Source: Thermohalobaculum sediminis | Lineage (GTDB): Bacteria > Pseudomonadota > Alphaproteobacteria > Rhodobacterales > Rhodobacteraceae | DNA: 64,000 nucleotides | Direction: 5' to 3' | Assembly: GCF_023487995.1 (NCBI RefSeq) | Contig: NZ_JAMFKN010000004.1 | Span: 62,001-126,000 of the forward strand | In this document: positions 1-64,000 of the stretch, piece by piece | Layout: every line of letters starts with the position of its first letter | Position numbering within the stretch: the first letter of the stretch is position 1 | Made by a program: the position numbers and the translations under genes | Notes under the pieces: model-generated | The model's input: the letters and a program-made list of their open reading frames with translations, nothing else | Databases searched by the model: none | What the model was told of the DNA's origin: nothing

Positions 1-2
1 CC

Positions 3-293
3 AGCACCATGGGCCGGGTGGATGCGATGATGAAGACCTGGGCGACCTTCCCGGTGCCGATGCCGGTGTCCTCGCTCGCGCTCAACGAGAAGCTTGCCGC
101 CCTGCCGCCGCTCGAAGCGGTCAAGCTGGGCGAGCATGTGGCCGGGCAGAGCTGGGCTACCGGCATGGCGGCCTATGCGCCGCCGAAGCTTGCGATCGCG
201 CCTTTCCTGAACGCCATGCTCGCGCTCAACGCGACGCTGCACGCGACGGCGGCCTTTCCCCCGCTCGGCCCCTGCGGGGCGTGCAACTCGTGA
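3..293 (+). CDS. C-terminal part of an unrecognised protein (cut by the window edge)
   Basis: The frame is open from the first bases of the window to a TGA at 291-293, so this is the 3' end of a gene that begins upstream. An internal ATG at 9 could be a start, but nothing upstream is visible to test it. About 94 residues can be read. They are rich in Ala, Pro and Leu, with a Met-Met-Lys-Thr-Trp stretch near the start of the visible part and a Cys-Gly-Ala-Cys motif just before the end. I do not recognise the family. Third positions are strongly G/C, as in neighbouring genes, so coding is likely. It converges on the kinase gene, with only 21 bases between the two stops. Confidence 0.55.
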   Translation, partial: STMGRVDAMMKTWATFPVPMPVSSLALNEKLAALPPLEAVKLGEHVAGQSWATGMAAYAPPKLAIAPFLNAMLALNATLHATAAFPPLGPCGACNS

Positions 294-314
294 CCCGGCC
301 GTCGCGCGGCGCGC

Positions 315-2510
315 TCAGTTCTCGCGCGTCGTGAAGAACTCACGCGAGACGATGTATTCGGTGGTTTCCGCCCGGCTCAGCGAGGCCACGAGGTCCTCGA
401 GGAAAAGCTCGGCCGCATCGTTGCGCGGCAGCATCTGGTCGAGGAAGGCGCGGGGGCTTGCGACCGCGACGAAGATATTCGTCCCATAGGGCGGCCCCAC
501 GAGGAAGCCCCGGCGCCCGACCGCGACATCCTTGGCAGGGAAGAGCACGCGCACCGCGTAGTGGTCGCCGTCCCGCGTCCCCGCCTTGTCCACACGGTTC
601 TCGGGGCGATCCTTGTAGGGCAGGAGATGGATCACCTTGCCGGTGTTGCCATCGACGTAGAAGACGTAGAGATACGCGTCCGCGTAGCTCTGATCGACCC
701 TCACGTCGATCACCGGGTTGTCGCCCGAGACGAAGTATCCGGCGGTCGGCGCCCCCTCCTTCTGGCCGTAGCTGAAGGCGAAGCTGAGTTGCGGGGCGTT
801 GCCGCGCGGCAGCAGGCGCTCGACCTTGCAGACCAGCTCGCTGGTGATCGTCAGGTCCGCCTCGATCGCCCGCGCGCCGTCGAGATCGCCCAGCGCGCCG
901 CGGATCGCATCGGCATCGGCCTGCGATGCGACGGGGCCCGAGACCAGGACCGGCGTGCCAGGCGGCAGCGGGTCGGGGCCCTGGAAGCGCAGCGGGCCGC
1001 ATTTGGTGAAGCCCGCGACCGCCGCGTTCATCGCCGCATGTGCGAGCGGCTGGGGTGCGAGCGCGACCTGCAGGTCGAGCGAGAGCGCCCGGGCATTCGC
1101 GACGGCCGCGCTCTGCTCCTCGACCAGCGAATAGACCACGCGGTCGGGCGCGGTACCGCGCAGGACGACGTTGGTGTCGGCGACGCTGAGCGACCAGTTC
1201 TCCAACAGCTTGGCGGCCGCGGCGAGTTCGGTCACCGCCGCGGTCCAGTCCTGCGTCGGCATCCCGGTGGCTGGCGTGAGCGTGCCGTCGACCGACTTTC
1301 CGTCGAGCGCCTGCGACAGTCCGCTGCGCAGCGCCACGGCCTCCTCCTCGGACGGGGCGTTACCCGCGACCGACGCGGTGCCGTCCTCGACCTTTAGGTC
1401 GAGCTGGTAGGGCGAGGCCACCGGCAGAGGCTCCTCCATCAGGCCGGGCAGGAGGAAATAGCCGCCGGCGCCGAGGCCCGCGACCACGGCTATGCCGGCG
1501 ATGAGGGCGAAGGCGCCTCCCTTCTTCTTGGCGGGCGGCGCGGCCTCGGCGCCTCCCCGCGCCGGGCTTCCGCCCGACGTTGTCTGCGCCGCCGGGGCCG
1601 GGCGCCCGGCCGGGCGGATCACGGTCTTCTCGCCCGCGCCCGCACCGCCGATCAGCGCGTCGAGGTCGTCGACCTGGCCCATGCCGTCGATCAGCAGGCG
1701 CACATCCGCCGCCGTCCTCGGCCGGTCGTCCGGGTTCGGCTGGAGCAGCGCTTGGATCAGCGGGCGCAGCACGCCGGGCAGGTGCTCGGTCTCGGGCGTC
1801 CGGGTCTTGCCGCCGATGATCTGCTCGAGCGTCTTGCCCTCGCCCGCGCTGCGCCCCTCGCAGGCGGCGAGCAGCGTGGCGCCGAGGCTGTAGAAGTCCG
1901 AGCGCGGATCCAGCGGCCGGCCGTCGATCTGTTCCGGCGAGGCATACTGGTAGGTTCCGGCGAACCCCCCACCGATCACCGAATGCTTGGTCTGCGCGAG
2001 GTCCTTGGCGATGCCGAAGTCGATCAGCGTGGCCTTGGCGGGATCGCCGTCGCGCAGGATGACGTTGGCGGGCGTGAGGTCGCGGTGCAGCACCTTGTGG
2101 CCATGCGCGACCTCGAGCCCGTCGATCACGCGCCGGGCGATCTGAAGGATTTCCTCGGGCGGCACGGGGCCGCGCCTCAGGCGCTCGCCCAGGCTCTCGC
2201 CGCGGATGAACTCCATGACGAGGAAGGTGATCCCGCCTTCCATCTCGGTGCGCAGAAGCTCGTAATAGCGCACGACGGCGGGGTGCATGATCTCGTGCAG
2301 CGCGTTGGCCTCGCGCTGCATCAGCTCGACCAGGGTCGGGTCGGCCGCGAATTCGCGCTTGAGCAGCTTGATCGCCACCTCGCGCCCCGTCGCCTTGTTG
2401 CGCGCGAGATAGACCTCGCCCGTGCCGCCCTCGCCGACCAGGTCGACGATCTCGTAGGTGTAGTTGAGGACAACGCCGGGCGCGAGCATGCCCTTCTTCG
2501 GGTTCGTCAT
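315..2510 (-). CDS. Transmembrane serine/threonine protein kinase with BON-like region and DUF4384 domain
   Basis: A 731-residue Hanks-type kinase. Visible in order: glycine loop (GEGGTG, about 27-32), ATP-binding Lys48, catalytic loop HRD at 142-144, DFG at 164-166, SPE at 191-193, an Ala/Pro-rich linker (about 290-330), one membrane segment (about 331-354), then a roughly 360-residue extracytoplasmic part. That part begins with stretches resembling BON repeats (about 365-560) and ends in a DUF4384-type domain (about 590-710). All catalytic motifs are intact, so an active cytoplasmic kinase with a periplasmic sensor or effector half is expected. It is the last gene of the OmpA-TpsB-TpsA-CHAT locus, 96 bases downstream of the CHAT gene. 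DUF4384 is often found with caspase-like proteins, which fits the neighbour. The kinase call is firm; the role and substrates are unknown. Confidence 0.9.
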   Translation of the reverse strand: MTNPKKGMLAPGVVLNYTYEIVDLVGEGGTGEVYLARNKATGREVAIKLLKREFAADPTLVELMQREANALHEIMHPAVVRYYELLRTEMEGGITFLVMEFIRGESLGERLRRGPVPPEEILQIARRVIDGLEVAHGHKVLHRDLTPANVILRDGDPAKATLIDFGIAKDLAQTKHSVIGGGFAGTYQYASPEQIDGRPLDPRSDFYSLGATLLAACEGRSAGEGKTLEQIIGGKTRTPETEHLPGVLRPLIQALLQPNPDDRPRTAADVRLLIDGMGQVDDLDALIGGAGAGEKTVIRPAGRPAPAAQTTSGGSPARGGAEAAPPAKKKGGAFALIAGIAVVAGLGAGGYFLLPGLMEEPLPVASPYQLDLKVEDGTASVAGNAPSEEEAVALRSGLSQALDGKSVDGTLTPATGMPTQDWTAAVTELAAAAKLLENWSLSVADTNVVLRGTAPDRVVYSLVEEQSAAVANARALSLDLQVALAPQPLAHAAMNAAVAGFTKCGPLRFQGPDPLPPGTPVLVSGPVASQADADAIRGALGDLDGARAIEADLTITSELVCKVERLLPRGNAPQLSFAFSYGQKEGAPTAGYFVSGDNPVIDVRVDQSYADAYLYVFYVDGNTGKVIHLLPYKDRPENRVDKAGTRDGDHYAVRVLFPAKDVAVGRRGFLVGPPYGTNIFVAVASPRAFLDQMLPRNDAAELFLEDLVASLSRAETTEYIVSREFFTTREN

Positions 2511-2606
2511 TCCTCGTCTCCCCTCGCGACCTGCCGCGCCGTCACACCTTGCGCCGTCCGGCGCCCCCGGGGCAAGCGGGCCAGACCCGGCCCGCGTGCC
2601 GGCAGA

Positions 2607-5135
2607 TCAGCGGATCGCAAGATCGCGCTGCGCATCGCCGATCATGACGAAGGCCCCCCAGAACACCGGGTCCGAGGTCGCGGGGTTGCGCCGCAGCGCC
2701 TCCTGCGCTTCGCGCAGCGCCGCCGTCATCGACTTGCCGGCACGAAGCCCGGTGTAGAAGTCGCGCACGATCCGCGCGGTCGTGGCGTCGCTGACAGGCC
2801 AGTGCGTCGCGAGGATCGCCCGGCTGCCCGCGTCGAAGAAGGCGCGCGCAAGCCCCGAGAGCGCCTCGCCCCCCGCCGCGTTGAAGTCGCCGCCCGCCGA
2901 GCCCGCCGTGTCGCAGGCCGACAGCACCACGAGGTCGGCGTCGAGCGAAAGGCGCCGGATCTCGACGTCGGTCAGCAGCCCGTCGCTGCCCTCGACCCCC
3001 GCGGCCGACACCGACAGCGCCGGACGGCGGATGCAGTCGCCCATCGGCAGGATGCCGTGGGTGGCAAAATGCAGGACGCCGTACTCGCGCAGCTCTCCGG
3101 CTTCCGAGGCCTCGGCGATGCGCCGCTCGTTGAAGGCCTGGCCCTCGATGATCTCGCTCGACTCGGCGCCGAATATCTGGCCGACGGTCGCGACCTCGGT
3201 CCTCGTGCCCTCGAGCGGGGGAAGCTGCGCGATCGCCTGGGCGATGGGCAGGCATTCCTCGGGCAGGAAGGACTGGGTCAGGATCTCCTGGACGTCCGCT
3301 CCCGGCTGGAAATCACCGAAGGCGACGATCCGGCGCCCATCGGCCTCGCGCGCCGCCGCGGCCCTGCGCAGGTCGATGAGGTTGCGCGGCGCCGGGACGT
3401 AGCTCACCTCGTAGGCGGCGCCCAGCCACGCGACATCGGTGAAGTCCTCGAGCCGAGCCAGATCCGGGATCTCGCTGCGCCGGGTGGCGAGGATCTCCAT
3501 CGGCAGCGCCGTCAGCGCGTCGGAGAGCGAGAAGACGAGCTTCCCAGCCCCCGCGAGTTCGGGTTCGGCGGGGGCGAGGAAGGCCTCGTAGATGCGGTGC
3601 GACTCGTTGGGCGTGTAGATGAACTGGGTCCGCAGGATGTCCCTCAGCTGGGCCACGATGGCGGTGGTCTCGGCGGCCGAGAGCGACGAGACCGTAAACA
3701 TCCGGAAGGCGTCCTTGCGGATCACGAAGACGAGGCTTTCGGGCTCGCCCAGCACGATCTGCACATAGCCCTCGTCGGTGCCCAGCACCTCCTGCAATGC
3801 GGCGATCGAGGCCGAGCCGCTGATGCGTTCGAGATATTCGGGGTCGAGCGAGAGCACGCGCTCGAGCGCCGCCTGCTCGCGTTCGTTCGCGGCCTCGAAG
3901 CGCCGCGTCACCTCGGCCACCAGCCCGGGGCTCGACAGCGAGCCTCGGCCCTCGACCATCAGCTTCTGCGCGACGATGAGGGCGAGCTCCTCCGAGGCCC
4001 GGTTGAGCTCGCGCACGGCCTCGGCCAGCGGGCTCGTGCCCTCGGCGAGGCTTGCGGCGGCCAGCGAGACCGACGACGCGGTTGTCTGGCTGCGCACCAC
4101 CTGCGCCGCGACGAAGAGATCGCCCGTCAGCTCCTCGCGCCGCGCCGGCTTCTCGGCGATCACCTTCTGCACCAGTTCGACATACGGCCAGAGCAGGTCG
4201 TAGGAGATCCGCACGGGCACGCCCTTGAGGATGCCGAAGCCGCGCTTGAAGGCGGCAAGCGCGTCGTCCTCGCGCCCCATCGCGGCCAGGATGCGGCCCT
4301 GCACGACCTCCGCCCGCGCCATCAGCGCCGAGCGGCGCATGTCTGCGCCGTAGGTCCGGATCGCCTCGCGCACGGTGGACAGCGCTGCGTCGGTCTGGCC
4401 GCCCGCAAGCTGGACCTCGGCCTTGGTCACTAGGAACCGCGGCACGTAGCTCGACGCCGCGCCGTCGATCGGGGCCACGCGCGCCAGTGCCGCGTCGACC
4501 GCGACCATGGCGTTGTCGATGCGTCCGCGCGACATGTAGGCGAAGGCAAGCGCGGCGAGGTTGACCGATTCCTCGATGAGCTGGCGCTGCGCCTCGCGCG
4601 ACAGTTGCAGCACCGACGAGCTGAGGTCGCGCTCAAGCAGCGCGAGGCCCTGGCTTTCGCCAGCCGAAACGGACGCAAGCTCGGCCTGCTCCAGCGTGCC
4701 CGCGCCCACAGCCGAGCGGTTCAGGTCATGGAGTGCGCGGTAGATCTTGGTGCGCGAGGCCACCGCTTCGCCGCCTGTCGCGGCGCTCGCGTCCAGCATG
4801 CCCAGCGCCGCGGTGAAATTGCGCTGGTTCGAATAGACGAGGCCGAGATTGGCCAGAACGATCGACCGGGGCGGGATGTCCTCGCAGGCCGCCACCTCGT
4901 CGGCGCGCTGGTCGTAGATCGCCAGGATGTCGGTCCAGGCACGCTCGGCGCGGTCGTATTCGGTGAGGAAGTTGCGGCGGAACGCTTCGTTCGCACGCCC
5001 CTCGATCTCGGCGCAGAGCTCGGGCGAGCCCTGCACCACCGCGCCGTCCTCGTCGACCGCGCAGCCCGCGAGCGCGAGCGCAATGCCGGAGGCGGTGAGC
5101 ATTCCCGCGAGGCGGGGTCGGAACCAGGCGGTCAT
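2607..5135 (-). CDS. TPR-CHAT caspase-like protease, predicted outer-membrane lipoprotein
   Basis: An 842-residue protein. It starts with a signal peptide and lipobox (LAGC, Cys25 followed by Ala), so it should be exported and lipidated; absence of Asp at +2 favours the outer membrane. The middle is alpha-helical with TPR-like repeats (for example a helix pair around residues 90-125). The C-terminal 250 residues are a CHAT domain (caspase HetF associated with TPRs) with the catalytic dyad His693 (in HFATHG) and Cys741 (in SACDT), and the typical ATHWPVSD and FWGAF motifs. CHAT proteins are clan CD cysteine proteases related to separase and caspases. The ATG overlaps the tpsA stop as ATGA, implying translational coupling to the exoprotein. 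A likely substrate is the exoprotein or another surface protein, but that is inference. Most TPR-CHAT proteins I know of are cytoplasmic, so the lipobox is notable. Confidence 0.9.
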   Translation of the reverse strand: MTAWFRPRLAGMLTASGIALALAGCAVDEDGAVVQGSPELCAEIEGRANEAFRRNFLTEYDRAERAWTDILAIYDQRADEVAACEDIPPRSIVLANLGLVYSNQRNFTAALGMLDASAATGGEAVASRTKIYRALHDLNRSAVGAGTLEQAELASVSAGESQGLALLERDLSSSVLQLSREAQRQLIEESVNLAALAFAYMSRGRIDNAMVAVDAALARVAPIDGAASSYVPRFLVTKAEVQLAGGQTDAALSTVREAIRTYGADMRRSALMARAEVVQGRILAAMGREDDALAAFKRGFGILKGVPVRISYDLLWPYVELVQKVIAEKPARREELTGDLFVAAQVVRSQTTASSVSLAAASLAEGTSPLAEAVRELNRASEELALIVAQKLMVEGRGSLSSPGLVAEVTRRFEAANEREQAALERVLSLDPEYLERISGSASIAALQEVLGTDEGYVQIVLGEPESLVFVIRKDAFRMFTVSSLSAAETTAIVAQLRDILRTQFIYTPNESHRIYEAFLAPAEPELAGAGKLVFSLSDALTALPMEILATRRSEIPDLARLEDFTDVAWLGAAYEVSYVPAPRNLIDLRRAAAAREADGRRIVAFGDFQPGADVQEILTQSFLPEECLPIAQAIAQLPPLEGTRTEVATVGQIFGAESSEIIEGQAFNERRIAEASEAGELREYGVLHFATHGILPMGDCIRRPALSVSAAGVEGSDGLLTDVEIRRLSLDADLVVLSACDTAGSAGGDFNAAGGEALSGLARAFFDAGSRAILATHWPVSDATTARIVRDFYTGLRAGKSMTAALREAQEALRRNPATSDPVFWGAFVMIGDAQRDLAIR

Positions 5136-8100
5136 TGCGTCGCTTCCTCTTCGGCGCCACGCGCGCCACGCTGCCAGAGGTTCTCGTTGCCGGTCGCCGA
5201 GTAGAGCGTGGCGAAGTCGATCGGCGGCAGTTCGAACAGCGGCCGCTCGAGCGCGAAATAGGGCAGGACCAGCCGCACCTCGTCCTCGAGCACGCCATTG
5301 CCCATGATGTCGCCGATGAAGGGGCCGATCAGGACGACGATGATCTCGTCATCGGTGCAGTCCTCGAGGGTCGAGATCGTGCAGCCGGTGGTCGTCGGCG
5401 CGAGGAAGGTCACGTCCGGCAGTGCGGGGCGGACGCCCAGGGCGGGCAGCCCCGGCGCGCCGGCGGCGCCCGCAACCGGGTCGACGGTTGCGGTGATTAC
5501 CCCGCCCGGCGGGTCGCCCAGCGCTGCCGAGATGTCCTTGCCGATGACGACGCTTCCGCCTGCTCCCGGCCCCTCGATGTCGGCGAGCCCGGCGATCGCT
5601 CCCGGCAGCACCAGTTCGCCCGCGCCCCGGATTGTGAAATCCCTGAAGCCCGGACCGCTCAACGGCACTATGTCGCCGGATAGCGCGTCGAGCACGAGCG
5701 TTCCCGCGAAGACGTCATTCACGAAGATGTTCCCGCCCGACGACGTTGCGGCGAGCAGGCCGGCGGTCTGCACGCCCGAGAGCGAGACGTCGCCAAAGGC
5801 CGCGACATCGACCGAGCCGGCGACGAGGTTGGTGATGCTGACCTCGCTCGGGGTCATGCCCCCGGGTGTCGTGTTGCCCGCGCGCCCGTCGGACAGGACG
5901 AGGAACGCCCCGGCCGAGAGGCTGTAGTCGCCGATGGCGAAGCGCGCGAGCGACAGCGTTCCGCCCGCGGCGAGGCTGGTCGAGCCCCCGACCTGCAGGT
6001 CGGTGAGCGACAGATCCCCGCTCGCGCTGCCCCCGAGCGGGCCGGCGATGAACAGGCGCTGGCCGCCGACAGTGCCCTGCGTGCCGAGGTCGAGCGCACC
6101 GCGGAACACCGCATCGCTCATCGTGAGGCCAGCGGAATCGGCGAACGTCGCCGCACCGTTGATGTCGATGAAGGCGAGGTCGTAGCTCGTGCCCGCGAAG
6201 CTCGCGCCCGCGGTGGTCGAGAGGTTGTCGATCGAAAGTGCCCCTGTCGAGGAGGCCGTTAGCGCGCCCACCACCAGCACGCGCGAGAGGTCGAGCGACG
6301 AGGTGAGCCCGGTGTCGAAATCGGCGAGGACCGAGACATCGGTCATCGCCAGCGCCGTGCCGTCCACGAGCGAAAGCCCCCCGACGAGGTTGCCGCGCGT
6401 AAGCGTGACCACCGGGGCGGTGAGGCTCGCGATCCCGCCAATTACGAAGTCGGTGAACCCGATGACATTCCCGGCTGCGAGCGTCGCACCGCCGCCCACG
6501 CGCAGCCTCTCGGCGCTGATTGCATCGAGAGCATCTGCCGAGAGCGCGCCGCCGACCGACGTATCGAGGATCCGGAGCTGGACGAGTGGCCCTGCGCTGC
6601 CGTCCGTCAGGGTGTCGAGATCGCCACCGAAGACGGCGCGCTCAAGATAGATGTTCTGCCCGCGCAGGTCGCCAGACCCGCCAACCTGCACGTCGGTCAG
6701 GCCGACATTCTCGGTTCCGTTGACGATGAGATCGCCGCCGACTGCAACACGCGTGAGTTCGACGTTGTCGCCGGGAGGCAGCGCAAGCGCCACGATCGGC
6801 CCCGCGGCGGCGGGGCTAGGAAGTCCGGACATCTGGACACGCAGGTAATCCCCGGTCGCGGTATCGGTTATTGCGATACCTTCCGTTCCGTCGCCGTTGC
6901 GCCGGACGAAGAGATACTCCGAAAGCCTGCTGTTCACGATGTTGATCTCGGTCGACATCTGCAGGTTGGCGTTGTCGCCGAACAATTCGATGCTGCCGAG
7001 GCGGCCCTCGTCATAGGTCTCGATTCGCAGCCTGTCGCCTATCAGCGTCGCGCGGTCGAATGTGCTGTTCGTCTCGAGGAACAGCGTGAGGTCGCCGTCG
7101 TCGCCGATCCCGTCCGAGTTCGCCCGAAGCAGCACGTCCCCGACCGTGCCGATCGCGCGAGGCGCGCCGTAGCCGGTGATGACGTAGAGATCGTTGGCGT
7201 CCTCGAGCGCGAGCGTCTCGACAGCGCCGATTAGCGGGCTGCGCTCGAAGTCGTTGTGATAGACGCCGCTGCTGGTGACGCCACGCGGGAGCAGGATGTT
7301 CCCCGCCTGATCGAGTTGGAGGTTCAATTCGGCATAGCCGATGCGCGCCAGATAGGTGAACGGCTCGCCGGTGTTGACGTCACGATCCGCGAGGGCGCCG
7401 CTCCCGGCGGGAAGCTCCGGCGCGGCGATGGTCACAGTCCCGCCCATGCCAGCATCGAGCGCGCTGTTCGGCAGCTTGTAGATATCGCCGGGCACGTTCA
7501 CGAACATCGAATTGGTGTCGATGAAGCCGAGCGCGAGGTTTGGGACATCGGCAGTGAGCGTCGAGGTCCGCACGCCGTTCAGCGTGAGCGTGCCACCGTC
7601 CCGGATCGACCCCGCGGAGAAGGTGAGCGGATCGGCGCCGATGATATCGACGCTGGTCAGGCTGAGGTTGTCGGTCGCAAACGGAAGGACCTCATAGGAC
7701 GCATAGGAATAGCCGCCCGAGAATGTCAGAGTGTCGGTCGAGCCGTTCGCAAGCGCGACGCTGCCGCCTGCGACTGTGCCGTAGATCGTCAACAGCCGGG
7801 CGTCGAAGCGGTCGAGCGTCACGTCTCCGCCGACCTCGGCAAAGCCCACCTCCGCTCGCGGCCCGCCGATCAGCAGGTCGTCGGCGACAATGTCTGTCGC
7901 GGTCACGCTGCCCTGGCCCGCGAGGAGCGTGGCCGTACCCGGCCCGGACACGGTGACACCGCCTGGCCCGCTCGTGTCGAAGGCACCGACAACGAGGCGC
8001 GAGACCACGAGGTCGCCACCGGTCGATTCCACCTCGAATTCTGTCTGCGCATAGCTGTCGACGACATCGAGTGACGATCCGGCGCGGAACTCGACGGTGC

Positions 8101-10450
8101 CGCCGACGATCTGCAGCGTTCCGCCAAAGCTGTTGGACGAGTCGCCCAGCAGGACGTTGGCGAATGTGTCGTTCAGCGGGTCGGCATCGCCTTGGTCATC
8201 TGTCGCGCGGAAGCTGGCGTTGCCTCCGACGGCCATGGACACGTCGAACGCGTCGGTGATCGCGCCCTGGGCGCTGAAGACGGCATTGCCGAGGATGTCC
8301 ACGTCGCGGTCACCGAAGACCGAGAAATCGACGTCCGCGAACACTATCGGCCCGTCGGTCGTCACATCGACATCGCCGCTGGCAAAGAGCCCTCGGATCG
8401 TGAGGTCTGGCGTGAACGAGCCCTCGTTGGTGTGCCCGAGGACGATGTTCCTGCCGGTCGCCCGGAACTCGGAGAAATTGTTGTTGGCCGACGGCAGGAG
8501 GATGTCATAGCTGCCGGCGTTGACGGCCAGCGTCGCCGAGTAGCTGCCCTCGCTGTAGCCCTCGCGGATCGAGGTGCCGGCCTCCTGCGTGACGTCGCCG
8601 CCATTGGCGGTGATGCTGGCATAGCCGCCGACCTCGGTCTGCGGCAGAACCAGCCCGGCGCCCGAGGTCAGGCTGGACCCGTAGTTGAGGAAAAGCGTCG
8701 TGCCCGGCGCCATCTGGAAGTCCAGCAGACCGCCCGCGCTGGCGCTGGCGAAATAGTCGAGAATGATCGACTGCCCCGCGCCCGAGCGCATCGTCAGATC
8801 GCCGGTCGCACTGACCGCCGCATAGCCCACGATGATGCCGTTGCCATACCCCGCTAGCGGCGGCGTTCCGAAATCGACGCCTGAGTCGAGCGTGATCGAG
8901 CCGTCGATGATCAGGTTGGCGCCGATGAAGATCTCGCGTCCCGCCTCGATCGTCAGTGCTAGCGTGTTGCCCGTGGCGGTGTTATCGACATCGCTGAGGA
9001 TGTTGACTTCGCTGTTCGCCTGCAGCGTCAGCGTGCCGTTCACGCTGGTGATGAAGTCGGGGGTGATCGTCGTCGTCAGCCCGTCGCCGTCGAGGGCCAG
9101 GTCGTCGAACAGGATGTCGAAGCCCGGCGCGCCCTGCGAGATCGTCGCGGTACTCGAGACGTTGATGATCTCGGGATCGAGCAGCAACTCGCCCGCCTCG
9201 CCCTTTGGCGCCGCCAGGTCGACCCCGCCCTCGATCCTGAGATAGCCGCCCGAGACCTCGGCGAAGCCGCCGTCGCCGCCCTCGGCGCCGCCGCGCACGC
9301 TGAGGCTGCCGAAGAAGCCGGTCGCGTTCTGGGACCAGATCACCGCGGTGCCGCCGTCGCCCGAGGTGATGGCGTCGGCGCGGATCGTGGCGCCTTCCTC
9401 GACGACCGTGACGCGCGCCTGGCGCAGGTCGCCCCCGCCCTTCACGTCGCCGCCTATGCGGATGTCGCCACCGCCCGCCGCGCCCGAGGCGTCGATCTCG
9501 GCGGTCCCGGTCACGCGGGTCCGGTCGCCGGTCGCGGTGATCTTTCCGCCGGTCAGGTCCTCGCCGCCCGTGGCGTCGAGCCGGCCGGAGATCTCGACCG
9601 TGTCGCCGCCAGACAGCACGATCCGCCCTTCCGAGCCGGACACGGTCGTGGCCTCGATGACGCCGCCGGCCGAGACGGTGGATTCGAGCACCCCTTCCGC
9701 GGTCGCCGCGTCGATCAGCACGAGCCCGCCGTCATTGCGGATGGTGCCGGTGTTGACAGCCGCGAGCTGCGTCGCCTCGCCGGTCGGCAGGGCGAGAATG
9801 CCGTCGCCCGCAAGATCGATCGCGAAGGCGTCGGTGCCCGCGATCACCACGCGCCCCACGCTGCCGACGATCACGCCCTCGTTGCGCGCCCGCGGGCCCA
9901 CGAGGCCCACCAGCCCCGCCTCGCCGAAGGTGATCTGGCCGCGGTTCACCACCGTCGCGTCCGGATTGCCCGGCGTGTCGAAGCGGTCCCGGCCGGCCAT
10001 GAAGGCGTCGTTGCCGATGTCGGCCGTCGTGGCGATGAAGCCGCCCACGTCGATGCGGGCGCTCTCGCCGATCACGACGCCGTTGGGGTTGACGATCCAG
10101 ACATTGCCGGGCGCGTTGATCGCGCCCTGGATGTCCGAGGCGCCGCCCGCCCGCACGCGGTTGAGGGTCACCGCGCTGGCCGAGGGCTGCTGGAAGTTCA
10201 CCGTCTCGGTGGCGCCCACGTCGAAGCTGCGCCAGTCGATGATGGCGCGCTGGGTGCTCTGGCTGATGTCGGTGACGCTGCCCGCGCGGCTGATGCTCGC
10301 GCTGCCGCCGACCACCACGCCGCCTTCGGGCCCCGCTTGCGCGGGGTGCGCGACGGCCGCGAGCGCAAGCGCACAGGCCGTGCTCGACATGAAGCGCCGG
10401 GCACGCCGGCGGCTGATGCTGGCTTTCGCCGTCATTGTCCGGGTGCTCAT
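5132..10450 (-). CDS. Two-partner-secretion exoprotein TpsA (filamentous-haemagglutinin N-terminal domain)
   Basis: A 1772-residue secreted protein. The start at 10450 is chosen over an in-frame ATG at 10486 because a purine-rich Shine-Dalgarno (GGGGGGAGGGG) lies just upstream and an Arg-rich signal peptide begins there; cleavage is expected after AQA (about residue 39). The TPS/haemagglutination domain follows (about 45-300), including an NPNG variant of the NPNL motif at about 121-124. The rest is a long Gly/Ser/Thr/Asp-rich repetitive stretch typical of a right-handed beta-helix. About 75-85 residues before the end is a Cys pair (1690 and 1698). It lies 23 bases after tpsB, its predicted outer-membrane transporter, and its stop overlaps the CHAT start. 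The TPS class is firm; adhesin versus another function cannot be told. Confidence 0.93.
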   Translation of the reverse strand: MSTRTMTAKASISRRRARRFMSSTACALALAAVAHPAQAGPEGGVVVGGSASISRAGSVTDISQSTQRAIIDWRSFDVGATETVNFQQPSASAVTLNRVRAGGASDIQGAINAPGNVWIVNPNGVVIGESARIDVGGFIATTADIGNDAFMAGRDRFDTPGNPDATVVNRGQITFGEAGLVGLVGPRARNEGVIVGSVGRVVIAGTDAFAIDLAGDGILALPTGEATQLAAVNTGTIRNDGGLVLIDAATAEGVLESTVSAGGVIEATTVSGSEGRIVLSGGDTVEISGRLDATGGEDLTGGKITATGDRTRVTGTAEIDASGAAGGGDIRIGGDVKGGGDLRQARVTVVEEGATIRADAITSGDGGTAVIWSQNATGFFGSLSVRGGAEGGDGGFAEVSGGYLRIEGGVDLAAPKGEAGELLLDPEIINVSSTATISQGAPGFDILFDDLALDGDGLTTTITPDFITSVNGTLTLQANSEVNILSDVDNTATGNTLALTIEAGREIFIGANLIIDGSITLDSGVDFGTPPLAGYGNGIIVGYAAVSATGDLTMRSGAGQSIILDYFASASAGGLLDFQMAPGTTLFLNYGSSLTSGAGLVLPQTEVGGYASITANGGDVTQEAGTSIREGYSEGSYSATLAVNAGSYDILLPSANNNFSEFRATGRNIVLGHTNEGSFTPDLTIRGLFASGDVDVTTDGPIVFADVDFSVFGDRDVDILGNAVFSAQGAITDAFDVSMAVGGNASFRATDDQGDADPLNDTFANVLLGDSSNSFGGTLQIVGGTVEFRAGSSLDVVDSYAQTEFEVESTGGDLVVSRLVVGAFDTSGPGGVTVSGPGTATLLAGQGSVTATDIVADDLLIGGPRAEVGFAEVGGDVTLDRFDARLLTIYGTVAGGSVALANGSTDTLTFSGGYSYASYEVLPFATDNLSLTSVDIIGADPLTFSAGSIRDGGTLTLNGVRTSTLTADVPNLALGFIDTNSMFVNVPGDIYKLPNSALDAGMGGTVTIAAPELPAGSGALADRDVNTGEPFTYLARIGYAELNLQLDQAGNILLPRGVTSSGVYHNDFERSPLIGAVETLALEDANDLYVITGYGAPRAIGTVGDVLLRANSDGIGDDGDLTLFLETNSTFDRATLIGDRLRIETYDEGRLGSIELFGDNANLQMSTEINIVNSRLSEYLFVRRNGDGTEGIAITDTATGDYLRVQMSGLPSPAAAGPIVALALPPGDNVELTRVAVGGDLIVNGTENVGLTDVQVGGSGDLRGQNIYLERAVFGGDLDTLTDGSAGPLVQLRILDTSVGGALSADALDAISAERLRVGGGATLAAGNVIGFTDFVIGGIASLTAPVVTLTRGNLVGGLSLVDGTALAMTDVSVLADFDTGLTSSLDLSRVLVVGALTASSTGALSIDNLSTTAGASFAGTSYDLAFIDINGAATFADSAGLTMSDAVFRGALDLGTQGTVGGQRLFIAGPLGGSASGDLSLTDLQVGGSTSLAAGGTLSLARFAIGDYSLSAGAFLVLSDGRAGNTTPGGMTPSEVSITNLVAGSVDVAAFGDVSLSGVQTAGLLAATSSGGNIFVNDVFAGTLVLDALSGDIVPLSGPGFRDFTIRGAGELVLPGAIAGLADIEGPGAGGSVVIGKDISAALGDPPGGVITATVDPVAGAAGAPGLPALGVRPALPDVTFLAPTTTGCTISTLEDCTDDEIIVVLIGPFIGDIMGNGVLEDEVRLVLPYFALERPLFELPPIDFATLYSATGNENLWQRGARGAEEEATQ

Positions 10451-10473
10451 CGCGCCCCTCCCCCCGCCACGCA

Positions 10474-12216
10474 TCACAGGAACCACACGAGCGAGCCGAA
10501 CACCCGCAGGTCACGCTCGCCGGTCCGCAGCAGCGGCTCGGCCAGCGGCACCGCCATCTCGATCTCGAAGCGCGGACCGGCCGGAAGCTGGAACCGTACC
10601 CCGCCGCCCGACGAGGCTAGATCGGTCGAGTTGTCGCCGGGCAAATCGGTCTGGAACACGATGCCGTAGTCGGCGAAGCCATAGAACTCGTAGCCGAAAT
10701 CGACGCCGCGGAAGGTCACCTGGTCGGTGTAGCGCAGCTCGCCATAGGCGGCGAAGCCGCTGTCGCCCAGCGCTTCGGACGGGTCATAGGCCTTGAGATA
10801 CCGCGCGCCGCCCAGCGCGAACCCCTCGTTCGCGAGCACGGTGTCGGGCGACCATTGTCCCGCGATCCGCACATGCCCGCTGACCTCGCGCCAGATCGGC
10901 TGCTCGCGCGCGATCTCGCCGCGCAGGAGGAAGAAGTCGCCCGTGCCGTCGAACCGGCTGAGGTTGGTGTCGCCCTCCTCGCTCGCGCCGAGGATGTCGA
11001 GGCCCTTGCGCAGCGTGATGTCGGCCGAGGTCGCCCCCCAGGCGTCCGCCATGCCCGCGCGCGCGCCAAGGTGGATCACGCGCAGCGAGTCGTCCGTCAG
11101 CGTGGCGACGTTGCCCGAGAAATCGACCGTCGAGTCGATCCAGTCGAAGCCGCCGTTTACCCAGAGCGAGAGGTCGCGGCTGCGGAGCACCGGGTGCTCG
11201 GCGCCGAGGCGGAACTCGTACTGGTCACCGCTGAGGTCAAGCGGCTCGAGGAAGTCGCCTGGCTTGGTGTGGCTGTAGAGCGCGCTCGCCCAGAGCTCGG
11301 TGCCCCAGTCGAGGAAGCCGCGCTGGGTAAGCTGGACCGTGTTGCGCTCGTCGAAATCCGGGAAGCCGTCGAAGCTCCACGAGTTGAAATAAGCCAGCTC
11401 GGTCGAAGCCGCGAAGGAGGTGTAGCTGTTGAGATAGCCGATCCCGCCAATCACGCCGGGCCCGATCACGGGGCTGTCGTGGTGGGTGACGAGGCCGACG
11501 GCGTTCCACACGTCGCGCTCGACATTGAGCGAGAGCACGATGGTGTCGGGCGTCGAGCCCGGCCCCGGCACGAAGGTTGCCCGCGTGATGCCGGGCAGAT
11601 CGGTCGCCAGCAGCGAGGCGCGCTCGAGGTCCTGGATGCGCGGGTTCGACAGGCCCTCGAGCGGCGCGGCCAGCTTGGCGATCAGCTCGCTCACCGGCCC
11701 CACGGCATCGGCCGGCTCTTCGATCACCACCTTCTCGACCGAGACGCCGAGGAGCACGATCTGCACCCGCGCTGCGGCCTGGTCCAGTTCCTGGCGCGGG
11801 ACCAGCACGCGCGTGAACACGAAGCCATCGGCCTTGAGGCCGACCTCGATCTCGCGCGCGGTCGCGTAGACCTGGGCGAGCGTCATGCGCTGCCCCGCCT
11901 GCGCGGCGAGGCGGGCGCGGATCGGGTCGAGCGGCAGGCGCCTGTCGTCGGCAACCGGCGCGCCGTCCCGGCCCACCAGCGCGATCTCGACGATGTCGAG
12001 CGTGATCCCGTCGGCGCCCTGGGGCGCCACGATCGAGGCGCGCGGCACCTCGACGCGCGCGGGGCCGGGGCGCGGGCCCGCTTCCTCGATCTGGCTCTCA
12101 ATGTCGCGCAGCCCCTGGGTGGGCGTCTGCGCCGCGGCCAGTCCGGCGGCAAGCAGCATCGGAAGCGTCACGGCCGCCCGCACGGGCAGCATCAAGGCAT
12201 TCTTTGCGGTCGGCAC
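10474..12216 (-). CDS. TpsB outer-membrane transporter (ShlB/FhaC/HecB family)
   Basis: A 580-residue Omp85-superfamily transporter that should secrete the adjacent TpsA across the outer membrane. It starts at a GTG with GGGGGAAA upstream; the N-terminus is a signal peptide ending near AAAQT. An N-terminal POTRA region (about 60-220, including a ShlB-type POTRA) is followed by a C-terminal beta-barrel with alternating aromatic and polar strands. It ends in an aromatic residue (LVWFL), the usual outer-membrane beta-barrel signal. Length matches the family (about 550-600). It lies upstream of tpsA in the same orientation, which is the usual B-A order. Confidence is high. Confidence 0.93.
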   Translation of the reverse strand: MPTAKNALMLPVRAAVTLPMLLAAGLAAAQTPTQGLRDIESQIEEAGPRPGPARVEVPRASIVAPQGADGITLDIVEIALVGRDGAPVADDRRLPLDPIRARLAAQAGQRMTLAQVYATAREIEVGLKADGFVFTRVLVPRQELDQAAARVQIVLLGVSVEKVVIEEPADAVGPVSELIAKLAAPLEGLSNPRIQDLERASLLATDLPGITRATFVPGPGSTPDTIVLSLNVERDVWNAVGLVTHHDSPVIGPGVIGGIGYLNSYTSFAASTELAYFNSWSFDGFPDFDERNTVQLTQRGFLDWGTELWASALYSHTKPGDFLEPLDLSGDQYEFRLGAEHPVLRSRDLSLWVNGGFDWIDSTVDFSGNVATLTDDSLRVIHLGARAGMADAWGATSADITLRKGLDILGASEEGDTNLSRFDGTGDFFLLRGEIAREQPIWREVSGHVRIAGQWSPDTVLANEGFALGGARYLKAYDPSEALGDSGFAAYGELRYTDQVTFRGVDFGYEFYGFADYGIVFQTDLPGDNSTDLASSGGGVRFQLPAGPRFEIEMAVPLAEPLLRTGERDLRVFGSLVWFL

Positions 12217-12285
12217 GCGCTTTCCCCCGTCAGCGGTGCCCCGCGCGGCGCCCTCGGCCGTGCGGGACTGGATCGTCTGTCTCCG

Positions 12286-12996
12286 TCAGCTCCCGCCTTC
12301 GCCCTCGAGCTTGACCTGGATCTCCACCCGGCGCTGCGCCGCGGCGCGCGGATCGGCGCTCGCCAGCAGCCGCTCCTTGCCCATGCCCACGGCCTCGATC
12401 TGGGCGGTGGCGATGTCGCAGTTGCGGACGAGGAACTCCTTGGTCGCCTCGGCGCGGCGCTGCGACAGGCGCTGGTTGTACTCGGCCGAGCCCGCCGCAT
12501 CGGTGTGGCCGATCACGAAATAGCTGGATCCCGGGTTCAGCTGCAGGTCGGCCCTAAGTGTCGAGCACAGGCCGCTGAGGATCTCGCGTGCCTCGTCGTC
12601 GAGATAGGACGAGTCATAGGCGAACTTGATCGGGCGGAAGAGCTGGTCCTCCTGCGCGAGCTCGAGCGGCACGGGCTCGGTCGCGGCTTCCTTGCGCGAC
12701 TGGCCGGCCGAGGCGGTCGCGGTTTTCTGGCCCGAGGCCGACGGCGTGGCAGAGAGCACCGTCGAGTCGCCCTTGGCGGTCGGTGCCGCCTCGGTCGTGC
12801 CGGTCTGCGGGTTGATCTCGAGCAGCGTGCGGGTCTTTTCCTGCTCGCGCCGCTTCTGCATCAGAAGCTCGCGCTGCTTCTGCAGGATCTGCTGATCCGA
12901 GGGCAGGCTCTGAGCGAAGGCGGGAACGGCCAGAGGCAGCGACAAGGCGACGAGGATCGCGGCCAAGGCAGGCCCTGTGACATGGATGTTCCGCAT
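12286..12996 (-). CDS. OmpA-family peptidoglycan-binding protein
   Basis: A 236-residue protein with a signal peptide (cleavage near PAFAQS, about residue 29). A charged, Gln/Arg/Lys-rich helical stretch follows (about 30-65, probably coiled coil), then a low-complexity linker. The C-terminal OmpA domain (about 120-232) shows the peptidoglycan-binding pattern GHTDAAGSAEYNQRLSQRRA and a terminal arginine-rich RRVEIQVK. There is no N-terminal beta-barrel, so it is probably periplasmic and tethered to peptidoglycan. The start is supported by AAGGAG six bases upstream. It is the first gene of the locus, 69 bases ahead of tpsB, and may anchor the secretion apparatus to the cell wall (inference). 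Confidence 0.88.
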   Translation of the reverse strand: MRNIHVTGPALAAILVALSLPLAVPAFAQSLPSDQQILQKQRELLMQKRREQEKTRTLLEINPQTGTTEAAPTAKGDSTVLSATPSASGQKTATASAGQSRKEAATEPVPLELAQEDQLFRPIKFAYDSSYLDDEAREILSGLCSTLRADLQLNPGSSYFVIGHTDAAGSAEYNQRLSQRRAEATKEFLVRNCDIATAQIEAVGMGKERLLASADPRAAAQRRVEIQVKLEGEGGS

Positions 12997-13218
12997 CTCG
13001 GGCTCCTTCCCATGGAATGAAGTCTCACAGCGTAATCACTTTAAGTTGTATATGTAACGGGGGCTTGCGCGCGGGTCCAGAAAGATTGCGGGAAGTGCGG
13101 GCCGATGCGGCGCGCGGCACGCGCGGGCGCGGGGGCCCGATTTTCCGTGGCCCGACGGCGAAGCAGGCCTTATTCTCGTGCGGATCGCGGGTTTTCGCGT
13201 ATCTCGGGGGCGTTCGGC
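12997..13218. promoter_or_regulatory. Divergent intergenic region carrying the likely promoter of the TPS/CHAT locus
   Basis: The 222 bases separate ompA (minus) from the M15-like peptidase (plus). A conspicuously A/T-rich patch at about 13034-13058 stands out in a roughly 70% GC background. It contains the near-palindrome GTTGTATATGTAAC (13045-13058; GTT, ATAT and AAC are symmetric). The Shine-Dalgarno of ompA is at 13003-13008. No convincing -35/-10 pair can be fixed by eye, so the patch is only a candidate promoter or operator. Confidence 0.35.
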
Positions 13219-14028
13219 ATGCGCTATCTTCCAAGTATCCTCATCGCGCTGGCGATCCTGCTCGCACCGCTGGTCTGGCACCTTTCCGGCGCGCTGTTCG
13301 GCGAGCCGGCAGCCGAGCCCGAAATCGTTCGGCTGCGGGCCGAGATCGACGAGATGAAGGGCGATCTGAAGCGCCTTGCCGAGCGGGTCGACGGGCTTGA
13401 TTCGCGGACGGCGCGCGCGCTCGACCCGGTCGACCAGGGGCTGGCGGCGGCGCCGAACGCCGAGGTCTCGGACTCGCTGCGCGACGCCTTCGCGCAGGTC
13501 GTGCTCATCGCCAACCGGCGCAACTCGAACGACGGCCTGACGCCGGCGACGCCCGCCTTCCTCGAGGAGATGTTCGGCAAGCCGCGCGACGATCTTGGCG
13601 ACGACTGCCAGCCGGCGACGAACCCCAAGCTCACCGCGCTGCTGGCGCTTGAGGACGTGGGGCCGATCAAGGCGCATCTGATCCAGCCGGCGCTGATCTC
13701 GCTCAGGCAGATCTTTGCCAATGTCCAGTTCTACGAGCCCGAGCTCTACGCCCGGATCAAGAGCGCGGGCTCGCTCTGCGTGCGCACCATCCGGGGCGCG
13801 GCCGAGGCTGCGTCGGCACATGCCTACGGGCTTGCGGTCGACATCAACATCGACGGCTATCTCGACACCCTGGGCGACGGCAAGACGCAGCTCGGCCTCA
13901 CGCTGCTCGCGGACTTCTTCAAGAAGGAGGGCTGGATCTGGGGCGCCGCGTTCGGGCGCGAGGACTCGATGCATTTCGAGGTGAGCCGCGAGAAGCTCGA
14001 GCAGTGGAGCCGGCTCGGCCTGATCTGA
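13219..14028 (+). CDS. Membrane-anchored M15-type peptidoglycan peptidase
   Basis: A 269-residue protein starting at an ATG with GGGGG upstream; an in-frame upstream ATG at 13105 has no supporting features. One N-terminal membrane segment (about 5-25) is followed by a short charged coiled-coil stretch (about 34-62) and a C-terminal peptidase domain. The zinc ligands His201, Asp208 (SAHAYGLAVDIN) and His252 (EDSMHFE) match the M15 D-Ala-D-Ala carboxypeptidase / L-Ala-D-Glu endopeptidase pattern. It should cut peptide stems of peptidoglycan from the periplasmic face. The exact bond cannot be told. It is divergent from the OmpA/TPS locus and upstream of dusA on the same strand. Confidence 0.8.
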   Translation: MRYLPSILIALAILLAPLVWHLSGALFGEPAAEPEIVRLRAEIDEMKGDLKRLAERVDGLDSRTARALDPVDQGLAAAPNAEVSDSLRDAFAQVVLIANRRNSNDGLTPATPAFLEEMFGKPRDDLGDDCQPATNPKLTALLALEDVGPIKAHLIQPALISLRQIFANVQFYEPELYARIKSAGSLCVRTIRGAAEAASAHAYGLAVDINIDGYLDTLGDGKTQLGLTLLADFFKKEGWIWGAAFGREDSMHFEVSREKLEQWSRLGLI

Positions 14029-14157
14029 GCGCCTCCCGTCCCCGCAAGGCTGCGACCGCCCGCCGTCCCGCTGGCGGCTGGTTTCGGACCCTTAACCTGC
14101 ACTATATGTCCACGCGGATGCGGAGAGACCCCCGCCGTGCCCGAAGGAGACTTGCGA

Positions 14158-15171
14158 ATGCGCCGAGACGCGACCCCCGAGGCAGCGCGGCTGTCCGTGG
14201 CGCCGATGATGGACTGGACCGACCGCCATTGCCGGATGTTCCACCGGCAGTTCTCGCGGCATGCGCTGCTCTACACCGAGATGGTGACCGCCTCGGGCCT
14301 GGTGATCGGCGAGGCGGACTGGCTGCTCGACCACGATGCGGCCGAGCATCCGCTGGCGCTGCAACTCGGCGGCTCGGATCCCGACATGCTGGCGCGCGCC
14401 GTCGCGATGGCGCGCGGGCGCGGCTTTGCCGAGATCAACCTCAATGTCGGCTGCCCCTCGGATCGGGTGCAGTCGGGCCGCTTCGGCGCCTGCCTGATGC
14501 GCGAGCCGGGGCTGGTCGCGGACTGCGTCGCTGCCATGATCGGGGCGGCGGGCGAGGGCGGGCCCGAGATCACCGTGAAATGTCGCATTGGCGTCGACGA
14601 TCAGGACCCGGCCGAAGCGCTGCCCGCGTTCGTCGACCGGGTGGCTGCGGCGGGGGTGCGGCGTTTCATCGTCCACGCCCGCAAGGCATGGCTCGAGGGC
14701 CTGAGCCCGAAGGAGAACCGCGACGTACCGCCGCTCGACTACGATCTTGTCGCGTGGGTGCGGGCGGCGCGGCCGGATCTCAGTGTCAGCCTGAATGGCG
14801 GCATCGCCACGCTGGCCGAGGCGCGGGCGCATCTCGACCGCTTCGATGGGGTGATGATCGGGCGCGCTGCCTACCACGACCCGGCGGCGATCCTCGGGCG
14901 GGCCGACGAGATCGTGACCGGCTGCGCCTGCGAGCCCGTCACGCCCGAGGCGGCTGTACGGGACATGTATCCCTACATCGAGGATGCGCTGGTGCGCGGC
15001 GTCCGGCTCAACCAGATCGTGCGCCACATGCTCGGCGCCTTCGCGGGGCGGCCTGGCGCGCGGGCGTGGCGACGGATCCTATCGACCGGGGCGGTGCGCC
15101 CGGGGGCGGGGCTCGAGGTGATCGAGGCCGCCCTGGCCGCCGTCGAGCCCGGCCGCGCCGCCGCCGAATGA
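14158..15171 (+). CDS. dusA: tRNA-dihydrouridine(20/20a) synthase DusA
   Basis: A 337-residue FMN enzyme reducing uridine 20/20a in the tRNA D-loop. The N-terminal SVAPMMDWTDRHCR motif is diagnostic of DusA. The catalytic Cys sits in LNVGCPSDRVQ, FMN and RNA contacts lie in VKCRIGVDDQD and RFIVHARKAWLEGLSPKENR, and SLNGGI and MIGRAAYHDP are also present. The ATG at 14158 is preferred to the GTG at 14137 because AAGGAGA lies seven bases upstream. The stop overlaps the next gene's start (ATGA). Confidence 0.95.
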   Translation: MRRDATPEAARLSVAPMMDWTDRHCRMFHRQFSRHALLYTEMVTASGLVIGEADWLLDHDAAEHPLALQLGGSDPDMLARAVAMARGRGFAEINLNVGCPSDRVQSGRFGACLMREPGLVADCVAAMIGAAGEGGPEITVKCRIGVDDQDPAEALPAFVDRVAAAGVRRFIVHARKAWLEGLSPKENRDVPPLDYDLVAWVRAARPDLSVSLNGGIATLAEARAHLDRFDGVMIGRAAYHDPAAILGRADEIVTGCACEPVTPEAAVRDMYPYIEDALVRGVRLNQIVRHMLGAFAGRPGARAWRRILSTGAVRPGAGLEVIEAALAAVEPGRAAAE

Positions 15172-15977
15172 CCGCTCGCGCGCGCGACGTCCTCGCCCGA
15201 GGCTGGGCCGTGCTGCCACCCGATCCCGCGATGGCGGCATGGGTTGCGGCGGCGCGCCCGGTCGCGGACCGCCTGCTGGCCGACCCGCGGTTGCGCGCCC
15301 GCTGGATGCGGTGCGGCGGCACCTGGTTTGCGGGCGTGAACGTCTTTCCCAACGACGCGACCGGCGCGGTGCCGGCAGAGGGGGTGCCGCCGCTGGCCGG
15401 GCCCGTCCTCGACGTCATTGCGGACGTGCTGGGCCTCGGCGGCTTCGCCTGGGACCCCGCGCAGATCTCGGTCTACCTGCCGGGCTACCCGGCGGCGCCG
15501 TCCGAGGGCGAGAGCGAGGCCGCTTTCGCGTATCGCCGCAAGCGCGACGCAGCGCATGTCGACGGCCTCGCCCGCGACGCTTCGCGCCGGCGGCAGCTGG
15601 GCGAGCTGCACGGCTTCATCCTTGGCATCCCGCTCACCGCGACGCCGCCGGGCGCCTCGCCGCTCGTGGTCTGGGAGGGCTCGCACGAGATCGTGCGCGC
15701 GGCTCTGCGAGCGCGCCTCGCCCCGGTTGCCCCCTGCGACTGGCTGCGCGAGGACATTACCGACGCCTATGTCGCCGCCCGGGCACGGATCTTCGACAGC
15801 TGCCGCCGCGTGGCGGTGCATGCGGCGCCCGGCGAATGCTACCTGATCCACCGGCTGGCCCTGCATGGCGTCGCGCCGTGGGGCGCGGACGGTGGAGAGG
15901 CGCCCAGACCCATCGCCTATTTTCGCCCCGACCCCTTTCCGGGAGCGTCGCCGGAGTGGTGGCTGGAGCGGCCGTGA
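15168..15977 (+). CDS. Phytanoyl-CoA-dioxygenase-like 2-oxoglutarate/Fe(II) oxygenase
   Basis: A 269-residue protein whose ATG overlaps the dusA stop by four bases (ATGA), so the longer reading of this frame is not used. It shows the double-stranded beta-helix signature of the PhyH family: the Fe(II) ligands His130-x-Asp132 (AAHVDG) and a distal His233 (LALHGVAPW), with an Arg229 suited to 2-oxoglutarate binding, plus WEGSHE in between. The substrate is unknown. Coupling to dusA hints at co-expression but not necessarily shared function. The superfamily call is moderately firm. Confidence 0.7.
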   Translation: MTARARDVLARGWAVLPPDPAMAAWVAAARPVADRLLADPRLRARWMRCGGTWFAGVNVFPNDATGAVPAEGVPPLAGPVLDVIADVLGLGGFAWDPAQISVYLPGYPAAPSEGESEAAFAYRRKRDAAHVDGLARDASRRRQLGELHGFILGIPLTATPPGASPLVVWEGSHEIVRAALRARLAPVAPCDWLREDITDAYVAARARIFDSCRRVAVHAAPGECYLIHRLALHGVAPWGADGGEAPRPIAYFRPDPFPGASPEWWLERP

Positions 15978-15992
15978 CGGGGCGATGCGTGC

Positions 15993-16730
15993 CTAGCCGT
16001 CGACCGGCGGCTTCTTGAACAGGGGCGAATTCGCCGGAACCCCCTGGCGCAGGAAGAGGCGGTCGCCCTGGAAGCTGGTCTCGCCCAGCTGGTCGAGAAA
16101 GCTCATGCCGAGGAGGCCCGTCTGCAGCCGGCCCGGCTGGGCCACCGCCGCCGGGACATCGCGCACCATGATCTGCCCCACGCCGATCGAGGCGATCCGG
16201 ATCGGCGCCACCGTCGAGCGTCCGTTCGCGGTCATCACCGGGATCGAGAAGTCGAGCGCGCCGGTGTCGATGCCGATGGCCGAGGCCTGCTCGTAAGGGA
16301 TCAGCACCATCGTCGCGCCGGTGTCGACCATCAGGCGCATGCCGACGCCGTTCACGATGGCGTCGGCCCGATAGTGCCCGTCCCAGCCGCGCCGCAGCTC
16401 GGTCTCGATCCCTGCCTGGCTCAGCGCGATGGACTGCAGCGGCACGCCCCGGGCCTTCGCGAGTTCAGTCTGGATGTCGCCGCGGAACGAGTAGGCGATC
16501 AGCATCCCCGCGAAGACGCAGGACCAGACGAGGCCGTAATGCACGGTGCGCCAGCCCTGATGCATGATCATGCGCCCCGCCGCAGCGACGACGACGCCGG
16601 ACGCAAGGATCAGCGAATAGACGACGCGCATCAGCGCGTCCTCGTCCCTCAGGTCGAGCGGATACCCGGCCCACGACAGAAGTGCGGCCGCCGAGATGAC
16701 GAAGATCAACAGGATCGGCCAGAAAACCAT
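15993..16730 (-). CDS. Membrane-anchored retropepsin-like aspartic protease (TIGR02281-like)
   Basis: A 245-residue protein with three hydrophobic segments in its first 82 residues (about 3-21, 36-53 and 64-81). A C-terminal clan AA aspartic protease domain follows, with the single active-site motif DTGAT (Asp136) and the second conserved element GLLGMSFLDQL near 205-215. One DTGA motif per chain means it would act as a dimer, as retropepsins do. This arrangement is typical of alphaproteobacterial TIGR02281 proteins whose substrates are unknown. It is convergent with the oxygenase gene, 15 bases apart. Confidence 0.82.
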   Translation of the reverse strand: MVFWPILLIFVISAAALLSWAGYPLDLRDEDALMRVVYSLILASGVVVAAAGRMIMHQGWRTVHYGLVWSCVFAGMLIAYSFRGDIQTELAKARGVPLQSIALSQAGIETELRRGWDGHYRADAIVNGVGMRLMVDTGATMVLIPYEQASAIGIDTGALDFSIPVMTANGRSTVAPIRIASIGVGQIMVRDVPAAVAQPGRLQTGLLGMSFLDQLGETSFQGDRLFLRQGVPANSPLFKKPPVDG

Positions 16731-16894
16731 TCGCTTGCCGCCCCAACTCTGCTCGGGAGCACGTCGTTGTCCGATGTCGTGCGCGTGCTCTCACCTCAAC
16801 GCTACGCAACCTCGACGAAGTGTACGCTAGTCCCGTCCTGCCTTCCGTTCAAGATCGTGTCAGGCAAGCGTGGCGGCGATATGGCGAAAGCGGG

Positions 16895-17128
16895 TCAGCC
16901 CCCGGCCTGGCGCGCGGCGCGCCCGCCGCGCCTGCCGGCCGGCGCGGGGTTGCGCGAGGGCAGCTCGGCCATCACGACGCGGCGCGCGTCGGGCGTCATG
17001 CGCGACCAGGCCGAAATCTCGTCGATGCTGCGGCTGCAGCCGACGCAGAGTCGCGTCTGCGGGTGGATGACGCAGATCTTGACGCAGGGGCTCTCGATCT
17101 CGTCGCGCTTCCAGATGTGGTCCGTCAT
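16895..17128 (-). CDS. DUF1289 family small Cys-rich protein
   Basis: A 77-residue protein with the DUF1289 core ([18 protein letters not shown], then SIDEISAW): three spaced cysteines plus a fourth, likely binding a metal or Fe-S cluster. The basic Gly/Arg-rich tail is typical of the family in Rhodobacterales. Its ATG overlaps the ruvX stop (ATGA), so it is the last gene of a ccmI-ruvX-DUF1289 run. Function is not established. Confidence 0.85.
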
Positions 17129-17628
17129 GGCTCCCCGCGGCTGCGATGCGCGGCCAGGCGGTCCAGCGCGCCTTGCAGGATATAGGCGGCGGCAAGCTTG
17201 TCGATCACCTCGGCGCGACGTTTTCGCGAGGAATCCGCCGCGATCAGTGTGCGCTCGACGGCGACCGTCGAAAGCCGCTCGTCCCAGAACGCGATCGGCA
17301 CGGCCACGAGCGCGGAAAGGTTCCGGGCAAAGGCGCGCGTCGACTGGGCCCGCGGTCCTTCGCTGCCATCCATGTTCCGTGGCAGGCCGAGCACGATCCC
17401 GGCGATGCCCCGCGCCGCGATCAGCGTGCCAAGGGCCTCGGCATCGGCCGTGAACTTCTTGCGCGCGATCGTCAGCACCGGCGTCGCGCTCATCCGCAGC
17501 CCGTCCGAGACCGCGACCCCGATGGTCCGGGTGCCGAGGTCGAGCCCCATGAGCGGTCCGCGTGTCGCGTCGAGTTCGGTCACGTCCTCGTGGATCGGGG
17601 CGCGCGGCGGGCGGGGGGCATCGGTCAT
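17125..17628 (-). CDS. ruvX: Putative Holliday junction resolvase / pre-16S rRNA nuclease RuvX (YqgF)
   Basis: A 167-residue RNase H-fold protein. The N-terminal [16 protein letters not shown] motif carries the first catalytic Asp, [14 protein letters not shown] the second region, and [12 protein letters not shown] the third. Family members process the 5' end of pre-16S rRNA and were named for Holliday junction resolvase similarity. An N-terminal extension of about 25 residues precedes the core. It overlaps the ccmI stop (ATGA) on one side and the DUF1289 start on the other, so translation is probably coupled. Confidence 0.92.
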
Positions 17629-18848
17629 TCCGCGATCAGGCCCATGACCAGCGCCTGCTCGCGGATGAACGAGGCTTCCGAGCCCTCGAGCTTCTGCTGA
17701 CTCATCTCGTAGGCGCGCCGCGCATCCTCCTCGCGGCCCAGCACCCGATAGGCATTGATCAGGCGCAGGAACTCCTCGGGCTCGCCGCCCTCAGCCGCGA
17801 GGCGCTCCTCGAGGCGTCCGACCATGCCCTCGATCATCGCGGCGCGCTCCTCGGCCGACATCTGCCCGGCCTCGGCCATGTCGGCGGCGCCGGGTCCCGG
17901 CGTCGTCGCCGGCGAGGGTGCTGCCCCGCCGTCGCGGATGCGTTCGGCCTCGGCCAGCATCTCGGCCACGAAGTCCCGCCACTCGGCGCCGGCGGGGGCC
18001 TCGTCCAGCATTGCGCGCCAGGCCGCGATCGCGCCCTCGAGCTGGCCCGACTGCAGCATGGCGAGGCCGGCATAGTAGCGCGCCATCGGCTGCGCGGGGT
18101 CGCGCGCCAGGGCCTCGGCGATCACGGCCTCGGCCTCGGGCGAGACATAGCCGTCCGCGGCCAGCGCCATCGCCTCGGCCTGCCGGCCGTAGAGGTCGGC
18201 CGAGGCGGCGGAGCCCTGGATCTCGATCAGGCGGGCGATGACCTTCCAGGCCTCGGCATGGCGCTGCAGCTGCATGTAGGCATTGGCAAGCAGCCGGTTG
18301 CCCTCGGGGTCGCGCGGGCGCTCGGCCACGATCTCCTCGAGCCGGGCGATCATCGAGAGGTATTCCTCGGGGAAGGCGGATGCGACCTCGGGGCCGGGCG
18401 GCGGCACCTGCGCCTCGGCCTGCGCCTGGCTCGGCCGCATCGCCTGCGTCCCGGCCGGGCCGCGGTCTGCCAGCGGCAGGTCGGGCAATCCCGGCGCGCC
18501 CACCGAAAGGTAGACGCCCGCGGCCACGAGCGGGGCCGCGAGCAGCGTGATCCCGGCGACCAGCCCGGTGACCGCGCGTGGCGCCGGCGCCCCGCCCGCG
18601 CTGCGCCGGGCGCGCTCGGCCGCGCGCAGCAGCCGGCGCGAGACTTCGGCGCGCGCGCCCTCGGCCTCGGCCTGCGAGATCACCCCGCGCGCAAGATCGC
18701 GGTCGAGCTCGTCGAGCTGATCGCGGAACACGCGCGCATCCGCCGCGTCGCGGCTTTCGGCCTGCGTGCCGCCCCGCAGCAAGGGCAATGCGATGGCCGC
18801 GGCAGCAAGGACCGCGAGCGCGCCGGCGACGATCAGGAACAGGGTCAT
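17625..18848 (-). CDS. ccmI: Cytochrome c maturation protein CcmI (CycH)
   Basis: A 407-residue inner-membrane protein of c-type cytochrome maturation that delivers apocytochrome c to the haem ligation complex. The start is the ATG at 18848; the open frame continues upstream without coding character. Segment 1 is a membrane helix (about 2-22), followed by a cytoplasmic loop with Leu/Arg-rich coiled-coil character ([22 protein letters not shown]), a second helix (about 90-112), then a periplasmic TPR region (about 150-300) and a C-terminal tail. This matches the CcmI-1/CcmI-2 layout known from Rhodobacter. The other ccm genes are not in the window. Confidence 0.88.
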
Positions 18849-19055
18849 GCGTGAGATCTCTTCCAGCCCGCTTCCACCTAAGCCCGCCGCGCGCCCGCCG
18901 CAACCGCGATCGCGCAATGCGCGGGCGCCCTGCGACAAGCAGCCCGCCGCCCCCGAATGTCGCGGGGTGGCATCGAGGTGACGGATTCTCCCGCACGCCG
19001 GGCGGCCCGCCGCGCTACTCAGGGCCAACCGACCCGCCATGGGAGCCGCGCCGCC
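18849..19055. promoter_or_regulatory. Divergent intergenic region between ccmI and soxB
   Basis: These 207 bases must hold promoters for both ccmI (minus) and soxB (plus). I see only GC-rich sequence with no clear operator, hairpin or A/T-rich core. The soxB start is decided by homology to sarcosine oxidase beta N-termini; it lies after CCGCGCCGCC without a strong Shine-Dalgarno. Confidence 0.3.
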
Positions 19056-20309
19056 ATGAGACGCTATTCCGCCTTCGCCGTCGCCCGCGAGGCTGCCCGC
19101 TTCCACACCGGCTGGGAGCGCGCGTGGGGCAACCCCGAGCCGAAGCGCCATTACGAGGTGATCGTGATCGGCGGCGGCGGCCATGGCCTGGCGACGGCCT
19201 ATTACCTTGCCAAGAACCACGGCATCACCAACGTGGCGGTGCTGGAGAAGGGGTGGCTCGGCGGCGGCAACACCGGGCGCAACACCACGATCATCCGGTC
19301 GAACTACCTGCAGGACCCCTCGGCCGCGATCTACGAGCTGGCGCGCGGGCTCTACGAGGACCTCAGCCAGCAGCTCAACTTCAACGTCATGTTCAGCCCG
19401 CGTGGCGTCATGATGCTGTGCCAGACCGAGCACGAGTTCCGCGCCATGCAGCGCACGGCGCATGCCAACCGGCTTGCCGGCATCCAGACCGAGATGGTGA
19501 GTCCCGCCCGGGTCAAGGAGATCTGCCCGATCCTCAACATCGAGGGGCCGCGCTACCCGGTGCTGGGCGGCCTCTGGCAGCCGCGCGGCGGCACCGCGAG
19601 GCACGACGCGGTCGCCTGGGGCTATGCCCGCGCGGCCTCGGATCTTGGCGTCGACATCATCCAGCGCTGCGAGGTCACGGCGATCGACAGGAACGGCCCC
19701 GGCGGGCGCGTCTCGGGCGTGCAGACCTCGAAGGGGCCGATCACCTGCGACAAGCTCTGCATCGTGGTCGCCGGCCATTCGGGCGTGCTGGCCGAGATGG
19801 CGGGCTTCCGCCTGCCCATCGAGTCGATGCCGCTTCAGGCGCTGGTGTCCGAGCCGATCAAGCCCTGCATGGACATCGTGGTGATGGCCAACACCGTGCA
19901 TGGCTACATGAGCCAGTCCGACAAGGGCGAGATGGTGATCGGCGGCGGCACCGACGGCTACAACGCCTACACCCAGCGCGGCAGCTTCCAGCACATCGAG
20001 GAGACGGTCCGCGCGCTGTGCGAGACCTTCCCGATCATCTCGCGGCTCAAGATGCTGCGCCAGTGGGGCGGCATCGTCGACATGACCGGCGACCGCTCGC
20101 CCATCATCGGCAAGACCCCGGTCGAGGGCATCTTCATCAACTGCGGCTGGGGCACGGGCGGCTTCAAGGCGATCCCGGGCTCGGGTTGGTGCACCGCGGC
20201 GACGGTGGCGAGGGGCGAGCCCGATGCGGTGGCCGGCCCGTTCGGGTTGGATCGCTTCCGCGCGGGCCGGATGATCGACGAGAGCGTCGCCGCGGCGGTG
20301 GCGCACTGA
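19056..20309 (+). CDS. soxB: Sarcosine oxidase, beta subunit
   Basis: A 417-residue FAD-dependent subunit of heterotetrameric sarcosine oxidase, which oxidatively demethylates N-methylglycine to glycine, transferring the methyl group to tetrahydrofolate. The dinucleotide-binding motif is VIVIGGGGHGLATAYYLAKN (35-54). His183 in GGTARHDAVAWGYARA corresponds to the residue that binds FMN covalently in the family. WGGIVDMTGDRSPIIGKTP and CGWGTGGFKAIPGSG are near the C-terminus. Length is typical. The subunit partners soxDAG lie downstream on the same strand, separated by an unusual 1.4-kb interval. Confidence 0.95.
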   Translation: MRRYSAFAVAREAARFHTGWERAWGNPEPKRHYEVIVIGGGGHGLATAYYLAKNHGITNVAVLEKGWLGGGNTGRNTTIIRSNYLQDPSAAIYELARGLYEDLSQQLNFNVMFSPRGVMMLCQTEHEFRAMQRTAHANRLAGIQTEMVSPARVKEICPILNIEGPRYPVLGGLWQPRGGTARHDAVAWGYARAASDLGVDIIQRCEVTAIDRNGPGGRVSGVQTSKGPITCDKLCIVVAGHSGVLAEMAGFRLPIESMPLQALVSEPIKPCMDIVVMANTVHGYMSQSDKGEMVIGGGTDGYNAYTQRGSFQHIEETVRALCETFPIISRLKMLRQWGGIVDMTGDRSPIIGKTPVEGIFINCGWGTGGFKAIPGSGWCTAATVARGEPDAVAGPFGLDRFRAGRMIDESVAAAVAH

Positions 20310-20676
20310 CGGTGCCCGGCGCCCGCGGTGCGGGTCGTGGTGAGCAAATAAAGTAAATGTTCACATCTGTTCCGTATCACGGGCCGATGCTTCGTGTGCG
20401 ACAGACAGGTGTGTTCGTATGGCCGTCTTTCTTCCGGCGCCTGGCGCCGATCGTGTCAGCCTCGGCGATGTTGTCGGAGCGGTGGAAACGTTGCGGGCCA
20501 TGGACTGGTCGCCAAGCGCCGAGGCCGCAGCCGCCGTGCTGCTGCTTGCCGCACTGACCGCCGTCGCCCGCGTTGCGGGCAATCTCACCTCGCGCGGATA
20601 GCCGGCGGGGCAGAGGCCGCGCGCTCTTCGGGTCAGTGACTCCTGCCCCCCCGGGCAGTGAGGGGCTGGCCCCGCG
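20310..20676. other. Intergenic interval after soxB with inverted repeat and a doubtful small ORF
   Basis: This 367-base stretch has no firmly supported gene. Its first part is locally A/T-rich and holds an inverted repeat, GTGAGCA (20340-20346) and TGTTCAC (20358-20364), with an 11-base A/T-rich spacer, one mismatch between arms. Downstream is an ORF at 20419-20601 for 60 residues with a hydrophobic Ala/Leu segment; its start has only a weak AGGTG upstream and no homology is apparent, so it is not called as a gene. Confidence 0.4.
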
Positions 20677-20904
20677 TCAGCGCCGGCCCGCGGCCCGCCG
20701 TCGGCGCCGTCGCCAGGCGAGCACGAAGCCCGCAAGCAGCATCAGCGCCGAGATCGCCATGCCGGTCATGGCGATGATGAACCACTGCTCGAGCGTGAAC
20801 AACCCTGAGGGCGGATGCTCGATGGCGACCTGATTCGCGTGAAGCTGGAACATCTCGCCGGATGCCGCCGCCTCGACGCCGGGCGCCTGCTTGAACTGGG
20901 CCAT
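20677..20904 (-). CDS. Small single-pass membrane protein, unknown function
   Basis: A 75-residue protein beginning MAQFKQAPG, chosen over a longer open frame because upstream codons show no coding character. One membrane helix (about 42-64, WFIIAMTGMAISALMLLAGFV) is followed by a cytoplasmic tail of seven consecutive basic residues, which predicts N-out, C-in topology. It lies on the opposite strand within the interval that splits the sarcosine oxidase genes. I do not recognise the family; it could be a real small envelope protein or a lineage-specific gene. Confidence 0.55.
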   Translation of the reverse strand: MAQFKQAPGVEAAASGEMFQLHANQVAIEHPPSGLFTLEQWFIIAMTGMAISALMLLAGFVLAWRRRRRRAAGRR

Positions 20905-21135
20905 GTCGTGTCCCCGTGCTCCCGGGCGGCGCGCCGTTCCCCACGCGCGTCCACCCCACAGTGTCACGCTGCCACAGATCGCAGGCCTGCGGAACCCCGT
21001 CATGGCGCGCGGCGCGGCTGTGCCCTGCCGTCCAACCTGCCACGCATCGAGCCGCGTTCGGGAACCGGCGCGGCCGGGCCGCTGCGACGCTCGCGCCAAT
21101 TGCGCGCGCGGGCTCAAGCGCGCAGTCTCCCTCCC

Positions 21136-21588
21136 ATGTCGTTCGACCTTCCTGGCCCGGGCCGCGCCTTGGCGATCTTGATCCTGCTTAGCTGGGCGGG
21201 CGTGACCGCGGCCGCGCTGATCCACGGCTGGCCCGAGCTCTTCTCCGCGATGGGGGCGTTGCTGCTGTGCCTCGGCTTCGCGGTGTTCCTCACCGAACGC
21301 TATCGCGCGACGGAACTGAGGCGGCTCTGGGACAACCAGGTCGAGGTGCAGCTCCGCTTCATCTGGCGCTATGTCCGGCGCCTGCGGCCCGGCCATCAGC
21401 AGTTCGGCCCGCCGCAGCACAGTCTCGACGAGATGGAACGCATCCTCGACGAGAGCTTCGATGACCTGATGGCCGCGAAAAGCGCCGAGCGCGGGCTCGA
21501 CACCTACCGCGTCGAGATGGTGTTCTCGATCTTCGGAACCCTGCAATGGGGCTTCGGCGAATTGTTCATCGGCCTCATCCACGGCTGA
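21136..21588 (+). CDS. Small membrane protein, unknown function
   Basis: A 150-residue protein starting MSFDLPGPG at the ATG after CTCCCTCC. Two hydrophobic helices (about 11-28 and 35-52) form a hairpin. A charged, helical cytoplasmic region follows (about 54-125, with LRRLWDNQVEVQLRFIWRY), and a C-terminal hydrophobic segment (about 128-150). The Arg/Trp-rich juxtamembrane part suggests a membrane-surface contact. The family is not recognised. It lies between soxB and soxD on the same strand, so it may be co-transcribed with the sarcosine oxidase genes, but no functional link is known. Confidence 0.6.
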   Translation: MSFDLPGPGRALAILILLSWAGVTAAALIHGWPELFSAMGALLLCLGFAVFLTERYRATELRRLWDNQVEVQLRFIWRYVRRLRPGHQQFGPPQHSLDEMERILDESFDDLMAAKSAERGLDTYRVEMVFSIFGTLQWGFGELFIGLIHG

Positions 21589-21743
21589 GCCGCGCCACCC
21601 TGCGGCGATCCGTCCGCGGCCCGGGCACGGTGCTGTCGCTTCCGGACCCAGTTGTGACGGGTCCGGCGATGAGGCCGGCCCCGCTTCATGCGAGGAAGAC
21701 CGGCAATTCCCGACAACCCCGCCCCTGCGAGGGAACGCCCGAG

Positions 21744-22061
21744 ATGCTGATCCTGACCTGCCCCAACTGCGGCGCCGACTGTGCCGAGACCGAGCTCGCC
21801 CCCGGCGGCGAGGCGCATCTCAAGCGCTTCGGCCCGGGCTCGTCGGATGACGAGTTCACCGGCTACCTGTTCGAGCGCAAGAATCCCAGGGGCGTGCATT
21901 TCGAGCGCTGGCGCCACGCCTATGGCTGTGGCAAGTGGTTTCACGCCGCGCGCTGCACCGTCACGATGGAGGTGTTCGGCACCTATTCCGCACAGGTGAG
22001 CGAGCCGCCAGCCGATATCCTCGACTCGATCCGGGCGCGCCGTCCGGGCTGGGAGGTCTGA
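21744..22061 (+). CDS. soxD: Sarcosine oxidase, delta subunit
   Basis: A 105-residue zinc-binding subunit of heterotetrameric sarcosine oxidase. CPNCGADC at the N-terminus, and HAYGCGKWFHAARCTVT carrying the remaining ligands, are family hallmarks; FERKNPRGVHFERWRHAYGC is also conserved. The ATG at 21744 follows GAGGGAACGCCCGAG. The gene ends three bases before soxA. Confidence 0.95.
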   Translation: MLILTCPNCGADCAETELAPGGEAHLKRFGPGSSDDEFTGYLFERKNPRGVHFERWRHAYGCGKWFHAARCTVTMEVFGTYSAQVSEPPADILDSIRARRPGWEV

Positions 22062-22064
22062 GCC

Positions 22065-25000
22065 ATGGCATATCGCCTCGCCGCCGGCGGCCGGCTGATC
22101 GACCGCACCCGCGCCGTCACCTTCACCTTCGACGGCAAGCCCGCCGAGGGCTTTGCGGGCGACACGCTGGCCTCGGCGCTTCTGGCGAACGACCACGTCA
22201 TGGTCGGGCGTTCCTTCAAGTACCACCGCCCGCGCGGCATCCTCGCGAGCGGGGCCGAGGAGCCGAATGCGTTGGTAGGTCTCGGGACCGGCCCGCGCTT
22301 CGAGGCGAACCAGCGCGCGACCACGACCGAGCTGTTCGAGGGCCTTGCGGCCGAGAGCCAGAACCGCTGGCCCTCGCTGAAATGGGACGTGGGCGCGGTG
22401 AACGCGGCTGTCGCCTCGGTGATGCCGGTCTTCCCGGCCGGGTTCTATTACAAGACCTTCCTGTTCCCGCGCGTCGCGTGGAAGCATGTCTACGAGCCCG
22501 TCATCCGCCGCGCCGCGGGGCTCGGCCGCGCGCCGACCGAAGCAGACCCCGACAGCTACGAGCATTTCCACGCCTTCTGCGACGTGCTGGTGATCGGCGG
22601 CGGGATCGCGGGCCTGTCGGCCGCGCGCGCTGCTGCTGAGGCCGGCGCAGAGGTGATGCTGGTCGAGCAGACCGCCCAGTGGGGCGGCCGGGCGCTGTCG
22701 GAGACCGACACGACGATTGCGGGCGAGCCCGCCGCCGACTGGGCCGAGGCCGAGGCCCGCGCCCTCGCGGCCATGCCGAATGTCAGGATGCGCACGCGCG
22801 CCATGGCGGCCGGCCTCTACGACCACGGCTTCGCGCTCATCTACGAGCGGGTGGCCGATCATGCGCCAGGCCGCGCCGGCGCGCCGCGCCACAGGCTGTG
22901 GAAGGTGCGCGCCGGGCGCACCATCGTCGCGACCGGCGCGCTGGAGCGTCCGCTCACCTTCGCCAACAACGACCTGCCCGGCGTAATGCTGGCGGGGGCC
23001 GTGCGCGACTACATCCGCCTCTGGGGGGTCTGCCCCGGCCGCACGGCGGTGGTGTTCGCCAACAACGACGACGCCTACCGCACCGCCATCGCGCTGCACG
23101 AGGCGGGCGCGAAGGTGAAGGCGGTGGTCGATGTCCGCCCCCGCGCCGACGGCGCGCTGCCCGAGCATGTCCGCGGCCTCGGCATCGCGGTGCGCGAGGG
23201 CATGGGCGTGGTGAAGGCCGAGGGCGGGCAGCGGCTCGAGTCGGTCAAGATCGGCCGTCTGACCGCCTCGGGGCAGGTGGGCGGCGCGCTCGAGACGGTC
23301 GTGGCGGAAACGCTCGCCATGTCGGGCGGCTGGTCGCCGGTCGTCCATCTCTACAGCCATTGCGGCGGCAAGCTGCGCTGGGACGAGGCGCAGGCCATGT
23401 TCCGCCCGGCGCCCGATCGTGGCGCGCCGCTCGGCGCAGACGGGGCGGTCAATACGCTCTGCGCGGGCGCGGCGAATGGCGAGATGACCACCGCCGCCTG
23501 CCTCGCCGACGCGCTGCGCGCGGGGGCCGAGGCGGCGGGCGCCGCCGGCGCCAAGCCCCGCAAGCCGAAAGCGCCCAAGGTCGAGGAGCCGGCCGAGGCG
23601 GCGCTGCGCGCCCACTGGTTCACGCCCTCGGTCGGCAAGTATGCCCATGGCTCGAAGCATTTCGTCGATTTCCAGAACGACGTGACCGCGGCCGACGTGA
23701 TGCTGGCCGCGCGCGAGGGCTACGAGAGCGTCGAGCACACCAAGCGCTACACCACGCTCGGCATGGCGACCGACCAGGGCAAGACCTCGAACATCGCTGG
23801 GCTCGCGATCCTCGCCGACCAGTTGGGCCTGCCGATCGAGCAGGTGGGCACCACGACCTTCCGTCCGCCCTACACGCCGATCTCGTTCGGAGCGATCACC
23901 GGCCCCGCCAAGGGGCCGCTTTTCAAGCCCGTGCGTCAGAGCCCGATGCACGAGTGGCACGCCACCCACGGCGCCGATTTCGAGCCGGTGGGCGACTGGC
24001 GCCGCCCCTACTGCTTCCGCCGTGCGGGCGAGGACCGCCACGCCGCGGTGGCGCGCGAGGTCACCAACGCTCGCCAGTCGGTTGGGATGCTCGACGCCTC
24101 GACGCTGGGCAAGATCGTGGTCACGGGGCCGGACGCGGGCAAGTTCCTCGATCTGGTCTACACGAACGTGATGTCCTCGCTGCCGGTCGGGCGTTGCCGC
24201 TATGGGCTGATGTGCAACGAGAACGGCTTCCTGTTCGACGACGGGGTGGTGGCGCGGCTGTCGGAGGACAGCTTCCTCCTGCATACCACTACGGGCGGCG
24301 CCGACCGGGTGCACGGGCATCTCGAGGAATGGCTCCAGACCGAGTGGTGGGACTTCAAGGTCTTCACCGCCAACGTGACCGAGCAGTGGGCGCAGATCGT
24401 CGCCGCGGGCCCGAACGCGCGCAAGCTGCTGGAGGTCGCGGGGTCGGACATCGACCTCTCGGCCGAGGCGCTCCCGTTCATGGCCTTCACCGAGGGGCGG
24501 ATTGCCGGGATGCCGGTGCGGGTCTATCGCATCAGCTTCTCGGGCGAGCTCAGCTACGAGATCGCCACCCCCGCCCGCCACGGCCTCGCGCTGTGGCAGG
24601 CGCTGCTGGAGGCCGGCGGCCCCTTGGGCGTGATGCCCTATGGCACCGAGGCGCTGCACGTGATGCGGGCCGAGAAGGGCTTCATCATGATCGGCGACGA
24701 GACCGACGGCACCGTGACGCCGCAGGACCTCGGCCTGTCCTGGGCCGTGTCGAAGAAGAAGGCCGACTTCATCGGCAAGCGCGCGCAGGAGCGCTCGGAC
24801 CTCACGCGTCCCGACCGCAAGCAACTGGTGGGGCTGCTCACCGAGAACCCGGCCGAGCGCCTGCCCGACGGGGCCCACGCGGTGGCCGATGTCAAGGCGG
24901 CGAGCCAGAAGATGAAGACCATCGGCCATGTCACCTCGACCTACATGTCGCCCACGCTCGGCCGCTCGATCGCCATGGCGCTGATCGAGGGGGGGCGCGA

Positions 25001-25109
25001 CCGGATGGGCGAGACGCTGAACTTCCCGCTTGCGGGCGGCAAGGTGATGACCGCGCAGGTGGTCGACCCGGTCTTCTACGACAAGGAAGGGGCGCGGCAG
25101 AATGTCTGA
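22065..25109 (+). CDS. soxA: Sarcosine oxidase, alpha subunit
   Basis: A 1014-residue subunit. The N-terminal ferredoxin-like domain (about 15-95, with RSFKYHRPRGILASGAEEPNA) precedes a dinucleotide-binding domain (DVLVIGGGIAGLSAARAAAE, about 171-190) and an NAD-binding disulfide-reductase-like region. A short Ala/Lys/Pro linker follows (about 485-505), then the C-terminal aminomethyltransferase (GcvT-like) domain that binds tetrahydrofolate and forms methylene-THF (about 600-1000). It overlaps soxG by eight bases. Length and order match the family. Confidence 0.96.
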   Translation: MAYRLAAGGRLIDRTRAVTFTFDGKPAEGFAGDTLASALLANDHVMVGRSFKYHRPRGILASGAEEPNALVGLGTGPRFEANQRATTTELFEGLAAESQNRWPSLKWDVGAVNAAVASVMPVFPAGFYYKTFLFPRVAWKHVYEPVIRRAAGLGRAPTEADPDSYEHFHAFCDVLVIGGGIAGLSAARAAAEAGAEVMLVEQTAQWGGRALSETDTTIAGEPAADWAEAEARALAAMPNVRMRTRAMAAGLYDHGFALIYERVADHAPGRAGAPRHRLWKVRAGRTIVATGALERPLTFANNDLPGVMLAGAVRDYIRLWGVCPGRTAVVFANNDDAYRTAIALHEAGAKVKAVVDVRPRADGALPEHVRGLGIAVREGMGVVKAEGGQRLESVKIGRLTASGQVGGALETVVAETLAMSGGWSPVVHLYSHCGGKLRWDEAQAMFRPAPDRGAPLGADGAVNTLCAGAANGEMTTAACLADALRAGAEAAGAAGAKPRKPKAPKVEEPAEAALRAHWFTPSVGKYAHGSKHFVDFQNDVTAADVMLAAREGYESVEHTKRYTTLGMATDQGKTSNIAGLAILADQLGLPIEQVGTTTFRPPYTPISFGAITGPAKGPLFKPVRQSPMHEWHATHGADFEPVGDWRRPYCFRRAGEDRHAAVAREVTNARQSVGMLDASTLGKIVVTGPDAGKFLDLVYTNVMSSLPVGRCRYGLMCNENGFLFDDGVVARLSEDSFLLHTTTGGADRVHGHLEEWLQTEWWDFKVFTANVTEQWAQIVAAGPNARKLLEVAGSDIDLSAEALPFMAFTEGRIAGMPVRVYRISFSGELSYEIATPARHGLALWQALLEAGGPLGVMPYGTEALHVMRAEKGFIMIGDETDGTVTPQDLGLSWAVSKKKADFIGKRAQERSDLTRPDRKQLVGLLTENPAERLPDGAHAVADVKAASQKMKTIGHVTSTYMSPTLGRSIAMALIEGGRDRMGETLNFPLAGGKVMTAQVVDPVFYDKEGARQNV

Positions 25110-25689
25110 CACGCAAGGGGTGAGCGCCGCCACGGGCGTCGCGGGCCGGGTCATCGAGCGCGGCCACATGATCCGAATCCGCGAGGCGGGGCTGACCGGC
25201 ATGATCGCCCTGCGCGGCGACCTCGCCTCGCCCGCGATGGCCGAGGCGGTGCGCGCCGTGACTGGCGCCCCCGTCCCCGCGCCGTTGCGGGTCGAGAGCG
25301 GGGCCGAGGGTCGCGCCGTCTGGATGTCGCCCGACGAGCTGCTGCTGATCACCGCGATCGGACGCGCGCCCGAGGCGCTGGCGGCGGCCGAGGCGGCCCT
25401 TTCCGGCCAGCACGCCATGGCGCTCGACCTCTCGGACGCCCGCGTCGTGTTCCGGCTGAGTGGCGCCACTGTGCCCGAGGTGCTGGCCAAGGGCTCGCCT
25501 GTCGATCTGCGCGAGGCGGCCTTCCCCGTGAGCACGGCGCGTCGCACGCATCTGGGCGGCATCGCGGTCGGCATCTGGCGGCTCGAGGCCGAGGAGTGGG
25601 AGGTCGTCTGCTTCCGCTCGCTCGCCCATCATCTCGCCGACTGGCTGGCGCAGGCATCCGCCTCGGGCTCCGAGGTCGGCCACTTCTGA
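25102..25689 (+). CDS. soxG: Sarcosine oxidase, gamma subunit
   Basis: A 195-residue subunit with a GcvT/YgfZ-like fold: GMIALRGDLASPAMAEAV near residue 33, MSPDELLLI near 75, and LDLSDARVVFRLSG followed by the LAKGSPVDL element. It closes the sox set, overlapping soxA by eight bases. A rho-independent terminator follows at 25714-25740, so the transcript likely ends here. Confidence 0.93.
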   Translation: MSDTQGVSAATGVAGRVIERGHMIRIREAGLTGMIALRGDLASPAMAEAVRAVTGAPVPAPLRVESGAEGRAVWMSPDELLLITAIGRAPEALAAAEAALSGQHAMALDLSDARVVFRLSGATVPEVLAKGSPVDLREAAFPVSTARRTHLGGIAVGIWRLEAEEWEVVCFRSLAHHLADWLAQASASGSEVGHF

Positions 25690-25713
25690 GACGCCCGAGC
25701 GGCTTGAACCCGG

Positions 25714-25740
25714 GGCGGCGTCCGCAGGGCGCCGCCTTTT
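25714..25740 (+). terminator. Rho-independent terminator after soxG
   Basis: A seven-base-pair stem GGCGGCG (25714-25720) / CGCCGCC (25730-25736) with a nine-base loop is followed directly by TTTT (25737-25740). It sits 24 bases after the soxG stop. Confidence 0.8.
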
Positions 25741-25749
25741 CCGTCTCAA

Positions 25750-25834
25750 GGCTTCTTCGCATCTGCGAAAAGCCGCTATGCAAAATCATGCAGTCAATTC
25801 CGCGGCTTGTCTCCCTACGTTGTGCGCATGCGAA
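25750..25834 (+). promoter_or_regulatory. Candidate operator/leader region upstream of the 61-aa gene
   Basis: A long inverted repeat, GGCTTCTTCGCA (25750-25761) and TGCGAAAAGCC (25764-25774), has one bulged base and only two central bases, so it looks more like an operator than a terminator. The flank holds AAGCCGC (25770-25776) paired with GCGGCTT (25802-25808), a tandem-like ATGCAAAATCATGCA, and a second TGCGAAA copy in TGCGCATGCGAAA (25822-25834). The cluster of repeated half-sites in A/T-richer sequence suggests regulator binding; the regulator is unknown. Confidence 0.4.
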
Positions 25835-25892
25835 ACAACAGAGGCTGCGCATCCCCGGCGGGCACCGCGTCCCCGGCGCGCAGAGCAGAAAG

Positions 25893-26078
25893 ATGACCGA
25901 ACCGACCTCCTACATGACCGCCCGTGTCCCCTCGGCGGACGAAATCGCGCGCATCGTCGCGCGCTCGCGCAAGCTGCGCGCCGAGGCGCTGCGCGACCTG
26001 GGCCGTGCCGTCTGGGCACGCATCGCCGGGCAGCGGACTGCGCCGCAGGCGCCTGTCGCACGGGCGCGCCACGCCTGA
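25893..26078 (+). CDS. Small basic helical protein, 61 aa (RSP_7527-like short protein, tentative)
   Basis: A 61-residue protein with AGAAAG upstream of the ATG. It is almost one amphipathic basic helix (ADEIARIVARSRKLRAEALRDL, then GRAVWARIAG) with an Arg/Ala tail. It resembles the short Arg-rich proteins found in many Rhodobacterales (the RSP_7527 or DUF1127 kind), several of which bind RNA or act as stress regulators, but I cannot confirm a family by eye. It is flanked by two terminators (25714-25740 and 26111-26140), so it is monocistronic, and it has an operator-like leader. Confidence 0.6.
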   Translation: MTEPTSYMTARVPSADEIARIVARSRKLRAEALRDLGRAVWARIAGQRTAPQAPVARARHA

Positions 26079-26110
26079 GCGCGTCGCCCGAAACGGTCGA
26101 GGCAGGAGAG

Positions 26111-26140
26111 GGGCAGGGCCTGGAAAGGTCCTGCCCCTTG
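26111..26140 (+). terminator. Terminator-like hairpin after the 61-aa gene
   Basis: A perfect eight-base-pair stem GGGGCAGG (26111-26118) / CCTGCCCC (26131-26138) with a 12-base loop is followed by TTGCCATTT, a poor U-tract. Position, 33 bases after the stop, supports termination. Confidence 0.6.
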
Positions 26141-26285
26141 CCATTTGCGCCCCCCGCGCGTGAAATTGTGGCGCGATTGCGGCGCCCCACAACCCGTGGG
26201 GTGAACCCACAAGAAAATGTTGCGAGGGGCATCACTCTGCGGCATGCTTCCCTCACTGGCGCAACTTTTGAAAGGAGGTGATCCG

Positions 26286-26366
26286 ATGTCGAGTGGGCCT
26301 ACGGAGCTTTCGGATCGGAATGCACGATTCGGCCTGGGTTCGGAGCAGCCTCCTTTCCCCGTCTGA
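26286..26366 (+). CDS. 26-codon micro-ORF with exceptionally strong Shine-Dalgarno
   Basis: ATG to TGA encodes MSSGPTELSDRNARFGLG followed by SEQPPFPV, too short for ordinary gene finders. AAAGGAGGTGATCC ends one base before the ATG, so the GGAGG core is spaced seven bases from it, and it pairs with the entire anti-Shine-Dalgarno. Ten of 25 codons end in A or T, far more than in neighbouring genes, suggesting that RNA structure constrains the sequence. The Pro-rich end (PPFPV) is coded by the stretch that can base-pair with the ribosome site. The peptide family is not recognised. It may be a translated small protein or a leader peptide. Confidence 0.45.
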   Translation: MSSGPTELSDRNARFGLGSEQPPFPV

Positions 26367-26413
26367 GTCGTGAGGGCAGGCCCGTTCCGGCCGAACACGC
26401 TCGAAGCTCACGG

Positions 26414-26446
26414 AGGGGTCGCCATGAGGCGACCCCTTTGCTTTTT
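26414..26446 (+). terminator. Strong rho-independent terminator
   Basis: A perfect ten-base-pair stem AGGGGTCGCC (26414-26423) / GGCGACCCCT (26428-26437) with an ATGA tetraloop is followed by TTGCTTTTT. It ends the transcript carrying the 26-codon ORF, 48 bases after its stop. Confidence 0.9.
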
Positions 26447-26541
26447 CCGCGCGGCGCTTTACCGATGGCCCCGCCGCCGGCCGGCGGCAACCAGCACCTG
26501 CTGCCCGACGGCGGCAGCCAGACCCCGCCGGAGCGCCCGAG

Positions 26542-27735
26542 ATGACCGACACCGCCCCCCGCCCGACCGTAAAGCTGCGCCCCGGCAAGGGCCGCCGGCT
26601 GGCCGAGGGCGCGCCCTGGGCCTTCGCCGACGAGATCGCGATGGACCGGCGCACCAAGGGGCTTGCGCCCGGCACGCTGGTGCGCCTCGTCGAGGGCGAG
26701 ACGGCGCTGGGCCTTGCCGCCTTCAACCCCGAGAGCAAGATCGCCGCGCGCCTGATCGACTGCGACACCGAGGTCGAAGTGGGGCGCGACTGGTTCGCCG
26801 CGCGCCTTGGCCATGCGCTGGCGCTGCGGGCGCGGCTGTTCGACGCCCCGTTCTACCGACTCGTCCATGCCGAGGGCGACGGCCTGCCCGGCCTCGTGAT
26901 CGACCGCTTCGGCGAGGCGGCGGTGATCCAGCCCAATGCCGCCTGGCTCGAGCCGCTGCTGCCGGATCTCGAGGCCGCGCTGATGGCGGTCACCGGCTGC
27001 ACCATGGTGGTGGTGAACGCCACCGCGCGTGTTCGGCGGCTCGAGGGTCTGGACGAACGGCTCGAGGTCACGCATGGCAGCCTCGACGGGCCGATCCCGG
27101 TCACGATGAATGGCGCCACGTACCTTGCCGACCTCACCGGCGGGCAGAAGACGGGGCTTTTCTACGACCAACGCCCGAACCATGCCTTCGCCGCGGGTCT
27201 GGCGCGGGGCGGGCGGGTGCTCGATGTTTTCACCCATGTCGGCGGCTTCGCGCTGGCGGCGCTGGCGGCGGGGGCGGAGAGCGCGCTCGGCATCGACAGC
27301 TCCGCCCCGGCGCTGGAGCTGGCCGAGGGCGGCGCGCGGCTGACCGGCGTGGCGGAGCGTTTCGCCACCCGCCGCGCAGACGCTTTCGCGGCGATGGAGG
27401 CCTTGGCGGGGGAGGGCTCGCGCTTCGACCTCGTGGTCTGCGACCCGCCCGCCTTCGCGCCGTCAAAGGACGCGCTGCCGCAGGGTCTGCGGGCCTACGA
27501 GCGGCTCGCGCGCCTTGGCGCCGGGTTGGTCGCGCCGGGTGGGTGGCTGGTGCTCTGCTCGTGCAGCCACGCGGCCGATCCCGAGAGCTTCCACCGAGCC
27601 AACGCGAAGGGCATCGGCCGCGCGGGCCGCACCGCGCAACTGGTCAATTCCGGGCGCGCGGGGCCCGACCACCCCAGCCATGTCGCGCTGCCCGAAACCT
27701 CGTATCTCAAGGCCATGGTCTACCGGCTTGACTGA
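26542..27735 (+). CDS. rlmI: Class I rRNA large-subunit methyltransferase (RlmI family)
   Basis: A 397-residue SAM-dependent methyltransferase. An N-terminal PUA domain (about 5-75) precedes the RlmI-type central region and the Rossmann domain: GQKTGLFYDQRPN (about 202-214), VLDVFTHVGGFALAALAAG as the SAM motif, FDLVVCDPPAFAPSKDA as the catalytic loop, and WLVLCSCSH. RlmI methylates C5 of a 23S rRNA cytidine (C1962 in E. coli). The target base here is inferred from the family. Its end overlaps the TTG start of the PIN gene. Confidence 0.9.
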   Translation: MTDTAPRPTVKLRPGKGRRLAEGAPWAFADEIAMDRRTKGLAPGTLVRLVEGETALGLAAFNPESKIAARLIDCDTEVEVGRDWFAARLGHALALRARLFDAPFYRLVHAEGDGLPGLVIDRFGEAAVIQPNAAWLEPLLPDLEAALMAVTGCTMVVVNATARVRRLEGLDERLEVTHGSLDGPIPVTMNGATYLADLTGGQKTGLFYDQRPNHAFAAGLARGGRVLDVFTHVGGFALAALAAGAESALGIDSSAPALELAEGGARLTGVAERFATRRADAFAAMEALAGEGSRFDLVVCDPPAFAPSKDALPQGLRAYERLARLGAGLVAPGGWLVLCSCSHAADPESFHRANAKGIGRAGRTAQLVNSGRAGPDHPSHVALPETSYLKAMVYRLD

Positions 27736-28291
27736 GGCCCGCCCCGCGCCGGTCTTTCTCGATGCCTGCGTGCTTTACCCGCAGCTCCTGCGCGCCATCG
27801 CGCTCGGGGCCGCGCGCGCCGGGCTCTACGATCCGGCCTGGAGCGCGCGCGTGCTGGGCGAGTGGCGCCTTGCCGCCGCGCGCGACGGGGGGCTTGCCGC
27901 CGAGGCCGCGGTCGAGGCCGAGTCCGCAGCCATGCGCGCGGCCTTTCCTCACGCCGAGGTCGCTCCCGATCCCGCGGTCGAGGCCGCCATCGACCTGCCC
28001 GACCGGGCCGATGCCCATGTCGTTGCCGGTGCCGCCGCCGCGGGGGCGCGGCTGATCCTCACGCTGAACCTGCGGGACTTCCCGGGCCGCCGGCTCGCGC
28101 CACTCGGCATCGAGGCGCGCCACCCGGACGGCTTCTTCTGGGAGCTGCTGTCGCGCGAGCCGGGGCGCATGGCGCCCGTGATCCGTCGCGCCTTCGGCCC
28201 GCTCGCCGCCACCGGCCCGCGGGCCGAGCGCAATGCGCTAAAGCGCGCCGGGCTCTCGCGGCTCGGCAAGGCGTGGGAATCGATCGCCTGA
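27728..28291 (+). CDS. PIN-domain protein (RSP_2648-like)
   Basis: A 187-residue protein. No in-frame ATG precedes the conserved region; the TTG at 27728, overlapping the rlmI stop by eight bases, is the best start and gives LTEARPAPVFLDACVLYP at the N-terminus. FLDACVL carries the first PIN Asp, an acidic cluster around DRADAHVVAGAAAA the third, and ILTLNLRDFP the last acidic element, so the metal site of a PIN ribonuclease looks complete. No antitoxin-like gene is adjacent, so it is probably not a VapBC toxin. Coupling to an rRNA methyltransferase hints at an RNA-related role. Confidence 0.75.
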   Translation: MTEARPAPVFLDACVLYPQLLRAIALGAARAGLYDPAWSARVLGEWRLAAARDGGLAAEAAVEAESAAMRAAFPHAEVAPDPAVEAAIDLPDRADAHVVAGAAAAGARLILTLNLRDFPGRRLAPLGIEARHPDGFFWELLSREPGRMAPVIRRAFGPLAATGPRAERNALKRAGLSRLGKAWESIA

Positions 28292-28294
28292 GGC

Positions 28295-28756
28295 TCAGCC
28301 CGCCAGCGGGTTGGGTCCGAGGAACTCGATCTGGTGGCGCTCGCCGATCGCGGTGATGCGGCCCATGTCCTCGGCGGCGTCGAGCCCCGCCTCGAACACC
28401 TCGGTGAAGAACCGCTCGAACCCGCCGGGGCGCATCGTGACCAGAAGCCGCCCCCGCCCGTCGCCGGTGTTGAGGAAGGTGTGGCGCGCGCCACGCGGCA
28501 CCAGCACCGTGTCGCCCACCCCGGCGTCGAGCGTGCGCCCGCCGCAGAAGAAGCGATACCGTCCCGCCAGCACATGAAAGATCTCGTCCGCGTCGTGATG
28601 GACATGCAGCGGCGGGCCGTAGCCCGGCATCCCGCTGTCCTCGAACATCGAGAGCGCGCCGCCCGCGGCCTCGGCCGGCAGCAGGATCGCGATGCGCGCG
28701 CCGAACAGGTCCATCGGCGCGACGGCCGCATGCGGTCGGTGGAAGGGCAGCGCCAT
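28295..28756 (-). CDS. Cupin-domain protein
   Basis: A 153-residue single-domain cupin. The start MALPFHRP at 28756 is preferred to an ATG at 28768 because GGAGG lies five bases upstream. Cupin motif 1 is PPLHVHHDADEIFHVLAGRY (metal ligands His-His-Glu) and motif 2 GDTVLVPRGARHTFLNTG (His). A metal-dependent enzyme or a sensor is possible; no substrate is evident. It is downstream of purL on the same strand, 69 bases away, and converges with the PIN gene, three bases apart. Confidence 0.8.
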   Translation of the reverse strand: MALPFHRPHAAVAPMDLFGARIAILLPAEAAGGALSMFEDSGMPGYGPPLHVHHDADEIFHVLAGRYRFFCGGRTLDAGVGDTVLVPRGARHTFLNTGDGRGRLLVTMRPGGFERFFTEVFEAGLDAAEDMGRITAIGERHQIEFLGPNPLAG

Positions 28757-28825
28757 GCGGGCCTCCATCTGCGCGGGATGCGCGGAGGGCAGTCTATAAC
28801 ACCCGCATGTGTCGCGCGAGGCGGC

Positions 28826-31009
<2,184 letters not shown>

Positions 31010-31047
31010 GGCGGGCCTTGGCGGATCTCGGGGGACTTCGGATGGGT

Positions 31048-31452
31048 TCAGCAGGCGGCGGCGCCGGCGGCGACCGAGCGCGTGAGGCTCGACTTCATGC
31101 GCTCGTAACGGCCGGGCGCCTCGACGGCGGCGCCGATCAGGCGCACCTCGGTGACATTGGCGCGCACTGGCACGATGTCGGCGGTCATCAGCTTGCCGGC
31201 GTCGGTGAAGAAGCTGACATCGCCGGTCTGGCGGTCCACCAGCATGTTCGCGGCCTGAAGCTCGGCGTCGAGCCAGCAGACCGCGCCGACCTGTTCGAGG
31301 CCCGTGCGGACGGCGGCATAATCTGCCTCGAGCACCACGGCGCGGAACGGCTCGGCCGGCGCATCGGGCTGGCGATAGCCATACGCCTCGGGAGGCCTGC
31401 TGGGCGCGCAGGCCGCGAGCGCCAGCATGAGGGCAGGGGCCGTGCGGCGCAT
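31048..31452 (-). CDS. Small putative lipoprotein embedded between purQ and purL
   Basis: A 134-residue protein with a short signal peptide and lipobox LAAC (Cys15). It is followed by a Pro-rich linker and a compact domain of about 90 residues containing one Trp and three cysteines (including AVCWLDAE and a C-terminal Cys). The ATG shares one base with the purQ stop (TGATG), so it is co-translated with purine genes although it should be in the envelope. No family recognised. Confidence 0.7.
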
Positions 31453-32153
31453 CAGGCAGCCACCGAGACCGCCTCGACGAGGCTGCGGAACAGGGGCGCA
31501 CCGTCGGTACCACCAAGGCGCGGGTCGGCCAGCCGTTCGGGATGCGGCATCATGCCCAGCACCCGGCGGTTTTCCGACAGCACCCCCGCGATGTTGCCGA
31601 CCGCACCGTTGGGATTGGCCTCGAGCGTCGCGCGCCCTGCGGCGTCGGCATAGCGGAAGGCGATGCGATCCTCGGCCTCGAGCCGCGCCACCAATGCCGC
31701 GTCGGCGACATAGGCGCCGTCGTGATGCGCGACCGGCACGCGGATAAGCCGCTGGTTGCCGTAGGCCGAGGTGAAGGGACTGTCGAGTGTCTCGACCGAC
31801 AGCATCACGTCGCGGCAGACGAATTTCAGCGTCTGGTTGCGCATCAAGGCACCGGGCAGCAGCCCTGCCTCGATCAGGATCTGAAAGCCGTTGCAGACCC
31901 CCAGCACGATGCCGCCGCGATGGGCGAAGTCCACCACCGCCCGCATGATCGGCGAGCGCGCGGCAATCGCCCCGCAGCGCAGGTAGTCGCCGAAGGAAAA
32001 CCCACCCGGCAGCGCCACCACGTCGAGCCCGGGGGGCAGGGCCGCGTCCTTGTGCCAGACCATCTGCGCGGGGCGGCCCGCGGCGGCGCCGAGCGCGACG
32101 GCCATGTCGCGGTCGCAGTTCGAGCCGGGGAAGACGATGACGGCGGACTTCAT
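31452..32153 (-). CDS. purQ: Phosphoribosylformylglycinamidine synthase subunit PurQ (glutamine amidotransferase)
   Basis: The 233-residue glutaminase subunit supplying ammonia to PurL. A class I amidotransferase triad is visible: Cys in [13 protein letters not shown], and His and Glu in [28 protein letters not shown] and [15 protein letters not shown] are PurQ-specific. A short ORF lies between it and purS, and a lipoprotein start overlaps its stop. Confidence 0.95.
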
Positions 32154-32163
32154 GGCAACCCCC

Positions 32164-32283
32164 TCACATCGCGAAGATGACGTAGACTGCGGCGGCGAGC
32201 GGCGGGATCAGGAAGGCGGCGGCGATCTTGGCGATCAGCCAGTTCCGCGCGCGGGCATGGCGCTTTGCGGCCTCGCCCCTCAC
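32164..32283 (-). CDS. 39-residue single-pass membrane protein between purS and purQ
   Basis: A GTG-started ORF of 39 residues: [19 protein letters not shown], then a hydrophobic helix [19 protein letters not shown], and stop. The basic N-terminus followed by a helix predicts N-in topology. It begins one base after the purS stop and ends ten bases before the purQ start, so it fills the purS-purQ interval exactly. Its third positions are strongly G/C. The family is unknown; being this short, it would be missed by most annotation. Confidence 0.55.
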
Positions 32284-32284
32284 G

Positions 32285-32527
32285 TCATCCCACCAGCTCG
32301 ACGCGGTAGTTCTCGATCACCGTGTTCGCCAGCAGCTTCTCGGCCATCCGCGCCAGCTCGGCCTCGGCCGCCGCGCGGTCGGTGCCGCTCAACTCGATCT
32401 CGATGACCTTGCCCTGGCGGACGCTCTCGACGCCCTCGAAGCCCAGCGTGCCCAGCGCGTGGCGGATCGCCTCGCCCTGCGGGTCGAGGACGCCGGTCTT
32501 GAGCGTGACGAAGACGCGGGCTTTCAT
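32285..32527 (-). CDS. purS: Phosphoribosylformylglycinamidine synthase subunit PurS
   Basis: The 80-residue PurS subunit that bridges PurL and PurQ in the FGAM synthase complex. The ATG at 32527 (MKARVFVTLKTGVLDPQGEAI) is preferred over an upstream in-frame ATG, since the conserved N-terminus starts here. KVIEIEL and the C-terminal NTVIENYRVEL strand are typical. Confidence 0.95.
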   Translation of the reverse strand: MKARVFVTLKTGVLDPQGEAIRHALGTLGFEGVESVRQGKVIEIELSGTDRAAAEAELARMAEKLLANTVIENYRVELVG

Positions 32528-32615
32528 CGGGCGCACCTCTCGCGGGTCGGGCTGTTGGGCCCCTCCATACAAGCGCGGGCAAAGCGGGGCAAGGCCGCCT
32601 TCGCGCCCGCGACAC

Positions 32616-33299
32616 TCAGGCCGGCTGCAGGCGCCTCAGCGGCTCGCGCCCGTACCGGATCAGTGTGGCGATCAGCAGCCACAGCAACAGCCCGTTCATG
32701 AGGTGCCAAACGAAATGCGTGCCCACCGGCCAGGCCCCACAGACCGGACCGTCCAGCGTCCGGAAGGTGAGCGAGACCGCGAACACGCCCGCCCCCAGCA
32801 TCAGCCCCGAGCCCGCCGCATGGCCGCGAAGATGCAGCCAAAGCCCGATGCCGCCCAGCGCCATCAGCGCGGGCAGGTAGCTCACGCTGCGGCCGATCAC
32901 CGGCATCAGCACCTCGCGCAGGACCGCCGAAACCGCGAACATCGCGACCAGGAAGCCCAGCATCACCAGCGCCGACCGCCCCCAGCCGAGGCCCACGTAA
33001 GCGCGCATCGCGATGGTGAAATAGGCGAGGATGAAGATCAGGATCGGCCCGGTATCCGCCATCGCCGCCCAGACGGTGGCGAAGGTGTGGAACAGGAACG
33101 AGCCGATGCCGACGATGATAGCATTGGCCGTCAGGAACATCACCGGCCCGTCGAGCCGGTCCATCCGCCGCGCCATCGCGATGGCGGCAATCCCGGCCAG
33201 GATGAAGGCGATGTTGGTCAGCGCGTTCAGCGGCTCTGCCCAGAAGGCATCGCCGACCCGCTCGCAGTAGCCGTCGATCCGCCGCAGAAGAGGGTGCAT
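32616..33299 (-). CDS. Ceramidase-like (CREST-superfamily) integral membrane hydrolase
   Basis: A 227-residue protein with about seven membrane helices. The pattern matches the alkaline ceramidase family: YCER at the N-terminus, SFLFHT (catalytic His) near residue 67, an Asp in the next loop, and GTHFVWHLMNGLLLW (two His) near the C-terminus, together forming the zinc site of CREST hydrolases. Bacterial members are poorly studied; an amide-lipid or a related substrate is possible. It lies in the purC-purS interval on the same strand. Confidence 0.8.
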   Translation of the reverse strand: MHPLLRRIDGYCERVGDAFWAEPLNALTNIAFILAGIAAIAMARRMDRLDGPVMFLTANAIIVGIGSFLFHTFATVWAAMADTGPILIFILAYFTIAMRAYVGLGWGRSALVMLGFLVAMFAVSAVLREVLMPVIGRSVSYLPALMALGGIGLWLHLRGHAAGSGLMLGAGVFAVSLTFRTLDGPVCGAWPVGTHFVWHLMNGLLLWLLIATLIRYGREPLRRLQPA

Positions 33300-33381
33300 C
33301 CGTCCGTCCCGAGCCGCCCGTTCCCTGTCGCCGATATGGGGCCTTGCGCGCCGATGCCAAGGCGCGCTTGCGCCCGCCGCC

Positions 33382-33789
33382 TCAGCCCGCGCCGCCGTGC
33401 AGCAGCGCCAGCGCGCCGATCAGGCAGAGCCCGGCTAGGCCGAACCCCGCGCTCGCTCCCTCGAGCCGCGTGAGCGCCGTGCGCGTGTGCGTGCGCGGGT
33501 GGTGCATGATCTCGATCCGGTCGCCGCGCTTGAGGGGGCGGCGGGCGATGTTGACCGGAACACGGGTCGTCACCTCGCGGCCGTCGGGCGCGGTGAAGAC
33601 GACCTCGACCGACCACTTGCCCGAGGCGAGCGAGCGCCGCGTGGGGATGTCGGTCACCCGCGCCCCGACCTTCGGCCAGCGCGCGCGGGCGAACCAGGCG
33701 AGAACCGGCTGCAGCGCCGCCACCAGCGCCAGCGCCAGAAGCGCGGCCGCCACCGGCCCCTCGCCGAAGCGCGCGATCAGCCCGCTCAT
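33382..33789 (-). CDS. DUF3592-like membrane protein, short form
   Basis: A 135-residue protein with membrane helices at about 12-30 and 113-131 and a beta-rich extracytoplasmic domain between (ARVTDIPTRRSLASGKWSVEVVFTAPDGREVTTR). The layout matches DUF3592 proteins. The ATG overlaps the previous gene's stop (ATGA); the longer frame upstream is discarded for that reason. It is a shorter paralogue-like partner of the protein encoded just upstream, suggesting a heteromeric pair. Confidence 0.7.
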   Translation of the reverse strand: MSGLIARFGEGPVAAALLALALVAALQPVLAWFARARWPKVGARVTDIPTRRSLASGKWSVEVVFTAPDGREVTTRVPVNIARRPLKRGDRIEIMHHPRTHTRTALTRLEGASAGFGLAGLCLIGALALLHGGAG

Positions 33790-34307
33790 TCGGGGTCGGT
33801 GCCGTGTTCGAGACGATAGCGCGCGCGCCCCACCCGCTCGAGATGGCGGAACAGCCAAATCAGCCCGAAGGTGAAGAGCCCGCCCACGGCGGTGAACGCC
33901 ATTGGTCCCAGCCAGTGGTCCCAGAAGCCGCGGTCGAGCCGCACCCGGTCAGCCGCCTCATTGTCATAGCGCACCCAGACTCGCTCGCCCATGGCGCGCT
34001 CGCCGAAGCCCAGGGCGATGGTGACCTCGCTATCGCGCCATGCTCCATCCGGCCCGGCATAGCGCACGGTCGGCCATTCGGTGATCACGGTCTCGCTGAA
34101 GCCGTCGCGGTTGCGCCGGGTGCTCTCCTCCAGCCGGATCGAGACGATCTCGCCGATCGTCCGGCTGCTGTCGGCAAGAAAGCCCCATGTCTCGATCGCG
34201 AGCGCGAGGCCGAGGGCTAGGAAGCCGACCGGCACGAGCAGCGCCACCGCCCGCATCCACAGGGGAAACTCGGGCTGGTAGGGCGGCGGTGTCGGCTGTG
34301 TTGCCAT
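33786..34307 (-). CDS. DUF3592-like membrane protein, long form
   Basis: A 173-residue protein: Pro-rich N-terminus, membrane helix (about 20-40), beta-rich domain (about 45-120, with IGEIVSIRLEES, TEWPTVRYAGPDG and GERVWVRYDNE), second helix (about 130-152) and a charged tail. This is the DUF3592 layout. Its ATG shares one base with the purC stop (TGATG), so it is translated behind purC. Function unknown. Confidence 0.72.
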   Translation of the reverse strand: MATQPTPPPYQPEFPLWMRAVALLVPVGFLALGLALAIETWGFLADSSRTIGEIVSIRLEESTRRNRDGFSETVITEWPTVRYAGPDGAWRDSEVTIALGFGERAMGERVWVRYDNEAADRVRLDRGFWDHWLGPMAFTAVGGLFTFGLIWLFRHLERVGRARYRLEHGTDPE

Positions 34308-35068
34308 CAGTGGACGAGCTTGGGGCCCTTCTTGCCGTTCCCGCCTTCCGGCAGGATGCCGAGCCGCCGCGCCACTTCGGTGTAGGCGTCCGCGAGCGAG
34401 CCCAGGTCCCGGCGGAACACGTCCTTGTCGAGCTTCTGGCCGGTCTTGATGTCCCACAGCCGGCAGCTGTCCGGGCTGATCTCGTCGGCGACGATGATCC
34501 GCTGGAAATCGCCGTCCCAGATCCGCCCGCACTCGATCTTGAAGTCCACCAGCCGGATGCCGACGCCGGTGAACAGGCCCGAGAGGAAGTCGTTGACCCT
34601 CAGCGCCAGCGAGATGATGTCGTCGATGTCCTGCTGGCTGGCCCAGTTGAAGGCGATGATGTGCTCCTCGGTCACCATCGGGTCGCCCAGCGCGTCGTCC
34701 TTGTAGTAGAACTCGATGATCGGGCGGGGCAGGGGCGTGCCCTCCTCGATCCCGAGGCGCTTCGACAGCGAGCCGGCGGCGACGTTCCTGACCACCACCT
34801 CCAGCGGCACGATCTCGCAGGCGCGGATCAGTTGCTCGCGCATGTTGATGCGGCGGATGAAATGGTTCGGCACGCCGATCGAGGTGAGCGCCGTCATGAT
34901 GTGCTCGGAGATGCGGTTGTTCAGCACCCCCTTGCCGTCGATCACGTCATGCTTCTGCGCGTTGAACGCGGTGGCGTCGTCCTTGAAGTACTGGATGAGC
35001 GTTCCCGGCTCGGGCCCCTCGTAGAGGATCTTGGCCTTGCCTTCGTAGACCATCCTGCGCCGCGCCAT
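34307..35068 (-). CDS. purC: Phosphoribosylaminoimidazole-succinocarboxamide synthase (SAICAR synthetase)
   Basis: The 253-residue enzyme joining CAIR and aspartate with ATP. The start is [18 protein letters not shown] at 35068, backed by GGAGAG with four bases' spacing; an upstream in-frame ATG lacks a site. [32 protein letters not shown] and [16 protein letters not shown] are signature stretches. It heads a minus-strand run (purC, two DUF3592 genes, ceramidase-like, purS, micro-ORF, purQ, lipoprotein, purL). Confidence 0.96.
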
Positions 35069-35262
35069 GAGTCTCTCCAAATCTCGCAAAGACGGATCGC
35101 GCCCCGGAGGCTCCCTCCGGCGCGCGCCGCGTTTCTATATGCGCGCGGGGCGCCTTCCACAAGGGTGCCAGTGCCGCATTGCCTCGGGGGCAGGGGATTC
35201 CCTATATCGACATTGAGTTCGCGATGCCCGAATCCGTGGCGCAGGGAAGGAAGAGCTGATCC

Positions 35263-35592
35263 ATGACCACCTTCGATGAGCGCGAGAGCGCGTTCGAGAA
35301 CAAGTATGCCCACGACGCCGAGATGCAGTTCAAGGCCGAGGCCAGGCGCAACCGGCTGCTAGGCCTGTGGGCGGCCGAGAAGATGGGCCTCTCGGGCGAC
35401 GAGGCGGCCGCATATGCCAAGGCCGTGGTGATCGCGGATCTCAAGGAAGCGGGCGACGAGGACGTCTACCGCAAGGTCAAGGCGGATTTCGACGCCAAGG
35501 GCATCGCGATCACCGAGGCCGAGCTTCGCAAGCGCATGTCCGACCTGCGCGCCGAGGCCAAATCGCAGGTGATGTCCGAGGCGGGCGACTGA
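35263..35592 (+). CDS. DUF1476 protein, ATPase zeta-type inhibitor
   Basis: A 109-residue helical protein beginning MTTFDERESAFENKYAHD, the conserved N-terminus of DUF1476. In Paracoccus this family is the zeta subunit, which blocks F1Fo-ATPase rotation in the hydrolytic direction through its N-terminal helix. LLGLWAAEKMGLSGDEAAAYAK is also conserved. AGGAAGAG precedes the ATG. It is divergent from purC, with a 194-base region between. Strong family call; the inhibitory role is inferred from Paracoccus. Confidence 0.92.
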   Translation: MTTFDERESAFENKYAHDAEMQFKAEARRNRLLGLWAAEKMGLSGDEAAAYAKAVVIADLKEAGDEDVYRKVKADFDAKGIAITEAELRKRMSDLRAEAKSQVMSEAGD

Positions 35593-35601
35593 CGTTGCAC
35601 C

Positions 35602-35622
35602 CCGGCCCCGGTCCGGGGCCGG
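35602..35622 (+). terminator. Terminator-like hairpin after the DUF1476 gene
   Basis: A perfect nine-base-pair stem CCGGCCCCG (35602-35610) / CGGGGCCGG (35614-35622) with a three-base loop starts nine bases after the stop. It has no U-tract, so termination is uncertain. Confidence 0.4.
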
Positions 35623-35672
35623 CTTGACGCCACGCCCTCCCGTCCCATCTCGCGGGGCCGGAGGGAGGGCGC

Positions 35673-37181
35673 ATGGCGACAGGCATCGTCTGGTTCAAGC
35701 GCGACCTGCGGGTGGACGACCACGCGCCGCTGAACGATGCGGCGCGCGAGGGCCCTGTGATCCCGCTCTACATCGTCGAGCCCGGATTGTGGCGCGAGCC
35801 CGTTGCTTCGGCTCGGCAGTGGCGCTTCGTCGCGGGAGCGCTCGAGGCGCTGGCGGCCGAGCTTGCCGCGACCGGCGCGCCGCTCGTGATCCGATGCGGC
35901 GATGCCGTCGAGGTGCTCGAGGCGCTGCGGGACCAGCTTGGCCCCTTCACGCTCTGGTCGCATCAGGAAACCGGCGACGCCTTCACCTACGCCCGCGACC
36001 GTCGGGTCGCGGGCTGGGCCCGCGCGCATGGCATCCGCTGGCGCGAGCTGCCGTCGGGCGGCGTGATCCGCCGGCTGCGCAGCCGCGACGGCTGGGCCGC
36101 GCGCTGGGATGCCACGATGGCCCAGCCTCTCGGCCCCGCGCCCCGCGCCCTGCCGCCGCATGGCATCGACCCCGGCCGCCTGCCGTCCGAGGCAGATCTT
36201 AGCCTCGCGCCCGACCCCTGCGCCCCCACGCCCGCGAGCCCGTCGGACGCCCGCGCGTTGCTGGAAAGCTTCCTTGCCGGGCGCGGGCGGCAGTATCGGC
36301 GCGAGATGTCCTCGCCCGTCACCGCCTACGACGCCTGCTCGCGGCTCAGCCCGCATCTGGCCTGGGGCACGATCTCGTCGCGCGCGGCGTGGCAGGCGGC
36401 GCGCGCGGCCCGGCCCGGCGCCGACCCGGCGCTGCGCGCGTCGATCGACAGTTTCACCGCGCGGCTGCACTGGCGCTGCCATTTCATGCAGAAGCTCGAG
36501 GACGAGCCCGCCATCGAGACCCGCTGCATGCACCCGCTCTACGAGGGCCTGCGCGAGCCCGATCACGACGAGGCGCGCCTTCGGGCCTGGCTCGACGGGC
36601 GCACCGGGCTGCCGATGGTCGATGCCTCGATGCGCGCGCTGGCCGCTACGGGGTGGCTGAACTTCCGGATGCGCGCCATGGTGGTCTCGGTCGCCGCCTA
36701 TCACCTGTGGCTCGACTGGCGGCGCTTCGGACCGGGGCTCGCGCGGCTCTTCACCGATTTCGAGCCCGGCATCCATTGGAGCCAGTGCCAGATGCAGTCG
36801 GGCACCACCGGCATCAACACACTCCGCGTCTACAACCCGGTCAAGCAGTCGTTCGACCAGGACCCCGAGGGGTTGTTCCTGCGCCGGTGGCTGCCGGAAC
36901 TCGCGCACCTCCCCGCCGCGCTGATCCACGAGCCGTGGAAGATGAGCCCCACCCGGCAGGAGGAACTCGGCTGCCGCATTGGGCACGACTACCCGGCGCC
37001 CATCGTCGATCACGTGGCTGCCGCCCGCGCGGCGCGTGAGCGGGTCTACGCCCGCCGCCGCGCCGAGGGCTTTGCCGAGGCGAAGCGCGCCGTGCTGGCT
37101 CGCCACGCCTCGCGGCGCCCCGCCCGCCCGCGCCCCGACCGCGCGCGCAAGCCGGGACCGCAGACGAGCTTCGATTTCTGA
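35673..37181 (+). CDS. phrB: Cryptochrome/DNA photolyase family protein (class I CPD-photolyase-like)
   Basis: A 502-residue photolyase with an N-terminal antenna-binding domain ([16 protein letters not shown]) and a C-terminal FAD domain. Conserved parts include [68 protein letters not shown], and [24 protein letters not shown], which bind FAD and recognise DNA. It should repair UV pyrimidine dimers with blue light, or be a photoreceptor of the same fold. The basic C-terminal tail ([15 protein letters not shown]) is longer than usual. Downstream are a DUF2256 gene and a second photolyase. Confidence 0.88.
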
Positions 37182-37203
37182 GCCCCGCCGCAGCGAGACC
37201 GCC

Positions 37204-37353
37204 ATGCCCCGGATGCGCCGCAAGGCCGACCTGCCCGTGAAGACCTGCGCGACCTGCGGGCGGCCCTTCGCCCGGCGGCGCAAATGGGCGAAGGTCTGGG
37301 AGCAGGTGCGCCACTGCTCGGACCGCTGCCGGGGGCGGAGGGCGCGCCGGTGA
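37204..37353 (+). CDS. DUF2256 small zinc-ribbon-like protein
   Basis: A 49-residue protein with two Cys pairs, KTCATCGRPFARRRKWAKVW then VRHCSDRCRGRR, the DUF2256 signature, likely binding one zinc. DUF2256 genes are commonly next to photolyase/cryptochrome genes, as here between two of them. Its stop overlaps the next start (GTGA). Role unknown. Confidence 0.9.
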   Translation: MPRMRRKADLPVKTCATCGRPFARRRKWAKVWEQVRHCSDRCRGRRARR

Positions 37354-38861
37354 CATATCGCCGCCTGATCCTGATCCTCGGCGACCAGCTCGACCACCGG
37401 GCGGCCGTGCTCGACGGGCTCGATCCCGCGCGCGATGCCATCGTGATGACGGAGGCACGCGAGGAGGCGTCCTACCTTCCGCAGCACAAGAAACGGCTGG
37501 TGCTGTTCTTCGCGGCCATGCGCCACTTCGCGGCCGAACTGCGCGGGCGCGGCCTGACGGTCCATTACCATGCCCTCGACGGCGAGGCGCCCGCGGCGAC
37601 GCTGGCCGAGGGGGCGGCGCGTCACGCAACCGAATCCCTCCATGTCACCCAGCCCGGCGACTGGCGCGTGCTGGCGGGGCTGAGAGCGCGCTTTCCCGGT
37701 CTCGTCGTCCATGACGACCGCCATTTCCTCAGCACGCCGGCCGAGTTCGAGCAGCTCGCCGCCGGCCGACGGCGCTTCGTCATGGAGGATTTCTACCGCG
37801 CCATGCGCCGGCGCACCGGCTGGCTGATGGAGGGCGACGCACCGGCGGGCGGGCGCTGGAACCTCGATGCCGAGAACCGCAAGCCCTTCGGCCGCGAGGG
37901 GCCGGGCCTCGTGCCCCCGCGGCCCACGGCCGAGCCCGACGCGATCACCCGCGAGGTGATGCGCATGATCGAGCGTGAGTTCCCCGGCGCCCCCGGCTCG
38001 ACCGCGGGTTTTGCCGAGCCGGTGACGCGCGCCGACGCGCTCGCGCATCTTCGCGACTTCATCGACCACCGCCTGCCGGGCTTTGGCGATCATCAGGACG
38101 CGATCGCCACGGGGCAGCGAACGCTGTGGCATTCGCGCCTGTCGGTCGCGCTCAACCTCAAGCTCCTCGACTCGCGCGAGGTCTGTGCCGCCGCCATCGA
38201 GGCCTGGGCCGACGGGCGCGCGCCGCTCAACGCGGTCGAGGGCTTCGTGCGCCAGATCCTCGGCTGGCGGGAATTCGTGCGTGGCATCTACTGGACGCGG
38301 ATGCCCGCCTATGCCCGGCTCAACGCGCTTGGGGCCGAGGCGGATCTTCCCGGCTTCTTCTGGACGGCCCGGACCGACATGGCCTGCCTCGCCGATGGGC
38401 TGGGCGCTGTGCTGGAGGAAGGGTACGCCCACCACATCCAGCGGCTGATGGTGATGGGGCTCTTCGCAATGCTGTGGGGCGCGCATCCCTTGCGGGTGCA
38501 TGACTGGCACATGGCGCTCTATCTCGACGCGGTCGACTGGGTCAGCCTGCCCAACGTGCTGGGCATGAGCCAGCATGGCGATGGCGGCATCGTTGGGACC
38601 AAGCCCTATGCCGCCTCGGGCGCCTACATCTCGCGGATGTCCGACTGCTGCCGGGGCTGCCGCTACGATCCGCGCGACGCCACTGGCCCGCGCGCCTGCC
38701 CCTTCACCACGCTCTACTGGGACTTCCTCGCGCGCCACGAGGGCCGATTCCGCCGCAACCGGCGGATGACGATGCAGATGGCGAATCTTGGGCGCAAGAA
38801 CGGTGCCGAACTCGCCGCGATCCGCGCGGCGGCCGATAGCCTGCGCGCGCGGCTCGGCTGA
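37350..38861 (+). CDS. Fe-S bacterial cryptochrome/photolyase (PhrB-like (6-4) photolyase)
   Basis: A 503-residue protein starting at a GTG that overlaps the DUF2256 stop; the longer frame upstream is discarded. It opens with TYRRLILILGDQLDHR, typical of FeS-BCP proteins. Four cysteines line up exactly with the [4Fe-4S] ligands of Agrobacterium PhrB (350/438/441/454): Cys346, Cys434, Cys437 and Cys450, the last three spaced C-x2-C-x12-C. Members repair (6-4) photoproducts and need FAD, with a ribolumazine antenna in known cases. WREFVRGIYW and MSQHGDGGIVGTKPYAASGAYISRM are conserved. The family call is firm. Confidence 0.92.
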   Translation: MTYRRLILILGDQLDHRAAVLDGLDPARDAIVMTEAREEASYLPQHKKRLVLFFAAMRHFAAELRGRGLTVHYHALDGEAPAATLAEGAARHATESLHVTQPGDWRVLAGLRARFPGLVVHDDRHFLSTPAEFEQLAAGRRRFVMEDFYRAMRRRTGWLMEGDAPAGGRWNLDAENRKPFGREGPGLVPPRPTAEPDAITREVMRMIEREFPGAPGSTAGFAEPVTRADALAHLRDFIDHRLPGFGDHQDAIATGQRTLWHSRLSVALNLKLLDSREVCAAAIEAWADGRAPLNAVEGFVRQILGWREFVRGIYWTRMPAYARLNALGAEADLPGFFWTARTDMACLADGLGAVLEEGYAHHIQRLMVMGLFAMLWGAHPLRVHDWHMALYLDAVDWVSLPNVLGMSQHGDGGIVGTKPYAASGAYISRMSDCCRGCRYDPRDATGPRACPFTTLYWDFLARHEGRFRRNRRMTMQMANLGRKNGAELAAIRAAADSLRARLG

Positions 38862-38867
38862 CGCGGC

Positions 38868-39416
38868 TCAGCCCTGTGGCAGCAGCGCCTCTATGGCCGC
38901 GGTCAGGCGCGGATCGCCCGGCTCGACGCGGGTCGGAAAGGCATCGACGAGCGACCCGTCGGGAGCGACGAGATACTTGTGAAAGTTCCAGCCCGGCGCC
39001 TTTTCGGCCCCCAGAGTGGCGCGCGCCCATGCGTAGAAGGGATGCGCCCCCGTGCCCTTGACCGTGGTGATCGCGGTCATCGGGAAGTCGAGCCCGAAAT
39101 TGACCTCGCAGAATTCCTTGACCTCGGCCTCGGTCGCCAGTTCCTGCCCGCCGAAATCGTCCGAGGGCACGCCCAGCACCACGAGGCCCCGGTCGCGATA
39201 GCGGTCGTAGAGCGCCTGCAGCCCGTCATACTGGTAGGTGAAGCCGCAGCGCGAGGCGGTGTTGACCACCAGGACCGGGCGCCCGGCGAAGTCGGCGAGG
39301 CGGATCTCGCCGCCCTCGATGCCGGGGAAGCTGAAGTCATGCGCGCGCATCTCGCCTGCGTGCAGCGTCACCGGGCTCAGCGCGAGCGCGGCGATGAGGG
39401 TGCGGCGGGTAAGCAT
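38868..39416 (-). CDS. Glutathione-peroxidase-family thiol peroxidase, exported
   Basis: A 182-residue protein with an N-terminal signal sequence (MLTRRTLIAALALSPVTLHA), then the GPx fold. The peroxidatic Cys57 is in NTASRCGFTYQYDG; VLGVPSDDFGGQE carries the conserved Gln; APGWNFHKYLVAPDG carries the Trp-Asn-Phe. Bacterial members usually use thioredoxin as reductant. It probably detoxifies hydroperoxides in the periplasm. It converges with the photolyase gene, six bases apart. Confidence 0.9.
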   Translation of the reverse strand: MLTRRTLIAALALSPVTLHAGEMRAHDFSFPGIEGGEIRLADFAGRPVLVVNTASRCGFTYQYDGLQALYDRYRDRGLVVLGVPSDDFGGQELATEAEVKEFCEVNFGLDFPMTAITTVKGTGAHPFYAWARATLGAEKAPGWNFHKYLVAPDGSLVDAFPTRVEPGDPRLTAAIEALLPQG

Positions 39417-39491
39417 GTTGATCCTCCGGCGGCCGTGATCCCGCCTTGAGATATCGCGCCCGGGCCCCTCTGCAAGGCCGCCGCCCGTGGC

Positions 39492-40796
39492 TCAGCCCGC
39501 GCCGAAGACGCGCGCGAAGATCGTGTCGACATGCTTGGTGTGGTAGCCGAGGTCGAACTTCTCCTCGATCTCGGCCTCGCTCAGCGCGGCGCGCACCTCG
39601 GGATCCGCCTTGAGTTCGGCCATGAAGTCGGCGCCGTGCTCCCAGACCTTCATGGCGTTGCGCTGCACCAGCCGATAGGCATCCTCGCGGCTCACGCCCT
39701 TCTGCGTCAGCGCCAGCAGCACCCGTTGCGAATGCACCAGCCCGCGGAACTGGTTCAGATTTCGCTCCATGTTCTGCGGGTAGACCAGCAGCTTGTCGAT
39801 GACGCCTGTGAGCCGCGCCAGCGCGAAGTCGAGCGTGACCGTCGCATCCGGCCCGATCATCCGCTCGACCGAGGAATGCGAGATGTCGCGCTCGTGCCAC
39901 AGCGCCACGTTCTCCATCGCGGGCAGCGCATAGGCGCGCACCATGCGGGCTAGGCCCGTCAGATTCTCGGTCAACACCGGGTTGCGCTTGTGCGGCATTG
40001 CCGACGAGCCCTTCTGGCCGGGGCTGAAATACTCCTCGGCCTCCAGCACTTCGGTACGCTGGAGGTGGCGGATCTCGATGGCGATGCGCTCGATCGACGA
40101 GGCGATGACGCCCAGCGTCGCGAAGAACATCGCATGCCGGTCGCGCGGGATGACCTGCGTCGAGACCGGCTCGGGGGTCAGCCCCATGGCCTTGGCGACA
40201 TGCTCCTCGACCGCCGGGTCGATGTTGGCAAACGTCCCCACCGCGCCCGAGATCGCGCAGGTCGCGACCTCGGCCCGCGCCGCCACCAGCCGCGAGCGGT
40301 TGCGCGCCATCTCGGCGTAAGCCTGCGCCATCTTCAGCCCGAAGGTCACCGGTTCGGCATGGATGCCATGGCTGCGGCCGATGCAGACCGTGTCCCTGTG
40401 CTCGAAGGCCCGGCGCCTGAGGGCCGCGAGCAGCGCGTCGAGGTCGGCGATCAGGATGTCGGCCGCGCGCACGAGCTGAACGTTGAAGCAGGTGTCGAGC
40501 ACGTCCGACGAGGTCATGCCCTGATGGACGAAGCGGGCCTCGGGGCCCACGAATTCCGCCAGATGCGTGAGGAACGCGATCACATCATGCTTGACCTCGC
40601 GCTCGATCTCGTCGATGCGCGCCACGTCGAATTCCACGTCCCTCGCCTTCCAGACCGCCTCGGCCGCCGATTTCGGGATGACGCCAAGGGCGGCCTGCGC
40701 GTCACAGGCATGGGCCTCGATCTCGAACCAGATGCGGAAGCGGGTCGCGGGCTCCCAGATGGAGGCCATCTCGGGGCGGGAATAGCGCGGGATCAT
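39492..40796 (-). CDS. purB: Adenylosuccinate lyase
   Basis: A 434-residue fumarase/aspartase-superfamily enzyme acting twice in purine synthesis (SAICAR to AICAR, adenylosuccinate to AMP). The start [20 protein letters not shown] is at 40796. The signature loop [11 protein letters not shown] carries the catalytic Ser, and [18 protein letters not shown] and [17 protein letters not shown] hold the other active-site stretches. It is a fifth purine gene in this region, separated from purC by photolyase genes on the other strand. Confidence 0.96.
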
Positions 40797-40853
40797 CGGC
40801 GGCGGTCCTCGGCGGCGTTGCGGGGAATGCGCGGCGTGGGGTAGCAGACGGGC

Positions 40854-41648
40854 ATGACGGTGGCAACCGAACTGGCGACGGCCGCGTATTTTCTGGGACG
40901 CTGGCAGATGGTCCGTCTGATCGACGACCGCGCCGCCGGCGTCTTCGGTGAATTCTGGGGCGAGGCCGTGTTCGAAGTCGCGGCGCTGCCGGCTTCCGAT
41001 GCGCCCTCCGGAGCCGCGCGGCTGGTGAAAGCGGACGCGTCCCCCGCATCGGAGCAGGCCGCGGCGCCGCAGGGGCAGGGGCAGCGCGACGCGCCCTCGG
41101 GGCAGGGCGCGGCCGCCCAAGATCCTGCCGCGGCGGTCGGCCATGACTCCGGGCATGACGCGGGCGTCGCTGCGTCGCGCGACGACGCGCTGTTCGGGGG
41201 CGGCGCAGGGCCTGCCGCCCGCGACGCCGCCGCTTCGGCAGAGCTTGCCCCCGCGGCGCCCTCGGGCACCGCGCCTCGCGACCCGCGGGGTGCGGCCGAG
41301 CCCGGCACGGGTGCCGGACCGCAGGCCGCATGCGCGCCGGGAGGACCCGGTGATCTGGCCTGCCGAGAGAGCGGCGTGCTGCGCTTCGGCGGCAGGGACT
41401 TTGCCGCCGGGCGGGTGACCTTCTGGAGGTTCGGGCCGCGGGGCGCGATCCACGTCGCCCATGACGACGGGCGGCCGTTCCACAGCTTCCATCCGGCGGA
41501 AGCTCAGGCCCTGCATCTGTGCGGCGAGGACCGCTACGAGGTCGACTACAGCTTCATGCCAGATGTCTGGACCAGCCTCTGGCGGGTCTCGGGGCCGCGC
41601 AAGGATTACACCATGACCACGCGCTATTGCCGCATCACCGGGGGCTGA
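40854..41648 (+). CDS. DUF6314-like protein with a large low-complexity insert
   Basis: A 264-residue protein. Residues 1-44 (ATAAYFLGRWQMVRLIDDR, FGEFWGEAVF) and 171-264 (ESGVLRFGGRDFAAGRVTFW, HVAHDDGRPFHSFHP, CGEDRYEVDYSF, RVSGPRKDYTMTTRYCR) together resemble the compact beta-barrel, lipocalin-like DUF6314 family. Residues about 45-170 are an Ala/Gly/Pro/Gln/Asp-rich low-complexity insert that breaks the barrel. No stop or shift is seen, so it should be translated. Family members often lie near purB in Rhodobacterales in my recollection. Function unknown. Confidence 0.65.
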   Translation: MTVATELATAAYFLGRWQMVRLIDDRAAGVFGEFWGEAVFEVAALPASDAPSGAARLVKADASPASEQAAAPQGQGQRDAPSGQGAAAQDPAAAVGHDSGHDAGVAASRDDALFGGGAGPAARDAAASAELAPAAPSGTAPRDPRGAAEPGTGAGPQAACAPGGPGDLACRESGVLRFGGRDFAAGRVTFWRFGPRGAIHVAHDDGRPFHSFHPAEAQALHLCGEDRYEVDYSFMPDVWTSLWRVSGPRKDYTMTTRYCRITGG

Positions 41649-41673
41649 GCGGCACGCGGTGCGCCGGTCCGCC

Positions 41674-42828
41674 TCAGCCCGCGCGACGGCCCGTGACCGC
41701 CGAGGCGAGCCTAACCGGGTAGTGCACGTCCAGATAGACCTGCGCGTCTGGGTGGAACCGGAACAGGCCTCGCCCCTGGGCCTTGGCGGCATAGAGCGCG
41801 GCGTCGGCATGGCTCAGCAGCCGCTCGGAATCCGCGTCGAGCGGCGGGGTCAGCGCGATCCCCACCGAGGCGCCGATCGCGCAGCGCTGCGCGTCGATCT
41901 CGATCGGCTCGCCCACCGTCTGGATCAGGCGCTCGGCGAGATGCTCGAGTCCCCGCGGGTTGCGCCCCTCTGCGGCGATCACGACGAATTCGTCCCCGCC
42001 CGTGCGGCCGAGGAAATCCGACCGCCGGATCGCCTTCTGCATGCGCCGCGCGACCGAGGCGAGCGCGGCGTCGCCGACGGCATGCCCGAAGCGGTCGTTG
42101 ATCTGCTTGAATCCGTCGAGGTCGATCTGGAGCACGGCCACCATCTGGCCAGTGCGCCCGGCGGCAGCCAGCGAGCGGCGCAGATGTTCCTCGACATAGC
42201 GTCGGTTGGGCAATTCGGTGAGATGGTCGTGCAGGGCCGAATGCGCGAGCTTCTCCTGCGTCTGCTCGAGCGTGCGCGTCACCCGCGTGACCTCGCCCAG
42301 CATCGGACGCATGATCGCGAGCGCCACGACGACGAGCCCCCCGATCCCGCAGAGAAGCCCTGTGAGGCGTACCGCCGAGGCGGCCCGCGCCGCGTCCCGT
42401 GCCGCCCCTTCGGCGCGCGCCGCGGCGGCATCGAGCTCCCGGCCCAACGCGAGGGCATCGGCGCGCAGCCGATCGGCTGGCATCGCGTCCCCCGTGGCGA
42501 GCGCGCGCGCCATCCGCGCAAGTTCGGCGAGCCCCGGCGCCCCCGCCCCCTCGAGCGCCGCTGCCGCGGACAGTGCCTCGGCCGCTTCGCGCAACGCCTC
42601 CCGCGCGGCCGCGTCGCCCCCACGCGCGACCTCGATCCCGGCAAGTGCCACCCGCGCGACGAGGGCACGCTCGGCCTCCCGCGCGTGGCGTTCCTCGATT
42701 CGGGCGCGTTCCTCGGCCAGCAGCGCCGCGCCGAGCCCGTAGCCCGCCACCTGCAGCCCGCCGAGCAGCGCGAGCGCCGCGGCGAAGCCGCGGACCATCC
42801 GGCGCGAGAGCTGTAAGGCGTTCGTCAT
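41674..42828 (-). CDS. Membrane diguanylate cyclase (GGDEF)
   Basis: A 384-residue protein: membrane helix (about 14-38), a roughly 115-residue Ala/Arg-rich helical periplasmic segment, a second helix (about 154-174), a short coiled-coil linker, and a GGDEF domain (about 195-375). The active-site motif GGDEF (277-281) is intact and the inhibitory site RRSD (RxxD, 268-271) is correctly placed five residues ahead, so it should make cyclic di-GMP and be product-inhibited. The helical periplasmic segment could sense envelope conditions. It is divergent from a secreted PDC-type protein (43194-43799), a plausible partner. Confidence 0.92.
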   Translation of the reverse strand: MTNALQLSRRMVRGFAAALALLGGLQVAGYGLGAALLAEERARIEERHAREAERALVARVALAGIEVARGGDAAAREALREAAEALSAAAALEGAGAPGLAELARMARALATGDAMPADRLRADALALGRELDAAAARAEGAARDAARAASAVRLTGLLCGIGGLVVVALAIMRPMLGEVTRVTRTLEQTQEKLAHSALHDHLTELPNRRYVEEHLRRSLAAAGRTGQMVAVLQIDLDGFKQINDRFGHAVGDAALASVARRMQKAIRRSDFLGRTGGDEFVVIAAEGRNPRGLEHLAERLIQTVGEPIEIDAQRCAIGASVGIALTPPLDADSERLLSHADAALYAAKAQGRGLFRFHPDAQVYLDVHYPVRLASAVTGRRAG

Positions 42829-43193
42829 GCGGAAATCCCGAACTGAGTGCCGTGCGACGCTAGCGGGGATTCCTTTACGAAGGATGACCAGGCTGGACGC
42901 CTGCCGCCCGAGGCCCGCGGGCCTTGCCGGCGGTTGCCCCGATCACGCCCTCGCGTTGCCCGAAACAGACCAAACTGTCGACAGATATTCCCAACATGCG
43001 TAGGATCCGCTCCGAGGGAAATGCTGGGGAAGTGCCGATGTCAGCGGGAGCGGAAAAGCCCTTCGTCGCACGCGGACAAGCGGCGGCCACGCCCGGACGC
43101 GCCGGGCGGGCAGCAGCCATCTCGCCGCCGCCGAAGCCGACCCCGACGGGTGCGGCGCCGGGCCGTCCCGCAAGCTTCTGGCTGGAGCCGATC
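42829..43193. promoter_or_regulatory. Divergent intergenic region between the GGDEF and PDC-type genes
   Basis: A 365-base region with no supported gene, although a frame stays open through it in line with the downstream gene. It holds a perfect ten-base palindrome CTGTCGACAG (42975-42984), followed by a locally A/T-rich GATATTC, the best candidate for an operator and promoter here. The Shine-Dalgarno of the downstream gene (GGAG) is about ten bases before its ATG. Confidence 0.35.
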
Positions 43194-43799
43194 ATGAAAA
43201 TCTCGACCGCCGCCGCGCTCGCGCTGCTTCTTCACGGGGCCTCGGGTGCCGCTGCGCAGAGCGTTCCCGACTTCGCCGAGGACGTCAAACGCGTCGCCGA
43301 GGGCGACCTGCAGAGCTGGATCAGCGATCCCGTCATCATCTATGCGATCCGCGAGCAGAACGAGACCTACAAGGGCATCCGCCCCGGCAAGATCAAGTTC
43401 CTCGACGAGACATGGATCGCCGAGGTCAATGAATCAGGCGGCGGGCCGATGATCTTCGACCTGCTCGACCGGCAGGCCTCGGTCATCGTGCGCGACCGGC
43501 GGGAACTGGCGAAGGGCGTGATCACCGAGATCATCCTCATGGACCGATACGGCCTCAACGTCGCGATCAGCGACCCGACCTCGGACTTCTACCAGGGCGA
43601 TGAGGCCAAGTATCAGGAAACCTTCCTCAAGGGCCCCGGCGCGGTCCATGTCAGCGAGATCGAGCTCGACGCCAGCACCCAGAAATACCAGACGCAGGTC
43701 AGCATGACCGTCACCGATCCCGAGAACGGCGAGCCGATCGGCGCGGTCACCTTCGGCATCGACCTCGAAATGCTCAAGGCGCAGCGTCCCAGTCAGTGA
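43194..43799 (+). CDS. Secreted PDC/Cache-type sensor-domain protein
   Basis: A 201-residue protein starting MKISTAAALALLLHG, with signal-peptide cleavage near GAAAQS (about 24). The start at 43194 is preferred over longer in-frame starts because the signal peptide begins there. The mature part alternates helix and strand: IYAIREQNETYKGI, FLDETWIAEV, SVIVRDRREL, EIILMDRYGLNVAISDPTSDF, and PIGAVTFGIDLEML. This resembles a single Cache (PDC) domain of chemoreceptors, here without a membrane or output domain. It may bind a small ligand and pass it to a membrane partner such as the divergent GGDEF protein. Confidence 0.75.
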   Translation: MKISTAAALALLLHGASGAAAQSVPDFAEDVKRVAEGDLQSWISDPVIIYAIREQNETYKGIRPGKIKFLDETWIAEVNESGGGPMIFDLLDRQASVIVRDRRELAKGVITEIILMDRYGLNVAISDPTSDFYQGDEAKYQETFLKGPGAVHVSEIELDASTQKYQTQVSMTVTDPENGEPIGAVTFGIDLEMLKAQRPSQ

Positions 43800-43860
43800 T
43801 GCGGCCCGCCCGGCATCGCGGCATCCGGCAAAAGGATCCGCCGCGCCAGCCGCGCGGCGC

Positions 43861-44661
43861 TCATTCGACCAGAGGGTCGCGCGGGGCGGTAAAGCGCGTG
43901 GCGCGCCACCTGCGGAATTCCTCGACATCCGCGAAGCGCCGCCAGTTGGTCCCGTCGCAAAGTTCGAAGGGCCGATAGCCGATCTTGTAATGCATCTTCG
44001 GGCTCTGGGCGACCCAGTAGCCGAGATAGACGAAGGGCAGCCCCATCTCGCCCGCGAGCCGGATATGGTCGAGGATCATGTGGCTGCCGGGGCTGCGGCC
44101 GCTCTCGTCGGGATCGAAGAACGAGTAGACCATCGACAGCCCGTCGGCGAGCACGTCCGACAGGCAGGCCGCCACCAGCCGCGGGGCGCCGTTCTCGGGG
44201 TCGGCGAGGCTGTATTCGACCACAGTCGAGTTCACCGGGGTCTCGTCGACCATCGAGGCGTAGTCGAAGGCGTCCATGTCGGCCATGCCGCCATCGGCGT
44301 GGCGGCTGTCGAGGTAGCGGCGGAACAGGCGGAACTGCGTCTCGGTCGCCCAGGCCTCGCAGGTCCGCCGCTCGAGATCGGCGTTGCGCTCCATCGTCCG
44401 GCGCTGCGCGCGCGAGGGGCGGAACGCATCGACCGGAATGCGGATCGACATGCAGGCCGAGCAGCCGACGCAGGCGGGGCGGTAGATCACCGACTGCGAG
44501 CGTCGAAATCCCCTCAGCGACAGCGCGTTGTTGACCGCGACCGCGTTGGCACCCTGCAGCGTGGTAAAGACCTTGCGCTCCTCGCGTCCGCTTAGATACG
44601 CGCAGGGCTGCGGGGCGGTCAGGTAGAACTGTGCCTTGAGCGCGCTTTCGTGGTGCGACAT
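43861..44661 (-). CDS. bpt: Aspartate/glutamate leucyl- or arginyl-tRNA-protein transferase (Bpt/Ate)
   Basis: A 266-residue N-end-rule transferase. The N-terminal domain carries QPCAYLSGREERKVFTTLQG and the PACVGCSACMSIRIPVDAF Cys cluster. The GNAT-like C-terminal domain contains YSFFDPDESGRSPGSHMIL, YLGYWVAQSPKMHYKIGYRPFE and DGTNW. It adds Leu (Bpt) or Arg (Ate) to N-terminal Asp/Glu or oxidised Cys of proteins, targeting them to ClpAP. The two specificities cannot be separated by eye; Bpt is the likelier call in proteobacteria. Confidence 0.9.
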   Translation of the reverse strand: MSHHESALKAQFYLTAPQPCAYLSGREERKVFTTLQGANAVAVNNALSLRGFRRSQSVIYRPACVGCSACMSIRIPVDAFRPSRAQRRTMERNADLERRTCEAWATETQFRLFRRYLDSRHADGGMADMDAFDYASMVDETPVNSTVVEYSLADPENGAPRLVAACLSDVLADGLSMVYSFFDPDESGRSPGSHMILDHIRLAGEMGLPFVYLGYWVAQSPKMHYKIGYRPFELCDGTNWRRFADVEEFRRWRATRFTAPRDPLVE

Positions 44662-44811
44662 CGCTGCGTGATCCGGATTCCCTGGTCCGAGCCTCTCCTC
44701 CGCCTGTCAGGTTATCACCGAAAAATGGCGAGTCACTGGCGGAGTTGCCCACTCTCGAGGAAAAGCCTCGCAGTTTCGTTAAGGCCGCGCAACCGGGCGG
44801 GCGCGCGCCCC

Positions 44812-45261
44812 TCACTCCGGCCGGTTGATCATCGCGGTGCCCAACGGCAGGTCGTGCAGCAGCTGGCGGCGCGGGTTGAACGCCATGAGCGCGACGCCGA
44901 TGAGCATCGCGAGCGGGATGTAGAGCGTTGCGAAATAGGCGAGCGTGTGCACCGCCGCGAGCGGCCCGTCCAGCCGCTCGCCGTCGGGGCCGCGCAACTC
45001 GATCCCCGCCGCCAGCATCCCCAGCGTGGCCGAGCGCTCGCGCAGCATGGTGAAGCGGTAGATGAAGCCCACCAGCGCGAAGGCCGGCACGATCAGGAGC
45101 CAGCCGAGCCCCATCGTCACGAACCCCATCAGCAGGCCGACCAGCCCGACCGTCGCCATCAGGAGCAGCGTCACCAGCGCGTCGATCACGAAGGCGACCA
45201 GCCGGCGCAGAGGCACGCCGTCGTAGAACTGCGGGTCGCGGTCGGGGTCGGGCAGGCCCAT
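44812..45261 (-). CDS. RDD-family membrane protein
   Basis: A 149-residue integral membrane protein. PLRRLVAFVIDALVTLLLMATV carries the Arg...Asp pair of the RDD family, which also has a second Asp in ELRGPDGERLD after the helical pair. Three to four helices in total. Some RDD proteins are transport-related; function here is unknown. It lies between the bpt and ppk2 genes on the same strand but is not overlapping either. Confidence 0.85.
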   Translation of the reverse strand: MGLPDPDRDPQFYDGVPLRRLVAFVIDALVTLLLMATVGLVGLLMGFVTMGLGWLLIVPAFALVGFIYRFTMLRERSATLGMLAAGIELRGPDGERLDGPLAAVHTLAYFATLYIPLAMLIGVALMAFNPRRQLLHDLPLGTAMINRPE

Positions 45262-45332
45262 CGGGGCACCTCGCGTCTGGCGGCCGGGCGCCTGATGTGG
45301 CGCCGCCCGCCGCCGGCGTCAAGCTGCGGCGG

Positions 45333-46226
45333 TCAGGTCTCGCCGGCCGGCATGATCTGCGGGCCGTCGACGATCAGCGAATCGGGCGGGCAGGCCACCT
45401 TGCGGTCGCGATGCGCGTAGTCGATCGCGCTCAGCACGATGCGCTGGGTCGCGATGCGCGCGCGCCGCTTGTCGTCGGCGCGCACCACCCGCCAGGGCGC
45501 GTGCGCGCTGTGGGTCCTGCGGAACATGTCCGCGATCGCGACCGAATAGTCGTCCCAGCGGCGTAGTCCATCGACGTCGATCGACGACAGTTTCCACTGC
45601 TTCAGCGGGTCGGCCTCGCGCGCCAGCATTCGGCGCATCTGCTCGGCGCGGCTCACCGTCAGCCAGATCTTGAAGAGCCGTACGCCGTCCTTGACCAGCA
45701 TGTGCTCGAACTCGTTGACCTGCTCGAAGAACAGCTCGCGCTCGGCATCGGTCGAGAAGCCGAACACCCGCTCGACCACCGCGCGGTTGTACCAGCTCCG
45801 GTCGAAGAACACGATCTCGCCGGGGCCGGGCAGGTGCTGGATGTAGCGCTGGAAATACCACTGGCCGCGCTCGACGTCGGAGGGCTTGGCAAGCGCCACC
45901 ACGCGCGCGCCGCGCGGGTTGAGGTTCTCGGTGAAGCGCTTGATCGAGCCCCCCTTGCCGGCCGCATCGCGCCCCTCGAAGACCAGAGCGACGCGCGTGC
46001 CCGTGGCCTTGGCCCATGCCTGGAGCTTCACCAGCTCGATCTGCAGCGCGGCCGTCTCGGCGTCGTAGGTCTCGTGGTCGAGCCGGCGCTCGTGCGGGTA
46101 GGTCTCGGCCAGGATCTCGCCCTTCTTCGCGTCCTCGATGCGCTGCCGCAGCGCCTTCGGGAAGCCCTTGGCGTAATAGGCCGAAATGGCGCCGTCGAAC
46201 GGCTTGCCGAACACGCCCCCGCTCAT
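45333..46226 (-). CDS. ppk2: Polyphosphate kinase 2 (PPK2 class I)
   Basis: A 297-residue kinase using polyphosphate to phosphorylate nucleotides. Walker A EGRDAAGKGGSIKR (about 84-97), then LNPRGARVVALAKP, Walker B FFDRSWYNRAVVERVFGF with the lid, and HMLVKDGVRLFKIWLTVSRAEQ. Single-domain length (about 300) fits class I PPK2, which favours NDP phosphorylation. No ppk1 or ppx gene is nearby. Confidence 0.93.
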   Translation of the reverse strand: MSGGVFGKPFDGAISAYYAKGFPKALRQRIEDAKKGEILAETYPHERRLDHETYDAETAALQIELVKLQAWAKATGTRVALVFEGRDAAGKGGSIKRFTENLNPRGARVVALAKPSDVERGQWYFQRYIQHLPGPGEIVFFDRSWYNRAVVERVFGFSTDAERELFFEQVNEFEHMLVKDGVRLFKIWLTVSRAEQMRRMLAREADPLKQWKLSSIDVDGLRRWDDYSVAIADMFRRTHSAHAPWRVVRADDKRRARIATQRIVLSAIDYAHRDRKVACPPDSLIVDGPQIMPAGET

Positions 46227-46297
46227 CCGCTCGCCTCCTCCGCACCGGTCGGTCCGCCGGCCAGACTAGGGCGGCCCGGCGCGGGCGTCGAGACGGC

Positions 46298-47257
46298 TCA
46301 GGCGGCGGTCTTGCCCTCGGCCTCGCCCGCCGCGCGCGCGATGGCCGTGGCGAGGGTTCCGGGCGCGGCGTGGTGGGCCATGTGGCCCACGCCCTCGAGG
46401 ATCGTCAGCCGGACCTCGGGCAGCACCTCGGCCAATCCGCGCGCGTGGCGCTCGGGGTCGATGAAGTCCTCGGCGCCATGAATGATCTCGACCGGCAGGC
46501 GCAGGCCGGGATAGCGCGGCGCCATCCGGCGCAGCGCAGCGTTCAGGCCCGAGATGTCGTCCGAATTCGCCGCGAGCGTCGCCTCGCGCAGTGCGAGCGG
46601 CCCACCGACATAGGCCGCGTAGCCCTCGGGTGGCTGCTGCGGGCGGAAGACGCGGTCGATGAAGCGGTCGATGCCGTCATCCTCGGCCACCGACTTCATG
46701 TACTCGGTGTAGGCCCAGGTGATCGCGCCCGAAATCCCCAGCGCCTCGAACACCCGCGCCATCCCCGAATAGGGCATCGTGACGCCCGAGACCGAGACGA
46801 CACCCGCCGTCCGGTCCGGCGCGTCCAGCGCCCAGGCGAGCGCGAGCGCCGCGCCCCAGCTGTGGCCGACCACCACCGGGCGCCCGGCCCCCAACTTCGC
46901 CGCCGCCGCGCGCAGGATCGCGGCCTGCACCGCCGGGTCGGCGGCGTCCGCGCCTTCGGGCCTGTCGGAATGCCCGAAGCCGGGGCGGTCGAAGGCGATC
47001 ACGCGCCGCCCTGCGGCGATGTGCGGCGCGATCGAGAAGGTCCAGTCCCGCAGGTTGCCGCTCGCGCCATGCACCAGCACCGCGGGCACGCCGCCCGGCG
47101 GCCCGGCCTCCCAGGCATGGATGCGCAGCCCCTCGACCTCGACGAACATCCCGATCGGCGGAAAATCGCGCTCGGCGTCCTCGGTCGGGAAGGGGGCGGC
47201 GCAGCCCGCGGCCAGCGACGCCGCGCCTGCGCCGGCCAGGAAATCGCGTCGTCTCAA
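46298..47257 (-). CDS. Alpha/beta-hydrolase, predicted exported lipoprotein
   Basis: A 319-residue protein. The start MRRRDFLAGAGAASLAAGC looks like a Tat signal (RRRDFL) ending in a lipobox-like AAGC (Cys19; Leu is one position further out than usual). The hydrolase domain has the nucleophile Ser133 in GHSWGAA, the oxyanion region VLVHGASGN, and the catalytic His in EGVGHMAHH near the C-terminus. A cap domain (about 170-230) is visible. The substrate is unknown. It is divergent from the hemoglobin gene. Confidence 0.87.
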   Translation of the reverse strand: MRRRDFLAGAGAASLAAGCAAPFPTEDAERDFPPIGMFVEVEGLRIHAWEAGPPGGVPAVLVHGASGNLRDWTFSIAPHIAAGRRVIAFDRPGFGHSDRPEGADAADPAVQAAILRAAAAKLGAGRPVVVGHSWGAALALAWALDAPDRTAGVVSVSGVTMPYSGMARVFEALGISGAITWAYTEYMKSVAEDDGIDRFIDRVFRPQQPPEGYAAYVGGPLALREATLAANSDDISGLNAALRRMAPRYPGLRLPVEIIHGAEDFIDPERHARGLAEVLPEVRLTILEGVGHMAHHAAPGTLATAIARAAGEAEGKTAA

Positions 47258-47405
47258 GCCCGGTCTCCCTGACTGCCCGCCCTCGACCTAGGGCGTCGCG
47301 CCCGCCGCGCAAGGCCCGCGCCGGGAACGCGCTTGGCTTTCGCGCCATGGGTCGATTATTCTCGTAAGGGCAATCGCCGGGCTGGCGAGGTCGCAGGGGA
47401 GCGGC

Positions 47406-47774
47406 ATGTCGAAAACGCTCTACGAGAAATACGGCGGCTTCCGCACCGTCAGCCGGGTGGTGATGACCTTCTACGACAAGGCGCTCGAGTCCGACCAGAT
47501 CGGCGACTATTTCGAGGCGGTCGACATGAAGCGGCTGATCGACCACCAGACCAAGTTCATCTCGGCGATCCTCGGGGGCCCCGCCAGCTATTCGGACGAG
47601 CGCCTGCGGCAGGTGCACGCGCCGCTGGAACTCAGCCACGCCGACTACGACGAGATGGCCGCGCTGCTCGCCGAGGCGCTGGCCGAGCACGGCTTCGCGC
47701 CGCCCGACATCCAGATGGTGATCGCCGAGATCGAGGCCCGCCGCGCCCCCATCATCGGCAAGGGCAGGGGATGA
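47406..47774 (+). CDS. Group I-like truncated hemoglobin
   Basis: A 122-residue globin (LYEKYGGFRTVSRVVMTFYDKALES). The B10-type Tyr23 (in TFYDK), a distal-region His47 (DHQTKFI) and the proximal His71 (HAPLELSHADYDEM) are all present. Truncated globins bind O2, CO or NO. The stop overlaps the next gene's start as ATGA, so it is coupled to an adenylate cyclase, which suggests that gas binding regulates cAMP production. Direct interaction is inference. Confidence 0.9.
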   Translation: MSKTLYEKYGGFRTVSRVVMTFYDKALESDQIGDYFEAVDMKRLIDHQTKFISAILGGPASYSDERLRQVHAPLELSHADYDEMAALLAEALAEHGFAPPDIQMVIAEIEARRAPIIGKGRG

Positions 47775-48829
47775 CGATCGCGGCCATCAACGAGCGCTTG
47801 CTGCGCGCGATCGGCGTGGGCGTCGCCATTCTGCGCGAGCGCGATCTCGCGGTCATCTTCCACAATGGCGCCTTCGCCGAGTGGTTCGGCGAGCCTGCCC
47901 CGGACGCCACGGTCGCCGACGCGCTGCCGGGCCTCGACGCGGAGGTGCTGCGCGAGGCCATCGCCACGGCCGGGCGCTATGACGCCGAGATTTCGATCAA
48001 GCCGCGCCGCCGCAGCCTCTCCATCGCGCTCGCCGTCTCGCCCGCCGAGGCCGATGGCGAGCGGCTCCTCGTGATCGAGTGCCAGAACGTCACCCGCATC
48101 CGCGAGCTCGAGTCGATGATCGACAGCTATTCCAGCATGGTCGAGCGCAACACCCGCGAGTTGGAGCGCGAGAAGGAGCGCGTCGAGCGGCTGCTTCTGA
48201 ACATCATGCCCCGCTCGGTCTACGAGGAGTTCAAGAGCTTTGGCGTGGTCACGCCCCAGCTCTATCCCTCGGTCTCGGTGCTGATGCTCGACTTCGTCGG
48301 CTTCACTGCCTTCGCGGCGCAGACCGATCCCACCGTGACGCTGCACGAGCTCAACGACGTGTTCACCGCCTTCGACCGGATCTCGGAGCAGTATGGCTGC
48401 GAGCGCATCAAGACCATCGGCGACGCCTACATGGCGGTTGCAGGGATGCCCGAGCCCACGCCCGACCACGCCCGCGCCGTCACGCAATGCGCGATCCGCT
48501 TCATCCGCTACCTCGAGCGCCGCAACCAGAGCCACCCGCACAAGTGGCAGGCGCGCATCGGCCTCGGCACCGGGGCGGCGGTGGGCTCGGTCGTCGGCAT
48601 CCAGAAATACGTCTACGACGTGTTCGGCCCGGCGGTGAACATGGCCGCCCGCCTGCAGGCCTTCGCGAACCCCATGGCGATCGTGGCGCCCGACGAGATG
48701 AAGGCGGCGCTGATCGACGACTTCCACCTCACCGATCTGGGCCTGCACGAGATCCGCGGCATCGGCGAGATGCGCCTGATGCGCGTGGCACCCGGCAACG
48801 AGACCGCGCGGCGCGGCGTCCCGGCCTGA
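47771..48829 (+). CDS. Class III adenylate cyclase with N-terminal PAS-like domain
   Basis: A 352-residue soluble protein: PAS-like region (about 1-105), a coiled-coil/signalling helix (RELESMIDSYSSMVERNTRE, about 111-140), then a class III catalytic domain (about 165-330). Metal Asp174 and Asp218 (VLMLDFVGFTAF, IKTIGDAYM) are present. Lys214 and Asp283 (KTIGDAYM, YDVFGPAVN) occupy the positions that select adenine, while guanylyl cyclases carry Glu and Cys there; Asn290 and Arg294 are also in place. So it should make cAMP. It is translated from an ATGA overlap with the globin gene. Confidence 0.9.
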   Translation: MTIAAINERLLRAIGVGVAILRERDLAVIFHNGAFAEWFGEPAPDATVADALPGLDAEVLREAIATAGRYDAEISIKPRRRSLSIALAVSPAEADGERLLVIECQNVTRIRELESMIDSYSSMVERNTRELEREKERVERLLLNIMPRSVYEEFKSFGVVTPQLYPSVSVLMLDFVGFTAFAAQTDPTVTLHELNDVFTAFDRISEQYGCERIKTIGDAYMAVAGMPEPTPDHARAVTQCAIRFIRYLERRNQSHPHKWQARIGLGTGAAVGSVVGIQKYVYDVFGPAVNMAARLQAFANPMAIVAPDEMKAALIDDFHLTDLGLHEIRGIGEMRLMRVAPGNETARRGVPA

Positions 48830-48871
48830 GAGCCGCCTGTTCCGAGCGGAACCCTCCCCGGTGGCACCCGC

Positions 48872-48893
48872 TGCCCCGGCCTTCGAGCCGGGG
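48872..48893. terminator. Terminator-like hairpin between convergent cyclase and metA genes
   Basis: A perfect eight-base-pair stem GCCCCGGC / GCCGGGGC with loop CTTCGA. No U-tract follows on either strand, so it is a candidate bidirectional terminator or just a stable hairpin between convergent genes. Confidence 0.4.
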
Positions 48894-48988
48894 CCTCGTC
48901 CATGCTGTCGAAGGCGGGGGCGGGACAGCCGGGAGCCGCCACGCCGAGAGGGCGCCATCACCGATCTTCGGATCGGCACGAACCCCGA

Positions 48989-49918
48989 TCAACCCGCCTC
49001 GTCCGTCCCGATCGCGCCGAGGTCGTAGGGCGTGGTCTGATAGACCTCGTTGATCCAGTTCCCGAACAGCAGGTGCGCGTGGCTGCGCCAGCGGTTCTCG
49101 GGCGGGCGGCTCGGGTCGTTGCCGGGGTAGTAGTTCACCGGCACCTCGATCGGCTCGCCCTTGGCCACGTCGCGGTCGTACTCCTCCTTGAGCGAGGTCG
49201 TGTCGTACTCGATGTGGTTGAACATGTAGAGCGCGCGGTGCGCCGGGTCCTCGATCAGGCAGGGCCCGGTCTCGGGCGCGCTCATCAGCACCGAAAGCCC
49301 CGCGTCGCCGGGCAGTTCCGCCTCGCGGATCTCGGTCCAGCGGCTCACCGGGATGATGAAGTCGTCCGAGAAGCCGCGCAGATAGGGCGAGGCCGGCGCC
49401 CGGTTGCGATGGCGGAAGCAGCCGAAGGCCTTCTTCGCCAGCGCGTGCTTCCGGACCCCGTGGAAGTGGTGCAGCATCGCCTGCGCCCCCCAGCAGATCG
49501 CGAAGGTTGAGTGCACGTTGGTCTGGGTCCAGTCGAAGATGCGCGTGAGCTCGGCCCAGTAGGTCACCCTCTCGAAGTCCAGAAGCTCGATCGGCGCGCC
49601 GGTGACGATCAGTCCGTCGAACTTGCGCGCCTCGACCTCGGGGAAGGGCTGGTAGAACGCCTCCATGTGCTCGGGTGCGGTGTTCTTCGAGCGGTGCTCG
49701 GACATCCGCACCAGCGTCAGCTCGATCTGCAGGGGCGTGGCCCCGATCAGGCGCGCGAACTGCGTCTCGGTCCGCGCCTTGTTAGGCATCAGGTTCAGGA
49801 GTGCGATCTGCAGCGGGCGGATGTCCTGCCGCGCCGCCGTCTCCTCGGACATCACCATCACGCCCTCGGCACGCAGCACGTCGTGGGCGGGCAGCTCGGC
49901 GGGGATCTTGATGGGCAT
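48989..49918 (-). CDS. metA: Homoserine O-acetyltransferase, MetA type
   Basis: A 309-residue MetA-family acyltransferase starting at [11 protein letters not shown] (49918); the upstream in-frame ATG adds a low-similarity leader. Catalytic Cys142 ([11 protein letters not shown]) and the His-x-Glu of [13 protein letters not shown] are present. Residue 111 is Glu ([11 protein letters not shown]). In this family Glu111 selects acetyl-CoA and Gly111 succinyl-CoA, so it should make O-acetylhomoserine in methionine synthesis, despite the succinyltransferase name often attached. Confidence 0.93.
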
Positions 49919-50011
49919 CGGCGCAGGTCCGTCTCGATGAGGCGTCGGGAGGCGATACATAGGGGCAAGCGAGGGCCGCGCGCAACCATGCGGGCGCGGG
50001 CGGCGGGCGGC

Positions 50012-50875
50012 TCAGCCCCGCCGGTCCAGCGCCGCGGCGATCAGCCGGTCGAAATCCGCGGGGGTCGCGACACCCGCGATCTCGGCCGCCTCGACGGTGA
50101 TGCCCCAGTTGCGCGCGATCGCGGCATAGCGCGGGATGCGGTGCGCCAGCAGCCTGCGGAAGCCCCAGGCGATGAAGTGGTCTGGGTCGACCGCGCATTC
50201 CTCGACGCCCTGCTCGGCGAGATATCGCGCCCAGGCCGCGCGCAGGAAGTCCTCGGGGTAGTACATCGGCTTCGGCGCCTTCTCGAAGCGGCGCACCAGC
50301 TCGTCCTCCAGCGCCTCGGTGCCGCGGATCTGCACCATCAGGACGGCATCCGACAGCGCGCGCAGCACCGGGTCGGCGGGGTCGTCCGGGTCCACCACCT
50401 CGCAGATCGAGCCGCCCGTATCGCACATGAAATGGGCATAGCCATAGATGTCGCGCGCCTTCTCGATGAAGCGGGCCGTGTCCATCAGGGCCGCGATCTC
50501 GGCGTCGCGGTGCTGGCGCTGGCGGCGGACATATTCCTCGAAGGGGATGCCGCCCTTGTCAGGGTCGCCCGGCTTGCCGAGATAGGTCGAGAGCGGCGCG
50601 AGGTTCTCGAACGAGATGTTCGAGGCGATATAGATCGAATCCGAGCGCAGGAGCTGGCGCAGGAATGGGTTGCGCATCGCCTCGCGCTTGAAGTTGTCGA
50701 CGATGTGCTCGCCCATGTAGCGCGTGCCGATGCGGAAATCGATCGAGTAGTGGAACCAGTCGGCCTCGGCCCGCAGCATCGCCGCGATGCGGGTCTTGCC
50801 GAGGCCCGACATGCCGAACAGCGCCACCGCCTTCTGCGGCGCGCTCAGGTATTCCTCGGCCGTTTGGTAGATCAT
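50012..50875 (-). CDS. P-loop ATPase/kinase-like protein, unknown function
   Basis: A 287-residue protein with an early P-loop, LFGMSGLGKTRIA (20-32), and a later acidic Walker-B-like region around CDTGGSICEVVD. The middle is rich in aromatic and charged residues (IDFRIGTRYMGEHIVDNFKREAM), with predicted alternation of helix and strand. I do not recognise a named family, though similar alphaproteobacterial ATPases exist. It lies 93 bases upstream of metA on the same strand. The call is limited to nucleotide binding. Confidence 0.7.
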   Translation of the reverse strand: MIYQTAEEYLSAPQKAVALFGMSGLGKTRIAAMLRAEADWFHYSIDFRIGTRYMGEHIVDNFKREAMRNPFLRQLLRSDSIYIASNISFENLAPLSTYLGKPGDPDKGGIPFEEYVRRQRQHRDAEIAALMDTARFIEKARDIYGYAHFMCDTGGSICEVVDPDDPADPVLRALSDAVLMVQIRGTEALEDELVRRFEKAPKPMYYPEDFLRAAWARYLAEQGVEECAVDPDHFIAWGFRRLLAHRIPRYAAIARNWGITVEAAEIAGVATPADFDRLIAAALDRRG

Positions 50876-50940
50876 GGCTCGCCCCCGCGCGTTGCGGCTC
50901 CGTCTCTAGCGGGCGGCGCGGGCCTTGCCAAGCGCGGGCC

Positions 50941-51282
50941 TCAGCGGGTTCCGGCGCAATGCACGCAGTAGGGCGCCGCCGGGTCGAGCTGCAGCCGTCT
51001 CAGCCCGATTTCCTCGCCGCAGTCGAGGCACCATCCGAAATCGCCGCCTTCGATCCGCGCCAGCGCCGCGTCGATGCGCTTCATCTGCGCGGCGCGGCGG
51101 CGCGACTGACCAAGCGCCATCGCCTGGACCTGCATCGCGTCCATGCGGCTGAGCCGTCCGACCGATTGCTGGTCCAGCTCGACCGGCGCGCGGTCGCTCT
51201 CGGTCGCGGCCTCCTCCGCTGCCAGCGCGGCGCGCATGGCCTCGAGCTTCTCGCGGAACCCGTGAGCCGTCCTGTCGTCCAT
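50941..51282 (-). CDS. DksA/TraR-family C4-type zinc-finger protein
   Basis: A 113-residue protein: a helical hairpin (about 5-75, with coil-tip residues around VGRLSRMDAMQVQAMALGQ), then a C4 zinc finger CLDCGEEIGLRRLQLDPAA followed by PYCVHC. This is the short DksA-like form that enters the RNA polymerase secondary channel. Whether it acts with ppGpp is unknown. Confidence 0.85.
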   Translation of the reverse strand: MDDRTAHGFREKLEAMRAALAAEEAATESDRAPVELDQQSVGRLSRMDAMQVQAMALGQSRRRAAQMKRIDAALARIEGGDFGWCLDCGEEIGLRRLQLDPAAPYCVHCAGTR

Positions 51283-51336
51283 CGCGCCACCTCCGCGCCC
51301 AGTGGAGCAGGCGCGCGCGCACCTTGCAAGGACGCG

Positions 51337-51364
51337 AAAAGCCCTGGCGCGGGGGCCGGGGCTT
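51337..51364 (-). terminator. Rho-independent terminator after ppa (minus strand)
   Basis: On the minus strand AAGCCC (51359-51364) pairs with GGGCTT (51339-51344) around a 14-base C-rich loop. The second arm ends in TT and continues with two more T, giving a short U-run (51337-51340). It lies 21 bases downstream of the ppa stop. Confidence 0.6.
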
Positions 51365-51385
51365 CGGGTTCGGGTTCGGCGCGGC

Positions 51386-51919
51386 TTACTTCGCGGCCTT
51401 GGCGCGGTCGATCGCTTCCTGGATCATCTTGCGCGCGCGGGCGGCGTCGCCCCAGGTCTCGACCTTCACCCACTTGCCGGGCTCGAGGTCCTTGTAATGC
51501 TCGAAGAAGTGGTTGATCTGCTCGCGCGTGATCTCGGGCAGGTCCGAGAAGTCGTGCACCTTCTCCCAGCGCCGGGTGATCTTGGAGGAAGGCACCGCGA
51601 CGATCTTCTCGTCCTTGCCCTTCTCGTCCTCCATCACAAGGACGCCGATCGGGCGGCACGAGATGACGCAGCCCGGCACCAGCGGACGGGTGTTGGCGAC
51701 CAGCACGTCGATCGGGTCGCCATCCTCGGACAGGGTGTGGGGCACGAAGCCGTAGTTCCCCGGATAGCGCATCGGCGTGTAGAGGAAGCGGTCGACGAAC
51801 AGCGTGCCCGACTCCTTGTCCATCTCGTACTTGATCGGCTCGCCGCCGACCGGCACCTCGATGATGACGTTGATCTCTTCCGGGGGGTTCTTGCCGACGG
51901 GAATGGCGTCGAGTCTCAT
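51386..51919 (-). CDS. ppa: Soluble inorganic pyrophosphatase
   Basis: A 177-residue family I PPase hydrolysing PPi to two phosphates. The ATG at 51919 ([23 protein letters not shown]) is preferred over a longer frame. The signature DGDPIDVLV carries metal Asp residues; KYEMDKESG and [12 protein letters not shown] are also conserved, and KDEKIVAVP lies near the active site. It is downstream of the membrane PPase hppA on the same strand, with a terminator hairpin between. Confidence 0.95.
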
Positions 51920-52020
51920 GATATCTGTCCTGATCCGCAGGTTGATGGCCGACTGGCCGCGCTTATAGGTGCGGCGCGGCCATGTTGCAATGCACAATCA
52001 GGTCGCAGCGGCGCCGCGCC

Positions 52021-52053
52021 AAATGCGAGGGGCCCGGGCTTGGCCCGGGCCCC
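52021..52053 (-). terminator. Terminator hairpin between hppA and ppa
   Basis: A perfect ten-base-pair inverted repeat GGGGCCCGGG (52029-52038) / CCCGGGCCCC (52044-52053) with a five-base loop. On the minus strand, the direction of hppA, it is followed by TCGCATTT. It starts 18 bases after the hppA stop, so it probably ends that transcript and leaves ppa with its own promoter. Confidence 0.65.
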
Positions 52054-52071
52054 GGCTCGTGCGTCAGGCCG

Positions 52072-54057
<1,986 letters not shown>

Positions 54058-54292
54058 GATCGTCCCTTGCTGTTGTTTCGTCCCGGACATGCGGTGATTG
54101 TGGTCGCGAACGCGGCCATGGGGGTCGGTCGCTTGCCCCCGGATCCTGCCTCGCGCGCCCGGTCGTTCGGTGCCGGGCCGCAACTTGGATAAGCCGCGCG
54201 GTGGGGGCTGTCCAGCGTCTAGGGTGACGCGCCGCGCCGCTCGGGCACGGCGCGCACCATGCCGGCGCCGTCGTTCCGGGATCAGAAGTGGG

Positions 54293-54739
54293 TCAGGCCG
54301 CGCAGGCCGCGTCGATCGCCGCCAGCGTCGCGTCCCAGGCCAGAAGGATCGAGGCGTGGCGGTTCTTGTAGTCGCGGGCGGGTAACAGCGCCTCGAGCCC
54401 GTCGAAGGGCGCGTCCGGCACCGGCCCGCCTTCCTTGAGCATGGCATGGAGCTGCTCGCGGCCGCGCGCGATCTCGGTCCGCGTGCGCCCCACCGCAGCC
54501 GCCCCCAGCACCGAGGCCGAGGACTGGCCCAGCGCGCAGGCCTTCACGTCCTGCGCGAACGTCGCGATCCGCCCGTCCGCCATCGTCACGTCGACCGTGA
54601 CCGTCGAGCCGCAGAGCGGCGAGCGTTTCGACGCCGTGCCGTCGGGCGCGTCGAGCCGGCCGACATGCGGGATCTCGGCCGCAAGCGCGAGGATCCGGTC
54701 GGAGTAGAGCTTCATCAGGTCCGAGGTGACGGCGGTCAT
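54293..54739 (-). CDS. IscU/NifU-N-like Fe-S assembly scaffold protein
   Basis: A 148-residue protein of the IscU/SufU fold. Two ligand Cys are present (PLCGSTV, Cys43; KACALGQSS, Cys68), but the third conserved Cys is replaced in [12 protein letters not shown], as is common in a Rhodobacterales subgroup. It may be a scaffold or an accessory protein with altered cluster binding. It is divergent from hisI. Confidence 0.78.
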
Positions 54740-54825
54740 GGGCAGGCTCCAGGTCTTACCGGGGCTAGATAGCGCCTCGCCGCCCGGTGTAAAAGCCCCC
54801 GCGAAGCCGCAGGAAGGGATGCCCG

Positions 54826-55209
54826 ATGACCGAGACCGACACCGCGCAGGTTCCCTTCGACCCCGTGACGCTCAGCTACGACGCGCGCGGCCTGATCCCC
54901 GCCATCGCGCAGGACGCGGGCTCGGGCGAGGTGCTGATGCTGGCCTGGATGAACGCCGAGGCCGTGGCCGAGACGCTGGCCACGGGCCGCGTCACCTACT
55001 GGTCGCGCTCGCGCCAGTCGTTCTGGCGCAAGGGCGAGAGCTCGGGCCATGTCCAGCGGCTGGTGGAGATGCGGGTGGACTGCGACCGCGACTGCCTGCT
55101 CATGCTGGTCGAGCAGACCGGACCCGCCTGCCACACCAACCGCCGCGCCTGCTTCTTCACGGCGATCCGCGAGGGCCGGGAGGTCGAGATCATGGCGCCC
55201 GAGGGGTGA
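54826..55209 (+). CDS. hisI: Phosphoribosyl-AMP cyclohydrolase
   Basis: The 127-residue third enzyme of histidine synthesis. Zinc and metal ligands lie in VDCDRDCLLMLVEQTGPACH, with the neighbouring TNRRACFF. VTYWSRSRQSFWRKGESSGH is a HisI signature. AGGAAGGGA precedes the ATG. It ends ten bases before the convergent antiporter gene. Confidence 0.95.
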   Translation: MTETDTAQVPFDPVTLSYDARGLIPAIAQDAGSGEVLMLAWMNAEAVAETLATGRVTYWSRSRQSFWRKGESSGHVQRLVEMRVDCDRDCLLMLVEQTGPACHTNRRACFFTAIREGREVEIMAPEG

Positions 55210-55219
55210 GGCGGCGCGC

Positions 55220-56983
55220 TCAGCCCAGCCTCGCCAGCAGCCGGTCGAGCCAGCCGCGGCCCGCCGGAGCGTCGGGCTCCAGCACCACGCCGATCTCGGC
55301 GACCCGGTCGTCCCCGCCCAGCTTGCGCACCACCAGCTCGATTGGCCCGAAACGCATGCGGTCGCCGATCGCCGGTTGGTTGTTGAACTCGTTTGCCAGC
55401 ATCTCGCCCAGCGTGATGGCGGGTGTCTCGACCTCGACGGCGGGGGCGTAGAGCGCGGCCAGCTCGCCAAGCGTGGCCTCCTGGGTTAGCACGAAATCGC
55501 CCAGTTCGGCCAGCTCCTCGGGCCCGGCCGGGCTGCCATAGACCCTGTCGAGCAGATCGACCTGCCCGTGCGAGGCGAAGAGATAGACACGGTCGTCGCC
55601 CTGGAGCGGGCCCGCGTCGTGCACCGAATGGGTCCGCTCGCCGCGCAGGATGACCAGCGGGCGCGCCCAGCGCGGGATTCGTGCGCCGCGCGTCAGCATG
55701 TTGTCGGGGTGGATGCGATAGCCCACCAGTTCGACATCGGCCTTGCCCGGCAGGTCCAGCTCGATCCGGTCCACCAGCCCCGCCGGCGGCGGCACCAGCA
55801 GCTTGAGCCGCCGCGCTGCCGCGCGGATGGTCCAGCCCTGCACGATCAGCGAGGCCAGCACCATCATGAACACCACGTTGAACACGAGCTGCCCCTGCGG
55901 CAGGCCCGAGAGCGAGGGCAGGATCGCGAGCAGAATCGACACCGCGCCCCTCAGCCCCACCCAGCCCGTGAAGGCGATCTCGCGCCCCGTGAACCGGAAG
56001 GGCATCAGGCACAGCCACACCATCAGCGGCCGTGCGACGAAGATGAGATAGAGCCCCAGCGCCACCGCAGGCAGCGCGACGGCGCCGAACTCGCTCGGCG
56101 TCGCCAGCAGACCGAGCGTGAGGAACATGCCGATCTGCGCAAGCCAGGTCATGCCGATCTGGAAGCGTCTCAGACTCGCCGCGCGCCGCACCCGGCTGTT
56201 GCCCGCCACCAGCCCGGCCAGATAGGCGGCGAGGAACCCGCTTCCCCCCAGCATCCCCGTCGCGGCAAAGACCATCAGTGCCACGCTCAGCGCCGTGATC
56301 GGGTAGAGGCCGGGCTCGAGATCGCCCAGCCGGTTCAGCAGCCAGGCGATGAAGAAGCCGCCCGCGACACCTGCGGCTGCGCCGATCCCCATCTGCCGGG
56401 CGAAGGCCGAGGCCAGTTCGAGCCCCGCCGCCTCGAATCCCGCCCCTGTCGCGGCGAGGCCCGACAGCGTAATGGTCAGGAAGATCGCCATCGGGTCGTT
56501 CGTGCCCGACTCGATTTCGAGCGTCGATTTCACCCGGTCGCGCAGCGTGATCCCGCCCACGCGCAGCAGGAAGAACACCGCCGCCGCGTCGGTCGAGGCG
56601 GCGATTGCCCCCAGCATGAGCGACTCGATCCAGCCGAGCCCCAGCAGGAGGCGCGCACCGACGCCCACCAGCCCCGTCGTCAGCACCACCCCCAGCGTCG
56701 AGAGCACGATCGCGGGGGCCGCCGCGATGCGGTAGCTGCGCAGCGGCGTCTCGAAGCCGCTGTCGAACAGGATGATGGCAAGCGCAAGCGACCCGATGAA
56801 ATAGGCGGTCGGCCCGCTGTCGAAGTCGATGCCCAGAAGCCCGTCCTCGCCCGCGAGCAGGCCGATTCCCAGGAACACCAGCAGCAACGGCGCGCCCAGC
56901 CGCTGCGAGGCAAGGCTTGTCAGCGCGCTGGCGGCGATCAGGCCCGCGCCGATCAGGATGGCAAGGCTGATCCAGTCGAGCAT
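55220..56983 (-). CDS. CPA1-type K+/H+ antiporter with TrkA-C and CorC-like domains (NhaP2/CvrA type)
   Basis: A 587-residue protein. The start MLDWISLAILIGAG (56983) follows the divergent spacing and begins the first helix. About 12-13 helices in the first 385 residues include ILFDSGFETPLRSY, IAASTDAAAVFFLLR and ESGTNDPMAIFLTI (the ion-binding Asn-Asp). A TrkA-C domain (about 395-480) and a CorC/HlyC-like transporter-associated domain (about 490-575) follow. This layout is NhaP2/CvrA, K+/H+ antiport in the known cases. Confidence 0.9.
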   Translation of the reverse strand: MLDWISLAILIGAGLIAASALTSLASQRLGAPLLLVFLGIGLLAGEDGLLGIDFDSGPTAYFIGSLALAIILFDSGFETPLRSYRIAAAPAIVLSTLGVVLTTGLVGVGARLLLGLGWIESLMLGAIAASTDAAAVFFLLRVGGITLRDRVKSTLEIESGTNDPMAIFLTITLSGLAATGAGFEAAGLELASAFARQMGIGAAAGVAGGFFIAWLLNRLGDLEPGLYPITALSVALMVFAATGMLGGSGFLAAYLAGLVAGNSRVRRAASLRRFQIGMTWLAQIGMFLTLGLLATPSEFGAVALPAVALGLYLIFVARPLMVWLCLMPFRFTGREIAFTGWVGLRGAVSILLAILPSLSGLPQGQLVFNVVFMMVLASLIVQGWTIRAAARRLKLLVPPPAGLVDRIELDLPGKADVELVGYRIHPDNMLTRGARIPRWARPLVILRGERTHSVHDAGPLQGDDRVYLFASHGQVDLLDRVYGSPAGPEELAELGDFVLTQEATLGELAALYAPAVEVETPAITLGEMLANEFNNQPAIGDRMRFGPIELVVRKLGGDDRVAEIGVVLEPDAPAGRGWLDRLLARLG

Positions 56984-57115
56984 GTCGCGTCGAGGGTCCG
57001 TTCGGTGTGTCGGAGAAACGGGCGCGCGGACACGCCCCATCGATCATTCTCCAAGCTGACCGAGGGATCAAGCGCGGGGTCGGACCACGCCGTCGACCGC
57101 GCGCACCCGGCAGCC

Positions 57116-58273
57116 TCACAACCCCGCTTCCAGCCTCTCCACCAACCGTTCCAGCATCGCGTCGCAGCGGGCGAGCTGGTCGCGGCTCACGAACTCGTCG
57201 GGCTTGTGGCCCTGGCTCATCGAGCCCGGCCCGCAGATCGCCGTGGGCACGCCGAGGCGGGCCGAAAACAGGCCCCCCTCGGTGCCGAAGGCCACCTTGA
57301 TCGTGGCGTTCCCCCCGGTCAGGGATTGGACAAAGCGCACCACCTCGGCCTGCCGGTCGGTGCCGAGGCCGGGGTAGGAGAACAGCTCCTCGAACTCGAT
57401 CGCGGCCTCGGGGGCCTGGGTGCGCGCCTCGTCCACGATGGCGTCGGCCGCTGCCCGGATGCGGCCCACGATCTCGGCCGCGTCATCCTCGGCGAGGTTG
57501 CGCACCTCCCAGTCCAGCACCGCCCGGTTCGGCACGATGTTGAGTGCGACGCCGCCCTCGATCCGCCCGGCATGGAGTGTGGTGTAGGCGATGTCGTAGT
57601 CGCCGTCGCGCGTCCCTTCCGCCTCGATGCGCGCCTGCTCGGCCCGGATCGCGGCGACGAGGTCGCAGGCGAGGTGGATGGCGTTGAGTCCGGTCGGCGC
57701 CAGCGCCGAATGCGCCTCGCGCCCGCGACAGGTGGCGCGGATCGCGACCTTGCCCTTGTGCCCGGTCGCGACGGTCATCGAGGTCGGCTCGCCAACGATG
57801 CAGAAGGCAGGCTTGACGGGCGCCGCCGCCAGCATGTCCACGAGGCTGTGGACGCCGAGGCAGCCCAACTCCTCGTCATAGGAAAAGGCGAGGTGCAGGG
57901 GCGAGGCCAGCCTGCGCCCCGCTGCCCGCCGCGCCGCCGCCAGCGCAGACGCGACGAAGCCCTTCATGTCCGCCGTGCCGCGACCGTAGATCAGGCCGCC
58001 GCCTTCGGTCAGCTCGAAGGGCGGGCGGGTCCAGTCCTGCCCGTCCACCGGCACGACGTCCGTGTGTCCCGACAGCATCACGCCGGGGCGGTCGGCTGGG
58101 CCGACGGTCGCCAACAGGTTCGCCTTGTGCCCGCATGGCGAGGGGATGATGCGGACCTCGATCCCGGCCTCACGCAGTTGCCCCGCCACCCAGTCGATCA
58201 GCGCCCGGTTGGGGTCGCGCGACACCGTGGGAAAGGCGATCAGCCGCGCCAGCAGCGACTCGGTCTCGGTCAT
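57116..58273 (-). CDS. argE: Acetylornithine deacetylase, M20 family
   Basis: A 385-residue M20 metallohydrolase removing acetate from N-acetylornithine in arginine synthesis. Zinc ligands and catalytic residues are in MLSGHTDVVPV, GRGTADMKGF and SYDEELGCLG. AFGTEGGLFS and CGPGSMSQGHKPDEFV are typical of ArgE. Its ATG overlaps the rfbC stop (ATGA), an odd coupling to sugar genes. Confidence 0.9.
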   Translation of the reverse strand: MTETESLLARLIAFPTVSRDPNRALIDWVAGQLREAGIEVRIIPSPCGHKANLLATVGPADRPGVMLSGHTDVVPVDGQDWTRPPFELTEGGGLIYGRGTADMKGFVASALAAARRAAGRRLASPLHLAFSYDEELGCLGVHSLVDMLAAAPVKPAFCIVGEPTSMTVATGHKGKVAIRATCRGREAHSALAPTGLNAIHLACDLVAAIRAEQARIEAEGTRDGDYDIAYTTLHAGRIEGGVALNIVPNRAVLDWEVRNLAEDDAAEIVGRIRAAADAIVDEARTQAPEAAIEFEELFSYPGLGTDRQAEVVRFVQSLTGGNATIKVAFGTEGGLFSARLGVPTAICGPGSMSQGHKPDEFVSRDQLARCDAMLERLVERLEAGL

Positions 58274-58812
58274 GCCTGTCCCTCCGCGCCAATCAGCGGG
58301 TGCCGCCGGTCGCGCTCCGACAGGATGCGCGGTTCCGCCGGCCAGTCGATGCCCAGCGTCGGGTCGTCCCACCTGAGCCCGCCCTCGGCGCCCGGCGTCC
58401 AGGGGTGGTCGGTGATGTAGAGAAGCTCGCTTCCGGGCTCGAGCGTCAGGAAGCCATGCGCGAAGCCCTTCGGGATCAGTACCGCGCGCCGGTTCTCGCC
58501 CGACAATTCCACCCCCACCCAACGCAGGCGGGTGGGGCTGCCGGCGCGCAGGTCCACTGCCACGTCCCAGACCCGGCCGCGCAGGCAGCGCACCAGCTTG
58601 GCCTCGGCATGGGGCGGGTGCTGGAAGTGCAGGCCGCGCAGCGTGCCGGCCTCGGCATTCATCGACTGGCTGATCTGGCAGGGGCGGAAGTCGATGCCGG
58701 CGGTGGCAAAGGTCTCGGCGCACCACAGCCGCGCGAACCAGCCGCGGGCGTCGCCGGCCGCGTCCGTCTCGACCACCGCGACATCGGGGATCGATTGCGG
58801 CAGGACTCGCAT
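58270..58812 (-). CDS. rfbC: dTDP-4-dehydrorhamnose 3,5-epimerase-like (RfbC) sugar-nucleotide epimerase
   Basis: A 180-residue cupin-fold epimerase. The start MRVLPQSIPDVAVVETDA is at 58812; the upstream ORF extension is discarded. GTLRGLHFQHPP carries the catalytic His, VRCLRGRVWDVAVDLR follows, and GFAHGFLTLEPGSELLY holds the second part. In a CDP-sugar cluster it more likely acts on a CDP-4-keto-6-deoxyhexose than on dTDP sugar. It lies one base after rfbG and overlaps argE. Confidence 0.82.
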   Translation of the reverse strand: MRVLPQSIPDVAVVETDAAGDARGWFARLWCAETFATAGIDFRPCQISQSMNAEAGTLRGLHFQHPPHAEAKLVRCLRGRVWDVAVDLRAGSPTRLRWVGVELSGENRRAVLIPKGFAHGFLTLEPGSELLYITDHPWTPGAEGGLRWDDPTLGIDWPAEPRILSERDRRHPLIGAEGQA

Positions 58813-58813
58813 C

Positions 58814-59866
58814 TCAGTCCCCGCCTGCCATATAGGCCGCGATCTGGCCACGGCTCACCGCGCCCATATCGGCGCCCCTCAGCCAGGCGCGGTACCACTC
58901 GGCCGTCCATTCCAGACCCTTGCGCCCCGGCAGCCGCTCGGCCCAGCCCAGCGCGCGGCGCGCGAGCGCGCTGTCGAGCGCCAGCGCCCGCGCCTCGACC
59001 GAGCCCGGAACCGGCTCGTGCCGCCAGCCCATGCCCCCAAGTAGGCCCGAGATCGTCTCGGCCGCCTGCGCGACCGTCGTCACCGCCTCAGGCGCGGGGC
59101 CGATATTGAGCGCGGGCAGTTCGGCGCCGCCCGCCAGTTCCTCGAGATGCAGGAAATACCCCGCGAGGCAGTCGAGAACATGCTGCCAGGGCCGCGTCGC
59201 CTCAGGGTGGCGCAGCACCACCTCCTCGCCGGCCGCCACCGCGCGCACGATGTCGGGCACGATCCGGCTCTCGGCAAAGTCGCCCCCGCCGATCACGTTG
59301 CCCGCCCGCACGGAGGCAAGCGGCGCGCCGGGGAAGCTCGCGCGCCACGAGGCCACCAGGATCTCGCAAGCGGCCTTCGAGGCCGAGTAGGGGTCCTTGC
59401 CGCCCAGCGGGTCGGCCTCGGTGAAGGGCCGCCCGGTGTCGTCGTTGCGGTAGACCTTGTCCGAGGTCACCACCAGCACCGCCGCGCCCGGCGCATGGGC
59501 GCGCAGCGCGAAGAGGAGGTTCGCGGTGCCCGAGACATTGGTCTTCCAGGTCTCGACCGGCTCGCGCAGCGACCGGCGAACCAGCGCCTGTGCGCCCATG
59601 TGCAGCACGAGGTCGGGCCTCGCCGCGATCACGGCATCGGCCACCTCGTCGGGGCCGCGCAGGTTGGCCAGCCGATTGTCGATCTCGCTGCCGACGCCGG
59701 CGAGGTCGAAGTGGCTGGGATCGGTCTCGGGCGCGAGCGCGAGGCCCTGCACCTTCGCCCCCATCGACGCGAGCCACAGCGCCGCCCACGACCCCTTGAA
59801 GCCGGTCTGCCCGGTCAGCAGCACGCGCTTGCCCTCCCAGAAGGCCGGATCTGGCAGGCGGCTCAT
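58814..59866 (-). CDS. rfbG: CDP-glucose 4,6-dehydratase
   Basis: A 350-residue short-chain dehydrogenase/reductase making CDP-4-keto-6-deoxyglucose. NAD motif TGQTGFKGSW, catalytic VVTSDKVYRND and YSASK (DPYSASKAACEI) are present; TRPWQHVLDCLAGYFLHLEE is a RfbG hallmark. The ATG overlaps the rfbF stop (ATGA) with GGAAGG upstream. It is step 2 of the CDP-sugar branch. Confidence 0.92.
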   Translation of the reverse strand: MSRLPDPAFWEGKRVLLTGQTGFKGSWAALWLASMGAKVQGLALAPETDPSHFDLAGVGSEIDNRLANLRGPDEVADAVIAARPDLVLHMGAQALVRRSLREPVETWKTNVSGTANLLFALRAHAPGAAVLVVTSDKVYRNDDTGRPFTEADPLGGKDPYSASKAACEILVASWRASFPGAPLASVRAGNVIGGGDFAESRIVPDIVRAVAAGEEVVLRHPEATRPWQHVLDCLAGYFLHLEELAGGAELPALNIGPAPEAVTTVAQAAETISGLLGGMGWRHEPVPGSVEARALALDSALARRALGWAERLPGRKGLEWTAEWYRAWLRGADMGAVSRGQIAAYMAGGD

Positions 59867-60636
59867 GCCCAGACCTTCCAGGGCGCGCCGCCGCGCTCCC
59901 ACAACTCCTCGAGCTGGCGCTTGTCCCTGAGCGTGTCCATCGGGCGCCAGAACCCGGTATGTCGGAAGGCCATCAGCTCACCATCCGCGGCAAGGCCCGT
60001 CAGCGGCGCGGCCTCGAAGGGCGTGTCGTCCGCAGTGATGCGGCCGATGACCGACGGGTGGAGCACGAAGAAACCGCCATTGATCAGCGCGTTGTCGCCG
60101 GGCGGCTTCTCGATGAAGCGCGCGACGCGCTCGCCCTCGAATTCCAGCGCGCCATAGCGGCCGGGAGGCACCACGGCGGTCAGCGTGGCGGCCCGGCCAT
60201 GCGCGCGGTGAAAGGCCACCAGCCGCGTGATGTCGATGTCGGCCACGCCGTCGCCATAGGTCATGCAGAAGGGCTCGTCGGGATCGAGGAACCCCGCGAT
60301 GCGCCTCAGCCGCCCGCCGGTCATGGTCTCCAGCCCCGTGTCCACCAGCGTGACCCGCCAGGGCTCGGCGGCGGTCGCGTGCCAGCTGACGCTGCCGTCC
60401 GCGAGGTCGACCGTCAGGTCCGAGTTGTGCATCCGGTAATTGGCGAAATATTCCTTGATCATGTAGCCCCTGTAGCCGCAGCACACGATGAAGTCGGTGA
60501 TGCCGTGATGGGCGTAGATCTTCATGATGTGCCACAGGATCGGGCGGCCGCCGAGCTCGATCATCGGCTTGGGGCGATGGTCCGATTCCTCTGCGATGCG
60601 CGTCCCCAGCCCGCCCTCCAGAAGCACTGCCTTCAT
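59863..60636 (-). CDS. rfbF: Glucose-1-phosphate cytidylyltransferase
   Basis: A 257-residue nucleotidyltransferase making CDP-glucose from glucose-1-phosphate and CTP. The N-terminal MKAVLLEGGLGTRIAEES has Glu where Ala is usual before the GG. RPKPMIELGGRPILWHIMKIY, CGYRGYMIKEYFANY, TYGDGVADIDI and GGFFVLHPSV are conserved. It starts the minus-strand operon rfbF-rfbG-rfbC-argE and is divergent from a methyltransferase gene. Confidence 0.93.
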   Translation of the reverse strand: MKAVLLEGGLGTRIAEESDHRPKPMIELGGRPILWHIMKIYAHHGITDFIVCCGYRGYMIKEYFANYRMHNSDLTVDLADGSVSWHATAAEPWRVTLVDTGLETMTGGRLRRIAGFLDPDEPFCMTYGDGVADIDITRLVAFHRAHGRAATLTAVVPPGRYGALEFEGERVARFIEKPPGDNALINGGFFVLHPSVIGRITADDTPFEAAPLTGLAADGELMAFRHTGFWRPMDTLRDKRQLEELWERGGAPWKVWA

Positions 60637-60766
60637 CGCTGGTCCCCCCGTCGCCTGACGCCCCCGTGATAGGGCGCGCGGCGCGGGCGCGCAACCGGGC
60701 GCGATCGCGCGCCCCCCGCGCCTTGGCTATCACGGGCGCCGTGCAGGCATCGGTGGAGGGCGGAAC

Positions 60767-62026
60767 ATGACGGATCGAGGCGCGCGCACGGCCTGCCGCT
60801 TCTGCGGCGCGGGGCTTTCGCTCTCGCTGATCGACCTTGGCGACCAGCCGCTTGCCAATTCCTACCTGCCCGACGATCCGGCCGCGGTGGCCGCCGAGCA
60901 GCGCTTTCCGCTGCACGCGCGGGTCTGCCAGTCCTGCTGGCTCGTGCAGCTCGACCACGACGCGCCGGCCGAGAGCATCTTCGCCCACGACTATGCCTAT
61001 CTCTCGAGCTACTAGGAATCCTGGGTCGCCCATGCCGCGCGCTATGCCGAGGCCATGGCGGCGCGGCTCGGGCTCGGGACGCAAAGCCGTGTGATCGAGG
61101 TGGCCTCGAACGACGGCTACCTGCTTCAGCATTTCGTGAAGGCCGGCGTCCCGGTGCTGGGCATAGAGCCCGCCGGCCATGCCGCCGAGGTCGCGCGCGG
61201 CCGCGGGGTCGAGACCAGGGTGGCCTTCTTCAACGCCACGACCGCGGCGGGGCTTGTCGCCGAGGGCATCTCGGCCGACCTGATCGCGGCCAACAACGTG
61301 CTGGCGCATGTCCTCGACATCCGCGGCTTCGTCGCTGGCTTCCCGCTGGTGCTGGCGCGCGAGGGCGTCGCTACCTTCGAGTTCCCGCACCTCCTGAACC
61401 TGATCGAGCGCGTGCAGTTCGACACGATCTATCACGAGCACTACAGCTACCTCTCGCTTCTGGCGGTCGAGGCGGTGCTGGCCTCGGCGGGCTTGCGCGT
61501 CTTCGACGTCGAGGAATTGCCGACGCATGGGGGCTCGCTCAGGGTCTTCGCCTGCCACCGGGCCGCGGCGCATGCCGAACGCCCCGGCCTCGCCGCCGTG
61601 CGGGCGCGCGAGGCGGCGGCGGGGCTCGCCAGCCCCGCGCCCTATGCCGGCTTCGCGGCCCGGGCCGGGGCGCTGCGGTCGGGCTTCCTCGACTTCCTCG
61701 GCCGGGCGCGGGCCGCGGGGCTGACGGTCGCGGCCTATGGCGCGGCGGCCAAGGGCAACACCTTCCTCAACTTCTGCGGCGTGGGCCGGGCCGATATCAT
61801 GGCCGTCGCCGACCGCAACCCGCAGAAGCAGGGGCGCCTCCTTCCCGGCTCTCACATCCCGATCGTCTCGCCCGAGGCGCTGATCGCCGTGGCGCCGGAC
61901 CGGGTGGTGATCCTGCCGTGGAACCTGAAGGACGAGATCGCGGCCCAGCTCGCGCCCCTCGCTGCCCGCGGCACGCGCCTCGCGGTAATCGACGCGGGCG
62001 CGCCGGGGGGCATCGTGCTCCTCTGA
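60767..62026 (+). pseudogene. Class I C-methyltransferase gene (sugar type) interrupted by an amber codon
   Basis: The frame 60767-62026 would encode 419 residues: an N-terminal putative zinc-binding region (CRFCGAGLSLSLIDLGDQPL, CQSCWL), the SAM-binding domain (VIEVASNDGYLLQHFVKAG), and a C-terminal methyltransferase domain (FVAGFPLVL, IYHEHYSYLSL, GAAAKGNTFLNFCG). At 61013-61015 TAG follows YLSSY; homologues have a Ser there, so TCG to TAG is the simplest change. The two parts are otherwise in frame. It should C-methylate a nucleotide sugar, in line with the divergent rfb genes. The protein is truncated to 82 residues unless the codon is suppressed, re-initiation occurs at 61055, or the base is a sequencing error. 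Confidence 0.85.
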
Positions 62027-62137
62027 TCCCGCCCGCCGCGGCCGATCGGGCGGTTTGCTTCTCCGGCGGGCTGGGTTAACTGTTCCGTGATCGCGCCGCG
62101 CCACACGGCGCCGCGAGCGGGAATCGGACCTGGGCGA

Positions 62138-64000
62138 GTGACCGAGCCAAGACGCATCCTCCGCGCCGCATGGGCGCTCGCCCTTGCCGGCGGGCTCTCG
62201 GCCGTCCTTTCGGGTTGCGCCTCGGACCCGCTGGCCGATCCCTTCGCCTTCGATCGCCCCGAGACCGGGATCGACTACACCCCCGTCGTGAGCGGCGCGC
62301 CCAGCGAAGAGATCGCCGCGCTGATGGAGGAATCGCTCCTTATCTTCCGCCGGCAGGACCAGGGCGCGCAGAGCGTGGCCTTCCTGCGCCGCCGGGCCGA
62401 AGGCGACATCCCCACGGCGCAGAAGATCCTGCGCTCCTACGGCTATTACGGGGCCAGCGTCGAGGCGCGGGTGAGCGAGGTCGCCCCGCCCGCCGGCCAG
62501 GGCGGCAATACGTCACCCGCCGCCGAGGGCGGCGAGCCCGCGCCGGCGGCCGCAATCGCCGAGATCGCGATCGACGCGGGCACGCCCTTCACGCTGGTGC
62601 GCCACGACGTGATCCTTTCCGACACCGGCGCGGGCCCGGCGCCCGAGCTCGGCCCGGCCGCGAGCTTCGGCTCGCCGGTCGGCGGCCCCGCCGAGGCCGC
62701 CGCGATCCTCGAGGCCGAGCGGGCCATGGTCGCGCGCCTGCGCGGCACGGGCCGGCCCTATGCCGCGGGCCGCGGGCGCGAGGCGGTCGCCGACCGCGAG
62801 GCCGCGACGCTCGAGGTCGACAGCCGGATCTCGGCAGGGCCGCACCACGTGTTTGGCCCCATCTCGTTCACCGGGGCGCCCGACGTGGACGAGGAATACC
62901 TTCGCACCTACCTGCCTTGGGCCGAGGGCGACGTGGTCGATACGGCGCTGCTCGCCGCGTTCCAGCGCCGGCTGATGGGCACGCGGCTGTTCCGTGCAGG
63001 CACCGTGACGCTGCCGGACGCGCCGCCGCCGGGCGAGGCCGCGCAGGTGACCGTCGCCCTCGAACAGGCCCCCTTCCGCACCGTCCGGGCCGGCGTGCGC
63101 TACAACACCGATGAAGGCCCGGGCGTCCGCGCGGGCATCGAACACCGCAACCTCTTCGGCGCGAACGAGCAGGTCGAGGTGTTGGCCGACGCCTCGCTGG
63201 ACGTGCAGCGCCTCACCACCACCTTCCGCAAGCCGCAATACCTGCGCCCGTTGCAGGACCTCATCGCCGGCATCGAGCTGCGCCGGGTCGAGGAAGACGC
63301 CTATGACGAGCTGGGCGGCACCGTCACGGCGGGCCTCGAGCGCAGGCTTGGGGAGCACTGGACCGTCGGCGCGGGGGGGCTGGCCGAATACAGCTCGATC
63401 ACCGACCAGGGCGTCACCGACGATGCCTTACTGGGCGGCATCCCGCTGTTCGCCGCCTATGATGGGTCGGACGACCTGCTCGACCCCAAGACCGGCGAGC
63501 GGTTGCGGGTTGACCTCACGCCCTTCGGCGGCATCTTCGCGAACGACCCGGTGACATTCCTCACGATCGATGCGCGGGCCTCGGCCTACCGGCGGCTCAC
63601 CGCCGAGGGCGACGTGGTGGCGGCCGTGCGCGGGCGCGTGGGCTCAATCATCGCCGATGCGCTGTCGGACGTGCCGCAGACCCGGCGGCTCTACTCGGGC
63701 GGCGGCGGCTCGGTCCGCGGCTATGCCGAGGATTTCGTGGGCCCGCTCGACGCCGCGGGCGACCCGGTCGGCGGGCGCTCGGTGCTCGAGGCGGGGGGCG
63801 AGCTGCGCGGCCGGGTCTGGGGCGATCTGTGGCTCGCGGCCTTCGTCGAGGCGGGCAGCGTCTCGACCGGCACGATCCCGAGCCTCGAGGAGGGGGTGCA
63901 GGTCGGCACGGGCGGCGGCATCCGCTACGCCTCGCCGGTCGGGCCCATCCGGCTCGATGTCGGCGTGCCGCTGAACAAGCGGGACGCGGACGACAGTTTC
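62138..64000 (+). CDS. tamA: Autotransporter assembly factor TamA (Omp85), partial, runs past the window
   Basis: A GTG-started gene; 621 residues are visible with no stop before the edge. The signal region ends in a lipobox, LSGC (Cys27), unusual for TamA. N-terminal POTRA repeats follow (about 45-110 with LRSYGYYGASVEARV, and about 230-330 with FGPISFTGAPDVDEEYLRTYLPWAEG), with Ala/Pro/Gly-rich inserts between. Then the Omp85 barrel (RTVRAGVRYNTDEGPGVRAGIEHRNLFG, RLYSGGGGSVRGYAEDFVG, PVGPIRLDVGVPL) is present in part. It should insert autotransporters, or serve as the outer-membrane partner of TamB. The tamB gene would be expected downstream, beyond the window. Confidence 0.9.
   Translation, partial: MTEPRRILRAAWALALAGGLSAVLSGCASDPLADPFAFDRPETGIDYTPVVSGAPSEEIAALMEESLLIFRRQDQGAQSVAFLRRRAEGDIPTAQKILRSYGYYGASVEARVSEVAPPAGQGGNTSPAAEGGEPAPAAAIAEIAIDAGTPFTLVRHDVILSDTGAGPAPELGPAASFGSPVGGPAEAAAILEAERAMVARLRGTGRPYAAGRGREAVADREAATLEVDSRISAGPHHVFGPISFTGAPDVDEEYLRTYLPWAEGDVVDTALLAAFQRRLMGTRLFRAGTVTLPDAPPPGEAAQVTVALEQAPFRTVRAGVRYNTDEGPGVRAGIEHRNLFGANEQVEVLADASLDVQRLTTTFRKPQYLRPLQDLIAGIELRRVEEDAYDELGGTVTAGLERRLGEHWTVGAGGLAEYSSITDQGVTDDALLGGIPLFAAYDGSDDLLDPKTGERLRVDLTPFGGIFANDPVTFLTIDARASAYRRLTAEGDVVAAVRGRVGSIIADALSDVPQTRRLYSGGGGSVRGYAEDFVGPLDAAGDPVGGRSVLEAGGELRGRVWGDLWLAAFVEAGSVSTGTIPSLEEGVQVGTGGGIRYASPVGPIRLDVGVPLNKRDADDSF

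Follow-up and report, generated by a model that had tools for sequence, protein, structure and literature searches.

A TpsB-TpsA operon with its own predicted exported CHAT protease bordering a type VI secretion cluster in Thermohalobaculum sediminis

Introduction

To our knowledge, most exported bacterial caspase-like proteins have no known substrate. At one end of a 64,000-nt stretch of the Thermohalobaculum sediminis genome (the window), a predicted protein of this kind, with a CHAT domain, is encoded next to a TpsB-TpsA pair and between genes for an OmpA-like protein and a Ser/Thr kinase. The question raised by this locus is which of the five genes form a unit and what the protease may act on. 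A sequence-only reading of the window had joined all five in one trans-envelope machine. Among described two-partner secretion (TPS) systems, CdrA is a substrate of LapG and the tails of HMW1 and HxuA are anchored through a disulfide (accessible parts of PMC5422565 and PMC4694147), and in the sections of a review available to us maturation protease genes appear outside TPS operons.

Results

The five ORFs were found on the minus strand of the window (the strand of all features below unless stated otherwise) at the positions given in the sequence-only reading, whose short gaps and 4-nt TpsA/CHAT overlap were borne out by the ORF coordinates; 69 nt separate the OmpA and TpsB genes and 96 nt the CHAT and kinase genes. 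Pfam matches were judged against each family's gathering score. The OmpA-C protein (12286..12996; 236 aa) matched OmpA at 63 bits (gathering score, 27) and has, by eye, a signal peptide without a lipobox. The predicted outer-membrane transporter TpsB (10474..12216; 580 aa), assigned by alignment and by POTRA_2 (PF08479; 25.9 bits against 24) and ShlB (PF03865; 49 bits against 22.7) matches, the latter for an ShlB/FhaC-type barrel, adjoins the exoprotein TpsA (5132..10486; 1784 aa), which has an N-terminal TPS domain (PF05860; 126 bits against 33.5) at residues 49-300 (9587..10342) with NPNG at 133-136. TpsB reads LKAY where 14 other alignment rows have RGY or RGF, and thus lacks the VRGY/F-like Arg motif that we take to be an element of the L6 loop. 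This Arg-to-Lys difference in one transporter element was not taken to exclude a TPS system, because the Pfam families of transporter and exoprotein are both matched. The GTG start of TpsA at 10486 overlaps the TpsB gene by 13 nt, and an ATG at 10450 is the likelier start. The TPR-like/CHAT protein (2607..5135; 842 aa), a predicted lipoprotein, matched PF12770 at 189 bits (against 24), and the kinase (315..2510; 731 aa) matched Pkinase at 144 bits (against 31.7). Pfam matches to TPR, BON and DUF4384 were sub-threshold (DUF4384, 24.2 bits against a cut-off of 27). A promoter and terminator scan of the locus gave matches at or below shuffled expectation and was hence uninformative.

Beyond the kinase, between it and TagF, lies an unclassified gene of 342 aa, of which the 3′ end is in the window (1..293, plus strand). 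A type VI secretion system (T6SS) cluster running from TssB to TagF is situated to the left of the window on the same contig (at about C38:34.3k-60.5k). This cluster, outside the window, and the class-specific TpsA tails described below were missed by the sequence-only reading.

The gene-neighborhood count proposed in that reading bore out the inner genes of the locus. Of the 63 class genomes with CHAT, 21 have TpsB no more than 12 kb from it; among the 23 that ranked best, 17 do. Into this count 83 of 100 TpsB genomes were entered, including, by eye, all 31 with both genes. A CHAT tree of 70 rows contained one supported clade of 27, 26 of them labelled TPS-linked (for G039, G357 and G424 the label rests on the gene upstream of CHAT rather than on a neighboring TpsB). 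The CHAT of G004 has no adjoining TpsA. Nothing relevant was seen in the stretches read of an Azospirillum plasmid for TPS neighbors and of an A. vitis plasmid for CHAT neighbors, a Niveispirillum record carries no annotation, and the adjacency of TPS and CHAT genes noted for cyanobacteria in the sequence-only reading did not appear in the single Nostoc plasmid record read. Judged by sequence, the TpsB-TpsA pair and an exported protease of clan CD are a conserved unit.

By its domain and His/Cys dyad, the CHAT protein is a predicted clan-CD peptidase. The dyad named in the sequence-only reading is intact, with His at residue 693 (codon 3057..3059) and Cys at 741 (2913..2915) in the alignment; the His is kept in 72/72 aligned CHATs and the Cys in 71/72, the remaining one being truncated, and both are present in all 26 TPS-linked CHATs. 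The claim of a lipoprotein likewise agrees with a predicted lipobox, LAGC, at residues 22-25 (5061..5072, read from the sequence), ending at Cys25. A lipobox regular expression was satisfied by 19 of the 26 TPS-linked CHATs, and inspection of the other seven by eye revealed a Sec signal in six and a lipobox in one, so that all 26 look exported. The structure model was weak (pLDDT 60); its best Foldseek match was 7y9x, the TPR-CHAT protein Csx29 of Craspase (E 5e-9), and separases also matched. A PDB sequence search returned no relative, with two matches only, at E 0.2, and a search of genome contigs with P0004 found mainly distant Cytophagales CHATs.

The C-terminus of TpsA contains a cysteine loop (Cys1702-Cys1710; 5357..5383) and, beginning 19 residues from the end, the motif GNENLW (residues 1766-1771; 5174..5191). 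No Pfam toxin domain was matched there, and a contact-dependent (CDI) toxin was rejected. The strict motif, GNExLW, occurred in 17 of 5141 stop-anchored ORFs, a set in which overlapping stretches are counted twice and some control loci are included; 15 of the 17 were TpsA adjoining CHAT, from 13 distinct loci. Of the 26 linked loci, 22 supplied the end of the gene immediately preceding CHAT; G559 and G004 were handled separately, and in G442 and G425 the end of TpsA could not be read. The strict motif, defined from CHAT-linked loci before the control TpsA were read, was present in 13 of the 22 upstream genes vs. 0 of 17 control TpsA (p 8e-5), with the linked TpsA including non-independent same-genus sets (G045/G440, G418/G521/G606 and G561/G465/G339) and one of the 17 controls (G017) proving to be C14-linked. 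The C-terminal Cys loop was found in 16 of the 22 vs. 2 of 17. Some linked ORFs are cut at the 5′ side by contig or stretch ends, with the TPS domain out of view (G482, in whose stretch it was later found, and G424, G357, G620, G039, G534, G471 and G566), and for G440 and G332 the ORF entered has no TPS domain. Nine of the 22 genes lack the strict motif, with nothing recognizable as a version of it in G409 or G332. The TpsA of G559, one gene away from CHAT, ends in GNTALWQ, a near miss and an example of the chance hits that the relaxed tail pattern allows, and that of G004, on a contig other than CHAT's, ends in ANDEDWPR without the strict motif; with both counted, the comparison becomes 13/24 vs. 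0/17 (p 1.5e-4). Because the motif is kept both with the 4-nt overlap of the window and with a 209-nt gap in G424, the idea that it is a by-product of gene overlap was rejected. TpsA proteins linked to a C14 caspase carry another common tail of ~110 residues. The C-terminal tails of protease-linked TpsA are class-specific, with the Cys loop and GNExLW beside CHAT and the other tail beside C14. A cut site in TpsA could not be located.

TssM served as the marker of T6SS in related genomes. Thirty genomes, our choice among the best-ranked with CHAT, were tested, 24 of them with the TPS label (of the 26 so labelled, G424 and G620 were left out). TssM was absent from 24 of the 30, among them G129, bearer of the nearest CHAT, and from 19 of the 24 TPS-labelled genomes, indicating that the module does not require T6SS. 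In all five others, i.e., the window genome, G004, G008, G482 and G561, the TPS-CHAT module lies in or beside a T6SS cluster (in G482, TssM itself scored under the threshold of its family, with other T6SS genes around it). The five linked rows are scattered on the CHAT tree and need four changes, and a single origin of the linkage was rejected. Among Rhodobacterales plasmid records (the Qingshengfaniella record and the genome G122 being the same and so not independent), a TPS operon was in or beside a T6SS cluster in 7/7, with a C14 caspase after TpsA in six; in G017, TPS-C14 and TssM are ~1.7 Mb apart. OmpA and/or kinase genes recur near the TPS-protease operons of T6SS-linked loci. The repeated adjacency of related operons suggests that operon and T6SS cooperate; that TPS-CHAT is linked to T6SS control we only infer.

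The kinase domain covers residues 19-265, with VAIK, HRD and DFG motifs, and the best hydrophobic window is at residue ~336, followed by a C-terminal part with the sub-threshold BON and DUF4384 matches. Its predicted topology, i.e., a Ser/Thr kinase domain, a membrane segment and a C-terminal extracytoplasmic part, is of the PpkA type. The P. aeruginosa PpkA prototype has a vWA domain; no vWA match was found in the kinase with Pfam, and it is therefore named PpkA-like. It is encoded with T6SS genes, and the same cluster contains the T6SS FHA protein. Among the 7 plasmid loci of Rhodobacterales, 5 have an annotated PP2C phosphatase; none was seen among those T6SS ORFs of the window genome that were scanned. 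With cut-offs for strong and weak relatives set after the lists were seen, TssM was present in 43/43 family genomes in which the C-terminal half of the kinase has a strong relative (window genome included), typically ~3 kb from it, and in 69/295 overall. Of 14 relatives inspected, nine have OmpA directly next to the kinase, and the 14 short loci gave no TpsB or CHAT match. The kinase family thus tracks T6SS, not TPS or CHAT; the kinase most likely belongs to the adjoining T6SS cluster and the OmpA protein probably to the T6SS. PADLOC assigned the kinase to numerous kinase models, among them PD-T4-6 and mad6, OmpA to weak MotB models, and gave CHAT two weak matches; an anti-phage defense reading was set aside.

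Discussion

We favor, at a probability of roughly 0.55, the reading that the locus is a type Vb TpsB-TpsA operon with its own exported CHAT protease, inserted at the margin of a T6SS cluster and flanked by T6SS-associated OmpA-like and PpkA-like kinase genes, and that the protease docks on and processes the periplasmic tail of TpsA. TpsB would export TpsA with the N-terminus leading until the C-terminal cysteine loop acts as a plug in the transporter, and we propose that the last ~80 residues, including GNExLW, would therefore remain in the periplasm. The CHAT lipoprotein would bind this tail, perhaps via its TPR-like helices, and would either cut TpsA, resulting in its release, or report its state. 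In T6SS-linked versions, TpsA may be an adhesin or contact probe whose state reaches the periplasmic part of the kinase, perhaps with OmpA, such that T6SS activity would be tuned through the FHA protein.

Parts of this scheme have precedents. As in CdrAB/LapG of Pseudomonas aeruginosa, in the portions of the source consulted, a TPS exoprotein is paired with a periplasm-facing cysteine protease for which the C-terminal tail is the proposed target, but LapG is transglutaminase-like whereas CHAT is of clan CD, and the likeness is one of working only. The cysteine pair near the TpsA C-terminus resembles the disulfide anchor of HMW1 and HxuA, as far as the accessible text describes it, with the differences that GNExLW follows the loop and a protease is encoded next door. 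Unlike the operons in the available sections of the review, the protease gene here overlaps tpsA. The kinase beside TssM and TagF, with an FHA protein in the cluster, recalls the T6SS threonine-phosphorylation module (PpkA, PP2C and FHA protein), from which it differs in its C-terminus, its OmpA partner and the inserted TPS-protease operon. The weak CHAT model and the His/Cys dyad liken the protease to Csx29 and separase, although here it is a predicted exported lipoprotein and no RNA-guided gRAMP/Cas7-11 partner appears among the genes read around it. Closest in layout are T6SS-linked TpsB-TpsA-C14 operons of Rhodobacterales (Paracoccus zhejiangensis, Ruegeria conchae), with OmpA, T6SS genes and in some the kinase, but these have a C14 caspase with Sel1 repeats and a different TpsA tail. 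In the titles and abstract beginnings of the open-access literature we found no description of TPS with CHAT or caspase or of TPS-protease operons with T6SS, and none of the Rhodobacterales C14 operons in the open-access literature.

Other explanations were weighed. CHAT might not cut TpsA but serve as an exported sensor or effector, with the TPR-like part reading the tail of TpsA and the protease targeting another envelope protein, such as OmpA or the periplasmic part of the kinase. Csx29, the best fold match, cuts a third protein once its partner signals, and OmpA and kinase genes do recur in T6SS-linked loci; however, since TssM is missing from 19 of the 24 genomes with the TPS label, there is no sign of a fixed third target tied to T6SS, and the constant partners of CHAT are TpsA and TpsB. 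We regard this explanation as a minor contender. Somewhat less probable still is that TPS-protease operons and T6SS are accessory islands settling at the same places, TPS-CHAT being a unit and the adjacency meaningless. The same 19 genomes and the location of several loci on plasmids would fit such hitchhiking, but the G482 module is inside a T6SS cluster on the same strand and the window module sits between OmpA and kinase, the linkage recurs on scattered CHAT branches and with C14 replacing CHAT, and TssM was found in 9 of 10 strong-TpsB genomes vs. 2 of 17 weaker ones (cut-offs likewise set after the lists were seen).

The sequence-only reading, a dedicated machine with kinase and OmpA evolved for TPS and CHAT, seems to us very improbable. 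The shared strand, the short gaps and the recurrence of OmpA and kinase near TPS-protease operons speak for it, and its TpsB-TpsA-CHAT core stands. Its outer genes do not: beyond the TssM present in all 43 genomes with a strong kinase relative, any CHAT match was found in only 6 of those 43 genomes (the window's, G009, G030, G203, G300 and G134), where the CHATs of G009, G030, G203 and G300 fall outside the TPS clade and that of G134 was not placed in the tree, and OmpA-kinase pairs adjoin T6SS genes in G121, G190 and G283, which have no CHAT match. An independent five-gene machine was rejected on the kinase and T6SS counts.

The favored protease-coupled operon may be an instance of something wider. 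Tentatively, a clan-CD protease (CHAT or C14) would read the class-specific periplasmic tail of its own TpsA, and T6SS-linked versions would be contact sensors: with TpsA on display, the protease together with the OmpA/kinase pair would detect a change of the tail on contact, and T6SS firing would be adjusted. The present analysis names, for an exported caspase-like protease, a candidate substrate in TpsA and a candidate recognition element in its tail. TPS operons with a built-in caspase-superfamily protease and matching tails make the cut or docking site directly testable, and their recurrence in or beside T6SS clusters, in the company of OmpA and a kinase of the T6SS type, suggests that a contact-dependent weapon may receive input from the outer surface of the cell.

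The window genes and the kinase-OmpA pair

An ORF check and Pfam searches bore out the five minus-strand window genes, encoding OmpA (12996-12286), TpsB (12216-10474), TpsA (10486-5132), CHAT (5135-2607) and a PpkA-like kinase (2510-315), and the families assigned to them in the sequence-only reading; the TPR and DUF4384 domains proposed there scored below the Pfam threshold. The catalytic dyad of the CHAT protein (His693/Cys741) was intact, and a lipoprotein-type signal (LAGC) was read at its start. The L6-loop motif of the window TpsB was KAY (10786-10812; residues 469-477), with RGY or RGF in the 14 other rows of the TpsB alignment; a second alignment, in which TpsBs linked to C14 caspases (PF00656) predominate, has the consensus SAFD at this position.

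A plus-strand type VI secretion system (T6SS) cluster adjoins the left side of the window on the same contig and is convergent with the kinase. It encodes TssB, TssC, Hcp, TssF, a ClpV-type ATPase, VgrG, PAAR, a T6SS FHA protein and TssK, followed by TssL, TssM and TagF and then by an unclassified 342-aa gene. Besides separate TssB and TssC genes, this flank encodes a 632-aa T6SS protein with VipA-like and VipB-like stretches in one chain (extracted stretch L062, 1016-2914).

The kinase was the sole Pkinase above cut-off in the window genome, and 76 of the 295 family genomes contained a match to its C-terminal half. TssM was found in all 43 genomes with a strong kinase relative (E < 1e-20; window genome included), vs. 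69 of the 295 family genomes overall. Kinase and TssM shared a contig in 35 of the 43 and lay on different contigs in eight; the median distance was 2.7 kb (n = 35), with 34 pairs within 38 kb and one 619 kb apart. OmpA directly flanked the kinase in nine of 14 short loci examined, none of which had a TpsB or CHAT match, and the OmpA-kinase pair occurred with T6SS genes in wider stretches of three genomes without a CHAT match (G121, G283, G190). The kinase is of the T6SS type. Because TssM accompanied every strong relative and OmpA often stood beside the kinase without TpsB or CHAT, the two probably form a T6SS pair, between which TpsB-TpsA-CHAT has been inserted in the window genome.

TpsB-TpsA-CHAT as a separate unit

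CHAT relatives were present in 63 and TpsB in 100 of 337 class genomes, and both together in 31, vs. 18.7 expected. TpsB lay within 12 kb of CHAT in 21 of the 63 CHAT genomes and in 17 of the 23 best-ranked. The CHAT tree (70 rows) contained a 27-row clade (support 96/96) in which 26 rows were labelled as linked to two-partner secretion (TPS); the CHAT of the 27th, G150, sits at a contig end. Outside the clade, G043 had TpsB 1.4 kb from CHAT on the opposite strand. All 26 TPS-linked CHATs kept the His/Cys dyad, and 19 matched the lipobox pattern; by eye, six of the other seven had a Sec-type signal and one a lipobox. TPS-CHAT, of which Sphingobium TomTYG73 is a named carrier, is a unit of its own.

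Another type of signalling partner for TPS-CHAT stands after CHAT in G040 (L046 4627-8782) and G559 (L137 571-4888), where an unclassified gene precedes a CHASE2-cyclase and an MscS-type channel with cyclic-nucleotide binding. The TpsA of G440 spans two overlapping ORFs (L140 4661-7973), possibly through a frameshift, and a single contig of Cyclobacterium plantarum carries two tandem CHAT arrays, with four and three genes (L039, L041).

TpsA proteins beside CHAT often carried a C-terminal signature. When 5141 stop-anchored ORFs were searched for a strict pattern within their final 70 residues, G[NKD][ED]x[LFIMQ][WF], 17 matched; of these, 15 were TpsA beside CHAT (13 distinct loci) and two were unrelated. 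It was present in 13 of 22 genes directly upstream of CHAT (all those with a readable end) vs. 0 of 17 complete control TpsA, C14-linked G017 included (Fisher p 8e-5). A relaxed pattern, G[NKD][EDP] within 40 residues of the C-terminus, gave 16/22 vs. 0/17, and a cysteine loop within 150 residues of it 16/22 vs. 2/17. The strict motif was absent from TpsA of G559 (one gene from CHAT; end GNTALWQ) and of G004 (on another contig than CHAT; end ANDEDWPR), and inclusion of both gave 13/24 vs. 0/17 (p 1.5e-4). Sphingobium TpsA, outside these counts, has a Cys pair and then a terminal GAGNEDLW.

Association of TPS-protease operons with T6SS

Among 30 CHAT genomes hand-picked from the best-ranked, TssM was found in six, namely five of the 24 TPS-labelled genomes and G150; the TssM match of G482 fell below the cut-off. 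In G482, the TPS-CHAT module lies within a T6SS cluster, in the order TssK-TssL-TssM-TagF-kinase-TpsB-TpsA-CHAT-OmpA-OmpA, an unclassified gene, and TssB-TssC-TssC-TagJ-TssE-TssF. TssF adjoins CHAT-TpsA-TpsB-kinase in G561, VgrG and TssB flank OmpA-TpsB-TpsA-CHAT in G008, and the module stands at the end of the T6SS cluster in the window genome. In G004, TpsB-CHAT-TagF is divergent from the kinase and two OmpA genes, with TssM on another contig. The fragmented assembly of G150 has OmpA-kinase after TagF on its T6SS contig and CHAT at the end of another. The five T6SS-linked rows were scattered over the CHAT tree (4 changes), and TPS-CHAT has been associated with T6SS repeatedly.

The proposal that the five genes form one trans-envelope protease-adhesin machine was not supported, since the kinase tracks T6SS and TPS-CHAT is separate. 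The predicted co-occurrence of TpsB with CHAT was recovered, and OmpA and/or a kinase recur near some of these units. The evidence points instead to a TPS operon that carries its own protease and adjoins a T6SS.

TpsB relatives on Rhodobacterales plasmids lay in or beside T6SS clusters in all seven records examined, taken from the 40 matches listed, which also include a weak Rhodobacterales one (H75); 43 further records lie beyond that listing. A caspase gene followed tpsA in six, the seventh record stopping after TpsB, and PF00656 was confirmed for the caspases of four. Neither T6SS nor caspase genes were found in the stretches read of three Hyphomicrobiales TpsB relatives, the Methylobacterium tpsA exceeding its stretch. 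The C14-linked TpsA of six plasmids and G017 shared a tail of ~110 residues, different from the CHAT-linked tail; its profile also matched G122 (not independent of the Qingshengfaniella plasmid record), G221 and G152, in each case next to caspases, and gave no match but G017 when run against every ORF of the CHAT and control loci. Among 218 family genomes, TssM was present in 9 of 10 with a strong TpsB relative (E at most 1e-150) vs. 2 of 17 with a weaker one, and TpsB lay within 35 kb of TssM or a T6SS-type kinase in 6/10 vs. 0/17. In the T6SS region of a Ruegeria conchae plasmid (L233 12519-19188), three genes of the caspase family come after the TPS genes, as does another OmpA gene, the second there. 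An M15 peptidase, a PP2C and a second IcmF-like gene between VgrG and OmpA-TpsB (L234 1970-6087; L240 4988-9073) recur in Paracoccus and Sulfitobacter T6SS clusters.

A possible role for the TpsA tail

In HMW1 and HxuA, a C-terminal disulfide loop locks the tail in the transporter (PMC5422565). By analogy, we infer that GNExLW would remain periplasmic, where the CHAT lipoprotein could reach it. We favour a mechanism in which the tail would be processed, or docked onto, by the neighbouring protease; as a precedent for processing, the periplasmic cysteine protease LapG cleaves CdrA in its C-terminal tail (PMC5422565, PMC4694147). The structure model of CHAT (pLDDT 60) best matched the TPR-CHAT protein Csx29 and separase; a TPR domain that binds a tryptophan-acidic peptide was also among its matches, which is suggestive at most. 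Gene order suggests that the TPS-protease may play a role in T6SS control.
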